Origin: Phyllobacterium sp. T1293
GTDB taxonomy: Bacteria > Pseudomonadota > Alphaproteobacteria > Rhizobiales > Rhizobiaceae
DNA: 64,000 nt
Direction of reading: 5' to 3'
NCBI RefSeq assembly: GCF_020731415.2
Contig: NZ_CP088273.1
Coordinates: 2,671,001 to 2,735,000 of the forward strand
Part shown: one piece after another, positions 1-64,000 of the stretch
How the letters are laid out: every line of letters starts with the position of its first letter
How positions within the stretch are numbered: position 1 is the first letter of the stretch
The notes under the pieces: generated by a model
The model's input: only the letters and a program-made list of their open reading frames with translations
Databases searched by the model: none
What the model was told of the DNA's origin: nothing
Position numbers and translations under genes: made by a program

Positions 1-120
1 GGCCAGTTCGCGCTCGCCGGGCAAGCGTTCGCCAACCGCAAACTCACCCTTTTCGATGAGCGCGCGAATCTGGTCGGCGACCTGCCGGTAGAGCCGGCGT
101 GGCTGGATGGCTGCAAACAT
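1..120 (-). CDS. GntR-family transcriptional regulator, N-terminal 40 residues (cut by window edge)
   Basis: The minus strand from the ATG at 118-120 reads MFAAIQPRRLYRQVADQIRA and continues to a LPGERELA motif, the standard start of the GntR winged helix-turn-helix. A strong Shine-Dalgarno (GGGAGGGT) sits just upstream of the ATG. Only the first 40 codons lie in the window, so the ligand-binding domain (FCD, UTRA or other) is not visible. This start style (QPRRLYRQVADQI) is common in the FadR/FCD branch, which is an inference. A palindrome about 45 bases upstream (164-184) may be its own operator. Confidence 0.85.
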   Translation of the reverse strand, partial: MFAAIQPRRLYRQVADQIRALIEKGEFAVGERLPGERELA

Positions 121-163
121 GGACCCTCCCCTGTGCGTGCATCCTCCCGATCGCGCGCACCAC

Positions 164-184
164 TGGTAAATTGGCCTTACCAAT
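164..184. promoter_or_regulatory. Palindrome upstream of the GntR gene, possible operator
   Basis: Two overlapping inverted repeats are visible: TGGTAA-N7-TTACCA (164-182) and ATTGG-N5-CCAAT (170-184). TGGT/ACCA half-sites are typical of FadR-branch GntR operators, so autoregulation of the partial gene to the left is plausible. There is no direct evidence for binding. Confidence 0.45.
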
Positions 185-383
185 ATTCAACTGATACATT
201 GATATATATGATAGAGTCAATTGTTCTATTTTGCAGCCAATTTATCCGCCCAAAACCGCTACACAGGCCTGTGGAAAGGACATTTGTTACAGATTGTTGC
301 GCAAAGTGATTGCCGCAGATGCCCCTGAACAGGTTAGAGAGAAAATTAACGGGTCGTAAACGGCCGCATAAAACTGGTGGACA

Positions 384-1175
384 ATGGTTTCTGACATTCG
401 ATTGCTGCGCCCTCTGGCCTGTCTTGGTCTGGTACTGACCTTGGCTGCCTGCACCACGGGCAACCCGACACTTCCAGTCGCTACAGCGTCGATTCCGGTT
501 CCTGCTGCTGCTCCCCGCACCACCGCATTGACGGTAACGGACGCGCCAGTCCAGATGGCCTATGCGGGCCCGGCGGTCAAAACGACAACAACCACACCAA
601 GCGCCGCTGTCGAAGTGGCTTCGGTTGCGGAACCCGCCAAGTTTTCTGCGCCGGGCACTCCGGTTGACACCCTCATTTCGCAATATTCAGCCGCCTATGC
701 CGTACCTGAATCACTTGTGCGCCGCGTCGTTCACCGTGAAAGCCGTGGCCGCCCGGAAGCGCGTAACGGTAAATATTGGGGCCTGATGCAATTATTGCCG
801 TCCACGGCTCGCGCCATGGGTCACAACGGTACCGCCAAAGACTTGCTCGATGCGGAAACCAACCTCAAATATGGTGTGAAATATCTGGCCGGTGCCTATC
901 GCGTTGCCGACCGCAATCCGGATCAGGCCGTGCGGCTCTATTCGCGAGGCTATTACTATCAGGCCAAGCGCAAGGGCATGCTCGAAGAAACCGGCCTGAA
1001 GGGCGGCACCCCTGTCGTGTCGACCCAAATCGCTTCACTGCCTATGGCTCCGGTTCCAGCCATTGCCCAGCAGCAGACAGCCGCAACTATCCAACCCGCC
1101 GCTGCCATTGCAATGGCTGATCCGGCTCCTGTCCGTCTCAGCCTCGTTGCCATTCCTGCAGACCGCCCATTCTGA
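384..1175 (+). CDS. Lytic murein transglycosylase, SLT domain, lipoprotein
   Basis: The 263-residue protein begins with a lipoprotein signal: a short hydrophobic stretch ending in TLAAC, with the lipidated cysteine at residue 23. A Thr/Ala/Pro-rich linker runs to about residue 90, followed by an SLT (family 1 transglycosylase) domain at about 95-200. The catalytic glutamate is E119 in HRESRGRP, and GLMQLLPSTARAMG and NLKYGVKYL are the usual downstream SLT motifs. The enzyme should cleave peptidoglycan to 1,6-anhydro-muropeptides at the envelope. The Ala/Pro-rich C-terminal tail (about 215-263) is low complexity. It is monocistronic as far as can be seen. Family assignment is firm; the physiological role is not visible. 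Confidence 0.9.
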   Translation: MVSDIRLLRPLACLGLVLTLAACTTGNPTLPVATASIPVPAAAPRTTALTVTDAPVQMAYAGPAVKTTTTTPSAAVEVASVAEPAKFSAPGTPVDTLISQYSAAYAVPESLVRRVVHRESRGRPEARNGKYWGLMQLLPSTARAMGHNGTAKDLLDAETNLKYGVKYLAGAYRVADRNPDQAVRLYSRGYYYQAKRKGMLEETGLKGGTPVVSTQIASLPMAPVPAIAQQQTAATIQPAAAIAMADPAPVRLSLVAIPADRPF

Positions 1176-1246
1176 ACGGGCTATAAATACGCTAGTTGAA
1201 TAATTAGCCGATTCATGGCGTTGTGTGCTCAATCGGGGGCACATGA

Positions 1247-4090
1247 ATGTTTCTTTCTATCATTATTTCAATCGTCGCGCTGATTGTAGCGGCAACTGCG
1301 CGGCAGCAAATCAGTGTACTGCGCAAGCAGGTTGAGCAATTGCAGCAGCAAATTGCCGGGACACTCCAGCCTGCACCCATAGGGCGCGAGAATAGTAAAA
1401 CGGCTCGCCGGTTCCGGGAAGATGAGCCTTTAACGACCATCGCCACACCCCAGGTTCCCGCCGCCGAGCCCGTAGGGCCACCAATACGAGCAGTAGCCGC
1501 CTCCGCTCGACTCGATCCCAAAAAGGTCGCCGAGATCATGTCCGGCAAATCCGCAAGCGCGCCGGTTACGGTCAAGGCGACGCCCGCAGCAGGTACTCCA
1601 GCCGAACAGCCAAAGAAAAAATCCTATGGCGATTTCGAGCGGTCGCTAGGCCGCAACTGGCCAGTCTGGATCGGCGGTGTCGCGCTTTTCCTCGGCGGTA
1701 TCTTCGTCGTGCAGTATTCCATCGAAAATGAGCTGCTCGGGCCGGGTATCCGGCTTTGCCTCGGCGCTCTTTTTGGCCTGCTGCTTTTGGGCGCGGGTGA
1801 ATATCTGCGCCGCAAGGAAAAGCCACTCGGCCTTTCCGTTACCGGTCCTGACTATATTCCCGGCGTTCTGACCGCCGCAGGTTCGGCGGCACTCTTTGCC
1901 GTCGTCTATGCCGCCCATGGCATTTATGGCTTTATCGGCACCTCCACTGCCTTTATAGCGCTCGGAGCTGTTGGCCTTGCGACACTCGCCCTGGCCATCA
2001 AACATGGCCCGTGGATTGCCGGGCTTGGCCTTATCGGTTCGTATCTCACCCCGGCTCTGGTGAATTCGCAGGCACCAGCACCCTACAGCTTCATGACCTA
2101 TCTGTCGGTTGTTACCCTCGTCTCGGTTGTTCTGTCGCGCGCGAAAAACTGGCCACTGATCGGCGGCGGCGCAATCATTCTCGCGGCGCTCTGGGGTGCG
2201 GCCTATACCGGCTTTGATCCCATGCCCAATGGCGGCGCGCTCGGCCTGTTGACGCTCAGCCTGCTGGCTCTATCGGTCTTTAGCCATCTGAAGCCAAGTG
2301 GTTACAAACTGTTCGATCGGACAGACGAACCCTATTTCGACCCTGTTACCATAGCGGGTGCCGCTGGCGCAGTTCTTCTTGGTCTTGGCTATATATCGCA
2401 CGATCTTTTCGGACTGGCGTCCTCGCGCTATCTGATCCTTGCAACGATCATCATTGCCGTATCAACACTGGCACCGCTCTTTATACGCCGCACGCTGCCC
2501 TTCCTTGTTCCGGCGGCGCTGCTTTCGCTCGTACCGCTCACCCTTCTGGACATGCATGCGTTTTTGGATAGCGGCTTCGACAGTTCAGGCCTATCGCTCT
2601 ACGACCCGATGAAATATCGCAGCTTTGCCATTTTCATTGCGCTTGCTTTCACAGCCATCGGCGTAATTGCCGCAACCGTGCTTGCCCGGCTACCAGACAT
2701 CATACGCGGACTTGCCTATGCGGCATTGGGAACTGCTGTTCCATTCGTCATGATCATCGTGATGATCTACATCTTCGGCAATACACCGGCTTCAACCGAA
2801 GAAATATTGACAGTGGCGCTGGCAATTGTCGGCTTTGGCGCTGCAACGTGGCTGGCACGCGCATGGAAAGACGACATCAAGCCAATCTCGCCCGCATGGC
2901 TGTTTGACGCTGCATCCATCGGCTTTGCCGTTCTTGCGCTATTTGTCGTGTTCGAACCACAATGGCGCGTTCTAGCCGCCTGCATACTTGCTGTTGTCTA
3001 TGCGCTTGCTACCCGCACGCGCATGGCACCGGTGCTGCGCTTTGCTCCGGCAGTCTTTGCGGTCGTCATCCTCGGACATATTTTCTTCGATCCAACCATT
3101 GTCGGCAGTGACCGGCTGTCCACAACCCCATTCTTCAACCAGCTTCTGCTCAATTATGGCGGGTTCTTCGCGGCCATGATTGTGGCCCAGATCATCCTTG
3201 CCAAGGGGATCAAGGATACGGCCTATCGCCTCGTACAGGCGCTCGCCGTGTTGGCGGGCTTCGTGCTTATCAATATCCTCGTTCGCCATTGGATGAATGG
3301 CGGCACATTGAACAGCAGTGGCGATCTCACATTGAGCGAACAGTCGCTCTATACACTCATCGCCTTGGGCGGATCACTGTCCCTGATGATGCTGAGCCGT
3401 GGTGGCCAGGACTGGCTCTACCGCACTGCCGCGCTGATTGTCGGTTACGTCGGCATTCTGATTGCCGTATGTCAGCATTTCATCCTGCTCAATCCGCTGT
3501 TTGACGGTTTTGTCGCTGGTGGATTTGTCTTCAACAGCCTGTTCATGGGTTATCTGCTGCCCGGCCTTCTGGCAGCACTGGTCGCGCTCAATGCCTTTGG
3601 CGAACCACAGATAAAACTCTTCGGCTTGCCGCTGGTCATGGCACAGGCGAACCGCCCCAGACATTACGCCATGGCGCTGGCAATCCTCTCGGGCCTCATG
3701 CTCTTTACATGGGTCACACTGACTATCCGTCTCTTCTTCCAGGGCAACTATATCCATCTGGGACAGGGTGTGGATTCGTCTGAGATGTTCACCTATTCCG
3801 CCATATGGCTCTTGTTCGGCCTTGGCCTGTTCGGTCTTGGCGCATGGCGGCAGAACAGGCCGTTGCGTCTGATCTCGGCGCCGATCGTCTTTCTTGTCAT
3901 CGCCAAGGTATTCCTGCTCGACATGGCAAATCTCGAAGGCATCTTGCGGGCGCTGTCCTTTATTGGCCTTGGCCTCTCGCTTGTCGGTGTGGGGCTGTTC
4001 TATCAGCGCATTCTCAACGCGGGGGCGGCAGCTACGCCGCCCACCAATGATGAAAGTGGTGAACAGGCCCGCGCCCCTGACCCACTTTAA
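1247..4090 (+). CDS. DUF2339 polytopic membrane protein
   Basis: This 947-residue protein has an N-terminal transmembrane segment (about 1-20), a short coiled-coil stretch rich in Gln and Leu (about 22-45), and a basic Pro/Ala linker. A DFERSLGRNWPVWIGG motif near residue 130 precedes the first of a very long series of transmembrane helices that fill the rest. This architecture is that of the DUF2339 family, whose function is unknown. I chose ATG 1247 because ATG 1243 is out of frame. The C-terminal 59 nucleotides overlap the 3' end of the convergent thiD gene, so its hydrophilic tail is encoded opposite the ThiD C-terminus. Confidence 0.85.
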   Translation: MFLSIIISIVALIVAATARQQISVLRKQVEQLQQQIAGTLQPAPIGRENSKTARRFREDEPLTTIATPQVPAAEPVGPPIRAVAASARLDPKKVAEIMSGKSASAPVTVKATPAAGTPAEQPKKKSYGDFERSLGRNWPVWIGGVALFLGGIFVVQYSIENELLGPGIRLCLGALFGLLLLGAGEYLRRKEKPLGLSVTGPDYIPGVLTAAGSAALFAVVYAAHGIYGFIGTSTAFIALGAVGLATLALAIKHGPWIAGLGLIGSYLTPALVNSQAPAPYSFMTYLSVVTLVSVVLSRAKNWPLIGGGAIILAALWGAAYTGFDPMPNGGALGLLTLSLLALSVFSHLKPSGYKLFDRTDEPYFDPVTIAGAAGAVLLGLGYISHDLFGLASSRYLILATIIIAVSTLAPLFIRRTLPFLVPAALLSLVPLTLLDMHAFLDSGFDSSGLSLYDPMKYRSFAIFIALAFTAIGVIAATVLARLPDIIRGLAYAALGTAVPFVMIIVMIYIFGNTPASTEEILTVALAIVGFGAATWLARAWKDDIKPISPAWLFDAASIGFAVLALFVVFEPQWRVLAACILAVVYALATRTRMAPVLRFAPAVFAVVILGHIFFDPTIVGSDRLSTTPFFNQLLLNYGGFFAAMIVAQIILAKGIKDTAYRLVQALAVLAGFVLINILVRHWMNGGTLNSSGDLTLSEQSLYTLIALGGSLSLMMLSRGGQDWLYRTAALIVGYVGILIAVCQHFILLNPLFDGFVAGGFVFNSLFMGYLLPGLLAALVALNAFGEPQIKLFGLPLVMAQANRPRHYAMALAILSGLMLFTWVTLTIRLFFQGNYIHLGQGVDSSEMFTYSAIWLLFGLGLFGLGAWRQNRPLRLISAPIVFLVIAKVFLLDMANLEGILRALSFIGLGLSLVGVGLFYQRILNAGAAATPPTNDESGEQARAPDPL

Positions 4091-4832
4091 GCGTATCGGC
4101 GGCAGCCATGGCTGCCGTCAGATAGTCCTTCGCCGCACCGATTGCCGTTGGCAGGTCGTGACCTTTGGCAAGTCCGCTGGCGATGGCCGCTGCAAGCGTG
4201 CAACCCGTACCGTGATCGTGGGTTGTTGACAGGCGCGGACCGTCAAAACGCTGTAAGGACGAACCGTCGAACAAAAGGTCCGTACTCAAGGCGCTGTTTC
4301 CATGGCCACCTTTGATCAACACCGCCTTCGGACCAAACTTCAGCAGCAATTCGGCTTGTCGTGCCATTGCCTGTTCATCTTCAGCAATATCCGTGCCGGT
4401 CAGGAGCGCGGCCTCGGGCAAGTTGGGTGTCAGCACAAGCGCCAATGGCAGAAGCTGCGTGCGAAGCGCCTCTATGGCTTCCGGCTGCAACAGGGAATCG
4501 CCCGAAGTTGCAACCATCACCGGATCAAGCACCACCTTGCGTTGCCAGCGGTTCAAGGCTTCGGCGATAGTATTGATGGTTTCCACGGTGGAGACCATGC
4601 CGATCTTGATCGCACCCACCGCGATATCCGAGAGAACCGCATCAATCTGCGCGCGAATGATACCGGGGCTCAAATTCTCGATGGCGGTGACGCCGCGCGT
4701 GTTCTGCGCCGTGATTGCGGTCAATACACTTGTTCCATAAACACCAAGCGCCGAGAACGTCTTAAGATCGGCCTGAATTCCAGCGCCGCCGCCGCTGTCA
4801 GAGCCAGCAATCGTCAAGGCAATGGCGGTCAT
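4032..4832 (-). CDS. thiD: Hydroxymethylpyrimidine/phosphomethylpyrimidine kinase ThiD
   Basis: The 266-residue protein has the ribokinase-fold signature: an N-terminal GSDSGGGAGIQADLKTF motif (about residues 9-25) for substrate binding, the VLDPVMV block in the middle, and HDHGTGCTLAAAIASGLA near residue 205-220, which carries the anion hole and catalytic Asp region. It phosphorylates HMP and HMP-P to HMP-PP for thiamin synthesis. It is the last gene of the riboswitch-led operon and overlaps thiE by 4 bases (ATGA). Its 3' end overlaps the convergent DUF2339 gene by 59 bases, so there is no room for a conventional terminator between them. Confidence 0.95.
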   Translation of the reverse strand: MTAIALTIAGSDSGGGAGIQADLKTFSALGVYGTSVLTAITAQNTRGVTAIENLSPGIIRAQIDAVLSDIAVGAIKIGMVSTVETINTIAEALNRWQRKVVLDPVMVATSGDSLLQPEAIEALRTQLLPLALVLTPNLPEAALLTGTDIAEDEQAMARQAELLLKFGPKAVLIKGGHGNSALSTDLLFDGSSLQRFDGPRLSTTHDHGTGCTLAAAIASGLAKGHDLPTAIGAAKDYLTAAMAAADTLKVGQGRGPVHHFHHWWAA

Positions 4833-5491
4833 GCCGTCGCCCTCAACGCCTCATCGACAGCATCGCGCAGCACCTGCGCCGCAGCGCGCGGATCAGCCTG
4901 CCGGAAGATTGCCGAAATGATCGCAACGCCATCTGCTCCCGCCGCAATGGCTGGAGCCACCCTGCCAAGGTCAATGCCAGCGATAGCACCCACAGGCAGA
5001 TCCGGCTTTGCTGTCCGGATCATTGCAGCCAGCCGTGCAAAGCCGTCAAAGCCAATCGGCCCATCCGGATTGTGCTTGGCGGGTGTCTCGAACAGGCCGC
5101 CCACGCAGGCATAATCAATATCCGCCGCTATGGCCGCCTGTGCGTCCGCTTCGTTCTTCACGGTGAGGCCGATAATCGCATCCGGGCCAAGCAGCTTTCT
5201 TGCGTCACTGACCAGCATATCCTCACGCCCGACATGCACACCTTCAACACCAGCCACCAGAGCGACATCGATACGGTCATTGACGAGCAAGGGCACATCA
5301 GTGCCTTTGAGCGCCGCATGGATGGCGCGGGCGCGTTCGACCATCGCCCGGGTTGGTGAGTTCTTATCGCGATACTGGATAATGGTTGCGCCGCCGCGCG
5401 CTGCCTGCAGCGCCAGCCCACCCAGATCCTTGTCGCCGCCGATTGCATCAACATCGACAATGGCATTCAAACGGAAATCTACTTTTGGCAT
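4829..5491 (-). CDS. thiE: Thiamine-phosphate synthase ThiE
   Basis: The 220-residue TIM-barrel protein joins HMP-PP to thiazole phosphate. Visible ThiE motifs are QYRDKN (pyrophosphate contact), LLVNDRIDVAL, GVHVGREDM and CVGGLFETPAKHN; the last corresponds to the GPIFPT.TK loop of better-known ThiE proteins but is divergent. I chose the ATG at 5491 because GGAGGAAGA lies 6-12 bases upstream; a longer in-frame ORF to 5545 would run into thiY and has no ribosome site. It follows thiY by 25 bases and overlaps thiD by 4. Confidence 0.93.
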   Translation of the reverse strand: MPKVDFRLNAIVDVDAIGGDKDLGGLALQAARGGATIIQYRDKNSPTRAMVERARAIHAALKGTDVPLLVNDRIDVALVAGVEGVHVGREDMLVSDARKLLGPDAIIGLTVKNEADAQAAIAADIDYACVGGLFETPAKHNPDGPIGFDGFARLAAMIRTAKPDLPVGAIAGIDLGRVAPAIAAGADGVAIISAIFRQADPRAAAQVLRDAVDEALRATA

Positions 5492-5516
5492 GATTGTTCT
5501 TCCTCCATGAAATGTT

Positions 5517-6464
5517 TCACCGCAGTTCGACGGCCAGATCATCAACTTTGGGTACGGATTTGATCAGCCCGGCATCGTGCATGAACACACCGAGGCGCTC
5601 ATAACGGCTACGGTCGAGCGCAGCGGGACGCTTGGCAAAACGCGGCAAAGTATCCGTCCACGCCTGCCGGTTCAGCGGGTTATCGAGATCGGGATAGGCT
5701 TTGATGAACAGCGCCCAGGATTCATCCGGGTGATTGGTCAGATAAACAGCGCCCTTCTCCACCGCTTCGATGAAACGTTTCAAACGATCATCTTTTGCAA
5801 GGTCCGGATGGGTCAGGAAGATCAGTTCATCATAGACAGGGACACCGTGCTCCTCCGGGAAGAACGCCGTTCCCTTATGGCCTTCCTGCGCCATTTGGGT
5901 GAGTTCAAAATTCCTGTAACCACCAACAGTCGCATCCACCTGTTTGGCGATGAGCGATGACGAAAGGGCGAAATTGACATTGATCAGTTCGACATCATCG
6001 GCTTTCAGGCCTTCCGATTTCAGCATGGCCCCGAGCATGGCATCTTCAAAGCCCGCCACGGAAAAGCCGACCTTTCTGCCCTTCAAATCCTTCAGGCTTT
6101 TAATGGGACCATCGGCCAGTACCATCACCGTATTGAGCGGGGTTTCCACCAAGGTGCCAAAGCGCACCAGCGGCAGGCCTTCATCATGACTGAGATAGAG
6201 ATTGGGCTGATAACCGATGGCAATATCAGCCTGTTTTGCCGCAACAAGACGCGGCGGCGCCGCCGGATCAGCCGGCGGGATCAGATCGACATCAAGACCG
6301 GCCTCACTGAAAAAACCCTTTTCGCGAGCGACAACCAGCGGTGCATGATCAGGATTGACGAACCATTCGAGAAGAACAGACAGTTTGTCCGCTGCCATCG
6401 CCTGTGACGGCAGGAAAGGCAACGCGATTAAGAGAGCAAAGGCAAACGCACAGCGGCGAAACAT
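5517..6464 (-). CDS. thiY: Thiamin-precursor ABC transporter substrate-binding protein (ThiY/NMT1 family)
   Basis: The 315-residue periplasmic protein has a clear signal peptide (FAFALLIALPFLPSQAMAA). NMT1/THI5-like signatures follow: LLEWFVNPDHAPLVVAREKG, a GLDVDLIPPADPAAPPRLVA loop, and ADIAIGYQPNLYLS. ThiY proteins bind formylaminopyrimidine or HMP and pass it to ThiX. The start at 6464 is set by AAAGGA upstream and the signal peptide; the in-frame extension upstream would run into thiX. Its position behind a TPP riboswitch and before thiE and thiD supports pyrimidine salvage. The exact ligand is an inference. Confidence 0.9.
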   Translation of the reverse strand: MFRRCAFAFALLIALPFLPSQAMAADKLSVLLEWFVNPDHAPLVVAREKGFFSEAGLDVDLIPPADPAAPPRLVAAKQADIAIGYQPNLYLSHDEGLPLVRFGTLVETPLNTVMVLADGPIKSLKDLKGRKVGFSVAGFEDAMLGAMLKSEGLKADDVELINVNFALSSSLIAKQVDATVGGYRNFELTQMAQEGHKGTAFFPEEHGVPVYDELIFLTHPDLAKDDRLKRFIEAVEKGAVYLTNHPDESWALFIKAYPDLDNPLNRQAWTDTLPRFAKRPAALDRSRYERLGVFMHDAGLIKSVPKVDDLAVELR

Positions 6465-6502
6465 GGATATTCCTTTATTGATGGGACGAACGAAAATTCT
6501 GA

Positions 6503-7246
6503 TCATGACACCTGCATCCAAGGGGTGAGGCGCGCGGCGAAAGCATCGACGAGAAAGCGCAGGACAATGGTCAGCACTGCGAGAATGATGAGAGCGGCGA
6601 ACAGCGTATCGGTCTGCATACGGGCATTGGCCTGAAGCATGACAAAGCCAAGCCCACGCGAGGCACCGACCCATTCGCCAATCACCGCACCAATGGGCGC
6701 AAAGACCGCCGCAACGCGCAGGCCCGAGCCAAGACCGGGCAAGGCGCTGGGAACGCGGATTCGAAACAGGGTTGCCAGCGGCGTTGCCTGTGTCAGTGCA
6801 GCGGCATCCAGCAAATCCTGATTGGTGCGGCGCAGCGCATCGGCAAAGGCGGAGGCCACGGGAAAGAAGATAATGAGGCTGGCCATGACCACTTTCGAGG
6901 CAAGGCCAAAACCGAACCAGAGCACCAGAAGCGGCGCGATGGCAAAGACAGGTAGTGCCTGTAAAACAAGCAGAACCGGCCACGCGATCTGGCCAAAGCC
7001 GGGCAAACCGGCAACCAGAAGTGCGGTCAGGATTCCGGCAACAGCGCCAAAGAACAATCCGAGCAGGATTTCGAGCACGGTGATGGCGGCATTGGTCAGG
7101 AGATAGTGGCGCTGCTCGATCAAGGCGACAATAACTGAGCCGGGACCGGGCAGGATAAAACGTGGCGGCTGCAAAGCCCAGACAGCCAGTTGCCAGCACA
7201 GAAGTACGGCCAGCAAGGCGCCAGTGATGCGGACAAGCATGCCCAT
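6503..7246 (-). CDS. thiX: Thiamin-precursor ABC transporter permease (ThiX)
   Basis: This is a BPD-type inner-membrane permease of about 247 residues with five to six transmembrane segments. The cytoplasmic coupling motif is seen as DALRRTNQDLLDAAAL plus PSALPGLGSGLRVAAVFAPIGAVIGEW, typical of the SsuC/TauC/ThiX group. It is the first gene after the TPP riboswitch, with thiY 38 bases downstream. The start is uncertain: ATG 7246 is preferred, but ATG 7240 and GTG 7258 are in frame and none has a strong ribosome site. The partner ATPase ThiZ, normally in the same operon, is absent from this locus. Confidence 0.88.
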   Translation of the reverse strand: MGMLVRITGALLAVLLCWQLAVWALQPPRFILPGPGSVIVALIEQRHYLLTNAAITVLEILLGLFFGAVAGILTALLVAGLPGFGQIAWPVLLVLQALPVFAIAPLLVLWFGFGLASKVVMASLIIFFPVASAFADALRRTNQDLLDAAALTQATPLATLFRIRVPSALPGLGSGLRVAAVFAPIGAVIGEWVGASRGLGFVMLQANARMQTDTLFAALIILAVLTIVLRFLVDAFAARLTPWMQVS

Positions 7247-7376
7247 GGCGGCGATCACATCGTCACAGAAATAATGATTGCGATATCAGGGTAAACGGCA
7301 TCTGCAGGACTCCATCAAAAGCGTGGAAATCCGGATATGTGCGAAGACAAGGCAGAGTGCGTGAAGAGTGCTCAAT

Positions 7377-7461
7377 TCCCGTTCCTACGCCGGCATAACC
7401 CGGATCAGGTTCAAGGGTCCAGCTCGACGCTATCTCAGCACTGTACAGTGCCCCCCTCGGA
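7377..7461 (-). ncRNA. TPP riboswitch (THI element)
   Basis: Read on the minus strand, this stretch has the hallmark thi-box order: a GC-rich opening with CTGAGATAG (about 7433-7441), then ACCCTTGAACCTGATC, then GGTTATGCCGGCGTAGG (about 7387-7402), closing with a GGAACGGGAA end. It lies 130-215 bases upstream of thiX in the same orientation. Binding thiamin pyrophosphate should repress the thiX-thiY-thiE-thiD operon, in Gram-negatives usually by occluding translation or by early termination. Recognition rests on the conserved sequence blocks; the exact ends are approximate. Confidence 0.93.
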
Positions 7462-7521
7462 ATAAAGTCATGATGGAGCGGCGCAAGAGCAAAGTCAATC
7501 GCGCCGCTGGAGGATTACCGA

Positions 7522-8472
7522 TCAGTTGGTCAGGCGGACATTCTCGCCATCAACAGCTTTGCAGGTGGTGACAACGGTGTAGAAAAAGTCCTGTTGATCC
7601 CAACCACCGCCATCTTCCCAAGCGTGTTGATGCGTACCGGTGCAGCTGAGAATATCAAGAATTTTGGGTACCTGATCGACGGGCAACTGCTTTCCGTCAA
7701 CAAACAGGTAATTTGCTTGTTGGCCGTTGTTGGTTTTCAGCGTCAGATCGTAATTTATCTTGCTGTTATCAACAACACATTTCACATATCGGGCATTCGT
7801 ATCCGGATTTTTATAACCGAGACCACAGCCATCTTGTTTGACTTCCATTTTCAAATAAAGCTTATCAAATCCATCAAGGTTAATCGTTGTCATCTGATTT
7901 TTATTCGGGACTGTACTGCCTGTGCCACGTCCATTGGCGCCCCTATGGTCATAGGGATTGTAGATTACCGTTCCCAACATTTTTTCACTACCGGCAGGAG
8001 TCATCCCAACGATGGTGACTCGTTTATAATACCAGCCGTAAACATCACCAACAGTGATTGACGCGCTGGTTGGCTTGAGTGGCGCAAAAGCAGCCGACGT
8101 AACCCCAATCTTGACCGTGTCCTGTTTCAACAATTGCATGAAAAGCGTATTGGTCTGTCCACCAATATCTACAGTGACTTTCTGGTCCTTCGCACTGACA
8201 CTGATATTTGCAGAATTGGCCTTGTCGCCAAGATTAGCGCGCAAATAGCCGCGGGCCAGATTTTCGGCCTCTTGAGAGTTTGAGCCGGTGAAAACGGCGG
8301 CTCCAGCCAGAGCTGCCGCATCTGCAGCGTTCTGGAGATTGGCCCTCTCGGAAGACGCCATACTGTAATCCACAGCCAATCCTGTCACGCCAAGAAGCGG
8401 CACAAGCAATAGTCCAAACGTCAATGCAGTTGCGCCGCTGGTATCTTTAAGAAAATCTCTGAATTTTTTCAT
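7522..8472 (-). CDS. TadE/TadG-like pilus-assembly domain protein
   Basis: The 316-residue protein opens with FLKDTSGATALTFGLLLVPL followed by AVDYSM and LQNAADAAALAGA, the characteristic N-terminus of TadG/Flp-pilus-like proteins: a single transmembrane helix at about 15-37 and an extracytoplasmic remainder. The C-terminal two thirds (beta-rich, four Cys) matches nothing I recognise; it could be an adhesin-like or structural domain. ATG 8472 has GGAG upstream and is preferred over an upstream in-frame start at 8499. No other tad genes are next to it, so it is an orphan. Confidence 0.8.
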   Translation of the reverse strand: MKKFRDFLKDTSGATALTFGLLLVPLLGVTGLAVDYSMASSERANLQNAADAAALAGAAVFTGSNSQEAENLARGYLRANLGDKANSANISVSAKDQKVTVDIGGQTNTLFMQLLKQDTVKIGVTSAAFAPLKPTSASITVGDVYGWYYKRVTIVGMTPAGSEKMLGTVIYNPYDHRGANGRGTGSTVPNKNQMTTINLDGFDKLYLKMEVKQDGCGLGYKNPDTNARYVKCVVDNSKINYDLTLKTNNGQQANYLFVDGKQLPVDQVPKILDILSCTGTHQHAWEDGGGWDQQDFFYTVVTTCKAVDGENVRLTN

Positions 8473-8596
8473 AGCCCGCTCCGGTGTTGAGCGGACCATG
8501 GATGAAATGGCGTAAATGCGCCTTTAGGAAATTCATTCAGATTGTCACGATCTGCGGCAAGTCTGGGCGTATGGTAAAAATCCGGTGAAACAGAGC

Positions 8597-9370
8597 CTAA
8601 GCGGCGGGTATATCCGGCCGCACAAAGCCCTCGCTGGCGATAAGCAGATTGCGCGTATAGGCCTGCGTGACCTTGTGCGCGGCAAGATCATCAGCTGAAA
8701 GGCGCTCCACCTCAGCCCCGTTCTGCATCACCATCAGCCGGTCGCACATGTGGGTCACAACAGCCAGATCATGGCTGACCATGAGGAATGTCAATTTGCG
8801 GTCGCGGCGGATCTGTTCGAGCAGGTTCAGCACCTCCGCCTGCACCGAGGCATCGAGCGCCGATGTCGGTTCATCCAAAAGCAGGATCGATGGTTCAAGG
8901 ATCAGGGCGCGCGCGATCGCCACGCGCTGGCGCTGACCACCGGATAGCTGATGCGAATAGCGGAAGCGGAAACTTGATCCCAGCCCCACCTCGTCAAGCG
9001 CGCGCAGGATACGCTTTTCAATATCGGCAAAGCCATGCACGGCCAGCGGCTCCAGCAAAAGCCGGTCGACAGTCTGGCGCGGATGCAGAGAACCATAGGG
9101 GTCCTGAAACACCATCTGCACTTCCCGGTAGAATGCCTTGGTGCGGCTCTTGCCCAGAAGCTTGCCGTTGATGGTGATCGATCCGCGTGTCGTTGGGGCG
9201 AGCCCTGCAATGGCACGCAGCAATGTCGATTTGCCTGAACCGGATTCGCCGACAAGCCCGAAGGATTCGCCCGGCATCACGTCAAGACTGACGCCGCGAA
9301 GCGCGCGGAAGCGGTCGAATGTCACTTCAAGTTTATCGACAATAAGCGCTTTGGAAGGAGATGTGGTCAT
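8597..9370 (-). CDS. Peptide ABC transporter ATP-binding protein, DppF/OppF type
   Basis: The 257-residue ATPase has Walker A GESGSGKSTLL, the Q-loop QDPYGSLHPRQTV, signature [15 protein letters not shown] and Walker B ILLLDEPTSALD. QDPYGSLHPR is typical of the F-type subunit of Dpp/Opp transporters. The ATG at 9370 overlaps the stop of the upstream ATPase by 4 bases (ATGA); a GTG at 9379 is an alternative. It is the last gene of the six-gene peptide transporter operon. The C-terminal Opp extension with Fe-S cysteines is not present in this short version. Confidence 0.9.
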   Translation of the reverse strand: MTTSPSKALIVDKLEVTFDRFRALRGVSLDVMPGESFGLVGESGSGKSTLLRAIAGLAPTTRGSITINGKLLGKSRTKAFYREVQMVFQDPYGSLHPRQTVDRLLLEPLAVHGFADIEKRILRALDEVGLGSSFRFRYSHQLSGGQRQRVAIARALILEPSILLLDEPTSALDASVQAEVLNLLEQIRRDRKLTFLMVSHDLAVVTHMCDRLMVMQNGAEVERLSADDLAAHKVTQAYTRNLLIASEGFVRPDIPAA

Positions 9371-10200
9371 GCGGCCCACTCCGGCTTGCGATCAAGGACG
9401 GGAAGCGGATGGGTATCGGCACCGATTTTTGGCATGCAGTTCAGAAGACCTTGCGTATAGGGATGTTTGGCATTGTGCAGGTCCTTGGCGGCAATCTCCT
9501 CGACGATCCGTCCGGCATACATGACAATGACCCGGTCACAGAAGGACGATACCAGCCGCAGATCATGCGAGATGAAGATCAGCCCCATGCCGCGGTCCCG
9601 CACCAGATTGTCGAGAATGGCAAGAACGTCGAGCTGGACGGTAACATCAAGTGCCGAGGTCGGCTCGTCTGCAATCAGCAGTTCAGGTCCGGTGATCAGC
9701 ATCATGGCAATCATGGCGCGCTGCCCCATACCGCCTGATACCTCGTGCGGGTGCAGGTCAAAAACCCGCTCAGGGTCGCGGATCTGCACGGCAGCAAGCA
9801 TATCGAGCGCCCGCTTGCGCGCTTCTGACCGGCTGACCCTTTCATGGGTGCGCAGGGTTTCGACAATCTGCCTTCCGATGCTCATAACTGGATTGAGCGA
9901 ATATTTCGGGTCCTGCAGGATCATGGCAATGCGATTGCCGCGCAGCGACCGCCGTTCGGCTGCTGAAACTTTCAGAAGATCGATCCCGTCGAAATTCAGC
10001 GTCTCTGCCGTGATTTTCGCATGAGATGGCGTCAGCCCCATTATGGCGCGCCCGGTCTGGGATTTGCCCGAACCGGATTCACCGACAATACCAAGACGTT
10101 CACGGCCAAGAGTAAAGGAGACGCCGCGCACGGCATCGACCACCCCGGTGCGGGTTGGAAACTGAACCCGCAGTTCGTTGACGGTCAAAAGGGTGCTCAT
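9367..10200 (-). CDS. Peptide ABC transporter ATP-binding protein, DppD/OppD type
   Basis: The 277-residue ATPase has Walker A GESGSGKSQTGRAI, LILQDPKYSLNPV-like Q-loop, signature VSGGMGQRAMIAMML and Walker B LLIADEPTSALDVTVQ. The GM-Q variant of the signature and SLNPV are typical of the D-type subunit. The C-terminal HPYTQGLLNCMP motif is the usual Opp/Dpp C-terminal region. It overlaps both neighbours by 4 bases (ATGA at each junction), so the two ATPases and the permease are translationally coupled. Together with the F-type protein it powers uptake of short peptides. Confidence 0.92.
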   Translation of the reverse strand: MSTLLTVNELRVQFPTRTGVVDAVRGVSFTLGRERLGIVGESGSGKSQTGRAIMGLTPSHAKITAETLNFDGIDLLKVSAAERRSLRGNRIAMILQDPKYSLNPVMSIGRQIVETLRTHERVSRSEARKRALDMLAAVQIRDPERVFDLHPHEVSGGMGQRAMIAMMLITGPELLIADEPTSALDVTVQLDVLAILDNLVRDRGMGLIFISHDLRLVSSFCDRVIVMYAGRIVEEIAAKDLHNAKHPYTQGLLNCMPKIGADTHPLPVLDRKPEWAA

Positions 10201-11129
10201 TGGTTGTTACCCCGCGGATCAAGCGCATCGCGCAGGCCATCCCCCAGCAGGTTGAAGCCAAGGCTGACGATGACAATGGCAAAGCCGGGTGCTGCCGCAA
10301 CCCACCATTGATCCATGATGAAGCGGCGGCCTGAAGCGATCATCGCACCCCACTCCGGCAGTGGCGGCTGAGCGCCGAGACCAAGAAAGCCAAGACCGGC
10401 TGCAATCAGGATGATACCAGCCATATCAAGCGTCACACGCACGATGAGCGAAGACAGGCAGAGCGGCATGATGTGTCGCAGGACAATCCGAAAGGGCGAG
10501 GCACCCATCAGGCGCACGGCTGCGATATAGTCGGAGTTACGTATGGTGAGCGTTTCGGCTCGGGCTATACGGGCATAGGGTGGCCATGAGGTGACGGCAA
10601 TGGCCAAGACCGCATTCTCAATGCCGGGTCCCAAGGCCGCGACCAGCGCAAGCGCCAGAATGAGCTTTGGAAAGGCAAGGAAAATATCCGTCAGGCGCAT
10701 CAGGATCGAATCCACCCAGCCACCGGCATATCCGGCAACAGTGCCAACGATCAGGCCGATAGGTGCCGCGATGATGGCAACGAGAATCACCACATAGAGT
10801 GTCAGGCGCGAGCCATAGATCAGCCGTGAGAGAATATCGCGGCCCTGATCATCAGTGCCAAGCCAATAGTCACCGCCGGGCGGCAACAGGCGCGCATTAC
10901 GCAAATCGCCAATGACGGGCGAATGCGGTGCGAGAACATTGGCCAGGGCGGCGACCAGCAACAAAGCGATGATGATGGCAAGACCGGCAAGGGCGAGCCG
11001 GTTGCTGGCAAAGCGGCCCCACACCAGATAGGCGCGGCCGAGCCTTGCCTGCAGGCGCGATTGTGGACGGTCGCTCATCAGCCATTCACGGCGGGACATG
11101 GGTGGTGGTGTCTTGATTGTCTGGCTCAT
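10197..11129 (-). CDS. Peptide ABC transporter permease, DppC type
   Basis: The 310-residue inner-membrane permease begins with a cytoplasmic N-terminus and one transmembrane helix (about 42-62), then the HPLGTDDQGRD-like motif seen as YWLGTDDQGRDILSRLIYG, which is diagnostic of DppC/OppC. The coupling EAA loop is DYIAAVRLMGASPFRIVLRH. ATG 11129 is chosen because it forms a 4-base ATGA overlap with the upstream permease; the longer in-frame extension lies inside that gene. It pairs with the DppB-type permease to form the channel. Confidence 0.92.
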   Translation of the reverse strand: MSQTIKTPPPMSRREWLMSDRPQSRLQARLGRAYLVWGRFASNRLALAGLAIIIALLLVAALANVLAPHSPVIGDLRNARLLPPGGDYWLGTDDQGRDILSRLIYGSRLTLYVVILVAIIAAPIGLIVGTVAGYAGGWVDSILMRLTDIFLAFPKLILALALVAALGPGIENAVLAIAVTSWPPYARIARAETLTIRNSDYIAAVRLMGASPFRIVLRHIMPLCLSSLIVRVTLDMAGIILIAAGLGFLGLGAQPPLPEWGAMIASGRRFIMDQWWVAAAPGFAIVIVSLGFNLLGDGLRDALDPRGNNQ

Positions 11130-12193
11130 CGTGCGCGCGTCCGTGGGTCCAGCACCCGATACAAAAGATCGGACAGAAGATTGATGGCGATGAACACTGT
11201 GCCGATGACGATGGTGCCGCCAAGCACCGCGTTCATATCGGCGTTCTGCAGGGAATTGGTGATGTACATGCCGAGACCCGGCCATGAAAAGACTGTTTCA
11301 GTCAGGACTGATCCCTCAAGCAAATTGGCGTAGGACAGGGCAATCACCGTCACCAACGGCACCCCCGCATTGCGCAGCGCATGGGCCCAGATGATACGGG
11401 TTTCAGACAGGCCCTTGGCACGGGCGGCCACGATATATTCCTGCTCCAGTTCATTCAGCATAAAACTGCGGGTCATGCGGCTGATATAGGCAAGCGAGAA
11501 ATAACCAAGCAGCGAGGCAGGCAGGATGATGAAGGAGAAGATGTTTCGGAAGGCTTCCCAATTGCCCTGCAACACGGCGTCAAGAAGATAGAAGCCTGTT
11601 ATGGGCGTGAAAGTATATTCATAGATGACATCAATACGGCCGGGACCGGAGGTCCAGCCAAGCTTGGCATAGAAGACCAGAAGTGCCAGAAGCCCAAGCC
11701 AGAAGATTGGCATGGAATAGCCGATCAGACCGATAAGACGCACGATCTGGTCAACAAGACTGCCACGTTTGACAGCGGCAAGCACACCAAGCGGTACGCC
11801 GAAAAGCGTGCCTATGAGCGTGCCGAACGTGGCAAGTTCCATCGTTGCCGGAAACACCCGGCGGATGTCGGTCATCACAGGGTTTGATGTCAGAACAGAG
11901 CTACCGAAATTGCCCTGCAATGCGCCTTTCACGTAAAGGACGAACTGCTGATAGATCGGCAAGTTCAACCCGTATTCCTCCCGGATGCGTTCGACCACAT
12001 GGGCCGGGGCTCGATCACCAACGATCGCCAGAGCGGGGTCAATAGGAATAACCCGCCCAATGAAGAACGTAACGGCAAGAAGGCCAAGGAAGGTGATTGC
12101 ACCGATCAGCACAAAACGGCCAATGGCGAGGGCAAGGCTGGAGACCCAGGCGCCTGAGCGCCTGGCCTCCAGTTGGGTATCGGTCGTTGTCAT
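11126..12193 (-). CDS. Peptide ABC transporter permease, DppB type
   Basis: The 355-residue permease has the DppB/OppB features: an N-terminal helix, RVIPIDPAL and GLNLPIYQQFVLYV (the first periplasmic loop), and the EAA loop EYIVAARAKGLSETRIIWAH. ATG 12193 begins 28 bases after the binding-protein stop; the longer upstream ORF overlaps that gene and was not used. The N-terminus (residues 1-25) is slightly longer than in DppB of enteric bacteria. It works with the DppC-type gene just downstream. Confidence 0.92.
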   Translation of the reverse strand: MTTTDTQLEARRSGAWVSSLALAIGRFVLIGAITFLGLLAVTFFIGRVIPIDPALAIVGDRAPAHVVERIREEYGLNLPIYQQFVLYVKGALQGNFGSSVLTSNPVMTDIRRVFPATMELATFGTLIGTLFGVPLGVLAAVKRGSLVDQIVRLIGLIGYSMPIFWLGLLALLVFYAKLGWTSGPGRIDVIYEYTFTPITGFYLLDAVLQGNWEAFRNIFSFIILPASLLGYFSLAYISRMTRSFMLNELEQEYIVAARAKGLSETRIIWAHALRNAGVPLVTVIALSYANLLEGSVLTETVFSWPGLGMYITNSLQNADMNAVLGGTIVIGTVFIAINLLSDLLYRVLDPRTRAR

Positions 12194-12221
12194 CGTGTCA
12201 GCCTTGGGCGTTTGCCCCAGT

Positions 12222-13832
12222 TCATTTCGATACGTTGAAGACGTAGTTGGTATCGAATGATGGTCCCAGCTTGAAATCTTTGAGATTCGAGCGGACGGCG
12301 GCAACTTCCGTCTGCTGGAACAGCATCACGAACGGGCTGGTTTCAAGAACCTTCTTCTGCAGATCCACATAGGTTTGTGCACGCTTGGCTGTATCGCGCT
12401 CAAGCAGGGCGGCCTTGGTTTCCTTGGTCAGTTCAGGTACATCCCAGGCATTGCGCCATGCGAGCGTTTTGTTGGTACCCGTATCGGCATTGTCAGGATT
12501 GCTGGTGAAGGTTTCCGCATTGGAATTCGGGTCCCAATAGTCAACACCCCACTGGCCGATATAGATATCGTGGGTACGTGCACGATACTTGGTCAGCGTC
12601 TGCTTACCGTCACCGGGGATGATCTCCAGCTTGACGCCACCCTGCGCAAATGTCTGCTGTACGGATTCGGCAATGCCTGTCACCGGCTGATTGTTGCGCA
12701 CATCCATCGTGACCGAAAAGCCGTCCTTCAGACCGGCCTTATCAAGAAGCTCCTTGGCCTTTGCCACGTTGAGTGAATAGGGCTTTTCATCCAGTTCGCC
12801 CAAAATGCCTTTTGGCAGGAATGTCTGGTGGATTTCACCGATACCCTTGATCAGCTTTTCGCCGATCGCATCGTAATCAACGAGGTATTTCAGCGCCTCG
12901 CGCACCTCAGGCTTGGCAAGGTTCGGGTTCTTCTGGTTGAGGCTGAAATAATAGATCGTGCCCTTTGCAGCATTTGTGGTCTTGATGTCGCTGTTCTTGG
13001 CAACCTGTTCCAGATCATTCGGCTCAAGGTTGCGCGCAACGTCGATATCGCCCTTTTCCAGCAGCAGGCGCTGGGTCGCGCTCTCCTTCACATGGCGGTA
13101 GATAACGCGGTTGAGTATCGACTTGGTGCCGTAATAATTATCATTACGTTCCAGAACGAGGATTTCGTTGGCGCGCCAGTCACGGATTTTCATCGGACCG
13201 GACCCGGCATAGTTGGTCTTCATCCAGGCATTGCCGTAGTCATTGTCGACCACATGCTGGGAGACGAGCTTTTTATCAACAACCGATGCCACGGTTGCCG
13301 TCAGGCAGTTGAGCACAAAGCTTGGCGCATAGGGCTGATCGACGGTGAAGACAAAGGTGTTGGGGTCGGTTGCCTTGGCTTTTTCGGTGACATTGTCAGC
13401 CTTCAGGCCGAACTGGGTAAGAATGAAGGCCGGGCTCTTGTCGATCTTGATGGCGCGCTCGAAGGAATAAGCCACATCTTCAGCGGTCAGCGGATTGCCG
13501 GAGGCGAACTTCAGACCCGGCTTCAGCTTGAACGTATAGGTCAGGCCATCATCGGAAACGGTCCAGCTTTCTGCCACATCAGGAATGATCTTGGAGGGAT
13601 CATTAATGTCGAGACGAACCAGCTTGTCATAGGTATTGCCATTGACTTCACCCATGGTGAGTTCGAATGCTTCACCCGGATCAAGTGTGATGACATCGTC
13701 AATGGCAAAGGCTTCCACCAGTGTATCGGCTGGCGTTGCCGCCCATGCAGGAACTCCGGATATTACCAGCGCTGAAAGCGCCGCGCTGCCGACAAGCAGC
13801 CGGACTTTGGCGTTTATCTGATTGATCAACAT
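12222..13832 (-). CDS. Peptide ABC transporter periplasmic substrate-binding protein (SBP family 5)
   Basis: The 536-residue protein has a signal peptide (LLVGSAALSALVISGVPAWAA) and the family-5 extracellular binding fold. Motifs are YDKLVRLD, VPDVAESW-like IPDVAESWTVSDDGLTYTFK, LTAEDVAYSFERA, and in the second lobe YYFSLNQKNP, VREALKYLVD and WGVDYWDPNSN. It should capture di- or oligopeptides, although family 5 also carries nickel, opines and sugars. A dedicated dipeptidase gene upstream in the same operon favours dipeptides; this is an inference. Confidence 0.88.
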   Translation of the reverse strand: MLINQINAKVRLLVGSAALSALVISGVPAWAATPADTLVEAFAIDDVITLDPGEAFELTMGEVNGNTYDKLVRLDINDPSKIIPDVAESWTVSDDGLTYTFKLKPGLKFASGNPLTAEDVAYSFERAIKIDKSPAFILTQFGLKADNVTEKAKATDPNTFVFTVDQPYAPSFVLNCLTATVASVVDKKLVSQHVVDNDYGNAWMKTNYAGSGPMKIRDWRANEILVLERNDNYYGTKSILNRVIYRHVKESATQRLLLEKGDIDVARNLEPNDLEQVAKNSDIKTTNAAKGTIYYFSLNQKNPNLAKPEVREALKYLVDYDAIGEKLIKGIGEIHQTFLPKGILGELDEKPYSLNVAKAKELLDKAGLKDGFSVTMDVRNNQPVTGIAESVQQTFAQGGVKLEIIPGDGKQTLTKYRARTHDIYIGQWGVDYWDPNSNAETFTSNPDNADTGTNKTLAWRNAWDVPELTKETKAALLERDTAKRAQTYVDLQKKVLETSPFVMLFQQTEVAAVRSNLKDFKLGPSFDTNYVFNVSK

Positions 13833-13859
13833 TGTCGTTACCCCTGTTTTTGTGTTGTT

Positions 13860-14915
13860 TCAGTTTGTTTCGTGCCAGGCTGACCCAAGAACGCGCATCC
13901 AGTTCCCCCGGCAAATTTTTGCGAGATCCTCGTCCGAATATCCCGCCTCCCCCAAAGCATCGACAAGCGCCTGATTACCGGCTGCATCGCCAATCTCACT
14001 GGGGATTTTAGCACCATCAAAATCTGAGCCAAGTGCCACGCAGTCAATACCCATACGATTGACCATATAATCAATATGGCGAACCACATCGCTGAGCGGT
14101 GTATCGGCATTTTCGCGCGCATCAGGACGCAGCATAGCCACAGCATAATTCAGGCCAACCAGCCCCTTGCGCTCCCGGATAGCATCGAACTGTTTGTCCG
14201 TCAGATTGCGCGCGACCGGGGTCAGCGCATGAACATTTGAATGGCTGGCGACCAGCGGCTGATCGCTGATGCGGGCGACATCCCAGAAACCTTTTTCAGT
14301 GATGTGGGCGAGATCGACAAGAATACCGAGGCGATTGCAGGCTTTGACGAGATCCTCGCCGGCAGCAGTCAGACCGGGGCCGGTATCGGGGTCCATAGGG
14401 TAAGCAAAGGGAACCCCATGGCCAAAAACATTGTTGCGGCTCCAGACGGGCCCAAGTGAACGGAGCCCAGCCGCATAGAAAACATCCAGCGCGGAAAGAT
14501 CAGCGCCAATGCCTTCGCAGCCCTCAATGTGCAAAACCGCAGCAAAAAGGTCCTTGCCCATCGCCTCTTCAATATCGGCAGTGGACCGGCATAATTTCCA
14601 GCCACCCGCCTGTTCGAGACGCAGCGCAATTGACGCCATTTCCAGCGAAATATCGAGAGAAGGGGCACGCTCCAAAGGCGCAGCGAGGGGCGTGGAGTAA
14701 TGCCCCTTGGCATCCGGCGCCTTGAAGGCGAGATCGCCGGACGGGACATAGATGGCGCAAAGTCCACCGATCAACCCGCCCTTCAGCGCACGCTTCTTGT
14801 CGATATGCCCCGATGTGGTGCCATCGATGAATTCCCTGATCGGGTCGGCTCCGTCTCTTGAATGTTTCCACAACCGGTAAAGCACATCGTTGTGACCATC
14901 AAAGACAGGCTGCAT
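13860..14915 (-). CDS. Membrane-dipeptidase-like zinc dipeptidase, family M19
   Basis: The 351-residue protein has the M19 metal ligands: H8 and D10 in DGHNDV, a glutamate in LHIEGCEG (about residue 125), histidines in VDLAHITEKGFWDV and ASHSNVHAL, and GSDFDG near the end, the last being the second-shell Asp motif. Such enzymes split dipeptides (including D-containing or cyclic ones) in the cytoplasm or periplasm; no signal peptide is seen. ATG 14915 gives the usual start just before the DGHND motif; an upstream ATG at 14954 is in frame. It is the first gene of the peptide-transport operon. Confidence 0.9.
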   Translation of the reverse strand: MQPVFDGHNDVLYRLWKHSRDGADPIREFIDGTTSGHIDKKRALKGGLIGGLCAIYVPSGDLAFKAPDAKGHYSTPLAAPLERAPSLDISLEMASIALRLEQAGGWKLCRSTADIEEAMGKDLFAAVLHIEGCEGIGADLSALDVFYAAGLRSLGPVWSRNNVFGHGVPFAYPMDPDTGPGLTAAGEDLVKACNRLGILVDLAHITEKGFWDVARISDQPLVASHSNVHALTPVARNLTDKQFDAIRERKGLVGLNYAVAMLRPDARENADTPLSDVVRHIDYMVNRMGIDCVALGSDFDGAKIPSEIGDAAGNQALVDALGEAGYSDEDLAKICRGNWMRVLGSAWHETN

Positions 14916-15205
14916 TTCAATTCCCAATCCGGTTGTTCGGCAAGGCGCAAGCACCGATAAATCGTTTCATCAATTCCGGCATCACGCACTTCTTCTTCGA
15001 CAAAAGATCATGTCACCGGCGAACAGGCAAGATAGTAATTGTACAAAAGTATAATAGCCGCCGCATTTGTGCGCAGACGACAATAGCGACCTGTTGCAAC
15101 CTGTGGATCGTGGAAATTAATTCCCGTCCTTGCAATGGTTCGCAGCCAATGAATTGCAGCTTGGAACTGGCGTTGGCACAATTGACAACAGCCGGGATCG
15201 TTGGC
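14916..15205. other. Divergent intergenic region, dipeptidase operon / toxin-antitoxin pair
   Basis: These 290 bases separate the minus-strand peptide operon from the plus-strand TumE-type gene and must hold promoters for both. A plus-strand AT-rich stretch with TTGTACAAAAGTATAATAG (about 15038-15056) includes a TATAAT-like box. The only structured signal is the 20-base direct repeat at 15172-15219. No further gene was found. Confidence 0.4.
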
Positions 15206-15219
15206 ATGATTGACAACAG
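15172..15219 (+). repeat. Tandem 20-base direct repeat over the toxin start, possible operator
   Basis: GTTGGCACAATTGACAACAG at 15172-15191 is repeated as GTTGGCATGATTGACAACAG at 15200-15219, 28 bases apart with two differences. The second copy contains the start codon (15206-15208) of the toxin gene. A repeat placed like this suits an autoregulatory operator for the HTH partner. This is an inference from position and sequence only. Confidence 0.5.
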
Positions 15220-15502
15220 AAGAGCCGATTTAATTTACAGATTTAAGAGTGTATTTTCCGACGGCGCAATCTTGGAAATGGTGATCTGGAAAATCCCAAC
15301 ACCGGTCGCCGGAAGCATGCACTTATACAAATACAGACTGTACTGGGGTCGAAACAACGAGCGAATCGTTGGTTACGATAATGAACGTGGAAAGGGCGAT
15401 CATTGCCATCTTGACGGCAAAGAACATCCGTACTGCTTTATCTCTCCAGAAGCATTGATCAATGATTTTTATGCTGAAATTGGCAAGAGGATGATCAGAT
15501 GA
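15206..15502 (+). CDS. tumE: TumE-like (DUF6516) toxin of a two-gene toxin-antitoxin pair
   Basis: The 98-residue protein (KSVFSDGAILEMVIWKIPTP, LYKYRLYWGRNNERIVGYDN, GKGDHCHLDGKEHPYCF, then a phenylalanine- and Asp-rich end) matches my recollection of the DUF6516/TumE family, in which the GYDN and KGDHxH segments are conserved. It is followed with a 4-base ATGA overlap by an HTH protein, matching the toxin-first TumE-TumA order. ATG 15206 has GGGA about 9 bases upstream; the in-frame extension to 14858 crosses the divergent promoter region and has atypical composition. Biochemical activity is not evident from sequence. Confidence 0.7.
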   Translation: MIDNRRADLIYRFKSVFSDGAILEMVIWKIPTPVAGSMHLYKYRLYWGRNNERIVGYDNERGKGDHCHLDGKEHPYCFISPEALINDFYAEIGKRMIR

Positions 15503-15864
15503 AGAAGGCAACGATCCAGATACGCAATGACACTGCCTCCATCCTGAAAGATGCTGCGGATGGGTTTCTGCATGCCTGGAACAATGATAAGGCCGAACCT
15601 GCCGCAACGTTCACCTTCAGCTCGCCAGCGCAGCTTTTCTCAGTCATCACACCAAAGCGGTGGGACCTGATCGAGCACTTGCAGAAAATTGGGCCGACAA
15701 GTATTCGCGGACTTGCACGTTCACTTCAGCGCGACGTCAAGCGTGTTCATGATGACGTTACTGCATTGATCGAATGGGGCCTCGTAGCGCGCACAGATGA
15801 CGCCAAAATCTGTGTACCATTCGATGTCATTCATGCGGACTTCGACCTGCGGGCAGTTGCCTGA
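15499..15864 (+). CDS. tumA: TumA-like HTH antitoxin/regulator
   Basis: This 121-residue protein has a middle region TPKRWDLIEHLQKIGPTSIR followed by GLARSLQRDVKRVHDDVTAL and IEWGLV, a MarR/HVO_A0114-like winged helix in which RDVKRVHDDV is the recognition helix. It overlaps the toxin gene by 4 bases and should be translationally coupled. In TumE/TumA systems this protein neutralises the toxin and represses the operon, which fits the direct repeat at the toxin start. The stop lies 33 bases from the convergent gyrB stop. Confidence 0.72.
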   Translation: MKKATIQIRNDTASILKDAADGFLHAWNNDKAEPAATFTFSSPAQLFSVITPKRWDLIEHLQKIGPTSIRGLARSLQRDVKRVHDDVTALIEWGLVARTDDAKICVPFDVIHADFDLRAVA

Positions 15865-15897
15865 CGACAACGCCCGCAGTGGATTTCACTGGAAACC

Positions 15898-18345
<2,448 letters not shown>

Positions 18346-18532
18346 TCAATCTTTTCTTGGCGCCGTAAACTGGCGTGAAGGACCCGGGCGAATCATGCCC
18401 GGTTACAGACTTAGATATAGTGGTTAATGTAGGTTTTTCCAATTCTTGAGCACCAAGCTATCCACGGATGATGGCTAAATTAGTGGACATTGGGAATAAT
18501 TATACCCACATCGTGGCTCTGGAGGCTGCCAA

Positions 18533-19912
18533 ATGGACACTGTCAGAACCGCATTCATTCCCCCTGCCCCTGTACCGCGTACGGGACCGGTTGGTACGAT
18601 CGAGCTAATCCGTACCATTTACCGCAATCCGCTCGAATTATGGGGCGAGCCCTCATACAATGATCCGTGGGTATCAATCGATTGGGCGTTCCAGCATACG
18701 ATCATCGCCAATGATCCCGGATTGATCCGGCATGTGCTTGTCGACAATGCCAGGAACTACAAAATGGCGGCAGTGCGCCAGCGTATCCTGCGCCCGATCC
18801 TGCGTGACGGACTTTTGACTGCCGAAGGCGAAACATGGAAGCGGTCGCGCAAGGCCATGGCCCCTGTTTTCACCCCGCGTCACATCAACGGCTTTGCCGA
18901 GGCGATGAAGCGAACGACCGAAAACTTTGCCGAGCGCTATGAAAGCGTGGCGGGAACCGTCGATGTCTCCCGCGACATGACGATGCTCACCTATGACATT
19001 CTGGCGGAAACTTTATTCTCAGGCGAAATCGCCGGGGAAGCGGATCAATTCGCCCATGAGGTTGACCGGCTGTTCGAGACGATGGGCCGCGTCGATCCGC
19101 TTGACCTTCTTGGTGCGCCGAGCTGGCTGCCGCGCTTTACCCAGATACGCGGGCGCCGGGCGCTGGCTTTCTTTCGCAAGATCGTTGCCGAGACGATTGT
19201 CCTGCGCAAGGCACGGATGGACCGGGATGGCGACAAGGTTCCCAATGATTTCCTCACGCTGCTTCTGCGGGCGGAAGGGCCGGAGGGGCTGTCACGCGCC
19301 GAGATCGAAGACAATATCATCACCTTCATCGGCGCCGGGCATGAAACCACGGCGCGCGCGCTTGGCTGGACGCTTTATCTGCTGGCACAGGCGCCATGGG
19401 AGCGCGACCTGATCGAGCAGGAAATCGATGCCTTCATGCAGCAGGACCCTTTGCCCGCGCCGCATGATTGGCTGAACGCCCTGCCACTCACCCGCGCCGC
19501 ATTTGAGGAGGCCATGCGGCTTTATCCGCCCGCACCCTCGATCAATCGCGAGCCGGTGGAAGACGATCAGTACAAGGACCTGTTTATTCCCAAGGGCTCG
19601 GCTATTCTCGTCATGCCGTGGACGGTGCATCGCCACCGGCTCTATTGGGACAACCCCGAGGCTTTCATACCCGCGCGCTTCCACCCGGATAATCGCGACA
19701 AGATTGACCGTTTTCAGTATCTGCCGTTTGGCGCAGGGCCGCGCGTGTGCATCGGCGCCAGCTTTGCCCTGCAGGAAGCCATTATCGCACTGGCAATACT
19801 GCTGCACCGTTTCCGCTTTGATACGGTTGGCGCAGGTAAGCCATGGCCGGTGCAGAAGCTGACCACCCAACCCGATGGCGGCTTACCCATGGCTGTTACG
19901 GCGCGGAGGTAG
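18533..19912 (+). CDS. Cytochrome P450
   Basis: The 459-residue protein has the P450 hallmarks in order: the I-helix FIGAGHETTARA (about 263-274), the ExxR motif in EEAMRLYPPAPS, the PERF-like PARFHPDN and the heme-binding loop FGAGPRVCIG with the thiolate C406. No membrane anchor is visible, so it is a soluble bacterial-class P450 needing a separate ferredoxin/reductase; none is adjacent. Substrate is not predictable. The N-terminal FIPPAPVPRTGPVG and LWGEPSYNDPWV resemble CYP-family proteins common in Rhizobiales and Sphingomonads. Confidence 0.93.
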   Translation: MDTVRTAFIPPAPVPRTGPVGTIELIRTIYRNPLELWGEPSYNDPWVSIDWAFQHTIIANDPGLIRHVLVDNARNYKMAAVRQRILRPILRDGLLTAEGETWKRSRKAMAPVFTPRHINGFAEAMKRTTENFAERYESVAGTVDVSRDMTMLTYDILAETLFSGEIAGEADQFAHEVDRLFETMGRVDPLDLLGAPSWLPRFTQIRGRRALAFFRKIVAETIVLRKARMDRDGDKVPNDFLTLLLRAEGPEGLSRAEIEDNIITFIGAGHETTARALGWTLYLLAQAPWERDLIEQEIDAFMQQDPLPAPHDWLNALPLTRAAFEEAMRLYPPAPSINREPVEDDQYKDLFIPKGSAILVMPWTVHRHRLYWDNPEAFIPARFHPDNRDKIDRFQYLPFGAGPRVCIGASFALQEAIIALAILLHRFRFDTVGAGKPWPVQKLTTQPDGGLPMAVTARR

Positions 19913-20123
19913 GATGGAAAGTGAATGTCTTTCGGAATATCTAAGTCTTTAACAGGGCGCTGCATCACCGTAGTTCGTGGTTCGACAGGCTCACCATGAG
20001 GGAGAGCGGTGGATGCAACGATAATCGCAGAGATTGCAGATTAAAATGGTTGCAGTACAAAGATTGCAGAACTTGGCTCCCTGCAATCCTCACTCTCCTT
20101 CATCCTGAGCTTGTCGAAGGGCG
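19913..20123. repeat. Dispersed palindromic repeat copies (half-elements)
   Basis: Two fragments of the dispersed repeat recur here: a forward GTTCGTGGTTCGACAGGCTC plus ACCATGAGGGAGA copy at about 19973-20004, and a reverse-type copy with CATCCTGAGCTTGTCGAAGG at about 20101-20120. Between them are several copies of TTGCAG. These are members of the family also found at 20519-20688, 21771-22123, 31147-31203 and 46316-46447. No gene is supported in this stretch. Confidence 0.7.
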
Positions 20124-20204
20124 CGACAACGGTTCTGCAATCAACAGAACATTATTTCCCGTTACCACGCCCGCTTTTGCGTCTGGCTATTGAAAAGTGG
20201 GAAA

Positions 20205-20467
20205 GACGGGCGATCCATAAGGGGAACGCGGAAGTCTTGGTATTGGTAGTCTAGTCAGTGCGTTCCCCGGAGATTTTCCTGTTTTGTCAAGAAACTCCCG
20301 GATCACCCGTCCCGATGACTGATTTTACCCTTGTGAGATAAAACCTTTCCCCTGCGGTTGGGGTCTCCCCGCAGGTGAAATCACCGATCCTTTCCTGACT
20401 TCAGAAGGTTTCCGGAGCATTCCCGCCGGAAAGGACACCATCAGAATAAGCGAGGTGGGATGGTGTT
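20205..20467. other. Multi-stem intergenic element, possible structured RNA or palindromic repeat
   Basis: A dense set of complementary arms is visible. GACGGGCGATCC (20205-20216) pairs with 20300-20311 at 11 of 12 positions. Nested inside, GGGGAACGC (20221-20229) pairs perfectly with 20260-20268. Then CCTGCGG (20351-20357) pairs with 20369-20375, GGTG-AAAT-CACC forms a hairpin at 20374-20385, TTTCCGG (20409-20415) pairs with 20426-20432, and ACACCATC (20435-20442) pairs with 20459-20466, followed 16 bases later by a run of eight T. I recognise no known riboswitch or ncRNA in it. The strand is unknown; the T-run favours plus. Confidence 0.35.
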
Positions 20468-20518
20468 GGATAAGTTGGCACGTTTTTTTTGAAAATGAGT
20501 GGTTGCAGCGATTGTTGT

Positions 20519-20688
20519 GCGTGGTTCGACAGGCTCACCATGAGGGAGATGGGTGGGTTGCAGGGAGCCAAGTTCTGTACCCTTCGTTCTGCAACCTTAG
20601 CGCTGCACCTTTATGTGCTGCAATCTCAACGATTAGCATTGCATCCTCACTCTCCCTCATGGTGAGCTTGTCGAACCACGAACCACGC
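20519..20688. repeat. MITE-like element with 29-base inverted ends
   Basis: GTGGTTCGACAGGCTCACCA plus TGAGGGAGA at 20521-20549 is the reverse complement, with one mismatch, of the copy at about 20651-20679. About 100 bases lie between. The interior holds GCGCTGCACCTTTATGTGCT followed by a GCAATCTC stretch that recurs at about 22038-22070. No transposase gene or target duplication was seen. Confidence 0.72.
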
Positions 20689-20724
20689 ACACCGCTTCTG
20701 CAATCTTTGCGATCTCATCTGAAC

Positions 20725-21258
20725 TCAGTGGTTCATTCCGCGATCAGCACCGTTCATTTTCTGCACTTTCATCTCAACGGGACAATCGGGTCCGCAGGCT
20801 GATTCATCGCACAGTCTGCAAAGATGATCAGATTGATCGCGATCGATTGTCAGGTTTTCCAGCATTTCGGACGCCAGACCGTGCAGAACATCCTGCTTTT
20901 GCGGCGACAGGTTGACGAGTGCTTTCGCAAGCACCGCCGCACGGGCGTTGATCAAAGCCTCGCGAATGCGTTGTCCTTCAGGGGTAAGTTGCGGCGTTAC
21001 TTCACGCTTGTCCTTGCCCGATGCTTTGATAACAAGACCGGCGCTGACAAGCACCTCAACCGTTCGCACGATCACGGAATGGCTGAGCCCGGCAATGGTC
21101 GCAATGTCCCGGAGCGTCAGATTGGGATAATGACCCAATGCCACCAGAGTCGCGCAACCAGCGGTTCCGACACCACTGCTTTTCTGCACAGCTTCAATCT
21201 GCGCATCAGCAAGTGCCAATGCCAGGGCTCCCAGTAAATTTACCAGTTGTGAATTCAT
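20725..21258 (-). CDS. MarR-family transcriptional regulator with Cys-rich C-terminal tail
   Basis: The 177-residue protein has the MarR winged helix: LRDIATIAGLSHSVIVRTVE (recognition helix about 50-75), VSAGLVIKASGKDKREVTPQ (wing) and LTPEGQRI. Helices flank it for dimerisation. The last 25 residues carry a cluster of five Cys in HLCRLCDESACGPDCPVE, unusual for MarR and suggestive of metal or thiol sensing. ATG 21258 is preferred over the ATG at 21285 because GGA lies about 10 bases upstream and an AT-rich imperfect palindrome (21268-21297) would otherwise lie inside the gene. No partner gene is adjacent. Confidence 0.85.
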   Translation of the reverse strand: MNSQLVNLLGALALALADAQIEAVQKSSGVGTAGCATLVALGHYPNLTLRDIATIAGLSHSVIVRTVEVLVSAGLVIKASGKDKREVTPQLTPEGQRIREALINARAAVLAKALVNLSPQKQDVLHGLASEMLENLTIDRDQSDHLCRLCDESACGPDCPVEMKVQKMNGADRGMNH

Positions 21259-21267
21259 CTGCGTCCA

Positions 21268-21297
21268 TATATATGTGTGTTGCATACATTTATATAT
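21268..21297. promoter_or_regulatory. AT-rich imperfect palindrome upstream of the MarR gene
   Basis: TATATATGTGTG and CATACATTTATATA are imperfect inverted copies flanking a short centre (TTG), ending about 10 bases from the chosen MarR start. MarR proteins usually bind AT-rich palindromes overlapping their own promoter, so autorepression is plausible. No binding evidence. Confidence 0.4.
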
Positions 21298-21582
21298 TTA
21301 GGACTTTAATTCATTTTTATCCCACGGAAAAGCGGGAGACCCCATAAATGACGCAGCATCAACAGGCCAAACATCAATATGCGAATAACCAACTGATATT
21401 GCTTACTTATTGCCGTGTAGGTATCGGAGCGGCAATGGTGTTGTTCCTTGTACAGCGGCTTTATTCCAGTTTGGAAGCATCTCGGAAGCACGTCTCATCA
21501 GATCGTTAGAAAACCAATCTCTTTGGTAATTTTCGAATCTTTTCAGACGCTGTGCTCTCACAAAGACTAAAACAGGCACCAC
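21286..21582. other. Intergenic stretch without a supported gene
   Basis: These roughly 300 bases upstream of the MarR gene contain the MarR promoter region and otherwise no ORF with credible composition or ribosome site. No tRNA or known RNA motif was seen. It leads into the palindromic repeat elements at 21583-22170. Confidence 0.4.
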
Positions 21583-21723
21583 CTTACTCTCTCCCAAAGT
21601 GGGGAGGGTCGAACCGAAGGTTCGGGGGATGAATTGGCACATCTGTTGAATCGTGATCTCCGAGCATTTACCCCCCACCCCGCTGCTGCGCAGCGACCCT
21701 CCCCACGTTGGGGGAGGGTAAGG
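21583..21723. repeat. Palindromic element with 30-base imperfect inverted ends
   Basis: The left end (21583-21612, starting CCTTACTCTCTCCCAAAGTG) is closely matched by the reverse complement of the right end (21694-21723, ending GGGGGAGGGTAAGG). About 80 bases separate them. This family differs in sequence from the GGTTCGACAGGCTCACC repeats and resembles miniature inverted-repeat elements. No coding capacity. Confidence 0.65.
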
Positions 21724-21770
21724 GAGCCAAGGTCTGCAATGATAGAGATTGGTTTTGCAATCAAACCAAA

Positions 21771-22123
21771 CCCCTCATCCTGAGCTTGTCGAAGGGCGCA
21801 ACCATGGTTCTGCAATGCAAAGGTTGCAGAATATAGCTCCCGACATCTCAGCCCTCTCCATCATCACCTCAACCCACTCCGTCATCCTCGGGCTTGACCC
21901 GAGGACCCACGACAAAGGGGAAGGAACGACTACAATTATCGTGCTTCTCGATCATGGTCCTCGGGTCATCCTCGGGTTAAACCCGAGGACTGAGGATGAC
22001 GGAGAGGGGTAGGTTGAAGGCTGCCAAGTTCTGCAACTATTGCGCTGCACCTTTATGTGCTGCAATCTCTGCGATCAGCATTGCATCCACCCAAGCCCCT
22101 CATGGTTGTTATGTCGAACCACG
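21771..22123. repeat. Composite of dispersed palindromic repeats
   Basis: Three pieces are visible. One is a CCTGAGCTTGTCGAAGGGCG half-element (about 21780-21799). The second is an element at about 21879-22002 with ends CCGTCATCCTCGGG and its reverse complement and two internal hairpins, TCCTCGGGCTTGACCCGAGGA (21885-21905) and TCCTCGGGTTAAACCCGAGG (21970-21989). The third is a piece at about 22025-22123 repeating the GCGCTGCACCTTTATGTGCT block of 20.6 kb and ending in a CATGGTTGTTATGTCGAACC copy. No gene is supported. Confidence 0.6.
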
Positions 22124-22142
22124 CACCCCCCTCTGTCCTGTC

Positions 22143-22170
22143 GGACTACCGGGGCGAGCCACGGTAGTCC
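22143..22170. repeat. 9-base perfect inverted repeat
   Basis: GGACTACCG (22143-22151) and CGGTAGTCC (22162-22170) form a perfect stem with a 10-base loop, followed by a run of mixed C and T rather than a clear T-tract. It may be a palindromic unit or a terminator for readthrough from the repeat region. It sits 40 bases before the toxin-antitoxin operators. Confidence 0.45.
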
Positions 22171-22209
22171 CCGGCACTCTTTCTTGACAAACAATAATCC
22201 CACCAATTG

Positions 22210-22251
22210 ATTTCACATGAAATAAACGCTATATTCCTTTCAGATGAAAGG
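22210..22251 (+). promoter_or_regulatory. Tandem palindromic operators of the Xre/RES module
   Basis: ATTTCACATGAAAT (22210-22223) and CCTTTCAGATGAAAGG (22236-22251) are two perfect palindromes sharing the core TTTCA-N2-TGAAA, with centres 27 bases apart. The second covers the ribosome site of the antitoxin gene. This fits cooperative autorepression by the Xre antitoxin or the toxin-antitoxin complex. Confidence 0.65.
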
Positions 22252-22258
22252 TATGATC

Positions 22259-22642
22259 ATGTCGGCACTCACTCAACGCACACCGGAACGCTCCAGCAAG
22301 ACTGCGGTTGTCTCGAAAGCTTTGCTGCGCTCGGCGGAATTGCTCGGGCTGACCGCCAAGGAGCTGTCAACAGTGGTTGGATTGTCGGAGCCGACCATAT
22401 CACGCCTGAAGCGCAGTGAGGACGGCACGCCGCTGACCGGCAAGAGTTACGAACTGGCGCTCCTGTTCATCCGTCTTTACCGCTCCCTCGACGCCATTGT
22501 TGGTGGTGACGATACCGTCGCCCGGCACTGGATACGCACTGACAACAGCATGCTTGGCGGCAAGCCGCTCAACCGCATCAAAACCATTGACGGTCTCGCC
22601 CATGTCCTCGCCTATCTGGACGCCCGACGCGCTCCGATCTGA
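22259..22642 (+). CDS. Xre-family antitoxin with MbcA/ParS/Xre C-terminal domain
   Basis: The 127-residue protein has an N-terminal HTH (LLGLTAKELSTVVGLSEPTI followed by SRLKR) and a C-terminal DUF2384-type toxin-binding domain (ELALLFIRLYRSLDAIVGGD to HVLAYLDARRAPI) with the HWIRTDNSMLGGKPLNRI motif. Antitoxins of RES toxins have exactly this layout. ATG 22259 has GAAAGG 8 bases upstream; the in-frame ATGs at 22244 and 22253 fall within the operator. The toxin gene starts inside it, in another frame, 41 bases before its end. Confidence 0.9.
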   Translation: MSALTQRTPERSSKTAVVSKALLRSAELLGLTAKELSTVVGLSEPTISRLKRSEDGTPLTGKSYELALLFIRLYRSLDAIVGGDDTVARHWIRTDNSMLGGKPLNRIKTIDGLAHVLAYLDARRAPI

Positions 22643-23354
22643 GGCGCGCGACAGACACGGCGCCTGCTGGCGTCTTGTTGAAGCCCAGCACCGCGTTTCC
22701 ACCATGAAACTTGTCGATACGCTCGACGAGCAGGCTCTGCTTGAAGACGAGATCGAGGCGACCAAACCACCGCTGCCGCAAGCCTGTGTACATCTCGACT
22801 ATCTGCTGGCAACGCCGTTCCGCTATGGCCGCTATCCCGGCAATTCGCGCTTCCGGCGCGAGGGCTATTCCCCCGGCGTGTTCTATGCCAGCGAAGTGGT
22901 GGAGACAGCCGTTGCGGAAACAGCCTTCTACCGGTTGCTGTTTTTCAGCGAGAGCCCCGGTACGCCTTGGCCGCGCAATGCGCTGGAATTCACCGCATTT
23001 GAAGCCCGCTATGCCACCAAGCGCGGCATCGATCTGATGGCTGCGCCCTTTGTGCAGCATGCGGAGCACTGGACGCACCTGTCCGATTACTCGGCCTGTC
23101 TTGCGCTTGCCGATGCGGCGCATGAGGCTGAAATCGAGATTATCCGCTACAAGTCGGTGCGCGATCCATCGGGCGGTGCCAATCTCGCGCTGCTCTCCTG
23201 CGCCGCCTTTGCCATGCCCCGCCCGACACACACAACGACGTGGCGGCTGGTCTTCTCCGATTATGGCGTCAAAGCCATTTGCGATCAGCCTGATATCCGG
23301 CTCGGCTTCAGCCGTGCGATCTTTGCCAATGATCCACGCATGGCGCGGCTCTAG
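22602..23354 (+). CDS. RES-domain toxin (NAD-degrading family)
   Basis: The 250-residue protein has the RES fold motifs: FRYGRYPGNSRFRREGYSPG with the conserved Arg, GVFYASEVVETAVAETAFYR with Tyr and Glu, and SDYSACLALADAA for the conserved Ser/Tyr region. RES toxins act as NAD+ phosphorylases or glycohydrolases, and the Xre neighbour neutralises them. ATG 22602 gives the standard start SPIWTPDALRSEARDRHGAC; it overlaps the antitoxin by 41 bases. The 3' end overlaps convergent fghA by 4 bases. Length is normal for the longer RES subgroup. Confidence 0.88.
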   Translation: MSSPIWTPDALRSEARDRHGACWRLVEAQHRVSTMKLVDTLDEQALLEDEIEATKPPLPQACVHLDYLLATPFRYGRYPGNSRFRREGYSPGVFYASEVVETAVAETAFYRLLFFSESPGTPWPRNALEFTAFEARYATKRGIDLMAAPFVQHAEHWTHLSDYSACLALADAAHEAEIEIIRYKSVRDPSGGANLALLSCAAFAMPRPTHTTTWRLVFSDYGVKAICDQPDIRLGFSRAIFANDPRMARL

Positions 23355-24184
23355 CCAAGCCGCGCCGCATGCCAGGCGATGTGATCGGCCATGAAGGTCG
23401 AGATGAAGAAATAGGAATGGTCATAGCCATCGCGCATGTTCAGCGTCAGCGGAATACCGGCGCGCTTGCAGGCGACTTCAAGCAGCCATGGACGCAGGCC
23501 ATCATCGAGAAAACCATCGGCCTTGCCCTGATCCACCAGCAATTCGGGCACCCGGTGGCCATCCTCAATCAACAGCACGCTGTCATAGGCGCGCCAAGCC
23601 GCCTGATCCGTGCCAAGATATTTCTCAAAAGCGGGACGTGACCAGCCCGCAACGCCCGGACGGGTAATGGGTGCAAAGGCCGATACGGACCCGAATCGGC
23701 CAGGGTTTTTGAGCGCCAGCGTGATCGCGCCATGCCCGCCCATGGAGTGGCCGAAAATGCCCTGACGCGCCATATCCACGGGGAAATTAGCGGCGATCAA
23801 CGCAGGCAATTCCTCAGCGATATAACTAGCCATGCGATAATTGGTGGCATAGGGCGCCTGCGTCGCATCGAGATAAAAGCCGGCGCCCTTACCGAATTGC
23901 CAATTGTCCGTTTCGTCGGGCACATGCTCGCCGCGCGGGCTGGTATCCGGGCAGATAATGGCAACGCCATGCTCGGCGGCGGCACGGCGATATTCGCCCT
24001 TGTCCATGACATTCTGATGGGTGCAGGTGAGGCCCGACAGATACCACAGCACCGGCACCGGGCCATCCTTGGCCTGCGGCGGCAGGAAAACCGCAAAGGT
24101 CATGTCGCATTGGCAGGCATCGCTGCGATGACGATAGACCCCTTGCGTACCGTCAAAACTATTGGCGATCGATAACGTTTCCAT
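23351..24184 (-). CDS. fghA: S-formylglutathione hydrolase
   Basis: The 277-residue esterase-D-family alpha/beta hydrolase has GLTCTHQNVMDKGEYRRAA near the start, the nucleophile motif GHSMGGHGA, and DQGKADGFL with YDHSYFFISTFMADH carrying the Asp and His of the triad. It hydrolyses S-formylglutathione to formate and glutathione, the second step of formaldehyde detoxification. It is the last gene of the operon led by the class III alcohol dehydrogenase. ATG 24184 (METLSIAN) has GGGAATTGTC upstream; the 54-base in-frame extension lies over the intergenic gap and the upstream gene. Confidence 0.95.
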   Translation of the reverse strand: METLSIANSFDGTQGVYRHRSDACQCDMTFAVFLPPQAKDGPVPVLWYLSGLTCTHQNVMDKGEYRRAAAEHGVAIICPDTSPRGEHVPDETDNWQFGKGAGFYLDATQAPYATNYRMASYIAEELPALIAANFPVDMARQGIFGHSMGGHGAITLALKNPGRFGSVSAFAPITRPGVAGWSRPAFEKYLGTDQAAWRAYDSVLLIEDGHRVPELLVDQGKADGFLDDGLRPWLLEVACKRAGIPLTLNMRDGYDHSYFFISTFMADHIAWHAARLG

Positions 24185-24212
24185 GACAATTCCCGTGAGA
24201 TTTATGCGTTGA

Positions 24213-24869
24213 TTATTGGCCGAGCGAGACGGCGACATTCACCGCTGCCGCCACAAGAACGGTGTTGAAAAAGAACGAAACAATGGCGTGCAAGAGATTG
24301 ACCTTGCGCATTTCGGTGCTGGTGACAGCGGTATCCGAGGTCTGGGCTGTCATGCCGATGACGAAGGAAAAATAGAGAAACTCGATGCCGCCGGGTTCCT
24401 TTTCGCCGGGAAAATCCAGACCGCCCACATGTTTGCGCGGCGCGTCCTTTGCCCCTTCCGCCGTCTCATCCGGCTGCCAGTAAAGATGCGCATAATGGAT
24501 GGCTGTCATCATATGAATAGTGAACCAGCCAAGCGGCACTGCAGCCAATGCCAGAGAAAGATCCAGCAAATGCGGGTTTTTCTCACTGTTGATCAGCACG
24601 AAAAGCGAGCCCACAGCCACGACAACCGTGCAGAATGTCACGGCAAAAATAATCCAGATCGGCTCATCGGAACGGGCGGCGTTTTTCCTGAGAAAGGCTG
24701 CCGTCAGACGATGAATCTTGAACGCGGAGAGCACGAGATAGACGATGAAAAAAGCATTTGCCCCGATCACATAGGCAAGGCGCGGGTAGAATGCGAGCGA
24801 AAGCACCAGCGCCGCAATACCGATAATCGCTGCAAGATAGAAGGGATTGTGCCGCCGCAATATCAACAT
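24213..24869 (-). CDS. DUF1345 membrane protein
   Basis: The 218-residue protein has about five transmembrane helices and matches the DUF1345 family by its pattern (HRLTAAFLRKNAARSDEP, FTIHMMTAIHYAHLYW, GGIEFLYFSFVIGMTAQTSD). Function is unknown. It sits between the GNAT gene (1-base gap) and fghA (28-base gap) in the formaldehyde operon. Its co-transcription with this pathway is visible; a role in it is not established. Confidence 0.85.
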   Translation of the reverse strand: MLILRRHNPFYLAAIIGIAALVLSLAFYPRLAYVIGANAFFIVYLVLSAFKIHRLTAAFLRKNAARSDEPIWIIFAVTFCTVVVAVGSLFVLINSEKNPHLLDLSLALAAVPLGWFTIHMMTAIHYAHLYWQPDETAEGAKDAPRKHVGGLDFPGEKEPGGIEFLYFSFVIGMTAQTSDTAVTSTEMRKVNLLHAIVSFFFNTVLVAAAVNVAVSLGQ

Positions 24870-24870
24870 C

Positions 24871-25344
24871 CTACCCCGCTTTGGCCGTCACCGGCCTTTG
24901 CATATCCACATGAGGAATATTGTCTTCGAGATATTCCCCGGAAACCGGCAAAAAGCCAAAGGATTCGTAGAATCGCTGCAAATGGCTTTGGGCGGACAAA
25001 GCAATAGGACTATCAGGGTAGCGCCGCTCACATTCGGCAATCGCCTCCGCCATCAACCGGTCACCCAGCCGCTTGCCGCGATGAACAGGCGAGACGACGA
25101 CCCGGCCAATACGTGCATCGCTGCCAGCGCCATGCGGCTGGCGCAGACGGGCGCTTGCCACCAGCTCATCACCGCTGAAAAGCCTGAGATGCAGCGCCTC
25201 AAGATCCTTGCCATCCAATTCCGGATAGGGGCATTTCTGCTCGACAATGAACACGTCAACCCGCATGCGCAGCATGGCATAGAGATCACGCGGGCTGAAT
25301 TCATCAATCCCGCGCACATCCACCGTGTAATCGGCAGGGTTCAT
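24871..25344 (-). CDS. GNAT N-acetyltransferase, ElaA-like
   Basis: The 157-residue protein has the ElaA/GNAT signature LYAMLRMRVDVFIVEQKCPY, PELDGKDLEALHL, and the acetyl-CoA site RIGRVVVSPVHRGKRLGDRL, ending with SAQSHLQRFYESFGFLPVSG. The substrate is unknown. Its start codon overlaps the stop of the dehydrogenase by 1 base (TGATG), so it is coupled to it. Confidence 0.88.
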   Translation of the reverse strand: MNPADYTVDVRGIDEFSPRDLYAMLRMRVDVFIVEQKCPYPELDGKDLEALHLRLFSGDELVASARLRQPHGAGSDARIGRVVVSPVHRGKRLGDRLMAEAIAECERRYPDSPIALSAQSHLQRFYESFGFLPVSGEYLEDNIPHVDMQRPVTAKAG

Positions 25345-26456
25345 CAGAAGACCACAACCGAACGGATCGACTTGCCGTCATGCATCAGATCGAAGGCGGT
25401 GTTGATTTCATCGAGCGGCATGGTGTGGGTGATGAGCGAGTCAATCTCGATCTTGCCTTCCATGTACCAGTCGACGATTTTCGGAACGTCCGTGCGTCCG
25501 CGTGCGCCGCCGAAGGCCGTACCGCGCCAGTTGCGCCCGGTGACAAGCTGGAATGGCCGGGTTGCGATTTCCTTGCCCGCTTCCGCAACACCAATGACAA
25601 TGCTGGTGCCCCAACCACGATGGCAGCATTCCAGCGCCTGCCGCATCACGTTTGTGTTTCCGGTAGCATCGAAGGAGAAATCCGCGCCGCCATCGGTCAA
25701 ATCCTGAATGGCCTGTACAACCTTGTCATTGCCCACTTCATTGGGATTGACGAAATGGGTCATACCGAATTTTTTGGCCATCTGCGCCTTGGCCGGATTG
25801 AGATCAACGCCGATGACCTTGTCCGCACCCACCATGCGCGCACCCTGAATGACATTGAGGCCGATGCCACCAAGACCGAAGACAACCACATTCGCACCGG
25901 GCCAGACCTTGCCCGTATAGATAACCGCGCCAATGCCCGTCGTTACGCCGCAGCCAATATAGCAAATCTTGTCGAATGGCGCGTCCTCGCGCACTTTCGC
26001 CAAGGCGATCTCCGGCAGAATGGTGAAATTGGAGAAGGTAGAGCAGCCCATATAATGGAACACGTCACCGCCATCGCAGGAAAAGCGGCTGGTGCCATCG
26101 GGCATAACGCCCTGCCCCTGCGTCGAGCGAATCGAGGTGCAGAGATTGGAGCGCTGCGACAGGCAGGTTTTGCACTGGCGGCATTCCGGCGTGTAAAGCG
26201 GGATGACATGATCACCGACTTTCAGCGACGTGACGCCAGCGCCGAGTTCGCGCACAATGCCTGCGCCCTCATGGCCAAGAATGGCGGGAAATTTGCCTTC
26301 GGAATCAAGCCCCGAGAGTGTGTAAGCATCCGTATGGCACACGCCGGTGGCCATGACTTCCACCAGAACCTCGCCCGGCTTGGGTCCACCAATCTCGATT
26401 GTCTCGATGGTCAGCGGCTTCTTGGCTTCCCAGGCAACGGCGGCGCGCGATTTCAT
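25344..26456 (-). CDS. adhC: S-(hydroxymethyl)glutathione dehydrogenase / class III alcohol dehydrogenase
   Basis: The 370-residue zinc MDR enzyme carries the catalytic zinc ligands in GVCHTDAYTLSG and GHEGAGIV, the structural zinc cluster ECRQCKTCLSQRSNLC, and the NAD site VFGLGGIGLNVIQGARMVGA. The CSTFSNFTILPEIALAKV and YIGCGVTTGIGAVI segments are typical class III. It oxidises the spontaneous adduct of formaldehyde and glutathione to S-formylglutathione. It leads the operon adhC-GNAT-DUF1345-fghA. AGGGAGAG precedes the ATG at 26456. Confidence 0.96.
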   Translation of the reverse strand: MKSRAAVAWEAKKPLTIETIEIGGPKPGEVLVEVMATGVCHTDAYTLSGLDSEGKFPAILGHEGAGIVRELGAGVTSLKVGDHVIPLYTPECRQCKTCLSQRSNLCTSIRSTQGQGVMPDGTSRFSCDGGDVFHYMGCSTFSNFTILPEIALAKVREDAPFDKICYIGCGVTTGIGAVIYTGKVWPGANVVVFGLGGIGLNVIQGARMVGADKVIGVDLNPAKAQMAKKFGMTHFVNPNEVGNDKVVQAIQDLTDGGADFSFDATGNTNVMRQALECCHRGWGTSIVIGVAEAGKEIATRPFQLVTGRNWRGTAFGGARGRTDVPKIVDWYMEGKIEIDSLITHTMPLDEINTAFDLMHDGKSIRSVVVF

Positions 26457-26537
26457 TCAAACTCTCCCTGATGCGTCTTTTAAGTGCGGTATACTGATTT
26501 GCAGTTGTGCAGGATGATAGCCGGTGTCGTCAATCAA

Positions 26538-26562
26538 ATCGGCGACATTTCCCGTCGCCGAT
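26538..26562. promoter_or_regulatory. 9-base perfect palindrome between adhC and hrpB
   Basis: ATCGGCGAC (26538-26546) and GTCGCCGAT (26554-26562) form a perfect inverted repeat with a 7-base spacer, 80 bases upstream of adhC and about 95 upstream of hrpB. It may be an operator for a formaldehyde-responsive repressor or a hairpin in the hrpB leader. No regulator gene is adjacent, so this is speculative. Confidence 0.4.
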
Positions 26563-26656
26563 CAGGACAACCGGCTGGGAGGGAGGCACAAGGCTATGGA
26601 CTTGCGGCGGTAAACCTTGTCAAAACGGCCTGACATTTCATCCTTGGATTTTGCCC

Positions 26657-29104
26657 GTGCCCGATCTGCCTCTCCTGCCCGTTACCGAGATTTTTCCAGC
26701 GCTGGATGAAGCACTGGCAGGTGGTCATGCGGCGGTTATCGTTGCGCCGCCCGGAGCGGGCAAGACAACGCTCATCCCCCTGCATCTGCTTAATGCCAGC
26801 TGGCGCGGCGAACGCACCATTATCCTGCTCGAACCGCGCCGTCTCGCAGCGCGGGCAGCGGCAAGCCGCATGGCCAGCCTGCTTGGCGAGGAGGTCGGCG
26901 CGACCGTTGGCTATCGCATGCGGCTTGAGAACAAGGTTTCGGCGAGGACACGCATTCTGGTTGTGACAGAAGGCGTTTTTGCCCGCATGATCCTTGATGA
27001 TCCTGATCTGAAAGATGTTGCTGTGGTGCTGTTCGATGAATTCCACGAGCGCAGTCTCGATGCGGATTTCGGGCTGGCGCTGGCGCTTGACGTGCAGGCA
27101 GCCTTGCGACCGGACCTGAAACTTCTGGTGATGTCGGCGACACTTGATGGCGCGCGCGTTGCGCAGCTTCTGGGCAATGCGCCCGTGCTGGAAAGCAAAG
27201 GCCGGTCTTTCCCCATCGAAACACGCTATCGCGAGCGCAAGCCGGATGAAAAAATCGAAGATGCCATGGCCAAGGCGATCCGCGATACGCTGGCGACCGA
27301 GACCGGAAGCATCCTGGCGTTTCTGCCCGGCCAGCGCGAGATCGAGCGAACCGCCGGAGTGCTGGAAGGACGTGTCGGCGCGGATACGATGATCGTGCCG
27401 CTTTATGGCGCGCTTGAGGGCCGTGATCAGGACGCGGCAATCAAGCCTGCGCCTGCGGGCAAGCGCAAGGTGGTGCTGGCGACCTCCATTGCCGAGACAT
27501 CGATCACCATCGACGGTGTGCGCGTTGTCATCGACAGCGGCCTTGCGCGCCTGCCGAAATTCGAACCGGCAACCGGCCTGACCCGGCTGGAAACTGTGCG
27601 CGCTGCCCGGGCAGCGGTGGACCAGCGGGCGGGACGCGCGGGGCGCACCGAACCGGGCATTGCATTGCGCCTGTGGCGGGCCGAACAGACGGCGGCACTG
27701 GAAGCATTCGCGCCGCCGGAAATTCTCGAGGCTGACCTTACCGGGCTGGTGCTTGATTGTGCGGCATGGGGCGTTGTTGATCCGCGCAGCCTGTCATTTC
27801 TCGATTTGCCGCCAGCGCCCGCCATCAAGGAAGCCAAGGCTCTGCTTGAAAACCTTGGCGCACTGGACGACGACCGTATCACCCAGATGGGCAATGCCAT
27901 GCGCGCGCTCGCCCTGCCGGCACGTCTGGCGCATATGGTGCTGACCGCGCGCGAACGCGGGCAGGCCGGGCGCGCGGCGGAGCTTGCGGTGCTTCTGACC
28001 GAGCGTGGGCTTGGCGGTAATGATATCGACCTTGATGTGCGTCTTTCCCGCTTCCAGCGCGAACGCGGCGACCGGGCAACACGGGCACGCGGCCTCGCCA
28101 AACGGCTGGCTGGACGCGATGCAGCCCATCAAACAGAGCCTGATAGCGTCGGACGCCTGCTCATCGATGCCTATCCTGATCGTATCGCCAAATCGCGCGG
28201 CAATGGCCAGTTCACGCTGGCCAATGGGCGCGGCGGCGAGGTTGATGCGGCGACCTCTCTGGCACGCTCTCCATGGCTGGTGGTTGCCGATCTGGCAGGC
28301 CGGGCCGGAAAAGCCCGCATTCTGGCGGCGGCGGAAATATCCGAAACGGAAATCCGCGAGGCGCTGGCGGATCACATTGTCAGTGGAAAGCAGGTTACAT
28401 ACGATGCTGCCCGTAATGCCTTGCAGGCCCGCGATGCCACCCGGATCGGTGCCATAGCGCTGTCGGAAAAGAACCTGCCCGCACCCACGGGTGAACAGGC
28501 CAATCAGGGTGTTGTCGAAGCGGTGCGCAATCACGGTCTCGACATCCTGCCCTGGTCGAAAGAAACGACGATCCTGCGGCGGCGGCTCGCATGGTTGCAC
28601 AAGGGGCTTGGCGCTCCATGGCCATCCATGGCGGATGCAGACCTCATCGCGACACTCGATGACTGGCTGCTGCCATTCCTGTCAGGCGCATCAAATCTCA
28701 ACCAGATACCCGCACATGTGCTGATTGAGGGATTGCGCTCGCTGGTGCCTTACGATTTGCAGCGCAAGATCGACGCATTGGCACCAACGCATTTCGAGGT
28801 GCCAACAGGATCGAACATTCCCATCCGCTATGATGCCGATGACCCTGTTCTTGCGGTGCGTGTGCAGGAACTGTTCGGGCTTGGCACCCATCCTGCTATC
28901 GCTGAAGGTACAATCCCGCTGCTGCTCGAGCTTCTCTCCCCCGCACACCGGCCAATCCAGATTACACGGGACCTGCCGGGGTTCTGGAAAGGCTCGTGGG
29001 CGGACGTGCGCAGCAACATGCGCGGTCGCTACCCAAGACATGTCTGGCCAGAGGACCCGGCGCAGGCCCTGCCCACCAGCCGTGCCAAGCCGCGCGGCAC
29101 CTAG
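26657..29104 (+). CDS. hrpB: ATP-dependent RNA helicase HrpB
   Basis: About 815 residues. The DEAH-type motifs are clear: Walker A VAPPGAGKTT (about 28-37), DEFHERSLDADF (DEAH variant DEFH), SAT in LVMSATLDGA, motif V ATSIAETSITIDGV, and motif VI QRAGRAGRTEPG. The HrpB C-terminal domain (LWRAEQTAALEAF, APPEILEADL, GRYPRHVWPEDP) follows. The start is uncertain: GTG 26657 gives the usual N-terminal length (PDLPLLPVTEIFPALDEAL); a long upstream in-frame extension to 26507 has unlikely sequence and overlaps the adhC promoter. The protein is a superfamily-2 helicase of unclear role. Confidence 0.9.
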   Translation: MPDLPLLPVTEIFPALDEALAGGHAAVIVAPPGAGKTTLIPLHLLNASWRGERTIILLEPRRLAARAAASRMASLLGEEVGATVGYRMRLENKVSARTRILVVTEGVFARMILDDPDLKDVAVVLFDEFHERSLDADFGLALALDVQAALRPDLKLLVMSATLDGARVAQLLGNAPVLESKGRSFPIETRYRERKPDEKIEDAMAKAIRDTLATETGSILAFLPGQREIERTAGVLEGRVGADTMIVPLYGALEGRDQDAAIKPAPAGKRKVVLATSIAETSITIDGVRVVIDSGLARLPKFEPATGLTRLETVRAARAAVDQRAGRAGRTEPGIALRLWRAEQTAALEAFAPPEILEADLTGLVLDCAAWGVVDPRSLSFLDLPPAPAIKEAKALLENLGALDDDRITQMGNAMRALALPARLAHMVLTARERGQAGRAAELAVLLTERGLGGNDIDLDVRLSRFQRERGDRATRARGLAKRLAGRDAAHQTEPDSVGRLLIDAYPDRIAKSRGNGQFTLANGRGGEVDAATSLARSPWLVVADLAGRAGKARILAAAEISETEIREALADHIVSGKQVTYDAARNALQARDATRIGAIALSEKNLPAPTGEQANQGVVEAVRNHGLDILPWSKETTILRRRLAWLHKGLGAPWPSMADADLIATLDDWLLPFLSGASNLNQIPAHVLIEGLRSLVPYDLQRKIDALAPTHFEVPTGSNIPIRYDADDPVLAVRVQELFGLGTHPAIAEGTIPLLLELLSPAHRPIQITRDLPGFWKGSWADVRSNMRGRYPRHVWPEDPAQALPTSRAKPRGT

Positions 29105-29167
29105 AACCGTAACCAACGATGTAAAACGAGAATTCCCTTTGCATCGGGTTTGTTCTAAAGCTCGCCC

Positions 29168-30472
29168 ATGGCTCAAGAATTCGGCATACGCTCTTCCTAT
29201 CTGTCGCGGCGACTGCGGCTGACAACATTGATCCGCCTGCGCTGGCTGGCGGTTGCTGGTCAGAGCATCGCGGTTCTGTTCGTCGCGCTCTATCTGAAAT
29301 TTCCGTTCCCGGTCAGCATCTGCTTCGCACTGATCGCCTGCTCAGCATGGCTGAACCTGCTTCTGTCGTTCCGCTATCCGATCAATCACCGCCTTGAACC
29401 ACGGGCGGCGATTACCGTTCTTGCCTTCGATATCCTGCAGGTGGCCGGGCTGCTCTATATGACTGGCGGTTTGCAGAACCCCTTCGCTGTCCTCATGATT
29501 GTTCCGGTCATTATTTCCGCAACATCGCTGCCAGCATCATCAACTGTCATACTCGGCATTCTCGTGACCGTCTGCGCAACGGCACTGGCCTATTTCCACC
29601 TGCCCCTGCCCTGGTACCCTGACGAGACCCTGCAATTGCCGTTTGTGCTCGTCGCGGGCGTCTGGTGTTCCGTTGTTTCAGCGCTGGTCTTTACCGCCGT
29701 CTATGCCTACCGCGTTGCCGAAGAAGCCCGCCTGCTTGCCGATGCGCTCACCGCGACGGAACTGATCCTGCAACGCGAGCAGCACCTTTCGGCACTTGAT
29801 GGGCTTGCCGCCGCCGCTGCACATGAACTTGGCACGCCGCTCGCCACCATCGCACTTGTCGCCAAGGAAATGCAGCGCGCGCTTGCCCAGGACGACCGCT
29901 TTGCTGAAGATGTTGAACTTTTACGCTCACAGACCGATCGCTGCCGCGAAATTCTGAAGCGCCTGACCAGCCTTTCCTCCGAGAGCGAAGAGCATATGTC
30001 CCGGTTGAAGATTTCCTCGCTGATCGAGGAAGTCATCGAACCCAACCGCAATTTCGGCATCAGCATCGAGGTAACAAAACTGCGCGGCGAAGGCCACGAG
30101 CCGGTTATCCGCCGCAATCCGGGGATCATTTATGGCCTTGGCAATCTGGTTGAGAACGCCGTGGATTTCGCCCGCGAGACCATAGAGGTCAGCTGGGGCT
30201 GGACCGACAAGACAGTGCAGATTGTTGTCGCCGATGACGGAAAAGGTTTCCCGGCTGATATTCTCGACCGAATCGGCGAGCCCTATACCACTGGCCGCGA
30301 CCGCGAGATCAATGAACATGGTGGTGGCCTTGGTCTTGGGCTCTTCATCGCCAAAACCCTGCTGGAACGCTCCGGCGCAGCCATAACCTTCCGTAATCGC
30401 AATGATCCGGGCCAAGGCGCGGAAGTTGTTGTGACTTGGCCGCGCAATCAACTTGATGAACAAAACGGATAA
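29168..30472 (+). CDS. regB: Redox sensor histidine kinase RegB/ActS/PrrB
   Basis: The 434-residue membrane kinase has about six N-terminal transmembrane helices (to about 185) containing the ubiquinone-binding motif GGLQNPF (100-106). H219 in AHELGTPLATIAL is the phosphorylated histidine, C259 in DRCREILKRL matches the redox-active Cys of RegB, and the HATPase domain has NLVENAVDFA, DDGKGFP and GLGLGLFIAKTLLERS. RegB reports electron-transport redox state to RegA. The three conserved elements together support redox sensing rather than another kinase type. The response regulator follows 68 bases downstream. Confidence 0.95.
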   Translation: MAQEFGIRSSYLSRRLRLTTLIRLRWLAVAGQSIAVLFVALYLKFPFPVSICFALIACSAWLNLLLSFRYPINHRLEPRAAITVLAFDILQVAGLLYMTGGLQNPFAVLMIVPVIISATSLPASSTVILGILVTVCATALAYFHLPLPWYPDETLQLPFVLVAGVWCSVVSALVFTAVYAYRVAEEARLLADALTATELILQREQHLSALDGLAAAAAHELGTPLATIALVAKEMQRALAQDDRFAEDVELLRSQTDRCREILKRLTSLSSESEEHMSRLKISSLIEEVIEPNRNFGISIEVTKLRGEGHEPVIRRNPGIIYGLGNLVENAVDFARETIEVSWGWTDKTVQIVVADDGKGFPADILDRIGEPYTTGRDREINEHGGGLGLGLFIAKTLLERSGAAITFRNRNDPGQGAEVVVTWPRNQLDEQNG

Positions 30473-30540
30473 CCTTTGACTTTTTGTTCATTGCGAACCA
30501 TTAACGGAGTATATTTGTAAGAAATGAGCAGGAAACCCTG

Positions 30541-31104
30541 ATGGAACACACGGATCAGGACGATATTGCGGCCATAGGCGGCGATCGAACGTTGTTACTG
30601 GTTGACGACGACAAGCCCTTTTTGCAGCGCCTTGCGCGCGCCATGGAATCCCGCGGGTTTACGGTGGCGATCGCTGAATCGGTCGAGGCCGGACTTGCCA
30701 GCGTCAAGACACATGCACCTGCCTATGCGGTTGTCGACATGCGCCTTGGTGATGGCAATGGCCTTGATATCATCGAGGCAATCCGGGCACGCCGCGAAGA
30801 TACCCGCGCAATTGTCTTAACCGGCTACGGCAATATCGCGACTGCTGTTAACGCCGTGAAACTCGGTGCCATCGATTACCTGTCGAAGCCCGCCGATGCG
30901 GATGAGGTGTTTGCTGCACTGACCCGGCGCTCCGGTGCCAAGGTTGCACCGCCTGAGAATCCGATGTCAGCGGACCGTGTTCGCTGGGAGCATATTCAGC
31001 GCGTCTATGAAATGTGTGACCGCAATGTTTCCGAAACAGCGCGCCGCCTCAACATGCATCGCCGTACACTGCAACGCATCCTCGCCAAGCGCGCCCCGCG
31101 CTGA
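30541..31104 (+). CDS. regA: Redox response regulator RegA/ActR/PrrA
   Basis: The 187-residue protein has a receiver domain (LLLVDDDKPFLQRLARAM, D66 in VVDMRLGDGNG as phosphoacceptor, LTGYGNIATAVNAVKLGAID, YLSKP) and a C-terminal Fis-type HTH (WEHIQRVYEMCDRNVSETAR plus RLNMHRRTLQRILAKR), which is nearly invariant in the RegA family. It activates redox-controlled genes such as respiration and, in other species, photosynthesis and nitrogen metabolism. It lies just after regB, in the same direction. Confidence 0.97.
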   Translation: MEHTDQDDIAAIGGDRTLLLVDDDKPFLQRLARAMESRGFTVAIAESVEAGLASVKTHAPAYAVVDMRLGDGNGLDIIEAIRARREDTRAIVLTGYGNIATAVNAVKLGAIDYLSKPADADEVFAALTRRSGAKVAPPENPMSADRVRWEHIQRVYEMCDRNVSETARRLNMHRRTLQRILAKRAPR

Positions 31105-31146
31105 GTTTCTATTTCATCGGTTTTTGCAGCGTCTGGAGTAGGTGCA

Positions 31147-31203
31147 ACTCACCATGAGGGAGATACGCCTCCCCCCTCATGGTTGTTATGTCGAACCACG
31201 AAC
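31147..31203. repeat. Short dispersed-repeat pair between regA and mmcB
   Basis: CTCACCATGAGGGAGA (about 31148-31163) is followed after 8 bases by CCCCCTCATGGTTGTTATGT plus CGAACCACGAAC, an inverted but degenerate copy. Together they make a compact hairpin-like unit of the GGTTCGACAGGCTCACC family. It may end both convergent transcripts. Confidence 0.6.
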
Positions 31204-31205
31204 AC

Positions 31206-31700
31206 CTACTCCACATCCGTTTCAGGCAAATGTATCCCTGATAGTTCGGCAAGCGTCATGCGTGCAGCGCTTACCCGCGCAAAACGCAGGGTCATAGCCT
31301 TGCGGGTGGCACCCGGCAATTTATGCTCGGGCGCGTCACGCAGGATTTCGGCACCATAGCCATCCGACAGGATAAACCCGCAATCCTCAGGGAAGATTTC
31401 AGCGGGAACACCGGGGTGGGTGGCAAAGAACAGCCGGTCGCAATGGGCCCTGTATTCAGGCCATTTCCTGTCGACCTTCCAATCCTCAATCGATGACTTG
31501 ATTTCAACAATCCATATTTCGCCGCTCCGCGACAAAGCCACCAGATCCGCCCGCCGACCAGAGGCCAAAGGCAACTCCGGCACGACAGCCAAACCAAGCT
31601 CCAGAAACAGCCGCTGCACGCCGCGGCGCACCAGCATGGCATTTTCCGACTGGCGTCCATCGATGAGCGGACTGGTCTGACCGGGAATCACAAGGGGCAT
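31206..31700 (-). CDS. mmcB: MmcB-family DNA repair protein
   Basis: The 164-residue protein has a PD-(D/E)XK-nuclease-like core: RRADLVALSRSGEIWIVEIK with the Asp and the E-x-K, followed by SSIEDWKVDRKWPEY and YCDRLFFATHPGVP-like CDRLFFATHPGVPAEIFP. The family is named after Caulobacter MmcB, implicated in DNA damage tolerance with ImuABC. MTLAELSGIHLPE ends it. It is convergent with regA and separated from it by the repeat. Confidence 0.85.
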   Translation of the reverse strand: MPLVIPGQTSPLIDGRQSENAMLVRRGVQRLFLELGLAVVPELPLASGRRADLVALSRSGEIWIVEIKSSIEDWKVDRKWPEYRAHCDRLFFATHPGVPAEIFPEDCGFILSDGYGAEILRDAPEHKLPGATRKAMTLRFARVSAARMTLAELSGIHLPETDVE

Positions 31701-31879
31701 GGCGCAAGTATCTTTGAAAACTCTGCAACCGAATACGGCAAAAATGCACCAGTTGGTTGAAGAAAACGTGGTTAACAGAAAACTACGCTTTACGGTTAAT
31801 CAAGCATTAACAATAATGGCAGTAATGAGGGAAGACAACTGAATCGCCTTGGATTCGGCCAATACTTGATGGGGTGACT

Positions 31880-32497
31880 ATGCAACTCAAGACGATCGCT
31901 CTTGCAGTTGGACTGATGGGTGCAACTGCTCTGACCGGCTGTTCCACATTCGGCTTCAACTATTCCACTGCCTCCTATTCTTCTGTGACCGACGCGGGAT
32001 ATGTGCTTCCAGCCATTCCACGCGCCAAAATTCCTCCGCAGTTCCTGCGTCAGGAAGTTCGCTATGATAGTGGGGAAGCACCGGGGACAATCATTGTCGA
32101 TACCAATGCAAAGTTCCTCTACTTCATGCTTGGGGATGGTCGCGCCATGCGTTACGGCATTGGCGTCGGCAAGCAGGGTTTTGAATGGTCCGGCTCTGCC
32201 CGCATTGCCCTGAAGCGCGAATGGCCGACCTGGACACCGCCAAAGGAAATGATCAAGCGCAAGCCGGAACTGGCTGAATTCCGCGACGGCATGGACCCCG
32301 GACTGCAGAATCCGCTCGGCGCACGCGCACTCTACCTCTTCAATAAAAGCGGCGACACGGGCTACCGCCTGCACGGCACGCCGGAATGGTGGTCCATCGG
32401 CAAGGCCATGTCCTCCGGCTGTATCCGCCTGATGAATCAGGACATTATCGACCTCTTCAACCGCGCCGAAGTGGGCGCGAAGGTCGTTGTTCTTTAA
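31880..32497 (+). CDS. L,D-transpeptidase (YkuD), lipoprotein
   Basis: The 205-residue protein begins with a lipoprotein signal (TIALAVGLMGATALTGC; lipidated Cys about residue 21). The YkuD domain runs from about 60 and has the catalytic motif: H165 in YRLHGTPEWWSIG and C181 in MSSGCIRLMNQDIIDL. Such enzymes form 3-3 peptidoglycan cross-links or attach outer-membrane proteins to the wall, an activity known in Rhizobiales. ATG 31880 has GGGGTG upstream; a GTG at 31874 is an alternative. A terminator follows directly. Confidence 0.92.
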   Translation: MQLKTIALAVGLMGATALTGCSTFGFNYSTASYSSVTDAGYVLPAIPRAKIPPQFLRQEVRYDSGEAPGTIIVDTNAKFLYFMLGDGRAMRYGIGVGKQGFEWSGSARIALKREWPTWTPPKEMIKRKPELAEFRDGMDPGLQNPLGARALYLFNKSGDTGYRLHGTPEWWSIGKAMSSGCIRLMNQDIIDLFNRAEVGAKVVVL

Positions 32498-32520
32498 TTT
32501 TCCGGCTTATGAATTGCACG

Positions 32521-32552
32521 AAAAGGCTGCCCCTCGGGCGGCCTTTTTATTT
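32521..32552 (+). terminator. Rho-independent terminator after the L,D-transpeptidase
   Basis: AAAAGGCTGCCC-CTC-GGGCGGCCTTTTT forms a GC-rich stem of about 11 pairs (one T-G wobble) with a T-run directly after it, 24 bases past the stop. It separates the gene from pgm, which has its own promoter region. Confidence 0.85.
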
Positions 32553-32577
32553 ATCGAACTGATTTTTGCCTTGTTGA

Positions 32578-34263
<1,686 letters not shown>

Positions 34264-34303
34264 GATATGGGGCATATACGGTTAATGCCGTTGGTGGGGG
34301 AAA

Positions 34304-34466
34304 TTCACCCCCCTCTGCCCTGTCGGGCATCTCCCCACAAGGGGGGAGATCACATTGGCATGAAAGGTTTCCCACAAATGGAAGCGTTGCAGATTGTGCA
34401 ACGTCAGTAATACAGCTGATCTCCCCCCCTGTGGGGGAGATGGGCGACAGCCCAGAGGGGGGTGAA
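34304..34466. repeat. MITE-like element with about 49-base imperfect inverted ends
   Basis: TTCACCCCCCTCTGCCCTGT (34304-34323) and the following GTCGGGCATCTCCCC and GGGGGGAGATCA are mirrored at the right end, which runs from TGATCTCCCCCCCTG (34418) to GAGGGGGGTGAA (34466). The 65-base centre contains a small GCGTTGCAGATTGTGCAACG hairpin. It fills the 220-base gap between convergent pgm and the Mrp gene. No ORF. Confidence 0.75.
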
Positions 34467-34483
34467 ATGCCCCACAAACAAAG

Positions 34484-35698
34484 CTATTCAAACACGATAG
34501 CCGGTGCCGCCTTGCCCTTCGTCTTCGCTGTCTGCAGCTGGTCCCAGACCTTGGTGGCAATCTCGCGGTAAACCTTGGCTTGCGCCCCCTCGGGATTGCT
34601 GATCACAACGGGCGTTCCGGCGTCAGACATTTCGCGGATTTCCATTACCAGCGGCACTTCGCCAAGGAAGGGAACACCGAGCCGCTCTGCTTCCGCACGC
34701 GCGCCGCCATGGCCAAAAATGTCGTAGCGATTACCGGTATCGGGCGCGATGAAATAGCTCATATTCTCGACAATACCGAGCAACGGCACATCGACCTTCT
34801 TGAACATGTTCAGGCCCTTGCGCGCATCGATCAGCGCCAGATCCTGCGGCGTCGAGACGATCACCGCGCCAGCAAGCGGCACCTGCTGCGCCATGGTCAA
34901 TTGCGCGTCACCGGTGCCGGGCGGCATGTCGACAACGAGGACATCCAGATCGCCCCACTGCACTTCGCGCAGCATCTGCGTCAAGGCAGACATGACCATT
35001 GGGCCACGCCAGATCATCGGTGTTTCCTCATCGACGAGGAAGCCGATCGACATGACTTTCAGGCCGTAGCCTTCCATGGGCTTCAGCACGCGGCCGGAGA
35101 CGACTTCCGGTTTGCCTGAAAGGTGGAGAAGGCGCGGCATGGACGGGCCATAAATATCCGCATCGAGAATTCCGACGCGGTGGCCATTGGCCTGCAGGCC
35201 AAGCGCCAGATTGACAGCAGTTGTTGACTTGCCCACCCCGCCCTTGCCCGATGCAACGGCAATGATTGCACCGACACCGGGAACACCTGACTTAACCGGC
35301 GCAGCAGCGTGGCCATGCTGGTGGGGCGCCGCTTGTGCAGCAACGCGGGGCGGCGGAACAGCACCTGCGGGTGCCGGGCGCTGGACGGGACGCTGCGGGG
35401 CAACAGGTGCCGGACGCGGCACGGCATCATCGCTGGTCGGGCCGCCCTTTTTCTCGGCAGTCAGCGCAACAATAGCTCCGGCCACATCTGGCATGTTCTT
35501 GACAACACGCTCGGCGGCGGAACGCAGAGGCTCCAGTTCCTGGGCACGCGCTGCCGGAACGGTAATGGAGAAAAACACCTTGTTGTCAGCAATGAAAATA
35601 TCCGAGACGAGCCCCAGATCGACAATATTGCTGTTGAAATCAGGCCCGGTCACTGTTTTCAGCTGATCGAGAACCTGCTCCTTGGTCACGCCTGCCAT
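34484..35698 (-). CDS. mrp: Mrp/ApbC-family P-loop ATPase without cysteines
   Basis: The 404-residue protein has an N-terminal MIP18/DUF59 domain (about 1-85), an Ala/Pro-rich linker (about 90-140) and the deviant Walker A ASGKGGVGKSTTAVNLALGL of the Mrp/NBP35 family, Walker B DVLVVDMPPGTGDAQLTM, and the IFGHGGA motif. Family members carry Fe-S clusters on a CXXC motif; here the equivalent position reads SYFIAPDTGNRYDIF and the whole protein contains no Cys at all. ATP binding is intact, so a carrier/assembly role without its own Cys ligands, or a different function, must be considered. Confidence 0.9.
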   Translation of the reverse strand: MAGVTKEQVLDQLKTVTGPDFNSNIVDLGLVSDIFIADNKVFFSITVPAARAQELEPLRSAAERVVKNMPDVAGAIVALTAEKKGGPTSDDAVPRPAPVAPQRPVQRPAPAGAVPPPRVAAQAAPHQHGHAAAPVKSGVPGVGAIIAVASGKGGVGKSTTAVNLALGLQANGHRVGILDADIYGPSMPRLLHLSGKPEVVSGRVLKPMEGYGLKVMSIGFLVDEETPMIWRGPMVMSALTQMLREVQWGDLDVLVVDMPPGTGDAQLTMAQQVPLAGAVIVSTPQDLALIDARKGLNMFKKVDVPLLGIVENMSYFIAPDTGNRYDIFGHGGARAEAERLGVPFLGEVPLVMEIREMSDAGTPVVISNPEGAQAKVYREIATKVWDQLQTAKTKGKAAPAIVFE

Positions 35699-35821
35699 GC
35701 TTGTTGTCCCTTTTGTTCCTTACCGCTTCACATAGTGCAGTTGGATAGAAACGCCAATGGGGCAAAGCGCAACTTCCGCTGCGGCCTGTCCTGCAGCCGC
35801 AGCGGAATGGGTGACTTCAGA

Positions 35822-36280
35822 TCAGACTTTCCACACACCCGGTATCTGCCGGGTGGCGATGTTGAGACGGTTCCACACATTGACGTTGGCAATAGCCAGC
35901 ACGAGGTCTCCAAGCTGCCTTTCATCGAAATGTCTTGCAGCTTCATTCCAGATATCATCCGGTACCGGGTCGGATTTGTCGGCAATGCGGGTGACAGCTT
36001 CCGTCAATGCCAGTGCGGCCCGCTCGGCATCGGAGAAATAAGGCGTATCGCGCCATGCCGAGACGGCAAAGAGGCGCTCATCGGTTTCGCCAGCCTTGCG
36101 GGCCATGCGTGGATGCATATCAACACAGACGCTGCAGCCATTGATCTGGCTGGCCCGCAAATGGACCAGTTCCAGCAGACCTTTGGGGAACTCGCTCGTG
36201 CTGGTGGAAGCAGCGAGCGCCTGCAAGGCTTTCATGGCGTCGGGATTGATCATTGCGGGATTGCTCATACGTGCTTGCAT
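35822..36280 (-). CDS. Carboxymuconolactone decarboxylase/AhpD-family protein (ECF41 partner)
   Basis: The 152-residue protein has the CMD fold with the redox motif C49-SV-C52 followed by H56 (INGCSVCVDMHPRMARKAGE), as in AhpD-like alkylhydroperoxidases. The C-terminal AIANVNVWNRLNIATRQIPG is typical of the family subgroup found beside ECF41 sigma factors. AGAGGAAAG precedes the ATG at 36280. An ECF41-type promoter on the minus strand (36396-36422) lies upstream. It may reduce peroxides or related electrophiles; the true substrate is unknown. Confidence 0.9.
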   Translation of the reverse strand: MQARMSNPAMINPDAMKALQALAASTSTSEFPKGLLELVHLRASQINGCSVCVDMHPRMARKAGETDERLFAVSAWRDTPYFSDAERAALALTEAVTRIADKSDPVPDDIWNEAARHFDERQLGDLVLAIANVNVWNRLNIATRQIPGVWKV

Positions 36281-36360
36281 TTTCTTTCCTCTCGTTTTTC
36301 GGGACCCGGCGTTTGAATATCCAGGCTTTTGCTCTTGACGGTTCAGCGGCTCCGATTTCT

Positions 36361-36387
36361 TGTCACATCCGCCGGTTTTCGTTCGTC
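36361..36387 (+). promoter_or_regulatory. ECF41-type promoter, plus strand
   Basis: TGTCACA (36361-36367), a 16-base spacer and CGTC (36384-36387) match the published ECF41 consensus TGTCACA-N16-CGTC exactly. Transcription would start about 30 bases before the sigma gene, which suggests the sigma factor activates its own gene. Confidence 0.8.
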
Positions 36388-36395
36388 ATTGCTTT

Positions 36396-36422
36396 GACGG
36401 AACAGGATGAGGAAATGTGACA
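36396..36422 (-). promoter_or_regulatory. ECF41-type promoter, minus strand
   Basis: On the minus strand TGTCACA (36422-36416), a 16-base spacer and CGTC (36399-36396) again match the ECF41 consensus. It points toward the CMD gene, leaving a leader of about 110 bases. Its -35 box overlaps the ribosome site of the sigma gene and its -10 is 8 bases from the -10 of the plus promoter, so the two promoters face away from each other over 62 bases. Confidence 0.8.
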
Positions 36423-36423
36423 G

Positions 36424-37287
36424 ATGAACGAGAAAAAATTTCTGGCAGAGCAATTCGAGGCCAATCGCACGCATTTGCGGCAGGTTGCCTACCGTATGCT
36501 GGGCTCCATGACCGAAGCTGAGGATGCGGTGCAGGAAGTCTGGCTGCGGCTCAACCGCGCGGAAACGGGTGATGTCGATAATCTTGGCGGGTGGCTGACA
36601 ACCGTGATCTCCCGCATCTGTCTCGACATGCTGCGCGCACGCAAATCACGCCGTGAGGACCAGCTAACCCCGCAAACGCCAGAACCGGTGGCGGGCGGCG
36701 ATCCTGAACGCGATGTGGTGATGGCGGATTCAGTTGGTGCCGCACTTTTGGTGGTATTGGAGAAGCTGGCGCCTGCCGAGCGGCTGGCTTTCGTGCTGCA
36801 CGATATGTTCGGCGTGTCCTTTGACGAAATCGCGCCCATTGTCGATCGCACGCCGGATGCGGCGCGGCAGCTTGCCAGCCGGGCACGGCGGCGGGTGCAA
36901 GGAACCGAGACCACACCGGAACGCAACCTTGCCCGGCAGCGTGAAGTGGTAACTGCCTTTCTGGCCGCGTCGCGTGGCGGGGATTTCAGTGCGCTTCTGG
37001 CGCTGCTTGATCCGGATGTGGTCTTCCGTGCCGACAATACTGCGGTACAGATGGGCTCACTGGCGGAAATTCGTGGTGCCGAGGCTGTGGCCAATACATT
37101 CAAGGGACGAGCACAGGGCGCTCTGCCAGCACTTATCGATGGTGCGCTGGCTATTGTTGTCTCTATTCAGGGCCAGTTGCGTGTGGTGCTGAACCTGACA
37201 ATGGTGGATGAAAAAATCACCGCCATCGAGGCTATCGCCGATCCGGAACGCCTCGGTGGCTTTGATCTGGTGATGCTGGACAATTGA
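36424..37287 (+). CDS. ECF41-type RNA polymerase sigma factor with SnoaL-like C-terminal domain
   Basis: The 287-residue protein has sigma region 2 (about 12-80: LRQVAYRMLGSMTEAEDAVQ, EVWLRLNRAE, TVISRICLDMLRARKSRRED), sigma region 4 (about 110-165: LAPAERLAFVLHDMFGVSFD, EIAPIVDRTPDAARQLASRA, RRRV) and a SnoaL/NTF2-like domain to the end, with ADPERL in the place of the ECF41 NPDKL motif. ECF41 factors lack an anti-sigma gene and are controlled by their own C-terminal domain. The divergent CMD gene is their usual target. AGGAAAT precedes the ATG at 36424. Confidence 0.93.
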   Translation: MNEKKFLAEQFEANRTHLRQVAYRMLGSMTEAEDAVQEVWLRLNRAETGDVDNLGGWLTTVISRICLDMLRARKSRREDQLTPQTPEPVAGGDPERDVVMADSVGAALLVVLEKLAPAERLAFVLHDMFGVSFDEIAPIVDRTPDAARQLASRARRRVQGTETTPERNLARQREVVTAFLAASRGGDFSALLALLDPDVVFRADNTAVQMGSLAEIRGAEAVANTFKGRAQGALPALIDGALAIVVSIQGQLRVVLNLTMVDEKITAIEAIADPERLGGFDLVMLDN

Positions 37288-37293
37288 ACCATC

Positions 37294-37324
37294 ATGAACG
37301 AGGCCGGATAGCGGCCTCGTTCAT
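37294..37324. terminator. 12-base perfect hairpin between convergent genes
   Basis: ATGAACGAGGCC (37294-37305) and GGCCTCGTTCAT (37313-37324) pair perfectly with a 7-base loop, between the sigma gene and the convergent Sco-like gene. No T-run follows on either strand, so it is a likely but not canonical bidirectional terminator. Confidence 0.6.
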
Positions 37325-37334
37325 CGTTGGGAAA

Positions 37335-37925
37335 TCAGGAGGCGATGAGAAGCCGCAGCTTCTTCAACGCCATTTCTGTGGTTTCCTTGTAGTCGATGGT
37401 GCTTTTCAGCCGGGCGTCCCGGTCCAGCAGCATCACCGATGCCGTATGGTCCATGGTGTAGTCGCCATTTTCCGTCGGCACCTTGCGGGCGTAAATCTTC
37501 CAGCCCTTGATGAGTTTCTCGACTTCCTTGGGATCGCCGGTGATACCGGTGATCCGGTCGGTAAAGGCAGCGGTATAGCCCTTCATCACCTCGGGCGTGT
37601 CACGCTCAGGATCAACAGAGATGAAAAAGACACGCAGATCCTTGCCTTCATCCCCCAGAGCCTTGAGCCAGCCCGCCATTTCAAACAGCGTGGTCGGGCA
37701 GACTTCCGGACAGTGGGTAAAGCCAAAGAACAAGGCTGTCGGATGGCCCTCGAACGCCGCTTGGGTGATTGGCGCACCGTTCTGATCAATCAGGGAAAAC
37801 GGAGCACCAAGCTTGACCGGCTCTATCTCATTGCCATTGCGGGCACTTAGATAGGTGAAGGCAAGGAAGATCATCAAAAGAGCGATGACCGACCACAGCG
37901 CTATACGAACATTGCGTACATTCAT
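37335..37925 (-). CDS. SCO1/SenC-family copper chaperone for cytochrome oxidase
   Basis: The 196-residue protein has an N-terminal transmembrane anchor (about 7-28) and a periplasmic thioredoxin-like domain with the copper ligands C72 and C76 in THCPEVCPTT and H160 in YTMDHTASVML. It helps assemble the CuA or CuB site of cytochrome oxidases. Its ATG at 37925 overlaps the stop of the PCuAC gene by 1 base. PCuAC proteins supply copper to Sco and CuA, so the pair fits one pathway. Confidence 0.95.
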   Translation of the reverse strand: MNVRNVRIALWSVIALLMIFLAFTYLSARNGNEIEPVKLGAPFSLIDQNGAPITQAAFEGHPTALFFGFTHCPEVCPTTLFEMAGWLKALGDEGKDLRVFFISVDPERDTPEVMKGYTAAFTDRITGITGDPKEVEKLIKGWKIYARKVPTENGDYTMDHTASVMLLDRDARLKSTIDYKETTEMALKKLRLLIAS

Positions 37926-38461
37926 CACTGGCCATGCCCCGTGGACGTCGCGCCAGCGGCTTCCACTTTCAGATTGACCTGAACCTTGCCTGCCTTCTGG
38001 AATTCCAGTGTGACGGGGACCGTTTCACCCTGCTTCAACGGCTGCTTGATTTCGAGCAGCATCAGGTGCATGCCGCCCGGCTCAAGTTCGATGGTTTCGC
38101 CAGCGGGAATTTCCACACCATCGGCAAGCTGGCGCATTTTCATCACCTCGCCATCCATTTTCATTTCGTGGACTTCGACGCGGGCTGCGGCGGGGCTGGA
38201 GCCACCGAGCAGACGGTCGGCTTCCTTGGCTTCGTTGGTGATCGAGATATAGCCGCCGCCCACTTTGGCGCCCGGCAATGTGGCGCGGGTGAAGGCATCG
38301 GTGAAGACAAGATTGCCGACCTTCACAGCATCCTGTGCCCCGTCTTTTTTCATCTTGGCCATATCGCCCTTGCTCATGGCCGAGTGATCATGGGCCAGTG
38401 CAGGCACTGCAAAGGATGTCGCCAGAAGGGCAATAGCCGCAAATTTGAGAGTGGATTTCAT
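37925..38461 (-). CDS. PCuAC-type periplasmic copper chaperone
   Basis: The 178-residue protein has a signal peptide (FAAIALLATSFAVPALA) and the PCu(A)C motif: VEVHEMKMDGEVMKM and GGMHLML with the copper-binding His and Met residues. There is a Met/His-rich stretch (DHSAMSKGDMAKMKKDG) after the signal, which may bind extra copper. ATG 38461 has GGAG upstream. It is in an operon with Sco-like, PepSY and DUF2946 genes, pointing to copper delivery to heme-copper oxidase. Confidence 0.93.
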   Translation of the reverse strand: MKSTLKFAAIALLATSFAVPALAHDHSAMSKGDMAKMKKDGAQDAVKVGNLVFTDAFTRATLPGAKVGGGYISITNEAKEADRLLGGSSPAAARVEVHEMKMDGEVMKMRQLADGVEIPAGETIELEPGGMHLMLLEIKQPLKQGETVPVTLEFQKAGKVQVNLKVEAAGATSTGHGQ

Positions 38462-38484
38462 GGACGTTCTCCAGTTCCGTTTGG

Positions 38485-39849
38485 TTATGAGAATACGCGC
38501 TTGAGCGGGGAAGGAATACGCTGGATCAGCTGATCCAGAACAAGCATCGCCAGAATGGCAAACCCGGTGAGCGGGAAGAGCACACCGAAGCTGAGGATGA
38601 CCAAAGTCAGCGCCGCAAAGACGCTTTTTTGCGAAGGCATGGGCGGCACACCAAGACGACCCGAAGGACGGCGCTTCCACCACATGATCACGGCGGAAAC
38701 CGCCGCAAGAATAATGGCAAAGCAGGTAACAAGCATGACAATCTGGTTGAGGAGCCCCCAATACTGGCCCATGTGAACGCCAATGCCAAACTCGATTGCC
38801 TTGGCACCCGCGCCATAATCGGCAAACTTCAGATCAACCAGCGGCTTGCCTGTGTATTGATCGAAATGGATCGTCCGCTGTTTGGCGATGTCATCGGGAA
38901 AGATCGCCGCCGTATAGACACCTTCCGGATCGGATGGCAGCGAAACCTCGAAACCGGAGGTAATGCCTTCGGCCTTGGCGGATGTGACGATCTGATCGAG
39001 GCCAACGCTCTTTACGACGCCATCAACTGTCGAGGTTGGAACGGGTGCATTCTCGACGGTCCAGCCTGCTTCGGTCAGCACATCCTTTGTCGGGATTTGC
39101 GACATAGGTGTCTCGTTCCAGAGCTGTGTGGGATAGCCAAGACCGTTATTTGCCAATGTTCCATTGAGCTTGTCGCCCCAATAGGATGACCAGGGCATGC
39201 CTGTAATGGCAAGAAAGAAGATCAGGGCACCGGCTACCGCACCAGTCACCGCATGCAGATCGCGCCAGAACACCCGCTTGTCAGGCGTGCCGCGCACTGT
39301 AATGACACCGCCACTCTGCTTGCGCGGCCACCAGAGATAGAAGCCGGTGACAACGAGGATCAATGCGAGACCGCCAACGGCTTCGACCACCCGGTCAAGT
39401 GCAAAGCCGAAATAGACCAGACTATGGATCTTGCGCACGACCCAGTTGAATTCCTGCTTCTCCGCAACCTTGCCAAGAACAGAACCCGTATAGGGATCAA
39501 CAAAGACAAGCACCTTTCCGGCATCGGTGCCGACAATTACCCGTGCCGATTGGGTTGGCGTTGATGGATCACGATAGCGCAGGATTGCCGAATCCGGGAC
39601 CGCCGCCTGCGCATTCTTGATCAATAGCGATGGCGCAAGCGTCTCGCTTTTGGGCGTGACGACATTACGATAGGCAAAGGCCGTATTGTCGATCTCATCC
39701 TTGAAGAGATAGAGCCCGCCGGTGATGGCGAGATTGAGCATGAAGGGAATGACCAGAAGGCCAGCGAAAAAATGCCAACGCCAGATGGCGCGGTAGAGAG
39801 ATTGACTGATGTCCTTGGGCTTCTCCGAAGCCAGAGTTGAGACGCTCAT
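38485..39849 (-). CDS. PepSY-domain membrane protein (PiuB-like)
   Basis: The 454-residue protein has four transmembrane helices (about 27-47, 160-180, 205-225 and one near 400) with PepSY domains between. The start LYRAIWRWHFFAGLLVIPFM is the PepSY-associated TM signature, and FGIGVHMGQYWGLLNQIVML is seen near the end. Family members are linked to iron-siderophore reduction or metal homeostasis; function is not proven. It lies between DUF2946 and PCuAC genes in the copper operon. Confidence 0.85.
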   Translation of the reverse strand: MSVSTLASEKPKDISQSLYRAIWRWHFFAGLLVIPFMLNLAITGGLYLFKDEIDNTAFAYRNVVTPKSETLAPSLLIKNAQAAVPDSAILRYRDPSTPTQSARVIVGTDAGKVLVFVDPYTGSVLGKVAEKQEFNWVVRKIHSLVYFGFALDRVVEAVGGLALILVVTGFYLWWPRKQSGGVITVRGTPDKRVFWRDLHAVTGAVAGALIFFLAITGMPWSSYWGDKLNGTLANNGLGYPTQLWNETPMSQIPTKDVLTEAGWTVENAPVPTSTVDGVVKSVGLDQIVTSAKAEGITSGFEVSLPSDPEGVYTAAIFPDDIAKQRTIHFDQYTGKPLVDLKFADYGAGAKAIEFGIGVHMGQYWGLLNQIVMLVTCFAIILAAVSAVIMWWKRRPSGRLGVPPMPSQKSVFAALTLVILSFGVLFPLTGFAILAMLVLDQLIQRIPSPLKRVFS

Positions 39850-39964
39850 GCGTGTTCCAATCGTCCGAAAGCAACAATGATTGACCTGTCAAAGGCCAAT
39901 GGATGCGCCAAAAATGGCGCAACCCTTCCGTTCGATGGCGGACCAGCGTGCGAAAGGGTTCCTG

Positions 39965-40348
39965 TCAGACGAGTGGGGGAGCCTGCGGCGGCGCTGCCGG
40001 AGGATAAAGGCTGCGGGCAATCAGAACCGCTTCACGCTTGATGGCAAGCGAGCGAACAGGTTCGACCTTCAAGCCACCCGTATGGGGCGGGGTGGCAAGA
40101 ATGAACGATGCGGAAAGACGGCATGCCTCGCAGCTATTGCCATGATAGGCGCTCTTGTGCGGGTCCTGATCACCACTGCCGGGAAGGCAGAGCACGGGAA
40201 CAGTACCGTCAGGCAGCGTATAGGCAGCAAGATCAATCTGATCGCTGGGCGCGGCGATGACCGGCTGATGGGCAAAGGCGACGAAGACAAGCGCCAGCGC
40301 GCACAGCATGCGCACAGCCAGTTGCCAATCGTATCCATATTTGCGCAT
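39965..40348 (-). CDS. DUF2946 protein, secreted or membrane anchored
   Basis: The 127-residue protein has an N-terminal hydrophobic segment (MLCALALVFVAFAHQPVIA) and the family motif GNSCEACRLSASFILATPP with CXXC. DUF2946 genes often flank copper-handling genes. The start is ATG 40348; a GTG at 40351 is also in frame. It is the first of four genes in this cluster and is 115 bases from the PepSY gene. Confidence 0.78.
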   Translation of the reverse strand: MRKYGYDWQLAVRMLCALALVFVAFAHQPVIAAPSDQIDLAAYTLPDGTVPVLCLPGSGDQDPHKSAYHGNSCEACRLSASFILATPPHTGGLKVEPVRSLAIKREAVLIARSLYPPAAPPQAPPLV

Positions 40349-40454
40349 CACATCCCCGTTGTGCGATTTTGGCCCGTTTTGCGGTTCCGGCTAACCAGAT
40401 ACTCCAGCTTGCAGGCGAAATCTATGCGGCAAAGCGACAAATGCCCGGAGATAC

Positions 40455-41006
40455 TTATGACGAGAGAAAATTGATCTCGATCAGCCATGCATGGGACGGC
40501 ATAGTTTCGAATGTTACCGTTTCCGATGTTGCAAGATGCAACACATCGTCGGGTCCAAGCGTTTCGCCCGACACCAGCTGGGCATTATCGCGCAGAAGCA
40601 CAAAAGTCTGCTCGCCATCGCCACGCGCAACCGCCCTGTCCAACCGGCTAAGCTGCGCCTGATATCTTCCGCGCCTGATCATAACATTGAGATCCGTCAC
40701 CTCATGCAAGACCTCTGCGCTTGTGGGCGTATCGCCGGGGAATGCCATAGCCGGACATGACGGATCGAGCTTTTCAGGCGGACGACCATCTACGGTCAGC
40801 ACCATCTCGCCTTCAAGCACGGCCAGCACCCTGTTGATCCCGGCAAAGGCCGAGAACGGGCCTGAATTGGGTACTTTCGCCATGCTGATACGCCAGTCGA
40901 AACTGTCGACCGATGCACCCTCAGGAAAAACGGCAATTTCGGTGGTGACACCCTTGCCGTTCTTCCATGGCATCTTCCGGTGATCAGCCGCACGCAGGAT
41001 GCGCAT
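40455..41006 (-). CDS. hutD: HutD-family protein
   Basis: The 183-residue cupin-like protein starts RILRAADHRKMPWKNGKGVT, the HutD signature, followed by DWRISMAKVPNSGPFSAFAG. It is linked to histidine utilisation, where it has been proposed to limit urocanate accumulation; its activity is unproven. ATG 41006 overlaps the hutU stop by 1 base; a longer in-frame ORF to 41051 lies inside hutU. It is the last gene of the hutIHGUD operon. Confidence 0.88.
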   Translation of the reverse strand: MRILRAADHRKMPWKNGKGVTTEIAVFPEGASVDSFDWRISMAKVPNSGPFSAFAGINRVLAVLEGEMVLTVDGRPPEKLDPSCPAMAFPGDTPTSAEVLHEVTDLNVMIRRGRYQAQLSRLDRAVARGDGEQTFVLLRDNAQLVSGETLGPDDVLHLATSETVTFETMPSHAWLIEINFLSS

Positions 41007-42679
41007 CAGCCGAGAATACCCGGCAGGTTGAGGCCCTTCTCTTTGGCGCAATCAATGGCGATCTCATAGCCCGCATCCGCATGGCGCATGACGCCGGTTG
41101 CCGGATCGTTCCAGAGAACGCGCTCAAGACGGCGCTTGGCATCATCAGTACCATCGGCGCAGATAACCATGCCCGCATGCTGCGAGAAGCCCATGCCGAC
41201 ACCGCCGCCATGATGGAGCGAAACCCATGTGGCACCGGATGCCGTGTTGAGCAAAGCATTGAGCAATGGCCAATCGGAAACCGCATCGGAGCCGTCCTTC
41301 ATCGCTTCGGTTTCGCGGTTTGGCGAGGCGACGGAGCCGGAATCCAGATGATCGCGACCGATGACAACGGGCGCTTTCAGCTCGCCCGTTCTTACCATTT
41401 CATTGAACGCAAGGCCAAGACGATGGCGATCCCCCAGACCAACCCAGCAGATACGTGCGGGCAGGCCCTGAAACGCGATACGGTCACGCGCCATGTCGAG
41501 CCAGTTGTGCAGGTGGGTATTGCCGGGTGTCAGTTCCTTCACCTTGGCATCGGTCTTGTAGATATCTTCAGGATCGCCGGAAAGTGCAGCCCAGCGGAAC
41601 GGACCAATGCCGCGGCAGAACAGCGGACGAATATAGGCAGGAACGAAGCCGGGGAATGCAAAGGCGTTTTCAAGCCCCTCATCCTTGGCAACCTGACGGA
41701 TATTATTGCCATAATCGAGCGTCGGCACACCGGCATTCCAGAAGGCAATCATCGCCTCCACATGTTCGCGCATGGAGGCACGGGCGGCTTTTTCGACCGC
41801 CTTGGGGTCGCTTTCGCGCTTGGCTTTCCATTCGGCCATGCTCCAGCCCTTGGGCAGATAGCCGTTGATCGGATCATGCGCCGAGGTCTGGTCGGTCACG
41901 ATGTCAGGACGCACACCGCGGCGCACCAGTTCGGGCAGGATTTCAGCGGCATTGCCAAGAAGGCCAACGGACTTGGCTTCGCCAGCCTTGGTCCAGCGAT
42001 CAATCATTGCGAGCGCTTCATCGAGCGTTTCAGCTTTGGCATCAACGTAGCGCGTGCGCAGGCGGAAATCGATGGAATCAGGATTGCACTCAACCGCGAG
42101 GCAGCAGGCACCGGCCATAACAGCGGCCAGCGGCTGTGCGCCGCCCATGCCACCAAGACCACCGGTCAGAATCCACTTGCCCTTGAGACTGCCGCCATAA
42201 TGCTGGCGGCCAGCCTCGACAAAGGTCTCATAGGTGCCCTGAACAATGCCCTGCGTACCGATATAAATCCATGAACCGGCGGTCATCTGGCCATACATGG
42301 CCAGACCCTTCTTATCCAGTTCGTTGAAATGGTCCCATGTGGCCCAATGGGGAACGAGGTTCGAATTGGCGATGAGCACACGCGGCGCATCCGCATGGGT
42401 GCGGAAAACACCAACCGGTTTGCCGGATTGCACGAGCAGCGTCTCATCCTCGTTCAATGTTTTCAGGGTGGAGACGATCTTGTCGAAATCATCCCATGTG
42501 CGGGTGGCGCGGCCAATGCCGCCATAAACCACCAGTTCATTGGGGTTTTCGGCGACATCCGGATCGAGATTGTTCATCAGCATGCGCAGCGGCGCTTCGG
42601 TCATCCAGGATTTGGTGTTGAGTTCCGTACCACGGGGGCTACGAATTTCACGGATATTGTGGCGTGGATTGTTCATCAT
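41006..42679 (-). CDS. hutU: Urocanate hydratase
   Basis: The 557-residue enzyme (urocanase) converts urocanate to imidazolonepropionate with tightly bound NAD+. Landmarks are [14 protein letters not shown] at the start, [37 protein letters not shown], the NAD-binding [14 protein letters not shown] and the C-terminal [14 protein letters not shown] [15 protein letters not shown]. The ATG at 42679 overlaps the hutG stop by one base (TAATG). It sits in the standard hut order. Confidence 0.98.
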
Positions 42680-43476
42680 TAGCTCCCCAGCTTGAAGGCG
42701 GTTTGTTCGAGATTTTCGAGAATGTCTTTGAGATGTTTGCGCAGGCGCTCGGCCTTCGTCTCATCATAGGCAAAGGGCGGCGCTTCGGTCTGCAAATGGG
42801 TGGACTGTGCCAGTTCCATCTGGATCGCATGAATACCGAGTTGTGGCTTGCCATAATGGCGCGTGGTCCAGCCACCCTTGAAACGGCCGTTCATGACGCC
42901 ATCATAGCCGGATGCCGCAAAGGCAAACCGACCGGCGGCTGCGGCCACCTCAGGCGCGCAGCTTGCGCCCTGATTGGTGCCAATGTTGAAATCGGGCAGT
43001 TTGCCCTCAAACAGGAAGGGGATGTGCGAGCGGATGGAGTGGCAATCATAGAGAATGGCAAGGCCGTGAATATCCTGCACGCGCTTGATCTCAGCGGCAA
43101 GCGCCTCGTGATAGGGCTTGTGAAACTGTTCAAGCCGCTTTTGCGTATCGGCGGCAGGCTTTTCGCCATCGCGCCAGATCGATCTGCCGTCAAAATCCGT
43201 TTCAGGAACGAGGCTGGTTGTATTCTGCCCGGGATAGAGGCTCACATCATCAGGATCGCGATTGGCATCGATGACATAACGATGGAACGTCGCACGTACC
43301 GTCGTCGCTTCAGGCAGAAGGCCATCATACAGCGTGTGAATGTGCCAATCCGTATCGGCAAGCAGCTTGCCGTTTTCGTTGAGGCGGTCCCAGATATCAG
43401 CTGGAACCTCCGTGCCCGTATGCGGCAGGCCCAAAATGACCGGGGATGAACCCTGTTTGACGTCAACAACACTCAT
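42679..43476 (-). CDS. hutG: N-formylglutamate deformylase
   Basis: The 265-residue protein splits N-formylglutamate to glutamate and formate in the five-step histidine pathway. Motifs are [43 protein letters not shown] and the ending [17 protein letters not shown] [12 protein letters not shown], as in the FGase family. It overlaps hutH by 4 bases and hutU by 1. With HutF on the divergent side the locus encodes the deiminase-deformylase branch rather than the formiminoglutamase branch. Confidence 0.95.
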
Positions 43477-45014
43477 AGGGCGGTATCCAGTGCTGGCAGG
43501 ATGTCGGGGGAAATGGCGGCATTGAGAATGCCGGAACCGACAAGATCGGAAACCGCTTTCAGGTCGGGCGCCATATAGCGGTCTTCATCCAGCGTCGGCA
43601 CAACGGAACGGATCGCCGCATGGGCACGGGTAAGTTCCGGGCTTGTCTGCAGCGGGCTGCGCAGATCAATGCCCTGTGCTGCCGTCAGCGCCTCGATGCC
43701 GATAATCGAGAACAGGTTGTCGGTCATCTGCAACAGACGGCGTGCGCCATGGCAGGCCATGGACACATGGTCTTCCTGATTGGCTGATGTCGGGGTGGAA
43801 TCAACCGAGGCCGGGTGCGACATCTGCTTGTTTTCCGACATCAGTGCAGCGGAGGTCACTTCGGCAATCATCAGGCCGGAATTCAGACCGGGCTTGCGGG
43901 CGAGGAAAGCAGGAAGGCCATAGCTCAAGGCTGGATCGACCAGCAGCGCAATGCGGCGCTGGGCAATCGAGCCGATTTCACAGATTGCAAGCGCAATCTG
44001 GTCGGCGGCGAAAGCCACGGGTTCCGCGTGGAAATTACCGCCCGAAACCACAGAACCATCGCTAAGAACCAGCGGATTGTCGGTCACTGCATTGGCTTCG
44101 ATTTCCAGCGTGCGGGCAGCCATGCGCAGGAGATCAAGGCAGGCACCATCCACCTGCGGCTGGCAGCGGATGCAATAGGGGTCCTGAACGCGCTCGTCAC
44201 CTTCAATATGGCTTGCGCGGATCGGCGAATTTTCAAGCAGACGGCGAAGCGCTGCACCCGTATCCATCTGACCACGATGACCGCGCAGGGTGTGAATATC
44301 CGGATGGAACGGCGCGGATGAGCCCATCGCCGCATCGGTGGACAATGCGCCGGTGATCAGAGCCGATTGGGCGGAACGGTGCGCGCGGAACAGGCCAGCC
44401 AATGCCAGCGCTGTTGAAACCTGCGTGCCGTTGATCAGCGCCAGACCTTCCTTGGCGGCAAGCACTACCGGCTTCAGACCAGCCTTGGCAAGGCCGTCAC
44501 GGGCGGGCATCTGGGCTCCCGCAAACACCACATCGCCCTCGCCGATCATCGCGGCAGCCATATGGGCCAGAGGTGCCAGATCGCCTGAAGCACCAACCGA
44601 GCCTTTTTCGGGGATAACAGGAATGACACCCTTGGCGAGCATACCCTCGATCAGGCTGATCAGTTCAGGGCGGACACCCGAAGCGCCACGACCCAGCGAA
44701 ATAAGCTTCAGCGCCATGATCAGCCGGACAATATTCTCGGGCAGCGCATTACCAACGCCGCAGCAATGCGACAGAATGAGATTGCGCTGGAGCGTTCCGA
44801 CATCAGCCGCATCAATGCGGATCGAAGCAAGTTTGCCGAAGCCGGTGTTGATGCCATAAACAGGGGCGTTCCCGGCGGCGATTTCGGCGATACGCGCAGC
44901 GGCAGCTTCGATGCCCTTGTGGAACGACTGATCAAGCTTGACCGGCATTCCCTGCCAGTAGATTTTTTCCAGTTCGGCGAGAGGAACGGAACCGGGGTGG
45001 AGGACGACAGTCAT
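43473..45014 (-). CDS. hutH: Histidine ammonia-lyase
   Basis: The 513-residue enzyme deaminates histidine to urocanate. The MIO prosthetic group forms from A142-S143-G144 in [16 protein letters not shown], the same numbering as the Pseudomonas enzyme. Y53 lies in [11 protein letters not shown] and [14 protein letters not shown] is present. ATG 45014 gives the usual N-terminus ([18 protein letters not shown]); a longer in-frame ORF to 45068 lies inside hutI. It follows hutI by 2 bases. Confidence 0.98.
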
Positions 45015-45016
45015 GG

Positions 45017-46210
45017 TTAGGCCTTCAAGATGAGCTGGTGGAGGGGATTGAAGCCAATGCGGTAGCAAAGTTCTGCGGGCTGCGTGGCGTTCCAGATGGC
45101 GATTTCGGCACGCTTGCCCGGAGCGATTGTGCCAAGATCATCCTGCAATCCAAGCGCGTGGGCGGCTTCCCGTGTTGCGCCCGCCAGCGCCTCTTCGGCG
45201 GTCAGGCGGAACAGGGTGCAGGCCATATTCATGGTCAGGAGCAGTGATGTCAGCGGCGATGTGCCGGGATTACAATCCGTAGCGATAGCGATACGCACAC
45301 CGGCTTCACGCAGGGCTTTGACCGGCGGCGCCTGCTCTTCCCGCAATGCATAGAATGCACCGGGCAAAAGCACTGCAACCGTGCCAGCAGCAGCCATAGC
45401 CTTTGCACCATCCTCATCGAGATACTCAAGGTGATCGGCAGACAGCGCACCATAGGAGGCGGCCAATTTTGCACCGCCAAGATTGGAGAGCTGTTCGGCA
45501 TGCAGCTTGACCGGGATGCCAAGCGCCTTGGCCCGGTCAAAAACGCGGGCAATCTGCGCGGGCGAAAAGGCTATGCCCTCGCAGAAGCCATCGACAGCAT
45601 CAACCAGTCCTTGCGCATGGGCGGCATCAAGACCCGGCAAAACAACCTCGGAGATATAATCATCCGCGCGGCCACGATATTCAGGCGGAACCGCATGGGC
45701 AGCGAGGTAGCTGGTACGGATGCGCACCGGGCGCAGCGTGCCGAGGCGGCGCGCCACCCGCAGCATTTTCAGTTCCGTTTCGATATTGAGGCCATAACCG
45801 GATTTAATTTCAACGGTGGAAATACCTTCCGCCAGCAGGGTATCCAAGCGCGGCAGGCTTTGCGCGACGAGTTCATCTTCCGAAAGGCCATTGGTTGATT
45901 TGACCGAGGAGACAATACCGCCGCCTGCCCGGGCGATTTCCTCGTAACTTGCACCCTCAAGCCGCATTTCAAACTCGCGCGCGCGGTTGCCGCCAAACAC
46001 CAGATGGGTATGGCAATCGATCAGTGCAGGCGTTGCCAGACGCCCGCCAAAATCCTGCGTCTCAACGCCTTTCCAATCACCCGGAATGGTCGCACCAACC
46101 CAGGAAATGCAATCATTTTCAATGCCGATCGCACCCGCATCGATCAGGCCATAGGCAGCACCGGTATTCTCCAGCGTCGCAATTCTCAATCCGGAAAGAA
46201 TTTTCCTCAT
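45017..46210 (-). CDS. hutI: Imidazolonepropionase
   Basis: The 397-residue amidohydrolase opens the imidazolone ring to formiminoglutamate. Metal-binding [17 protein letters not shown] and [19 protein letters not shown] are present, and [11 protein letters not shown] near the end holds another Asp ligand. ATG 46210 (AAGG upstream) is preferred to ATG 46231, which has no ribosome site. It leads the hutIHGUD operon, 44 bases from the HutC-type palindrome. Confidence 0.96.
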
Positions 46211-46253
46211 TGGCCTTGATACCATCCCCATTAGCGCTTGCTCATGACGTTAT

Positions 46254-46267
46254 TATGTATATACATA
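46254..46267. promoter_or_regulatory. hutC operator: HutC-type operator in the hut divergent region
   Basis: TATGTATATACATA is a perfect 14-base palindrome with the core GTATATAC, matching the HutC-subfamily consensus GTMTAKAC. It lies 44 bases before hutI on its promoter side. hutC is encoded beside it, so repression of hutIHGUD is the natural reading. A weaker CTTGTACGTAGG match overlaps the hutF ribosome site (46465-46476). Confidence 0.7.
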
Positions 46268-46315
46268 TTATGTCAAGGAGCCGTTGGGTTTGTTGTGTGT
46301 GGGGGTTTGGTTCGT

Positions 46316-46447
46316 GGTTCGTGGTTCGACAAGCTCACCATGAGGCCCTTCGACAGGCTCAGGATGAGGGGAGCTTTATTCTGCAACCTTTGCGACTATC
46401 GTTGCATCCTCACTCTCCCTCATGGTGAGCTTGTCGAACCACGAACC
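46316..46447. repeat. MITE-like element with 30-base perfect inverted ends in the hut regulatory region
   Basis: GGTTCGTGGTTCGACAAGCT plus CACCATGAGG (46316-46345) is the exact reverse complement of 46418-46447, with 72 bases between. The interior carries a CCTTCGACAGGCTCAGGATG half-element and the CTGCAACCTTTGCG motif seen also at 20.6 kb. It lies between the hutI operator and the hutF start. Confidence 0.8.
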
Positions 46448-46485
46448 AAAAACCGAGTTAACCGCTTGTACGTAGGAAATAAAAA

Positions 46486-47868
46486 ATGAATCCAGTCGCC
46501 AAATCGGTATTTGCCCGCTCTGCCCTTACAGAAAACGGCTGGGAAAATGATGTTCTGGTGCAAATCGATGCAACTGGACAAATTGTTTCCGTCGAAGCCA
46601 ACAGCACCGCCCTCCCCAGCAGCCATCACACCCCTATCCTGCTCCCCGCTCAGGCGAATCTGCACAGCCACACCTTTCAGCGCGCCATGGCGGGGCTATC
46701 AGAAGCACGCAGCCCTGAAGGACGGGACAGTTTCTGGACCTGGCGCGCAATCATGTACCGGTTTCTCGATATTCTCGACCCCGAGGATATCGAGGCCATT
46801 GCCGCCTTCGCCTTCGTCGAGATGCTCGAATCCGGCTATTCCGGCGTTGCGGAATTTCATTATGTCCATCACCAGCCGGGTGGAACACCCTATGCGAGCC
46901 TTGGCGAGTTGTCCGAGCGGATCGCCGCTGCCGCCAATGCCACCGGCATCGGCCTGACATTGCTGCCTGTCGCCTATGCGCAGGGCGGTGTCGATGGCCG
47001 GGCGCTTGCGGGCGGGCAATTGCGCTTTGGCAATGATGTCGAGCGGTTTTCGCAACTGGCGGAGGCAGCCGAAAAATCGGCGCGGCAAACCGGTCCAGAC
47101 GCCGGTTTCGGCGTCGCACCGCATTCAATCCGCGCCGTCAATGAGCATGACCTTCTGGAGCTGGAGCGCCGGTTTAGAGCCATGCCGTTCCATATTCACA
47201 TTGCCGAGCAACTGCCGGAGCTTGAAGAGGTTCAGGCTGTCTATGGCCAACGCTCCATGAGCTGGCTGCTGGATCACCTCCCCGTCAATGAACGCTGGTG
47301 CCTCATCCATTCGACACATATGACGCCGGAAGAAACATTGCGCGTGGCCAAAAGCGGCGCGGTTGTCGGCCTTTGCCCGCTGACGGAAGCGAGCCTCGGT
47401 GATGGCATATTCGACGGTGTGCGTTACCTCAATGCGGGGGGACGCTTCGGTACGGGATCGGATTCCAATATCCGCATTTCACCATCGGAAGAGTTGCGGC
47501 AGCTTGAATATAGCCAGCGTCTGCGCGATGTCTCGCGGGTGACGCTTTCGGTTGACGGCAAGTCCAACGGGCGAACGCTCTATGATGCTTCGCTCCTCGG
47601 CGGAGCACAGGCGCTTGGCCGCAAGGCTGGCAGTCTTGCCGCTGGGAAATGGGCCGATATGGTCGCGCTCGATGCCGACAATCCGGCGATCCTTGGCCTT
47701 AAGGGCGACCGGTTGCTTGATGGCTGGATTTTTGCAGGCGACAGGCATGCGGTAACCGATGTGTGGTCGGCAGGCCGCCATGTGGTGCATGACGGACGCC
47801 ATCATGCACGCGAGCAAATCTTTGCAACCTACAAGACGCGGCTTGCGTCAATTCTGGAGCGGGTGTGA
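46486..47868 (+). CDS. hutF: Formimidoylglutamate deiminase
   Basis: The 460-residue amidohydrolase converts formiminoglutamate to formylglutamate and ammonia. Metal ligands are in QANLHSHTFQRAMAGLSEAR and FHIHIAEQLPELEEV, followed by CLIHSTHMTPEETLRVAKSG, LCPLTEASLGDGIFD and FGTGSDSNIRISPSEELRQL. These match HutF rather than HutI or guanine deaminase. TAGGAAAT precedes the ATG at 46486. It is divergent from hutI and coupled to hutC by a 4-base overlap. Confidence 0.95.
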   Translation: MNPVAKSVFARSALTENGWENDVLVQIDATGQIVSVEANSTALPSSHHTPILLPAQANLHSHTFQRAMAGLSEARSPEGRDSFWTWRAIMYRFLDILDPEDIEAIAAFAFVEMLESGYSGVAEFHYVHHQPGGTPYASLGELSERIAAAANATGIGLTLLPVAYAQGGVDGRALAGGQLRFGNDVERFSQLAEAAEKSARQTGPDAGFGVAPHSIRAVNEHDLLELERRFRAMPFHIHIAEQLPELEEVQAVYGQRSMSWLLDHLPVNERWCLIHSTHMTPEETLRVAKSGAVVGLCPLTEASLGDGIFDGVRYLNAGGRFGTGSDSNIRISPSEELRQLEYSQRLRDVSRVTLSVDGKSNGRTLYDASLLGGAQALGRKAGSLAAGKWADMVALDADNPAILGLKGDRLLDGWIFAGDRHAVTDVWSAGRHVVHDGRHHAREQIFATYKTRLASILERV

Positions 47869-48566
47869 CAGCAACAGCGCGAAAATCCTTCCACGCCATC
47901 AAGGCCGAAATGGCCCGCCGCATCGCCGAGCGGGTCTGGGCTCCCGGTGCGCTGATCCCGGGCGAGGAAGTTTTATCTGTCGAGTTTGGCTGCGCCCGCG
48001 CAACTGTCAATCGCGCCCTGCAGGAATTGGCGCGTGGCGGCGTGCTTGTACGCAAGCGCAAGGCCGGAACACGGGTTGCCCTGCATCCAATGCGCGAAGC
48101 ACGCTTTGTCATTCCTATTATCAGGCAGGAAATCGAGACAAAGGGCGGAAAATACCAATTCAAGCTGCTTTCCAACCGGGTTGAGAAGGCACCGGCAACC
48201 ATTACCCAGCGCATGGGCCTCACCAAGGGCAAGGAAATGCTGCATGTGCGGTGCCTGCATCTGTCCGACGGCAAGGCTTATCAATATGAAGATCGCTGGG
48301 TCAATCTGGATGCGGTGCCTTCCATACGCGGCGAAACATTCGAAACCATCAGCCCAAATGAATGGCTGGTGACGCACTCGCCGTTTTCACAGGCCGAGAT
48401 TGTCTTTCATGCCGGTGTGGCCGGGGCTGAAGAAGCTGAGATTCTCGGTGTTGCCGAAAAGGATGCGGTGTTCATTGTCGAGCGCGTTACGTTCGTGCCG
48501 CAAAAGCCGATTACATTCGTGCGGATGATCCACCCCTCGTCCCACCGGATGGTGACGCAGCTTTAG
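47865..48566 (+). CDS. hutC: Histidine utilisation repressor HutC (GntR family)
   Basis: The 233-residue regulator has an N-terminal winged helix (FHAIKAEMARRIAERVWAPG, ALIPGEEVLSVEFGCARATV, NRALQELARGGVLVRKRKAG) and a C-terminal UTRA ligand domain (ETISPNEWLVTHSPFSQAEI and ERVTFVPQKPITFVRMIHPS). HutC binds urocanate and represses hut genes. The start is a GTG at 47865 overlapping hutF by 4 bases (GTGA). Its operator candidate lies at 46254-46267. Confidence 0.95.
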   Translation: MTATARKSFHAIKAEMARRIAERVWAPGALIPGEEVLSVEFGCARATVNRALQELARGGVLVRKRKAGTRVALHPMREARFVIPIIRQEIETKGGKYQFKLLSNRVEKAPATITQRMGLTKGKEMLHVRCLHLSDGKAYQYEDRWVNLDAVPSIRGETFETISPNEWLVTHSPFSQAEIVFHAGVAGAEEAEILGVAEKDAVFIVERVTFVPQKPITFVRMIHPSSHRMVTQL

Positions 48567-48830
48567 GCTAAATTCCTGAAATTTCTGAGGATGCGGTTCG
48601 CACGGCTTACGCTGGTAAAGACCGCTGAGGTGCGGTGATTTGTCAACGTGCCAGAACAATTGTCTACTAAAATACTCATAATTTTCTAGAATAATTCTAA
48701 GCTATTGATATTTTTCATTGTTTTCCAAAATTATCATTTGACTTTGAATCGAAGCATTGCCTTTATGCACGGGCACAAGAGTGCATACCTTTGATGTCTG
48801 GGCCTTGAACCCGTTCGATTGGAGGACCCT
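48567..48830. other. AT-rich intergenic region before the Cys-rich gene
   Basis: About 260 bases of unusually AT-rich sequence contain the inverted repeat TAGAATAATTCTA (48687-48699) and likely promoter elements for the downstream genes. A GTGATTTG string near 48636 is too weak to call a SAM-II riboswitch. No gene was found. Confidence 0.4.
48687..48699. promoter_or_regulatory. TAGAA-N3-TTCTA inverted repeat
   Basis: TAGAATAATTCTA is a 5+5 palindrome upstream of the small ORF and Cys-rich gene. A similar TAGAATTTTCTA occurs at 49924-49935 upstream of sbp. The two sites may be bound by the same regulator, possibly a sulfur-responsive one; this is a guess from context. Confidence 0.4.
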
Positions 48831-49013
48831 ATGATAGGTCTTTTTCTGCCACGCCTGCGCGTGGTCTCTACGCTGCATCCGCGGCGTCCACATTCTGCTT
48901 CCGGCCTCAACAGGCTGACGCAGCCCGTTGCCTGGTTATGCCGCAACGAATTTACTGCCTTGATCCGCAACAATGAGCAGGATGGGAGTGGACATGTATC
49001 CACGCACATCTGA
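48831..49013 (+). CDS. Possible small protein (60 aa), translationally coupled leader
   Basis: ATG 48831 has a strong GGAGG six bases upstream, and the reading frame gives a basic 60-residue peptide (starts IGLFLPRLRVVSTLHPRRPH) that ends 20 bases inside the following Cys-rich gene in another frame. The strong ribosome site and overlap suggest translation, perhaps as a leader coupled to the next gene. It has no recognisable domain, and its codon use is not convincing, so it may be unconserved. Confidence 0.35.
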   Translation: MIGLFLPRLRVVSTLHPRRPHSASGLNRLTQPVAWLCRNEFTALIRNNEQDGSGHVSTHI

Positions 49014-49500
49014 AATCGGGAACGGTACGGGTTGTTATTTCGACCGCGCGCCGGAAAAGCTCGTGCTTGAAGGTTATCGCCGCTGGACTGCCGGGTTTGA
49101 AACCGGCTCGGTGATTGCCTGGGAAATGGCTTATGGACTTTACAGCGAAATTCTCGGCACCCGTGAAGGCAATCGCGCCCTGTCGGAACTGTCTTTCTTT
49201 ATCCGCACGCTGCGCCATTGCGCCCTGTGCCCGCTGAAGACATTCCCGTTCGGCTCGCACCATGTGTGCAAGGAAGAATGCCTGACTTTGGGTCTGATCG
49301 CCGGACTTCAAAATTGCGACATGCTTGCAGCAAGAACCTGCCTCAATGCCATGGCATGTCCGTCCCGGCATGAGGAAGTCGAAAACGCAGCCATCGGTTT
49401 TGCCGAAACGCTGGTGGAACTGGATCAGGTGCTTTTGCCGATCCCGAAATTTGCAATCGATGACATCATTTCTCGCCCGATGCGGGCGAAGTACCATTAA
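48994..49500 (+). CDS. Uncharacterised Cys-rich protein
   Basis: The 168-residue soluble protein has no family I can name. It has an alpha-helical N-terminal half (EGYRRWTAGFETGSVIAWEM, SELSFFIRTLRHCALCPLKT) and a cluster of eight Cys: C79, C82, C94, C98, C110, C118 and two around CLNAMAC, in patterns CxxC, CxxxC and spaced singles. This could bind a metal or Fe-S cluster. GGAGTGG precedes the ATG at 48994; ATGs at 48973 and 48982 are in frame but less well placed. It lies ahead of a small secreted peptide gene and the sulfate transporter in the same direction. Confidence 0.65.
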   Translation: MYPRTSEIGNGTGCYFDRAPEKLVLEGYRRWTAGFETGSVIAWEMAYGLYSEILGTREGNRALSELSFFIRTLRHCALCPLKTFPFGSHHVCKEECLTLGLIAGLQNCDMLAARTCLNAMACPSRHEEVENAAIGFAETLVELDQVLLPIPKFAIDDIISRPMRAKYH

Positions 49501-49517
49501 GAAGAAGGGGAAATATA

Positions 49518-49694
49518 ATGATCATCAGCTCCCGCATGGAACGACGCCTCTCAATCGCCGCGACTGCCGTATTGACTCTGGCGATTTTTATCACGCCGCT
49601 CACGGTGCGTGCTTCCATTGAAGCCAAGGCCGTAACGAGCACTTTCACGGAAGTTGCGTCGGTGGAACCGGCTGACCTGCTGCTCAGAAAATAA
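49518..49694 (+). CDS. Small secreted or membrane peptide (58 aa)
   Basis: ATG 49518 has AGGGGAAA directly upstream and follows the Cys-rich gene by 17 bases. The 58-residue product has a signal-like stretch (LSIAATAVLTLAIFITPLTV, with RAS after it) and a short acidic tail rich in Val, Thr and Glu. It is too short for routine ORF calling but has good initiation signals and composition. A stable hairpin follows 15 bases after the stop. Its function is unknown. Confidence 0.6.
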   Translation: MIISSRMERRLSIAATAVLTLAIFITPLTVRASIEAKAVTSTFTEVASVEPADLLLRK

Positions 49695-49708
49695 GGGCCT
49701 CCAGTCCG

Positions 49709-49729
49709 GTACCGGCCTCGTGCCGGTAC
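49709..49729. terminator. 8-base perfect hairpin after the small peptide gene
   Basis: GTACCGGC (49709-49716) and GCCGGTAC (49722-49729) with a 5-base loop, flanked by a GT pair and a CG pair, follow the stop at 49694. Only a few T follow, so termination is probable rather than certain. Confidence 0.6.
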
Positions 49730-50021
49730 TGTTCTTCAACGCGAACAGCACAAGCTGCCGATGAAATATTATTTCGCACGCAACCAGTTTTCTTCACCGC
49801 ACTAAACCCACCCATCCATTTAATTGAAGCTTGCGCTTGATAGCCGGGGAAGAATCCTGTCGCGGGCAAAATTCCGGGCCAACGGATAATAGACTACTGT
49901 TTCTGTAGACTTATGTATTCAGGTAGAATTTTCTAATTTATCGATATAAAAGGAATTCTTTCCAACGCCCGCTATGCGGGTCGCTCTGCTACGCTTCAGG
50001 TCACACTACACGGAGGCAGGC
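49730..50021. other. Intergenic region upstream of sbp
   Basis: About 290 bases carry the TAGAATTTTCTA repeat (49924-49935) and AT-rich sequence (TATCGATATAAAAGG, 49939-49953) that likely form the sbp promoter. A ribosome site CGGAGGCAGG lies before the sbp ATG. No gene or other RNA motif was seen. Confidence 0.45.
49924..49935. promoter_or_regulatory. TAGAA-N2-TTCTA inverted repeat upstream of sbp
   Basis: TAGAATTTTCTA resembles the repeat at 48687-48699 and is 87 bases from the sbp start, within the likely promoter. If it marks a shared regulator site the Cys-rich gene and the sulfate transporter belong to one regulon. Confidence 0.4.
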
Positions 50022-51053
50022 ATGAAACATTCCCGATTTTCGCTATCGCTGGCGGCAGCATTATTCGCCGCAACAGTTTCCTTTCAATCGCTGTCTGCCG
50101 CCCATGCGGATACGACGCTTCTGAACGTCTCATATGATCCGACCCGCGAACTCTACAAGGACTACAACGCGGCTTTTGCAGCAAAGTGGAAGGCCGATAC
50201 GGGCGAAACCCTGACGATCCAGACCTCGCATGGCGGCTCCGGTGCGCAGGCCCGCTCCGTCATCGATGGTCTTGATGCCGATGTGGTGACACTGGCGCTT
50301 GAGAGCGATATCTCGGCCATCGTCAAGGCGACCAAGAAGATCAATCCTGATTGGCGCACCAAATATCCGCACAATTCGGCTCCTTACACATCCACAATTG
50401 TTTTCCTCGTGCGCAAGGGCAATCCGAAAGGCATCAAGGACTGGGGCGATCTGGTCAAGGATGGTGTTGAAGTCATCACGCCAAATCCGAAAACATCGGG
50501 TGGCGCCCGCTGGAACTACCTTGCAGCCTGGGCTTGGGCCTATGGCCAGTACGGCGGCGACGAAGCCAAGATCAAGGACTATATCGGCAATCTGTTCCAG
50601 CATGTTCCTGTGCTTGATTCCGGCGCACGCGGTTCGACCACAACCTTTGCGCAGCGCGAGCTTGGCGACGTTCTGCTCGCATGGGAAAATGAAGCCTATC
50701 TTGCTTCGGATGAATTCGGCGCTGACAAGTTCGACATCATTGTCCCGCCGCAATCCATTCTGGCTGAACCGCCCGTGGCTGTCGTCGACGGAAATGTCGA
50801 TGCCAAGGGCACGCGCAAGGTGGCTGAAGCCTACCTGCAATATCTCTACTCTGCAGAGGGCCAGACCATCGCCGCCAAGCATTTTTATCGCCCGACTGAG
50901 CCTAAACTGGTGCCTGCTGACATCTTGAAGAAATTGCCGGAGTTGAAACTGGTGACGATCGATGATCCAATCTTCGGTGGATGGGCTAAAGCACAGCCCT
51001 ATCACTTCGGAGATGGCGGAACGTTTGACCAGATTTACAAGCCGAAAAAGTAA
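50022..51053 (+). CDS. sbp: Sulfate/thiosulfate-binding periplasmic protein
   Basis: The 343-residue protein has a signal peptide ([24 protein letters not shown]) and the Sbp/CysP family motifs [40 protein letters not shown] and [20 protein letters not shown], which line the sulfate pocket. ATG 50022 follows CGGAGGC. It opens the sulfate transporter operon sbp-cysT-cysW-cysA. The choice between Sbp and CysP specificity cannot be made from this sequence. Confidence 0.95.
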
Positions 51054-51057
51054 CAGC

Positions 51058-51915
51058 ATGATTTCCAACCTCACAGCAGGTTGGCGGTTTAAGAGGCCGA
51101 GTGTCATTCCAGGGTTCGGAATGACACTCGGCTTCACTCTTGCCTATCTGACCCTCATCGTTCTTATTCCATTGGCTGGTCTGGTCTGGCGTTCCGCCTC
51201 GCTCGGCTGGGGCGGCATGTGGCATGTCGCAACAGATCCGCGCACACTGAACGCGCTGAAAATCAGCTTTGGCACATCGTTCGTGGCCGCGCTTATCAAT
51301 GTTGTGTTCGGCGTTATCGTTGCATGGGTGCTGGTGCGCTACCGCTTCCCGGGCCGCCGGATCATCGACGCCATTGTGGATTTGCCCTTTGCATTGCCAA
51401 CGGCTGTTGCCGGTATTGCGCTGACGGCGCTCTATTCCAAGAATGGCTGGATCGGCAAATGGCTCGATCCGCTGGGGATCAAGGTCGCCTTTACACCGAT
51501 TGGCATAACGATTGCCCTGATCTTTATCGGACTGCCTTTCGTCGTGCGCACCGTGCAGCCAGTGATGGAAGAAATCCGCAAGGAAGTGGAAGAGGCAGCC
51601 GCCACCCTCGGCGCTACGCGGTTCCAGACGATCACGCGTGTGCTGTTGCCCGGACTGACACCAGCGATCCTCACCGGTTTTGCCCTCGCCTTTGCCCGTG
51701 CTGTTGGCGAGTACGGATCGGTGATCTTTATTGCTGGCAATCTTCCCTATATCTCGGAAATTGCGCCGCTTCTGATCGTTATCAGGCTTGAAGAGTTTGA
51801 CTATACGGGCGCCACGGCAATCGCGGCAATCATGCTTATCATTTCGTTCACGATGCTTTTTGTCATCAATCTCATTCAGGCCTGGAGCCGCAGGAGGTAT
51901 GGCTATGCGACATGA
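51058..51915 (+). CDS. cysT: Sulfate ABC transporter permease CysT
   Basis: The 285-residue permease begins with [20 protein letters not shown], the usual CysT start, and has the EAA coupling motif [20 protein letters not shown] plus [19 protein letters not shown] 51058 is 4 bases after the sbp stop. It overlaps cysW by 11 bases. It forms the membrane channel with CysW. The first codons could also be those of upstream in-frame ATGs, but those lie inside sbp. Confidence 0.95.
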
Positions 51916-52789
51916 ATTGCCACAACCTCCCGAGCCTGCAACCAAAGCCTGGCACCCGGCAACCACGGAAAGCCGAACGGCGCGTTTCGTGCTGATTGGC
52001 GTGGCGCTGGCCTTTCTCGGGCTGTTCCTGCTTCTGCCGCTCATCTCGGTTTTCTTTGAGGCGTTTCGCAAAGGTCCCGCGGCTTACTTTGCAGCCTTTG
52101 CCGATGCGGATGCGCTTTCCGCCATTCGGTTGACCCTTTTGGTGGCGGTGATTGCTGTTCCGCTTAATCTCGTCTTTGGCGTGGTCGCAGCCTGGACCAT
52201 TGCCAAGTTCGAATTCAAGGGAAAGGCTTTTCTGACGACGCTGATCGATCTGCCTTTCTCGGTTTCCCCGGTTATTTCGGGACTTGTCTATGTGCTCTTG
52301 TTCAGCAGTCACAGCGCACTGGGGCCTTGGCTCAAATCGCAGGGGATCGAAATCCTGTTTGCTGTTCCGGGCATTGTTCTGGCAACGGTTTTCGTGACCT
52401 TCCCCTTTGTTGCGCGGGAACTGATCCCGTTGATGCAGGAACAGGGCACGACCGATGAGGAGGCCGCGCTTTCGCTTGGTGCCAATGGCTGGCAGACTTT
52501 CTGGCATGTCACCCTACCGAACATCAAATGGGGCTTGCTCTACGGCGTGCTCTTGTGCAACGCCCGTGCCATGGGAGAGTTTGGCGCGGTATCCGTCGTT
52601 TCAGGCCATATTCGCGGCCTGACCAACACGATGCCGTTGCAGGTCGAGATTCTCTATAACGAATTCAATACGGTTGCTGCTTTTGCAGTGGCTTCGCTTC
52701 TGGCGCTGCTGGCGCTGGTGACGCTCGTTCTCAAAACTCTTCTGGAGTTGAGATATGGTGCGGAACTGGCTGCCAATGGCGGACACTGA
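51905..52789 (+). CDS. cysW: Sulfate ABC transporter permease CysW
   Basis: The 294-residue permease has [40 protein letters not shown] and the coupling motif [20 protein letters not shown], then [20 protein letters not shown], all typical of CysW. ATG 51905 has GGAGG at optimal spacing; ATG 51899 is too close to it. It overlaps cysT by 11 bases, so translation is coupled. Confidence 0.95.
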
Positions 52790-52800
52790 GAGGAATTAAG

Positions 52801-53838
52801 ATGGACGTTCGCGTAAGTGGTGTACGCAAGGAATTTGATCGCTTTCCGGCGTTGCACGACGTATCGCTCGATATTAATTCGGGGGAACTGATCGCATTGC
52901 TCGGCCCATCGGGATCAGGCAAGACAACGCTCCTGCGCCTGATTGCTGGTCTGGAAACCCCGACCGAGGGCAAGGTGTTCTTCGGTGATGAAGATGCATC
53001 TCTGAAATCCGTGCAGGAACGCAATGTCGGCTTCGTGTTTCAGCACTATGCCCTGTTCCGGCATATGACTGTGATCGACAATGTTGGTTTCGGTCTCAAA
53101 GTACGCCCCTCTGCCAGCCGCCCGAGCAATGAGGAAATCCGCCGCCGCTCGTCAGAGCTGCTCGATTTCGTGCAGCTGGGCGGACTGGAAAAGCGCTACC
53201 CGGCCCAGCTTTCCGGTGGCCAGCGCCAGCGCGTCGCCCTTGCCCGCGCCATGGCGATTGAGCCGCGCGTATTGCTTCTTGACGAGCCATTCGGTGCGCT
53301 TGACGCCAAGGTGCGGAAAGAACTGCGCCGCTGGCTGCGGGAAATTCACGACAAGACCATGCACACGACGGTTTTTGTGACGCATGATCAGGACGAGGCA
53401 CTGGAACTCGCCGACCGTGTGGTGGTGATGAGCCAGGGCAAGATCGAGCAGATTGGCACACCCGATCAGGTCTATGACACGCCCAATTCTCCGTTCGTCT
53501 ATGGCTTTATTGGCGAATCAAGCTCGTTGTCGGTGCGGATAGAAAGCGGCGAGATCTGGCTGGCGGATCGCGCGCTCGGCCTCAAGAACGATGCTCCCGA
53601 CGGCGAAGCAACACTTTATTTCCGCCCGCATGATGTCGAACTGGTCGATGGTTGCGGCGGCTGCATTGCCGGGACTGTCATCGCAAGCCGACGCGTGGGG
53701 GCGACAAGGCGTGTGGAACTTGAAATCGGCGGCGCGGCGGAACGCGTCGAGATTGAAATTCCCGCTGATCATCCGGCCAAGGAAAAGAGCCGCATCGCCT
53801 TTCGTCCCAAGCATTGGCGGGTTTTTCCGAAGGTTTAA
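52801..53838 (+). CDS. cysA: Sulfate ABC transporter ATP-binding protein CysA
   Basis: The 345-residue ATPase has Walker [41 protein letters not shown] (Q-loop region), signature [16 protein letters not shown], Walker [20 protein letters not shown] and [18 protein letters not shown]-terminal TOBE-like domain follows ([23 protein letters not shown]). GAGGAATT precedes the ATG. It energises sulfate/thiosulfate uptake with CysT, CysW and Sbp. A terminator follows. Confidence 0.95.
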
Positions 53839-53859
53839 CCCTCCTTACGACCGACACGG

Positions 53860-53887
53860 AAAGCCGGAGTTCCCCTCCGGCTTTTTT
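53860..53887 (+). terminator. Rho-independent terminator after cysA
   Basis: AAGCCGGA (53861-53868) pairs with TCCGGCTT (53876-53883) with a 7-base loop and runs into a T-tract (TTTTTT), 22 bases past the cysA stop. Classic intrinsic terminator for the sulfate operon. Confidence 0.9.
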
Positions 53888-54193
53888 GCATGTCCGCTAT
53901 ATTTGCTGTTACTGATCGGGAAACAGTCTGTTCACAAAGCCTATGGCATTCCGTGAACGGCTACAACGTGGTTTGCGCGCAATGCCCCTGTGCAGTCCGC
54001 TATGAATTGCCTAAGATAAACAGATGGAAATTTGACTCATTTTCATCAAAACTGATCGGCAAGGGTAAAAGTGATGGTAGCTTAGTTGCTCCGACCCGAT
54101 TAGATCGTGACTCCTCTATGGGTCAATCGACCCGTTATTATCGTCTGTGTTGCAGCCCTGAAGATTTTTTCTTCACAACCGAAACGAAGGCAA
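53888..54193. other. Leader region of cgs
   Basis: These 306 bases between the sulfate operon terminator and cgs carry no convincing gene: a 108-codon frame over it has poor composition and no ribosome site. It must hold the cgs promoter. Short AT-rich patches (for example AAGATAAACAGATGG near 54013) are present but no firm -35/-10 pair could be set. Confidence 0.4.
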
Positions 54194-57100
54194 ATGGCCC
54201 TACTGTCTTTTTTTAAATCTTTCACACCACAGAAGAATGCCGTTGGTCAGATTTTTTCGGTCCAACCCAATCCAATCAGAGCACACTACAAATCCATCGA
54301 TGATCTGCGAGATATGGGTGCGCGCGTGGCGCGCGGCGAAGACATCCGCTTGCCCGATTATGAACCGATGGTCTTTGAGCAACGCACCGTCGAGAATGCG
54401 CGGCTGATCCTGCACTCCTATCGTTCCTCCGACGCGGCTGCACGCAAGGGCGAAACGATTACACCGGCGGCGCAGTGGCTCCTCGACAACTACTATCTCG
54501 TTGATCAGAACATCCAGCAGGTCGAACGCGATCTTCCGAAAAAATTCTTCCGTCAATTGCCGCCATTGAAAGGCAAGCCTGAAATTCCGCGCGTCATGGC
54601 CCTCGCCTGGCTTTATGCGGCTCATACGGACAGCCAGTTCTCGCTCAGCAGCCTGACCGCCGTGGTCGAAGGCTTCCAGACCGTTTCGCCGCTGCATATT
54701 GGCGAGCTTTGGGCGCTGCCTTCAGCTGTGCGCTTCATCCTCATCGAGAATGCGCGCCGCCTGTCTTTGCGCGTCGAGCGTGCCCGGCGCATGCGCGCCT
54801 ATGCCAATAGCGTTGCCGATGAAATCACGCTCAACGCCGACAAGGACACGCTGCCGCAGCTTCTGGCGCAGTACACCACCGCCGCGCGCGACAGCACCTT
54901 TGCTACCCATCTGCTCTACCGCCTGCGTGGCGGCGCGATGCATTCCGGTGCCGCCGTCGCATGGCTTGAGGAAGAGCTGGAAAAGAACGGCAGTGACGCG
55001 GAAGACGCCATTATCCAGGAACACACACGCCAGTCCACCGGCGGCGTTACCATGGGTAATCTTATCCGCAGCCTGAAAGCCATTGACGACGTTGACTGGA
55101 TTACATGGTTCGAAACCGTCAGCGGCGTCGATGCGGTGCTGCGCGAACATTCCAACTTTGACGCGCTCGATTTCCACTCCCGCAACGCCTATCGCGTCGC
55201 GATTGAAAAGATCGCGCGCCGCTCCGGCAAGAGCGAGCAGGATATCACACAGGCTGCACTTGATCTGGCCCATCACAGCGCCGAGACCAAAGGCGACGAG
55301 AAAAGCGTTACCGTGCAACGCAAGCGCGATGTCGGCTACTATCTCGCGGGTGATGGACGCTCCGAACTCGAGAAAACCTGTGGTTCCACGCCGACAGTGC
55401 TGCAGCGCTGGGTGCGGTTCTACAAGATGCTTGGCCTTGCCGGTCTGTGGGTTCCTGCCTCCGTTATCTCCATCGGCATTCTGTTTCTGATCCATTATTG
55501 GCTGCGCCGCTATGGCCTGCCGAGCGATACGGTTCTTCTGCTGACGATACTGGCCGTCTTCCCGACGATGGAAACCGCCAATGGTTTCGTCAACTGGATC
55601 ATTCCGATGTTCATGCCGCCAACGCGGCTCATCGGCTTTGAATATAAAAACGGCCTGCCGCCGGAAGCCAAAACCCTCGTGGCGGTGCCGACGCTGATCA
55701 CCTCACGCGATTCCGTTGACGAGCACATCCGCAATCTCGAAGTGCATTATCTGACCAATCCGCGCGGCGAAATTTATTTCGCGCTGCTGACCGACTGGGC
55801 CGACAGCAAGGTCGAGCAGAACGAGAATGATCTCGATATTCTTGACTATGCCCGCGAGAAAGTAACCGCGCTCAACCAGCATTATACTCAGGGCGGAAAT
55901 CCACGTTTCTTCCTCCTGCACCGCAAGCGCCTGTACAATGCACAGGAAGGCCGCTGGATGGGTTGGGAGCGCAAGCGCGGCAAGCTGCATGAACTCAACC
56001 TTCTGCTGCGCGGCGATAAGGATACAACCTATTTCCCCAGCAATGAGGAAGTGCCCACAGACATCAAGTTTGTGATGACACTCGACTCCGACACGCGCCT
56101 GACGCCGGATTCCGTCAACCGTCTTGCGGGCAAGCTTAGCCATCCGCTGAACCGTCCGATCTATAAGGAAAAATCAGGCCGTGTGACGAGCGGTTATGCC
56201 ATTCTCCAGCCGCGCGTTACGCCCTCGCTAACAACAGGTGACGATGCGTCATTCCTGCAGCGTGTTTTCTCGGTCAATCGTGGTATCGACCCCTATGTCT
56301 TTGCCGTTTCAGACGTTTATCAGGACGTGTTGGGTGAAGGCACATTCACCGGCAAGGGCCTCTACGATATCGACTTCTTTGAACTAGCCCTTGACGGCAA
56401 GATCGATGAGAACACTGTTCTCAGCCACGACCTTCTCGAAGGTGGCTATGCCCGTGCAGCTCTCGTCAGCGATGTCGAGGTGGTTGAAGATTATCCTACC
56501 GGATATAATGTCGACATTTCCCGCCACCATCGCTGGACCCGTGGTGACTGGCAGCTTCTGCCTTACCTCTTCAGCACCAAGCCGGGTGTGACAGCTGTTA
56601 CCCGCTGGAAGATGACCGACAATCTGCGTCGCTCGCTGACACCGGTTTTCTGGATTATCGCTTCGATTGCCGGCTGGACATTGCTGCCACCGGGTGTTGC
56701 CGCGCTATGGCAATTCTTCATGATCTTCAGCATGTTCATCGTCCCGACGATGATCCTGTTCACCAACCTTGTGCCGACAGATATGAACCTGTCGCTCAAG
56801 GGCCATTTTCAGGCGATCCTCACCGATATCTTCTCCGGTGCCGCCGATATTGCGCTGCGCATTACATTCATTGCCAACATGGCCTGCCTGATGGCGGATG
56901 CCATTGCCCGCACGCTCTACCGCGTGTTCATCTCGCGCAAGAACCTGCTCGAATGGCGTGCTGCGGCACAGGCCAAGGCCAGCGCGCCGGATACGCTGCA
57001 ATATTATGCCCGCCTGATGTGGCCAGCTGTTATCGTCGCCATTGTTGCCATTGCCCTGCCACTCGCTACCCATAACCGGGCATGGTTCCTTGCCGTGCCT

Positions 57101-60100
57101 TTTGCGCTGATCTGGTTCTTCTCACCTGTCATTGCATGGCTCGTCAGCCGTTCGGCAAAGCCGCTGGATGATCTGAATGTCCGCTCTTCTGATAAGAGCG
57201 AGCTGCGCCGGTTCGCCCGCCGCACCTGGCATTATTACGATACGTTCGTCACCAAAGAGCAGAATTTCATTCCGCCTGACAATTTTCAGGAAGATCCGCA
57301 TCCGGTTATCGCGACACGCACATCGCCAACCAATATCGGTATGTATCTGCTGTCGACGGTGGCTGCACGCGACTTTGGCTGGATCGGTTTCAACGAAACG
57401 CTGACCCGTATCGATGACACACTGACCACGCTTGAAAAGATGGAAAAATATCGCGGCCATCTTTACAACTGGTATGAGACGACCACTTTGCGGCCCCTTC
57501 TGCCGCTTTACGTCTCCTCGGTGGATAGCGGCAATCTCGCCGGTCATCTGGTGGCGCTTTCCTCCGCTTTGGAAAAGTGGGCCGAAGCACCATCTGTCTA
57601 TCTGCAAAGCGATCTCGACGGTATTCTCGATGTCAGCGATATCCTTGAAGAGGCGATCAACGACATTCCCGATGAACGCCGTGTGCTGCGGCCACTGCGC
57701 CGCCGTTTGGATGAGCGGGTGGCGAACTTCCGCCGTGCCATCACAACCATCAAGGAAGAGCCTGAAACCGCTTCCCTGCGCACTATCAATCTTTCGCTGT
57801 TTGCCGGTGACATTCAGCGTCTGACCGAGGAACTGCATGGCGAGCTTGAAAGCCCGCTGAGCACCGTTGCCAATGGCTGGGCGCTGCTTCTGGTCAAGAC
57901 CTGTCAGGCCCATACGGACGATGCCATCGGAACACATGATGGTACAGACAGCCTGCGCGAACGTCTGGTTTCGCTGGCAACCCGGGCCCGGCAACTGGCC
58001 TTCGATACAGACTTCACCTTCCTTGAACGCAAGGAACGCCGTCTGCTCTCAATCGGTTTCCGCGTCGACACCAATGAGCTTGATGCCAGCTGCTACGATC
58101 TTCTGGCTTCGGAAGCCCGTCTTGCCAGTCTCTTTGCCATTGCCAAGGGCGATATCCCTGTTGATCACTGGTTCCGTCTTGGCCGTCTTCTGGTTCCGGT
58201 TGGCTGGCGCGGTGCGCTGATCTCATGGTCAGGCTCCATGTTCGAATATCTCATGCCACCACTGGTCATGATCGAACCTTTGGGCTCCATGCTCGATCAG
58301 ACCAACAAGCTGATCGTTCAGCGCCAGATCGAATATGGCGAGTCAAAGGGTCTGCCGTGGGGTATTTCGGAAGCCGCCTATAATGCGCGCGATCCGGAGA
58401 TGAACTACCAGTACACCAATTTCGGTGTTCCAACGCTCGGCCTGAAGCGTGGCCTTTCCAAGAACTATGTGGTGGCGCCCTATGCCAGCATCATGGCCGC
58501 ACAGTATCGCCCGGCGGAAGCTGTGGTCAATCTGAAGCGCCTGCGCGAAATGGGTGCGCTGGGTCAGTACGGTTTCTATGATGCCGTCGACTTCACCCGC
58601 TCCCGCGTTCGCGAGGACGAGGAATATGCCGTCGTTCGCAATTACATGGCGCACCATCACGGCATGTCGATTGTTGCTGTCAACAATGTGGTGTTTGAAG
58701 GCCGCATGCGTGACCGCTTCCATTCGGACCCTGTGATTGAAGCCGCCGAACTGCTGCTGCAGGAAAAAGCCCCGCGCGAAATTCCAGTTCTGCAGGCGAA
58801 GGCCGATAATCCGATGCGTAAGGCCGTGGAAAGCGGCGAAGAAACGGCGTCTATCCGTTTCATCAAGAACCCGCTTTCCGCCCCGCGCGCCACGCAGATC
58901 ATGTCGAACGGACATTACTCGGTCATGGTCACTGCCAATGGTGGCGGTTACAGCCGCTGGAATGGTCTTGCCATCACGCGCTTCCAGCCTGATCCGCTTG
59001 AAAGCGGCTATGGCACGTTCCTGTTCCTGCGTGATCTCGACAGCGGCGAATGGTGGTCGGCGACCGGTGATCCCGTTCGGGCAGCCGGCGAAAAAAGCAC
59101 AACCATCTTTGCTGACTACAAGGCTGAATTCGTCAAGGAAAACGGTACCATCCAGACCACGGTAGAAACCATCGTCGCTTCGGATTCCGATGGCGAAGGC
59201 CGTCGCATCATCATCACCAATACCGGAACAAAAGACCGGATCATTGAAGTGACGTCCTATGCGGAACTGGTTCTAACGGCTGACGATACGGATACTGCGC
59301 ATCCGGCCTTTGCCAAGATGTTTGTGGAAACCGAGATCGACCCGCGCGGCGATACGATTTATGCGACGCGCCGCAAGCGGGGTAGCGGCGAGCCCGATAT
59401 TCACGTGGCCCATGTGGTCACGGATGGTTCGGGCGCGATGCGCGAAATTCAGGCGGAAACGGACCGGCGGGCATTTATTGGCCGCGGTCGTAACCTGCGC
59501 AATCCAGCCGCCTTCGATGAGGGCGTCACCCTCAATGGCAGTCAGGGATTTGTGCTCGATCCCATCGCTTCGCTGCGTTGCCGCGTGCGGGTTCCCGCCC
59601 ATAAACGCGTCACGCTGGTTTACTGGACCCTTGTCGGGCCAGACCGGCATGAGTTGGAAGAAGTCGTCTCGCGCTTCCGTCACCCGGATTGTTTTGCCCG
59701 CGAATTCTCGCTGTCTTGGACAAGTTCGCAGGTGCGGCTGCATCATATCGAGATCAATCCGGATGAGGCCGCGGACTTCCAGCGCGTCGCAACCAGCCTG
59801 ATCTATACGGACAAGGCTCTGCGCCTGCCCTCCGAAAGCATCGCATCCGGCCTTGGCAGCCAGTCCGATCTCTGGCCCATGTCCATCTCAGGCGACTTTC
59901 CCATCCTTGCACTGCGCATCGACGATGAAGCCGATATGGAAACGCTGAAGAACGTGCTGAAGGCACAGGAATACTGGCGGGCGAAGGGGCTTGTGGTCGA
60001 CGTTGTCGTCATCAATGAGCGCTCCTTCTCCTATGCTCAGGATTTCCAGCGCGGGCTCGAAGCGATCTGCGAAAACAGCCGCAACCGTGGCGGGCAATAT

Positions 60101-62797
60101 GGACCGCGTGTCCATATCTTCACGGTGCGTAAGGACCAGATGAGCGATGCGAGCTATAATACCCTGCTCGCTTCCGCCCGTATCGTCATGCATGCCCAGA
60201 ACGGTACGCTGGTCGAGCAGTTGAAGCGTACGGAAGAACTGGCGGCGGCGGACCTGCAGCCAGCCATTACTGCTTCCGGCAAAACGCTCGCTACCGGTGA
60301 CACCGGCCTTGATGACATGCGCGCCATTGCGCCAGCACCGACCCAGCTGGCAAGTAAGCGTCGCCAGAAAACAGATGGCGGCGATCTTGCCTTCTGGAAT
60401 GGTTTTGGCGGCTTCGACATGAAGACCAATGAATATGTCATCCGCCTCGCTGACCGGGCCAACACGCCGCAGCCCTGGATCAATGTGATTTCCAATGCGG
60501 GCTTTGGCTTCCACGTTTCGGCTGAGGGTGCAGGCTTCACATGGTCCAGCAACAGCCGCGACTATCAGTTGACGCAATGGTCGAACGATCCTGTCATCAA
60601 CCGGTCGGGCGAAGCGATCTATGTCGTTGATCTCGACAAGGGCACGGCATTCTCGCCCACCGCTTCGGTGCTGCGTGATCCTTCGGTGCAGTATGAAACA
60701 CGCCATGGCCAAGGCTATTCGACGTTCCTGTCGCGGCATGGCAATGTTGGCTTGGAACTGACCCACACAATCGATACGGAAATGCCGGTGCGTGTGTCCA
60801 GTCTCAAGATCACCAATAATGGCGGAACGGCCAAGCAATTGCGTGTCTACGGTTTCGTGGAATGGATGCTTGGCAATTCGCGGGCGAAAACGGCGCCGTT
60901 CATTGTGCCATCGCATGATGTGGAAAGCGGCGCACTGTTCGCCCGCAATCCTTACGGTGCTGACCGCAAGGATCACGTCGCATTCTTTGCCTCAAACGTG
61001 AAACCGCAATCGGTGACATCGGACAGGACAGAGTTCTTCGGCCCATTGGGTTCGGTTGATCAACCCGTGGCTGTGCTACAGGCAAAAACCCTGTCGAATG
61101 TGGTTGAAGCGGGGGGCGATCCCTGCGCGGCAATGGCTGTTGATGTGGAAATCGCTGCCGGAGAAACCAAGGAAATCCTGTTCTATATCGGCGATACTGC
61201 CGGTGCCACCGAAGCTCGCCGTGTACTCTCCGAACAGCTGAAAAAGCCGTTTGACAAGACGCTCGCCGCCTCCAAAGCAGTCTGGACAGGCTTCCTCGAC
61301 GGCCTGCAGGTCGATACGCCTGACGATGCGTTCGACGTGATGGTCAATCGCTGGCTGCCCTATCAGAGCCTTGCCTGCCGCATCTGGGCACGCACGGCCT
61401 TTTATCAGGCCAGCGGCGCCTTCGGTTTCCGCGATCAGTTGCAGGACACACTGTCCATGCTGGTGCTTGATCCATCTCTGGCCCGTCACCAGATTCTGAA
61501 TGTTGCTGCCCGCCAATTCAAGGAAGGTGATGTTCAACACTGGTGGTTGCCAACATCGGGCGCCGGTGTACGCACGATGATTTCCGACGATGTGGTCTGG
61601 CTTGGTTATGCCATTGCGCACTACACCTCGGTAACGGGCGATATGAGCATTCTGGATGAGCAGATTGCCTTCATCGAAGGTAAGGCTCTGGAAAATGGCG
61701 AACATGACGCCTTCTACCAGCCGACAATCGCTGCTGATAAAGTGACAGTCTACGAACATGCAGCGCGGGCACTTGATCTTGCCATCGCCCGCACGGGTTC
61801 GCATGGTCTGCCGCTCATGCTCACGGGTGACTGGAACGACGGCATGAACCGTGTCGGTGAAGAGGGCAAGGGCGAGAGCATCTGGCTGGGCTGGTTCCTG
61901 ATCAGCACCTTGCGCGATGTTCTGCCGATTGCCCGCCAGCGCAAGGACACTGACCGCGTCAAGCGATGGGAAGCCCATATTGAAAGCCTCAAGGCCGCGC
62001 TTGAAAAAGATGGCTGGGACGGCGAATGGTACCGTCGCGGCTATTTCGACGACGGTTCGCCTCTGGGTTCCAAGACAAGCGAAGAGTGCAAGATCGACTC
62101 GATTGCCCAGTCCTGGAGCGTGCTCTCGGGCTACGGCGATGCGGATCGTGCCAAGCAGGCGATGCAATCCGTCGCGACGCATCTGGTGGATGACGAAGTG
62201 GATATCATCAAGCTGTTCACACCGCCCTTCAACAAGTCGCGTCACGATCCGGGTTATATCAAGAGCTATCCGCCGGGCGTGCGCGAAAATGGCGGTCAAT
62301 ATACCCATGCCGCCACCTGGGCTGTGCTTGCCATGGCAAAGCTCGGCAATGCCGACGAAGCCTATCGCTGGTTCAGCAAGCTCAATCCTGTGAACCATTC
62401 GCTGGATGCCGATAAGGCCGAATCCTATCGGGTTGAACCCTATGTGGTTGCCGCTGACGTTTATTCGGTTGATCCGATGCGCGGACGTGGCGGCTGGACC
62501 TGGTACACGGGTTCCGCTGGCTGGCTTTACCGGGTGGCGACGGAAGGTATTCTCGGTATCAGCCGCCAGAATGACCGGTTGTTCGTTGACCCTGCCCTGC
62601 CAACCGCGTGGACCGATGGCTTCAGTTTCGTCCTGCGCAACGGCAAGGCGCGCTATACGGTCGAGGTGAAACCAGCCGCCAAGGGCGGCAGGAAGATCAC
62701 TGTGGATGGCAAGAAGCTGGCGAAGGCCGATGCGGGCATTCCGCTTGAGACATCAGGCGAGCACAAGGTGCTTGTGGAAGTTGTGCCGGGAAAATAG
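54194..62797 (+). CDS. cgs: Cyclic beta-1,2-glucan synthetase
   Basis: The giant protein has 2867 residues, in line with Brucella Cgs (about 320 kDa). It has an N-terminal region, a family 84 glycosyltransferase with the DXD motif D631-S-D633 (TLDSDTRLTPDSVN) and the RHHRWTRGDWQLLP motif (QxxRW-like), transmembrane helices around 410-480 and 810-1000, and a C-terminal GH94-type phosphorylase region with GDWNDG (D2549) setting ring size. It initiates, elongates, cyclises and trims the glucan from UDP-glucose. ATG 54194 follows GAAGGCAA; the in-frame extension to 54107 is not supported. Periplasmic cyclic glucan is a virulence and symbiosis factor in this group. Confidence 0.96.
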   Translation: MALLSFFKSFTPQKNAVGQIFSVQPNPIRAHYKSIDDLRDMGARVARGEDIRLPDYEPMVFEQRTVENARLILHSYRSSDAAARKGETITPAAQWLLDNYYLVDQNIQQVERDLPKKFFRQLPPLKGKPEIPRVMALAWLYAAHTDSQFSLSSLTAVVEGFQTVSPLHIGELWALPSAVRFILIENARRLSLRVERARRMRAYANSVADEITLNADKDTLPQLLAQYTTAARDSTFATHLLYRLRGGAMHSGAAVAWLEEELEKNGSDAEDAIIQEHTRQSTGGVTMGNLIRSLKAIDDVDWITWFETVSGVDAVLREHSNFDALDFHSRNAYRVAIEKIARRSGKSEQDITQAALDLAHHSAETKGDEKSVTVQRKRDVGYYLAGDGRSELEKTCGSTPTVLQRWVRFYKMLGLAGLWVPASVISIGILFLIHYWLRRYGLPSDTVLLLTILAVFPTMETANGFVNWIIPMFMPPTRLIGFEYKNGLPPEAKTLVAVPTLITSRDSVDEHIRNLEVHYLTNPRGEIYFALLTDWADSKVEQNENDLDILDYAREKVTALNQHYTQGGNPRFFLLHRKRLYNAQEGRWMGWERKRGKLHELNLLLRGDKDTTYFPSNEEVPTDIKFVMTLDSDTRLTPDSVNRLAGKLSHPLNRPIYKEKSGRVTSGYAILQPRVTPSLTTGDDASFLQRVFSVNRGIDPYVFAVSDVYQDVLGEGTFTGKGLYDIDFFELALDGKIDENTVLSHDLLEGGYARAALVSDVEVVEDYPTGYNVDISRHHRWTRGDWQLLPYLFSTKPGVTAVTRWKMTDNLRRSLTPVFWIIASIAGWTLLPPGVAALWQFFMIFSMFIVPTMILFTNLVPTDMNLSLKGHFQAILTDIFSGAADIALRITFIANMACLMADAIARTLYRVFISRKNLLEWRAAAQAKASAPDTLQYYARLMWPAVIVAIVAIALPLATHNRAWFLAVPFALIWFFSPVIAWLVSRSAKPLDDLNVRSSDKSELRRFARRTWHYYDTFVTKEQNFIPPDNFQEDPHPVIATRTSPTNIGMYLLSTVAARDFGWIGFNETLTRIDDTLTTLEKMEKYRGHLYNWYETTTLRPLLPLYVSSVDSGNLAGHLVALSSALEKWAEAPSVYLQSDLDGILDVSDILEEAINDIPDERRVLRPLRRRLDERVANFRRAITTIKEEPETASLRTINLSLFAGDIQRLTEELHGELESPLSTVANGWALLLVKTCQAHTDDAIGTHDGTDSLRERLVSLATRARQLAFDTDFTFLERKERRLLSIGFRVDTNELDASCYDLLASEARLASLFAIAKGDIPVDHWFRLGRLLVPVGWRGALISWSGSMFEYLMPPLVMIEPLGSMLDQTNKLIVQRQIEYGESKGLPWGISEAAYNARDPEMNYQYTNFGVPTLGLKRGLSKNYVVAPYASIMAAQYRPAEAVVNLKRLREMGALGQYGFYDAVDFTRSRVREDEEYAVVRNYMAHHHGMSIVAVNNVVFEGRMRDRFHSDPVIEAAELLLQEKAPREIPVLQAKADNPMRKAVESGEETASIRFIKNPLSAPRATQIMSNGHYSVMVTANGGGYSRWNGLAITRFQPDPLESGYGTFLFLRDLDSGEWWSATGDPVRAAGEKSTTIFADYKAEFVKENGTIQTTVETIVASDSDGEGRRIIITNTGTKDRIIEVTSYAELVLTADDTDTAHPAFAKMFVETEIDPRGDTIYATRRKRGSGEPDIHVAHVVTDGSGAMREIQAETDRRAFIGRGRNLRNPAAFDEGVTLNGSQGFVLDPIASLRCRVRVPAHKRVTLVYWTLVGPDRHELEEVVSRFRHPDCFAREFSLSWTSSQVRLHHIEINPDEAADFQRVATSLIYTDKALRLPSESIASGLGSQSDLWPMSISGDFPILALRIDDEADMETLKNVLKAQEYWRAKGLVVDVVVINERSFSYAQDFQRGLEAICENSRNRGGQYGPRVHIFTVRKDQMSDASYNTLLASARIVMHAQNGTLVEQLKRTEELAAADLQPAITASGKTLATGDTGLDDMRAIAPAPTQLASKRRQKTDGGDLAFWNGFGGFDMKTNEYVIRLADRANTPQPWINVISNAGFGFHVSAEGAGFTWSSNSRDYQLTQWSNDPVINRSGEAIYVVDLDKGTAFSPTASVLRDPSVQYETRHGQGYSTFLSRHGNVGLELTHTIDTEMPVRVSSLKITNNGGTAKQLRVYGFVEWMLGNSRAKTAPFIVPSHDVESGALFARNPYGADRKDHVAFFASNVKPQSVTSDRTEFFGPLGSVDQPVAVLQAKTLSNVVEAGGDPCAAMAVDVEIAAGETKEILFYIGDTAGATEARRVLSEQLKKPFDKTLAASKAVWTGFLDGLQVDTPDDAFDVMVNRWLPYQSLACRIWARTAFYQASGAFGFRDQLQDTLSMLVLDPSLARHQILNVAARQFKEGDVQHWWLPTSGAGVRTMISDDVVWLGYAIAHYTSVTGDMSILDEQIAFIEGKALENGEHDAFYQPTIAADKVTVYEHAARALDLAIARTGSHGLPLMLTGDWNDGMNRVGEEGKGESIWLGWFLISTLRDVLPIARQRKDTDRVKRWEAHIESLKAALEKDGWDGEWYRRGYFDDGSPLGSKTSEECKIDSIAQSWSVLSGYGDADRAKQAMQSVATHLVDDEVDIIKLFTPPFNKSRHDPGYIKSYPPGVRENGGQYTHAATWAVLAMAKLGNADEAYRWFSKLNPVNHSLDADKAESYRVEPYVVAADVYSVDPMRGRGGWTWYTGSAGWLYRVATEGILGISRQNDRLFVDPALPTAWTDGFSFVLRNGKARYTVEVKPAAKGGRKITVDGKKLAKADAGIPLETSGEHKVLVEVVPGK

Positions 62798-62798
62798 C

Positions 62799-62816
62799 CA
62801 GCGGCTTTCACCGCTG
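62799..62816. terminator. Hairpin between cgs and sitD
   Basis: CAGCGG-CTTTCA-CCGCTG forms a 6-base stem right after the cgs stop, between convergent genes. No long T-run follows, so it is a weak bidirectional terminator candidate. Confidence 0.5.
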
Positions 62817-62826
62817 ACTTCAATAT

Positions 62827-63678
62827 TTACTCCGCCGCCTGCGCTTCGGTGCTGGCGGCGGTTCTGTTTCTGGAAACGAGAAACGCCAGAATGAAACTAG
62901 CTGTCAGCAGAAGCACGATGGTTGGTGCCGGAGCACTATCGAGAAAGAAGCTCAGATAGATACCGGCAAGCGACGTGACCACTGCAACCGCCGCTGATAC
63001 GAGCAGCATCTGCTCGAAGCGTTTGGTCAGAAGAAAGGCAATCGATCCCGGCGCAATCAACATGGCAACGGCAAGGATGATACCAACAGCCTTGAGCGCG
63101 CCGACGATGGTGAGCGACAGGATACACAGCAAGCCGTAATGCAAGAATTTGACCGGCAGGCCGATAGCCTGCGCGTGCTGCGGATCAAAGGCATGCAGCA
63201 GCAGATCGCGGCGCCAGATGCTGAGGGCCAGCAAAGTGACCGCTGCAATGACGCCTGTCTCGGCAATATCACTCCATGCCACACCGAGCATATCGCCGAA
63301 CAGGATATGATCGAGATGCACGTCGGACTGGATCTTGGTGTAAAGCACGATGCCAAGCCCGAACATGCCGGAGAATACCACGCCCATAACCGTGTCTTCC
63401 TTGACCCGGCTGTTCTGCTTGAGAAAGCCGGTTGCCAGCGCGCAGATCATCCCCGCTGCGAAGGCACCAATGGCAAGCGGTATGCCTGCAATATAGGCAA
63501 GGACAACACCGGGCAGCACCGCATGAGAGATAGCATCACCCATCAGCGACCAGCCTTTCAGAACAAGAAAAGGCGAGAGCAGGCCCATGGGGACGGCCAC
63601 CAGAAGCGTGATGACAAAGGCCTGCTGCATGAAGCCGAAATTGAATGGCTGCAACAGAAGCTGGATTACATCGCTCAT
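62827..63678 (-). CDS. sitD: Metal (Mn/Fe/Zn) ABC transporter permease, SitD-like
   Basis: The 283-residue permease of the ABC-3 family has about eight transmembrane helices. It carries LKGWSLMGDAISHAVLPGVV, SRVKEDTVMGVVFSGMFGLG, and the coupling loop VGIILAVAMLIAPGSIAFLL. These fit SitC/SitD, MntB or ZnuB; the tandem permease pair in the window points to a SitABCD-type manganese/iron system. Its ATG overlaps the stop of the upstream permease by 4 bases. Confidence 0.85.
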   Translation of the reverse strand: MSDVIQLLLQPFNFGFMQQAFVITLLVAVPMGLLSPFLVLKGWSLMGDAISHAVLPGVVLAYIAGIPLAIGAFAAGMICALATGFLKQNSRVKEDTVMGVVFSGMFGLGIVLYTKIQSDVHLDHILFGDMLGVAWSDIAETGVIAAVTLLALSIWRRDLLLHAFDPQHAQAIGLPVKFLHYGLLCILSLTIVGALKAVGIILAVAMLIAPGSIAFLLTKRFEQMLLVSAAVAVVTSLAGIYLSFFLDSAPAPTIVLLLTASFILAFLVSRNRTAASTEAQAAE

Positions 63679-64000
63679 GCGCCCTCCTCCAGCGCCAGTT
63701 TCGCGCGGCGGCGTGCGGCAAGTGTTCCGTGTTTGGGAGCGAAAACAAAAGCGGTGAGAAAGACGAGCGTTTGCAGAACCACGATAATGCCGCCGGTGGC
63801 GCCATCGAGAAAATAGCTCAGATAGGCTCCAACAAAACTGGTCAGCGCACCAATCGCCACACTCGTCTGGATCAGACGCGGAAAACGATCATGCAGCAGA
63901 TAGGCCGTCGCTCCGGGGGTGACGACCATGGCCACAACCAGAAACGCGCCCACCGTCTGCATGGCCGCAACCGTCGACGCGCTGAGCAGCGTGAAGAACA
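63675..64000 (-). CDS. sitC: Metal ABC transporter permease, SitC-like (C-terminal part)
   Basis: The frame open to the window edge encodes the C-terminal 108 or so residues of an ABC-3 family permease: LLSASTVAAMQTVGAFLVVA followed by MVVTPGATAYLLHDRFPRLI and two more helices. The start and the rest lie outside the window. It is upstream of and coupled to sitD (ATGA). Genes for the ATPase and binding protein would be expected further right on the minus strand. Confidence 0.8.
   Translation of the reverse strand, partial: FFTLLSASTVAAMQTVGAFLVVAMVVTPGATAYLLHDRFPRLIQTSVAIGALTSFVGAYLSYFLDGATGGIIVVLQTLVFLTAFVFAPKHGTLAARRRAKLALEEGA

Follow-up and report, generated by a model that had tools for sequence, protein, structure and literature searches.

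Divergent ECF41 loci are the closest described counterparts of the locus considered here. In such loci, the promoter sequence TGTCACA-n16-CGTC often precedes both genes, and among 55 loci with the <ECF< >COE> arrangement P_ECF was recorded in 36 and P_COE in 41, as given in the available text of the study (Wecke et al., 2012, PMC3426412). YVGPWLPEP and NPDKL have been presented as the protein signatures of ECF41 in the accessible parts of two reports (PMC7730460, PMC3426412). Bidirectional bacterial promoters are a recent topic and are described for shared -10 sites in one article (PMC12825309). In the Escherichia coli sigma70 promoters of this kind, competition between polymerases is negligible at basal activity and becomes substantial once one direction is activated; moreover, the constrained transcription is less noisy, according to the available sections of the article (PMC12825309).

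The window (the whole 64-kb stretch of DNA that was analysed) contains an ECF sigma factor gene and, divergent from it, a gene for a carboxymuconolactone-decarboxylase (CMD)/AhpD-like protein. We consider it likely that a 62-bp interval between them acts as one bidirectional promoter, in which two facing ECF41-type promoters with a superposed core would be served by a single polymerase at a time and would make the sigma feedback self-braking.

The promoter pair and the genes of the locus

The elements of the locus are the following, clade A being the sigma clade that holds the window protein (see below).

36361-36387, plus strand: predicted ECF41-type promoter toward the sigma gene, -35 TGTCACA at 36361-36367, N16, -10 CGTC at 36384-36387; exact match
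36422-36396, minus strand: predicted ECF41-type promoter toward the CMD gene, -35 TGTCACA at 36422-36416, N16, -10 CGTC at 36399-36396; exact match
36384-36399, no strand: shared core CGTC-N8-GACG, on the basis of a gap of 8 in 73/80 listed scan loci and in 30/41 protein-selected clade-A loci
36409-36415, plus strand: Shine-Dalgarno-like GAGGAAA of the sigma gene, from sequence, within the spacer of the CMD promoter
36424-37287, plus strand: ECF sigma factor, 287 aa, with sigma2, sigma4 and a SnoaL/NTF2-like C-terminal domain
36280-35822, minus strand: CMD/AhpD-like protein, 152 aa, divergent from the sigma gene, with a CxxC motif (CSVC)

The preliminary description had reported two TGTCACA-N16-CGTC sites with 16-base spacers on opposite strands. 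Both are there, as TGTCACATCCGCCGGTTTTCGTTCGTC (plus strand, 36361-36387) and TGTCACATTTCCTCATCCTGTTCCGTC (minus strand, 36422-36396), and the consensus is the one found in the available text of PMC3426412. From left to right, the -35 box of the sigma promoter is followed by its -10 box, 8 bp, the -10 box of the CMD promoter and the -35 box of the latter; the promoters face each other, with their -10 boxes exactly 8 bp apart. The sequence that marks ECF41 loci ahead of their COE gene is found here as an exact match on both genes. The positions of the two sites fit the earlier proposal that one serves the sigma gene and the other the divergent CMD gene, and the pair recurs at this place in related as well as distant genomes.

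Exact matches to TGTCACA-N16-CGTC number 2 in the 64-kb window, against a mean of 0.01 in 100 dinucleotide shuffles, none of which contained two. When up to two mismatches are allowed, the window count of 13 is not above the chance expectation of 15.6. Throughout the whole genome, sites are not enriched over a reversed-pattern control, either as exact matches (3 versus 6) or with one base relaxed (13 versus 12). The genome-wide number of sites proves nothing, because the reversed control has more of them, and an argument for a regulon drawn from these consensus counts was dropped. What is not random is the placement, with two oppositely oriented sites inside one intergenic region.

ECF41 sigma factors combine sigma2 and sigma4 with a SnoaL/NTF2-like C-terminal extension of about 100 aa, and the window sigma factor has this domain order: it matches Pfam Sigma70_r2 and Sigma70_r4_2 above the cut-off, and its SnoaL_2 match is weak (25.2 bits for a cut-off of 27). 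In a fold search of the model, its predicted C-terminus resembles NTF2/ketosteroid-isomerase folds; SigJ and SigG1 are the closest relatives with a solved structure. The CMD protein is recognized by PF02627 (2.2e-19) and TIGR00778 ahpD_dom (1.4e-15). The neighborhood is of the ECF41 type, in which the sigma gene is accompanied by a CMD, oxidoreductase or epimerase gene (COE) and by no anti-sigma gene: the CMD gene is divergent here, and the flanking genes on either side match SCO1 and an Mrp/NUBPL-type ATPase. Phage records gave no match to the sigma factor. Within the genus of the window, the clade-A sigma factor is patchy, being found in 7/20 genomes, its own included, at E 1e-80 or better.

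It had also been proposed that the minus-strand -35 box overlaps the ribosome site of the sigma gene and that the two promoters constrain each other. The box (36416-36422) does fall within the ribosome-binding region, between GAGGAAA (36409-36415) and the ATG (36424), but it adjoins the Shine-Dalgarno motif and does not overlap it. Interference at the ribosome site is weakened as a proposal because of this arrangement, and a promoter element at the DNA level does not by itself hinder translation. Mutual constraint is nevertheless made likely by the fixed 8-bp gap, the proximity of the -35 box to the ribosome-binding site not being the standout feature. As a separate observation, positions 36415-36420 read ATGTGA, which is the complement of the CMD-promoter -35 box plus the preceding base. 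This hexanucleotide is a start codon immediately followed by a stop; within the leader predicted for the sigma transcript, it precedes the sigma ATG by 9 nt in the same frame, and 80% of gap-8 elements retain its first A.

The third exact site of the genome directly precedes a CMD-like ORF, behind which lies a second sigma gene bearing canonical ECF41 motifs. This paralogous sigma factor (L001 1501-2876 / L234, G000:C1 near 1,782,600) contains YVGSWLPEP, DGGG and NPEKL. Clade-A and canonical ECF41 sigma factors with the same promoter consensus thus coexist in one genome, which raises the question of cross-talk, and cross-talk between the two is possible.

Distribution of the 8-bp gap and of the sigma clades

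In the order-wide and collection scans, the gap between the -10 boxes was left free from 0 to 30 bp. The pair, for which the preliminary description proposed a scan of related genomes, is carried by 13/13 loci retrieved by protein similarity (that of the window and 12 orthologues, 61-97% identity), always with a gap of 8 and with both spacers of 16. An order-wide scan gave matches in 15/397 genomes, 14/15 of them at gap 8, and the reversed pattern gave none (0/397). When a collection of genome contigs was scanned, at least 119 stretches matched, of which 80 were listed and analysed. Among these listed matches, 73 of 80 loci have gap 8; the other seven have gaps of 5, 9, 10, 11, 11, 21 and 23, and a related sigma gene accompanies five of these seven. 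A sigma ORF of the window's family is found within 200 nt of the motif in 77/80 listed loci and in 72/73 of those with gap 8, the exception being L103, whose stretch ends 55 nt from the motif. The 72 gap-8 loci with such a sigma ORF belong to Actinomycetota (34), Pseudomonadota (29), Chloroflexota (4), Acidobacteriota (2) and Myxococcota (2), with one unplaced. Facing pairs with gap 8 are therefore found in at least five phyla, a list that rests on a motif-selected scan.

The sigma start codon, as called automatically, is 0-6 nt from the motif in 56/72 listed loci, and at -14 or 17-117 nt in the other 16/72. A translation constraint as the cause of the fixed spacing was discarded, since the distance to the start codon varies and the gap does not. 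A general effect of ECF promoters was also discarded: facing pairs with a GGAAC -35 pattern occur in only 2/385 genomes, with gaps of 16 and 25, and in as many genomes with the reversed control (one -35 element and one spacer length were covered). Partner genes, one per locus, were chosen with an automatic ORF rule, which gave an ORF of at least 60 aa in 73/77 listed loci; 36/73 of these have a CMD match in Pfam, and some of the picked ORFs are probably not true partners.

Two elements of the collection deserve mention in their own right. In Ktedonobacter robiniae (L126, 6028-6087), the element is a perfect inverted repeat, with 27-bp arms around 6 bp, and corresponds to two identical facing promoters, which suggests an origin by inverted duplication. 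In a Chloroflexota stretch (L078, 5243-5317), the element contains GGGGTGACGGA as a direct repeat, which shifts the second -10 box to gap 23; no sigma gene of the window's family is found beside this element.

In order to avoid the circularity of a motif-based selection, 118 distinct related sigma loci were chosen by protein and then scanned. In a FastTree tree of 191 rows (these 118 and 73 motif-selected ones), for which a long-branch warning applies, the sigma factors split into two clades with full support. Clade A, which holds the window, comprises 33/118 protein-selected loci, 23/33 of which have the strict gap of 8. Clade B, made of canonical ECF41 proteins, comprises the other 85/118, and gap 8 is found in 0/85. 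Clade-B loci have an exact promoter in the sigma direction 400-1400 nt upstream in 48/85 cases, a promoter within 400 nt, with up to one mismatch, in 17/85, and back-to-back promoters in 4/85. Two further searches yielded 10 new loci. Clade A gained 8 of these, and gap 8 is present in 7 of the 8. The other two (L266 and L267), whose proteins carry WLPEP, NPDK and DGGG, fall in clade B and lack gap 8, bringing canonical ECF41 loci to 0/87 for gap 8.

Overall, gap 8 occurs in 30/41 protein-selected clade-A loci. It is found in 28/28 of those from the window's order, its own included, and in a locus on plasmid p42e of the laboratory symbiont R. etli CFN 42 (L259, genes RHE_RS25555 and RHE_RS25560); outside that order and R. 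etli, the strict gap of 8 is found in 1/12 (L178). Of the 11 clade-A loci that fail the strict gap, 9 are actinobacterial plasmid loci, and all 9 such loci fail. These failures are diverse. L256, from a Streptomyces anthocyanicus plasmid, keeps gap 8 with GTTAC instead of GTCAC in both -35 boxes. In the same locus, the sigma region 4 helix reads KMLASRARRK versus RQLASRARRR and differs at usually conserved positions; a co-change of the sigma factor and of both promoters is possible. L252 and L253 retain the partner promoter along with TGTC-N8-GACG but have no sigma-side -35 box, and L265 keeps the partner promoter alone. The gap is 29 in L248 and the promoters are back to back in L179. Inspection of L250, L251 and L254 showed no promoter pair; in L249 and L255 the pair is absent and no divergent gene is annotated nearby, L255 keeping the sigma side alone. 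Separately, L180 (G350:C32:85127-85980) has a promoter pair with gap 8, and its sigma matches fall in two overlapping pieces in different frames, so that the sigma gene looks frameshifted.

The two clades also differ in protein motifs. In the window sigma factor, the sigma2-sigma4 linker lacks YVGPWLPEP and has LTPQTPEP instead, and the C-terminal extension lacks NPDKL and has ADPERL instead. W[LI]PEP is found in 2/106 clade-A versus 65/85 clade-B proteins, an NPDKL-like motif in 1/106 versus 77/85, and DGGG, noticed in the alignment, in 1/106 versus 79/85, the 106 clade-A rows including 73 that were motif-selected. The ECF41 label of the preliminary description thus holds for the promoter and the neighborhood but not for the sigma protein, which is devoid of the two published signature motifs. 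Because of this failure of the signatures, clade A is named here an ECF41-like sister group. Nevertheless, the promoter, the neighbor gene and the domain order indicate a system working like ECF41. Other SnoaL-bearing groups are ECF56, ECF205, ECF294 and ECF295, in the available parts of two surveys (PMC8999054, PMC7730460), and clade A is perhaps one of these four.

Proposed superposition of the two promoters and competing explanations

Single ECF41 promoters offer a clue to the value of eight. Counted from the end of CGTC, position 8 is a pyrimidine (C or T) in 88% and position 9 a purine (A or G) in 94% of 48 unique single promoters taken from canonical ECF41 loci. A pyrimidine followed by a purine is the usual signature of positions -1 and +1. 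Because of this step, +1 is predicted at position 9. For a Sinorhizobium meliloti ECF41 target with a mapped start, Table 1 of PMC6180224 gives a sequence that finishes in CGTC-ATGGTGTC-G, where, by our own reading of the table note, the final G would be the start; in two other species the start is a G, according to the available text of Wecke et al. (PMC3426412). The 92 unique gap-8 elements have a T at position 8 in 90% of cases, mirrored by an A in 91% for the opposite strand. Their position 9 is occupied by the G of GACG; the search pattern imposes this G but not the T. With a gap of 8, the two promoters are superposed: the TGACG would supply T-1/G+1 to one promoter and at the same time complement the -10 box (CGTCA) of the other. 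Transcription would then start 9 nt after each CGTC, with a predicted +1 at G36396 for the sigma gene and at the G opposite C36387 for the CMD gene, and each -10 box would coincide with the predicted start of the opposing promoter.

It could be argued instead that two ordinary ECF41 promoters came close by chance and that their spacing, inherited from one ancestor, has no function. The confinement of gap 8 to one sigma clade (91/106 rows, 73 of the 106 being motif-selected, versus 0/85) fits such a single origin, and dual promoters in divergent ECF41 loci are known with no remark on their geometry in the available text of PMC3426412. Moreover, other gaps occur (7/80 listed scan loci, and 29 in L248), and gap 8 is found in just 1/12 protein-selected clade-A loci outside the window's order and R. 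etli. Co-inheritance could also preserve a spacing without selection, given that the 40 non-box positions still share a median pairwise identity of 47.5% between loci. However, the gap of 8 has been held across at least five phyla while the spacer letters diverged (5th percentile of the same identity, 30%), and it is constant though the distance to the sigma start codon varies (56/72 at 0-6 nt, 16/72 elsewhere). It also keeps a T at -1, which the boxes alone do not require. On balance, we hold a functionless spacing to be unlikely.

Somewhat less probable again is the idea that a single promoter is functional and that the mirrored half is kept for another reason, for instance as the ribosome-binding region of the sigma gene. 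The partner-side -35 box does overlap the translation start region, its first base being G in 43/72 and T in 18/72 loci, unlike the sigma side, where T is found in 48/72; in addition, L252 and L253 keep the partner side only and L255 the sigma side only. Against this, the -35 box, N16 and the -10 box are retained in both halves, the half-site persists in the 16/72 loci whose called start codon is not adjacent to the motif, and translation does not explain a GACG 16 bp upstream. Also, the two -35 boxes of L256 are altered alike.

Finally, the element is an inverted repeat of 60 bp, perfect over 27-bp arms in Ktedonobacter (L126), but its being the operator of a dimeric regulator and not a promoter pair is very improbable and was dropped because, outside the boxes, the symmetry between its halves does not exceed that between halves taken from different loci (0.35 versus 0.35); besides, a single half matches a promoter with a mapped start and tested sigma dependence in other bacteria, in the available parts of two studies (PMC3426412, PMC6180224), and the Pfam matches of the 73 picked partner ORFs (one pick per locus) include no regulator family.

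Returning to the bidirectional promoter, it can be proposed that the same stretch of DNA is melted for either direction. An RNA polymerase covers about -55 to +20. With such a footprint, simultaneous occupancy of interlocked promoters should be impossible. One polymerase at a time would leave either toward the sigma gene, giving positive feedback, or toward the CMD/AhpD-like enzyme, the output. When the sigma factor is scarce, the two directions would hardly compete; competition would set in as the holoenzyme rises, and at high holoenzyme the enzyme promoter would brake sigma autoactivation. The sigma factor and the CMD/AhpD-like protein would in this way be kept in proportion. Both the competition and the brake are what we infer by analogy with the E. 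coli promoters.

This arrangement suggests how a feedback loop could limit itself with no anti-sigma factor; the sigma clade concerned is also devoid of the motif pair said to keep ECF41 proteins inactive. The activity of the sigma factor is probably set by its own C-terminal NTF2-like domain and not via the ECF41 WLPEP-NPDKL contact. The regulatory region of an alternative sigma factor itself appears to use an interlocked promoter pair, and the spacing rule is testable base by base. For a broader reading we see even chances: an ECF41 sister clade, present in at least five phyla, would control itself and an enzyme from a bidirectional promoter superposed to the base, in which each -10 box would double as the initiator of the opposing promoter and so fix the gap at 8, polymerases would have to alternate, and positive autoregulation would limit itself, with regulator and output held in a set ratio.

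Relation to known systems

Dual promoters at divergent ECF41 loci are already known, and what appears to be new is the fixed 8-bp facing geometry together with the superposition. Literature searches, of incomplete coverage such that a prior description is possible, returned no report of either.

The nearest solved structure, both by sequence (9.1e-44) and by fold search, is SigJ of Mycobacterium tuberculosis (PDB 5xe7). Like the window sigma factor, with which it shares 34-35% identity in the fold alignment, SigJ has an ECF core with a SnoaL-like C-terminus. It is reported as an ECF41 protein in the available text of a review, whereas the window sigma factor belongs to a clade without the ECF41 motifs; SigJ itself is outside the tree.

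The ECF41/COE loci of Wecke et al. (2012) resemble the window locus, as far as the available text goes, in the promoter consensus, in the kind of partner gene and in promoters that are often present on both genes. They differ in that this text contains no facing geometry, fixed gap or shared core, all of which are found in the window, and in that its description of ECF41 includes WLPEP, which the window sigma factor lacks.

Warman et al. (2026, PMC12825309) describe bidirectional promoters in E. coli whose geometry is comparable: according to the available sections of the article, opposite-facing polymerases exclude each other on the same short stretch, from starts that are close. However, the E. 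coli promoters share one pseudo-symmetric -10 element, whereas the window has two complete interlocked promoters with separate -10 boxes 8 bp apart. The distance between starts in E. coli is mostly 18 bp, also 10 and 23 bp, as compared with a predicted 9 bp in the window. Lastly, the E. coli promoters use sigma70, whereas the window locus would use an alternative sigma factor, with a spacing that has mostly one value across phyla.
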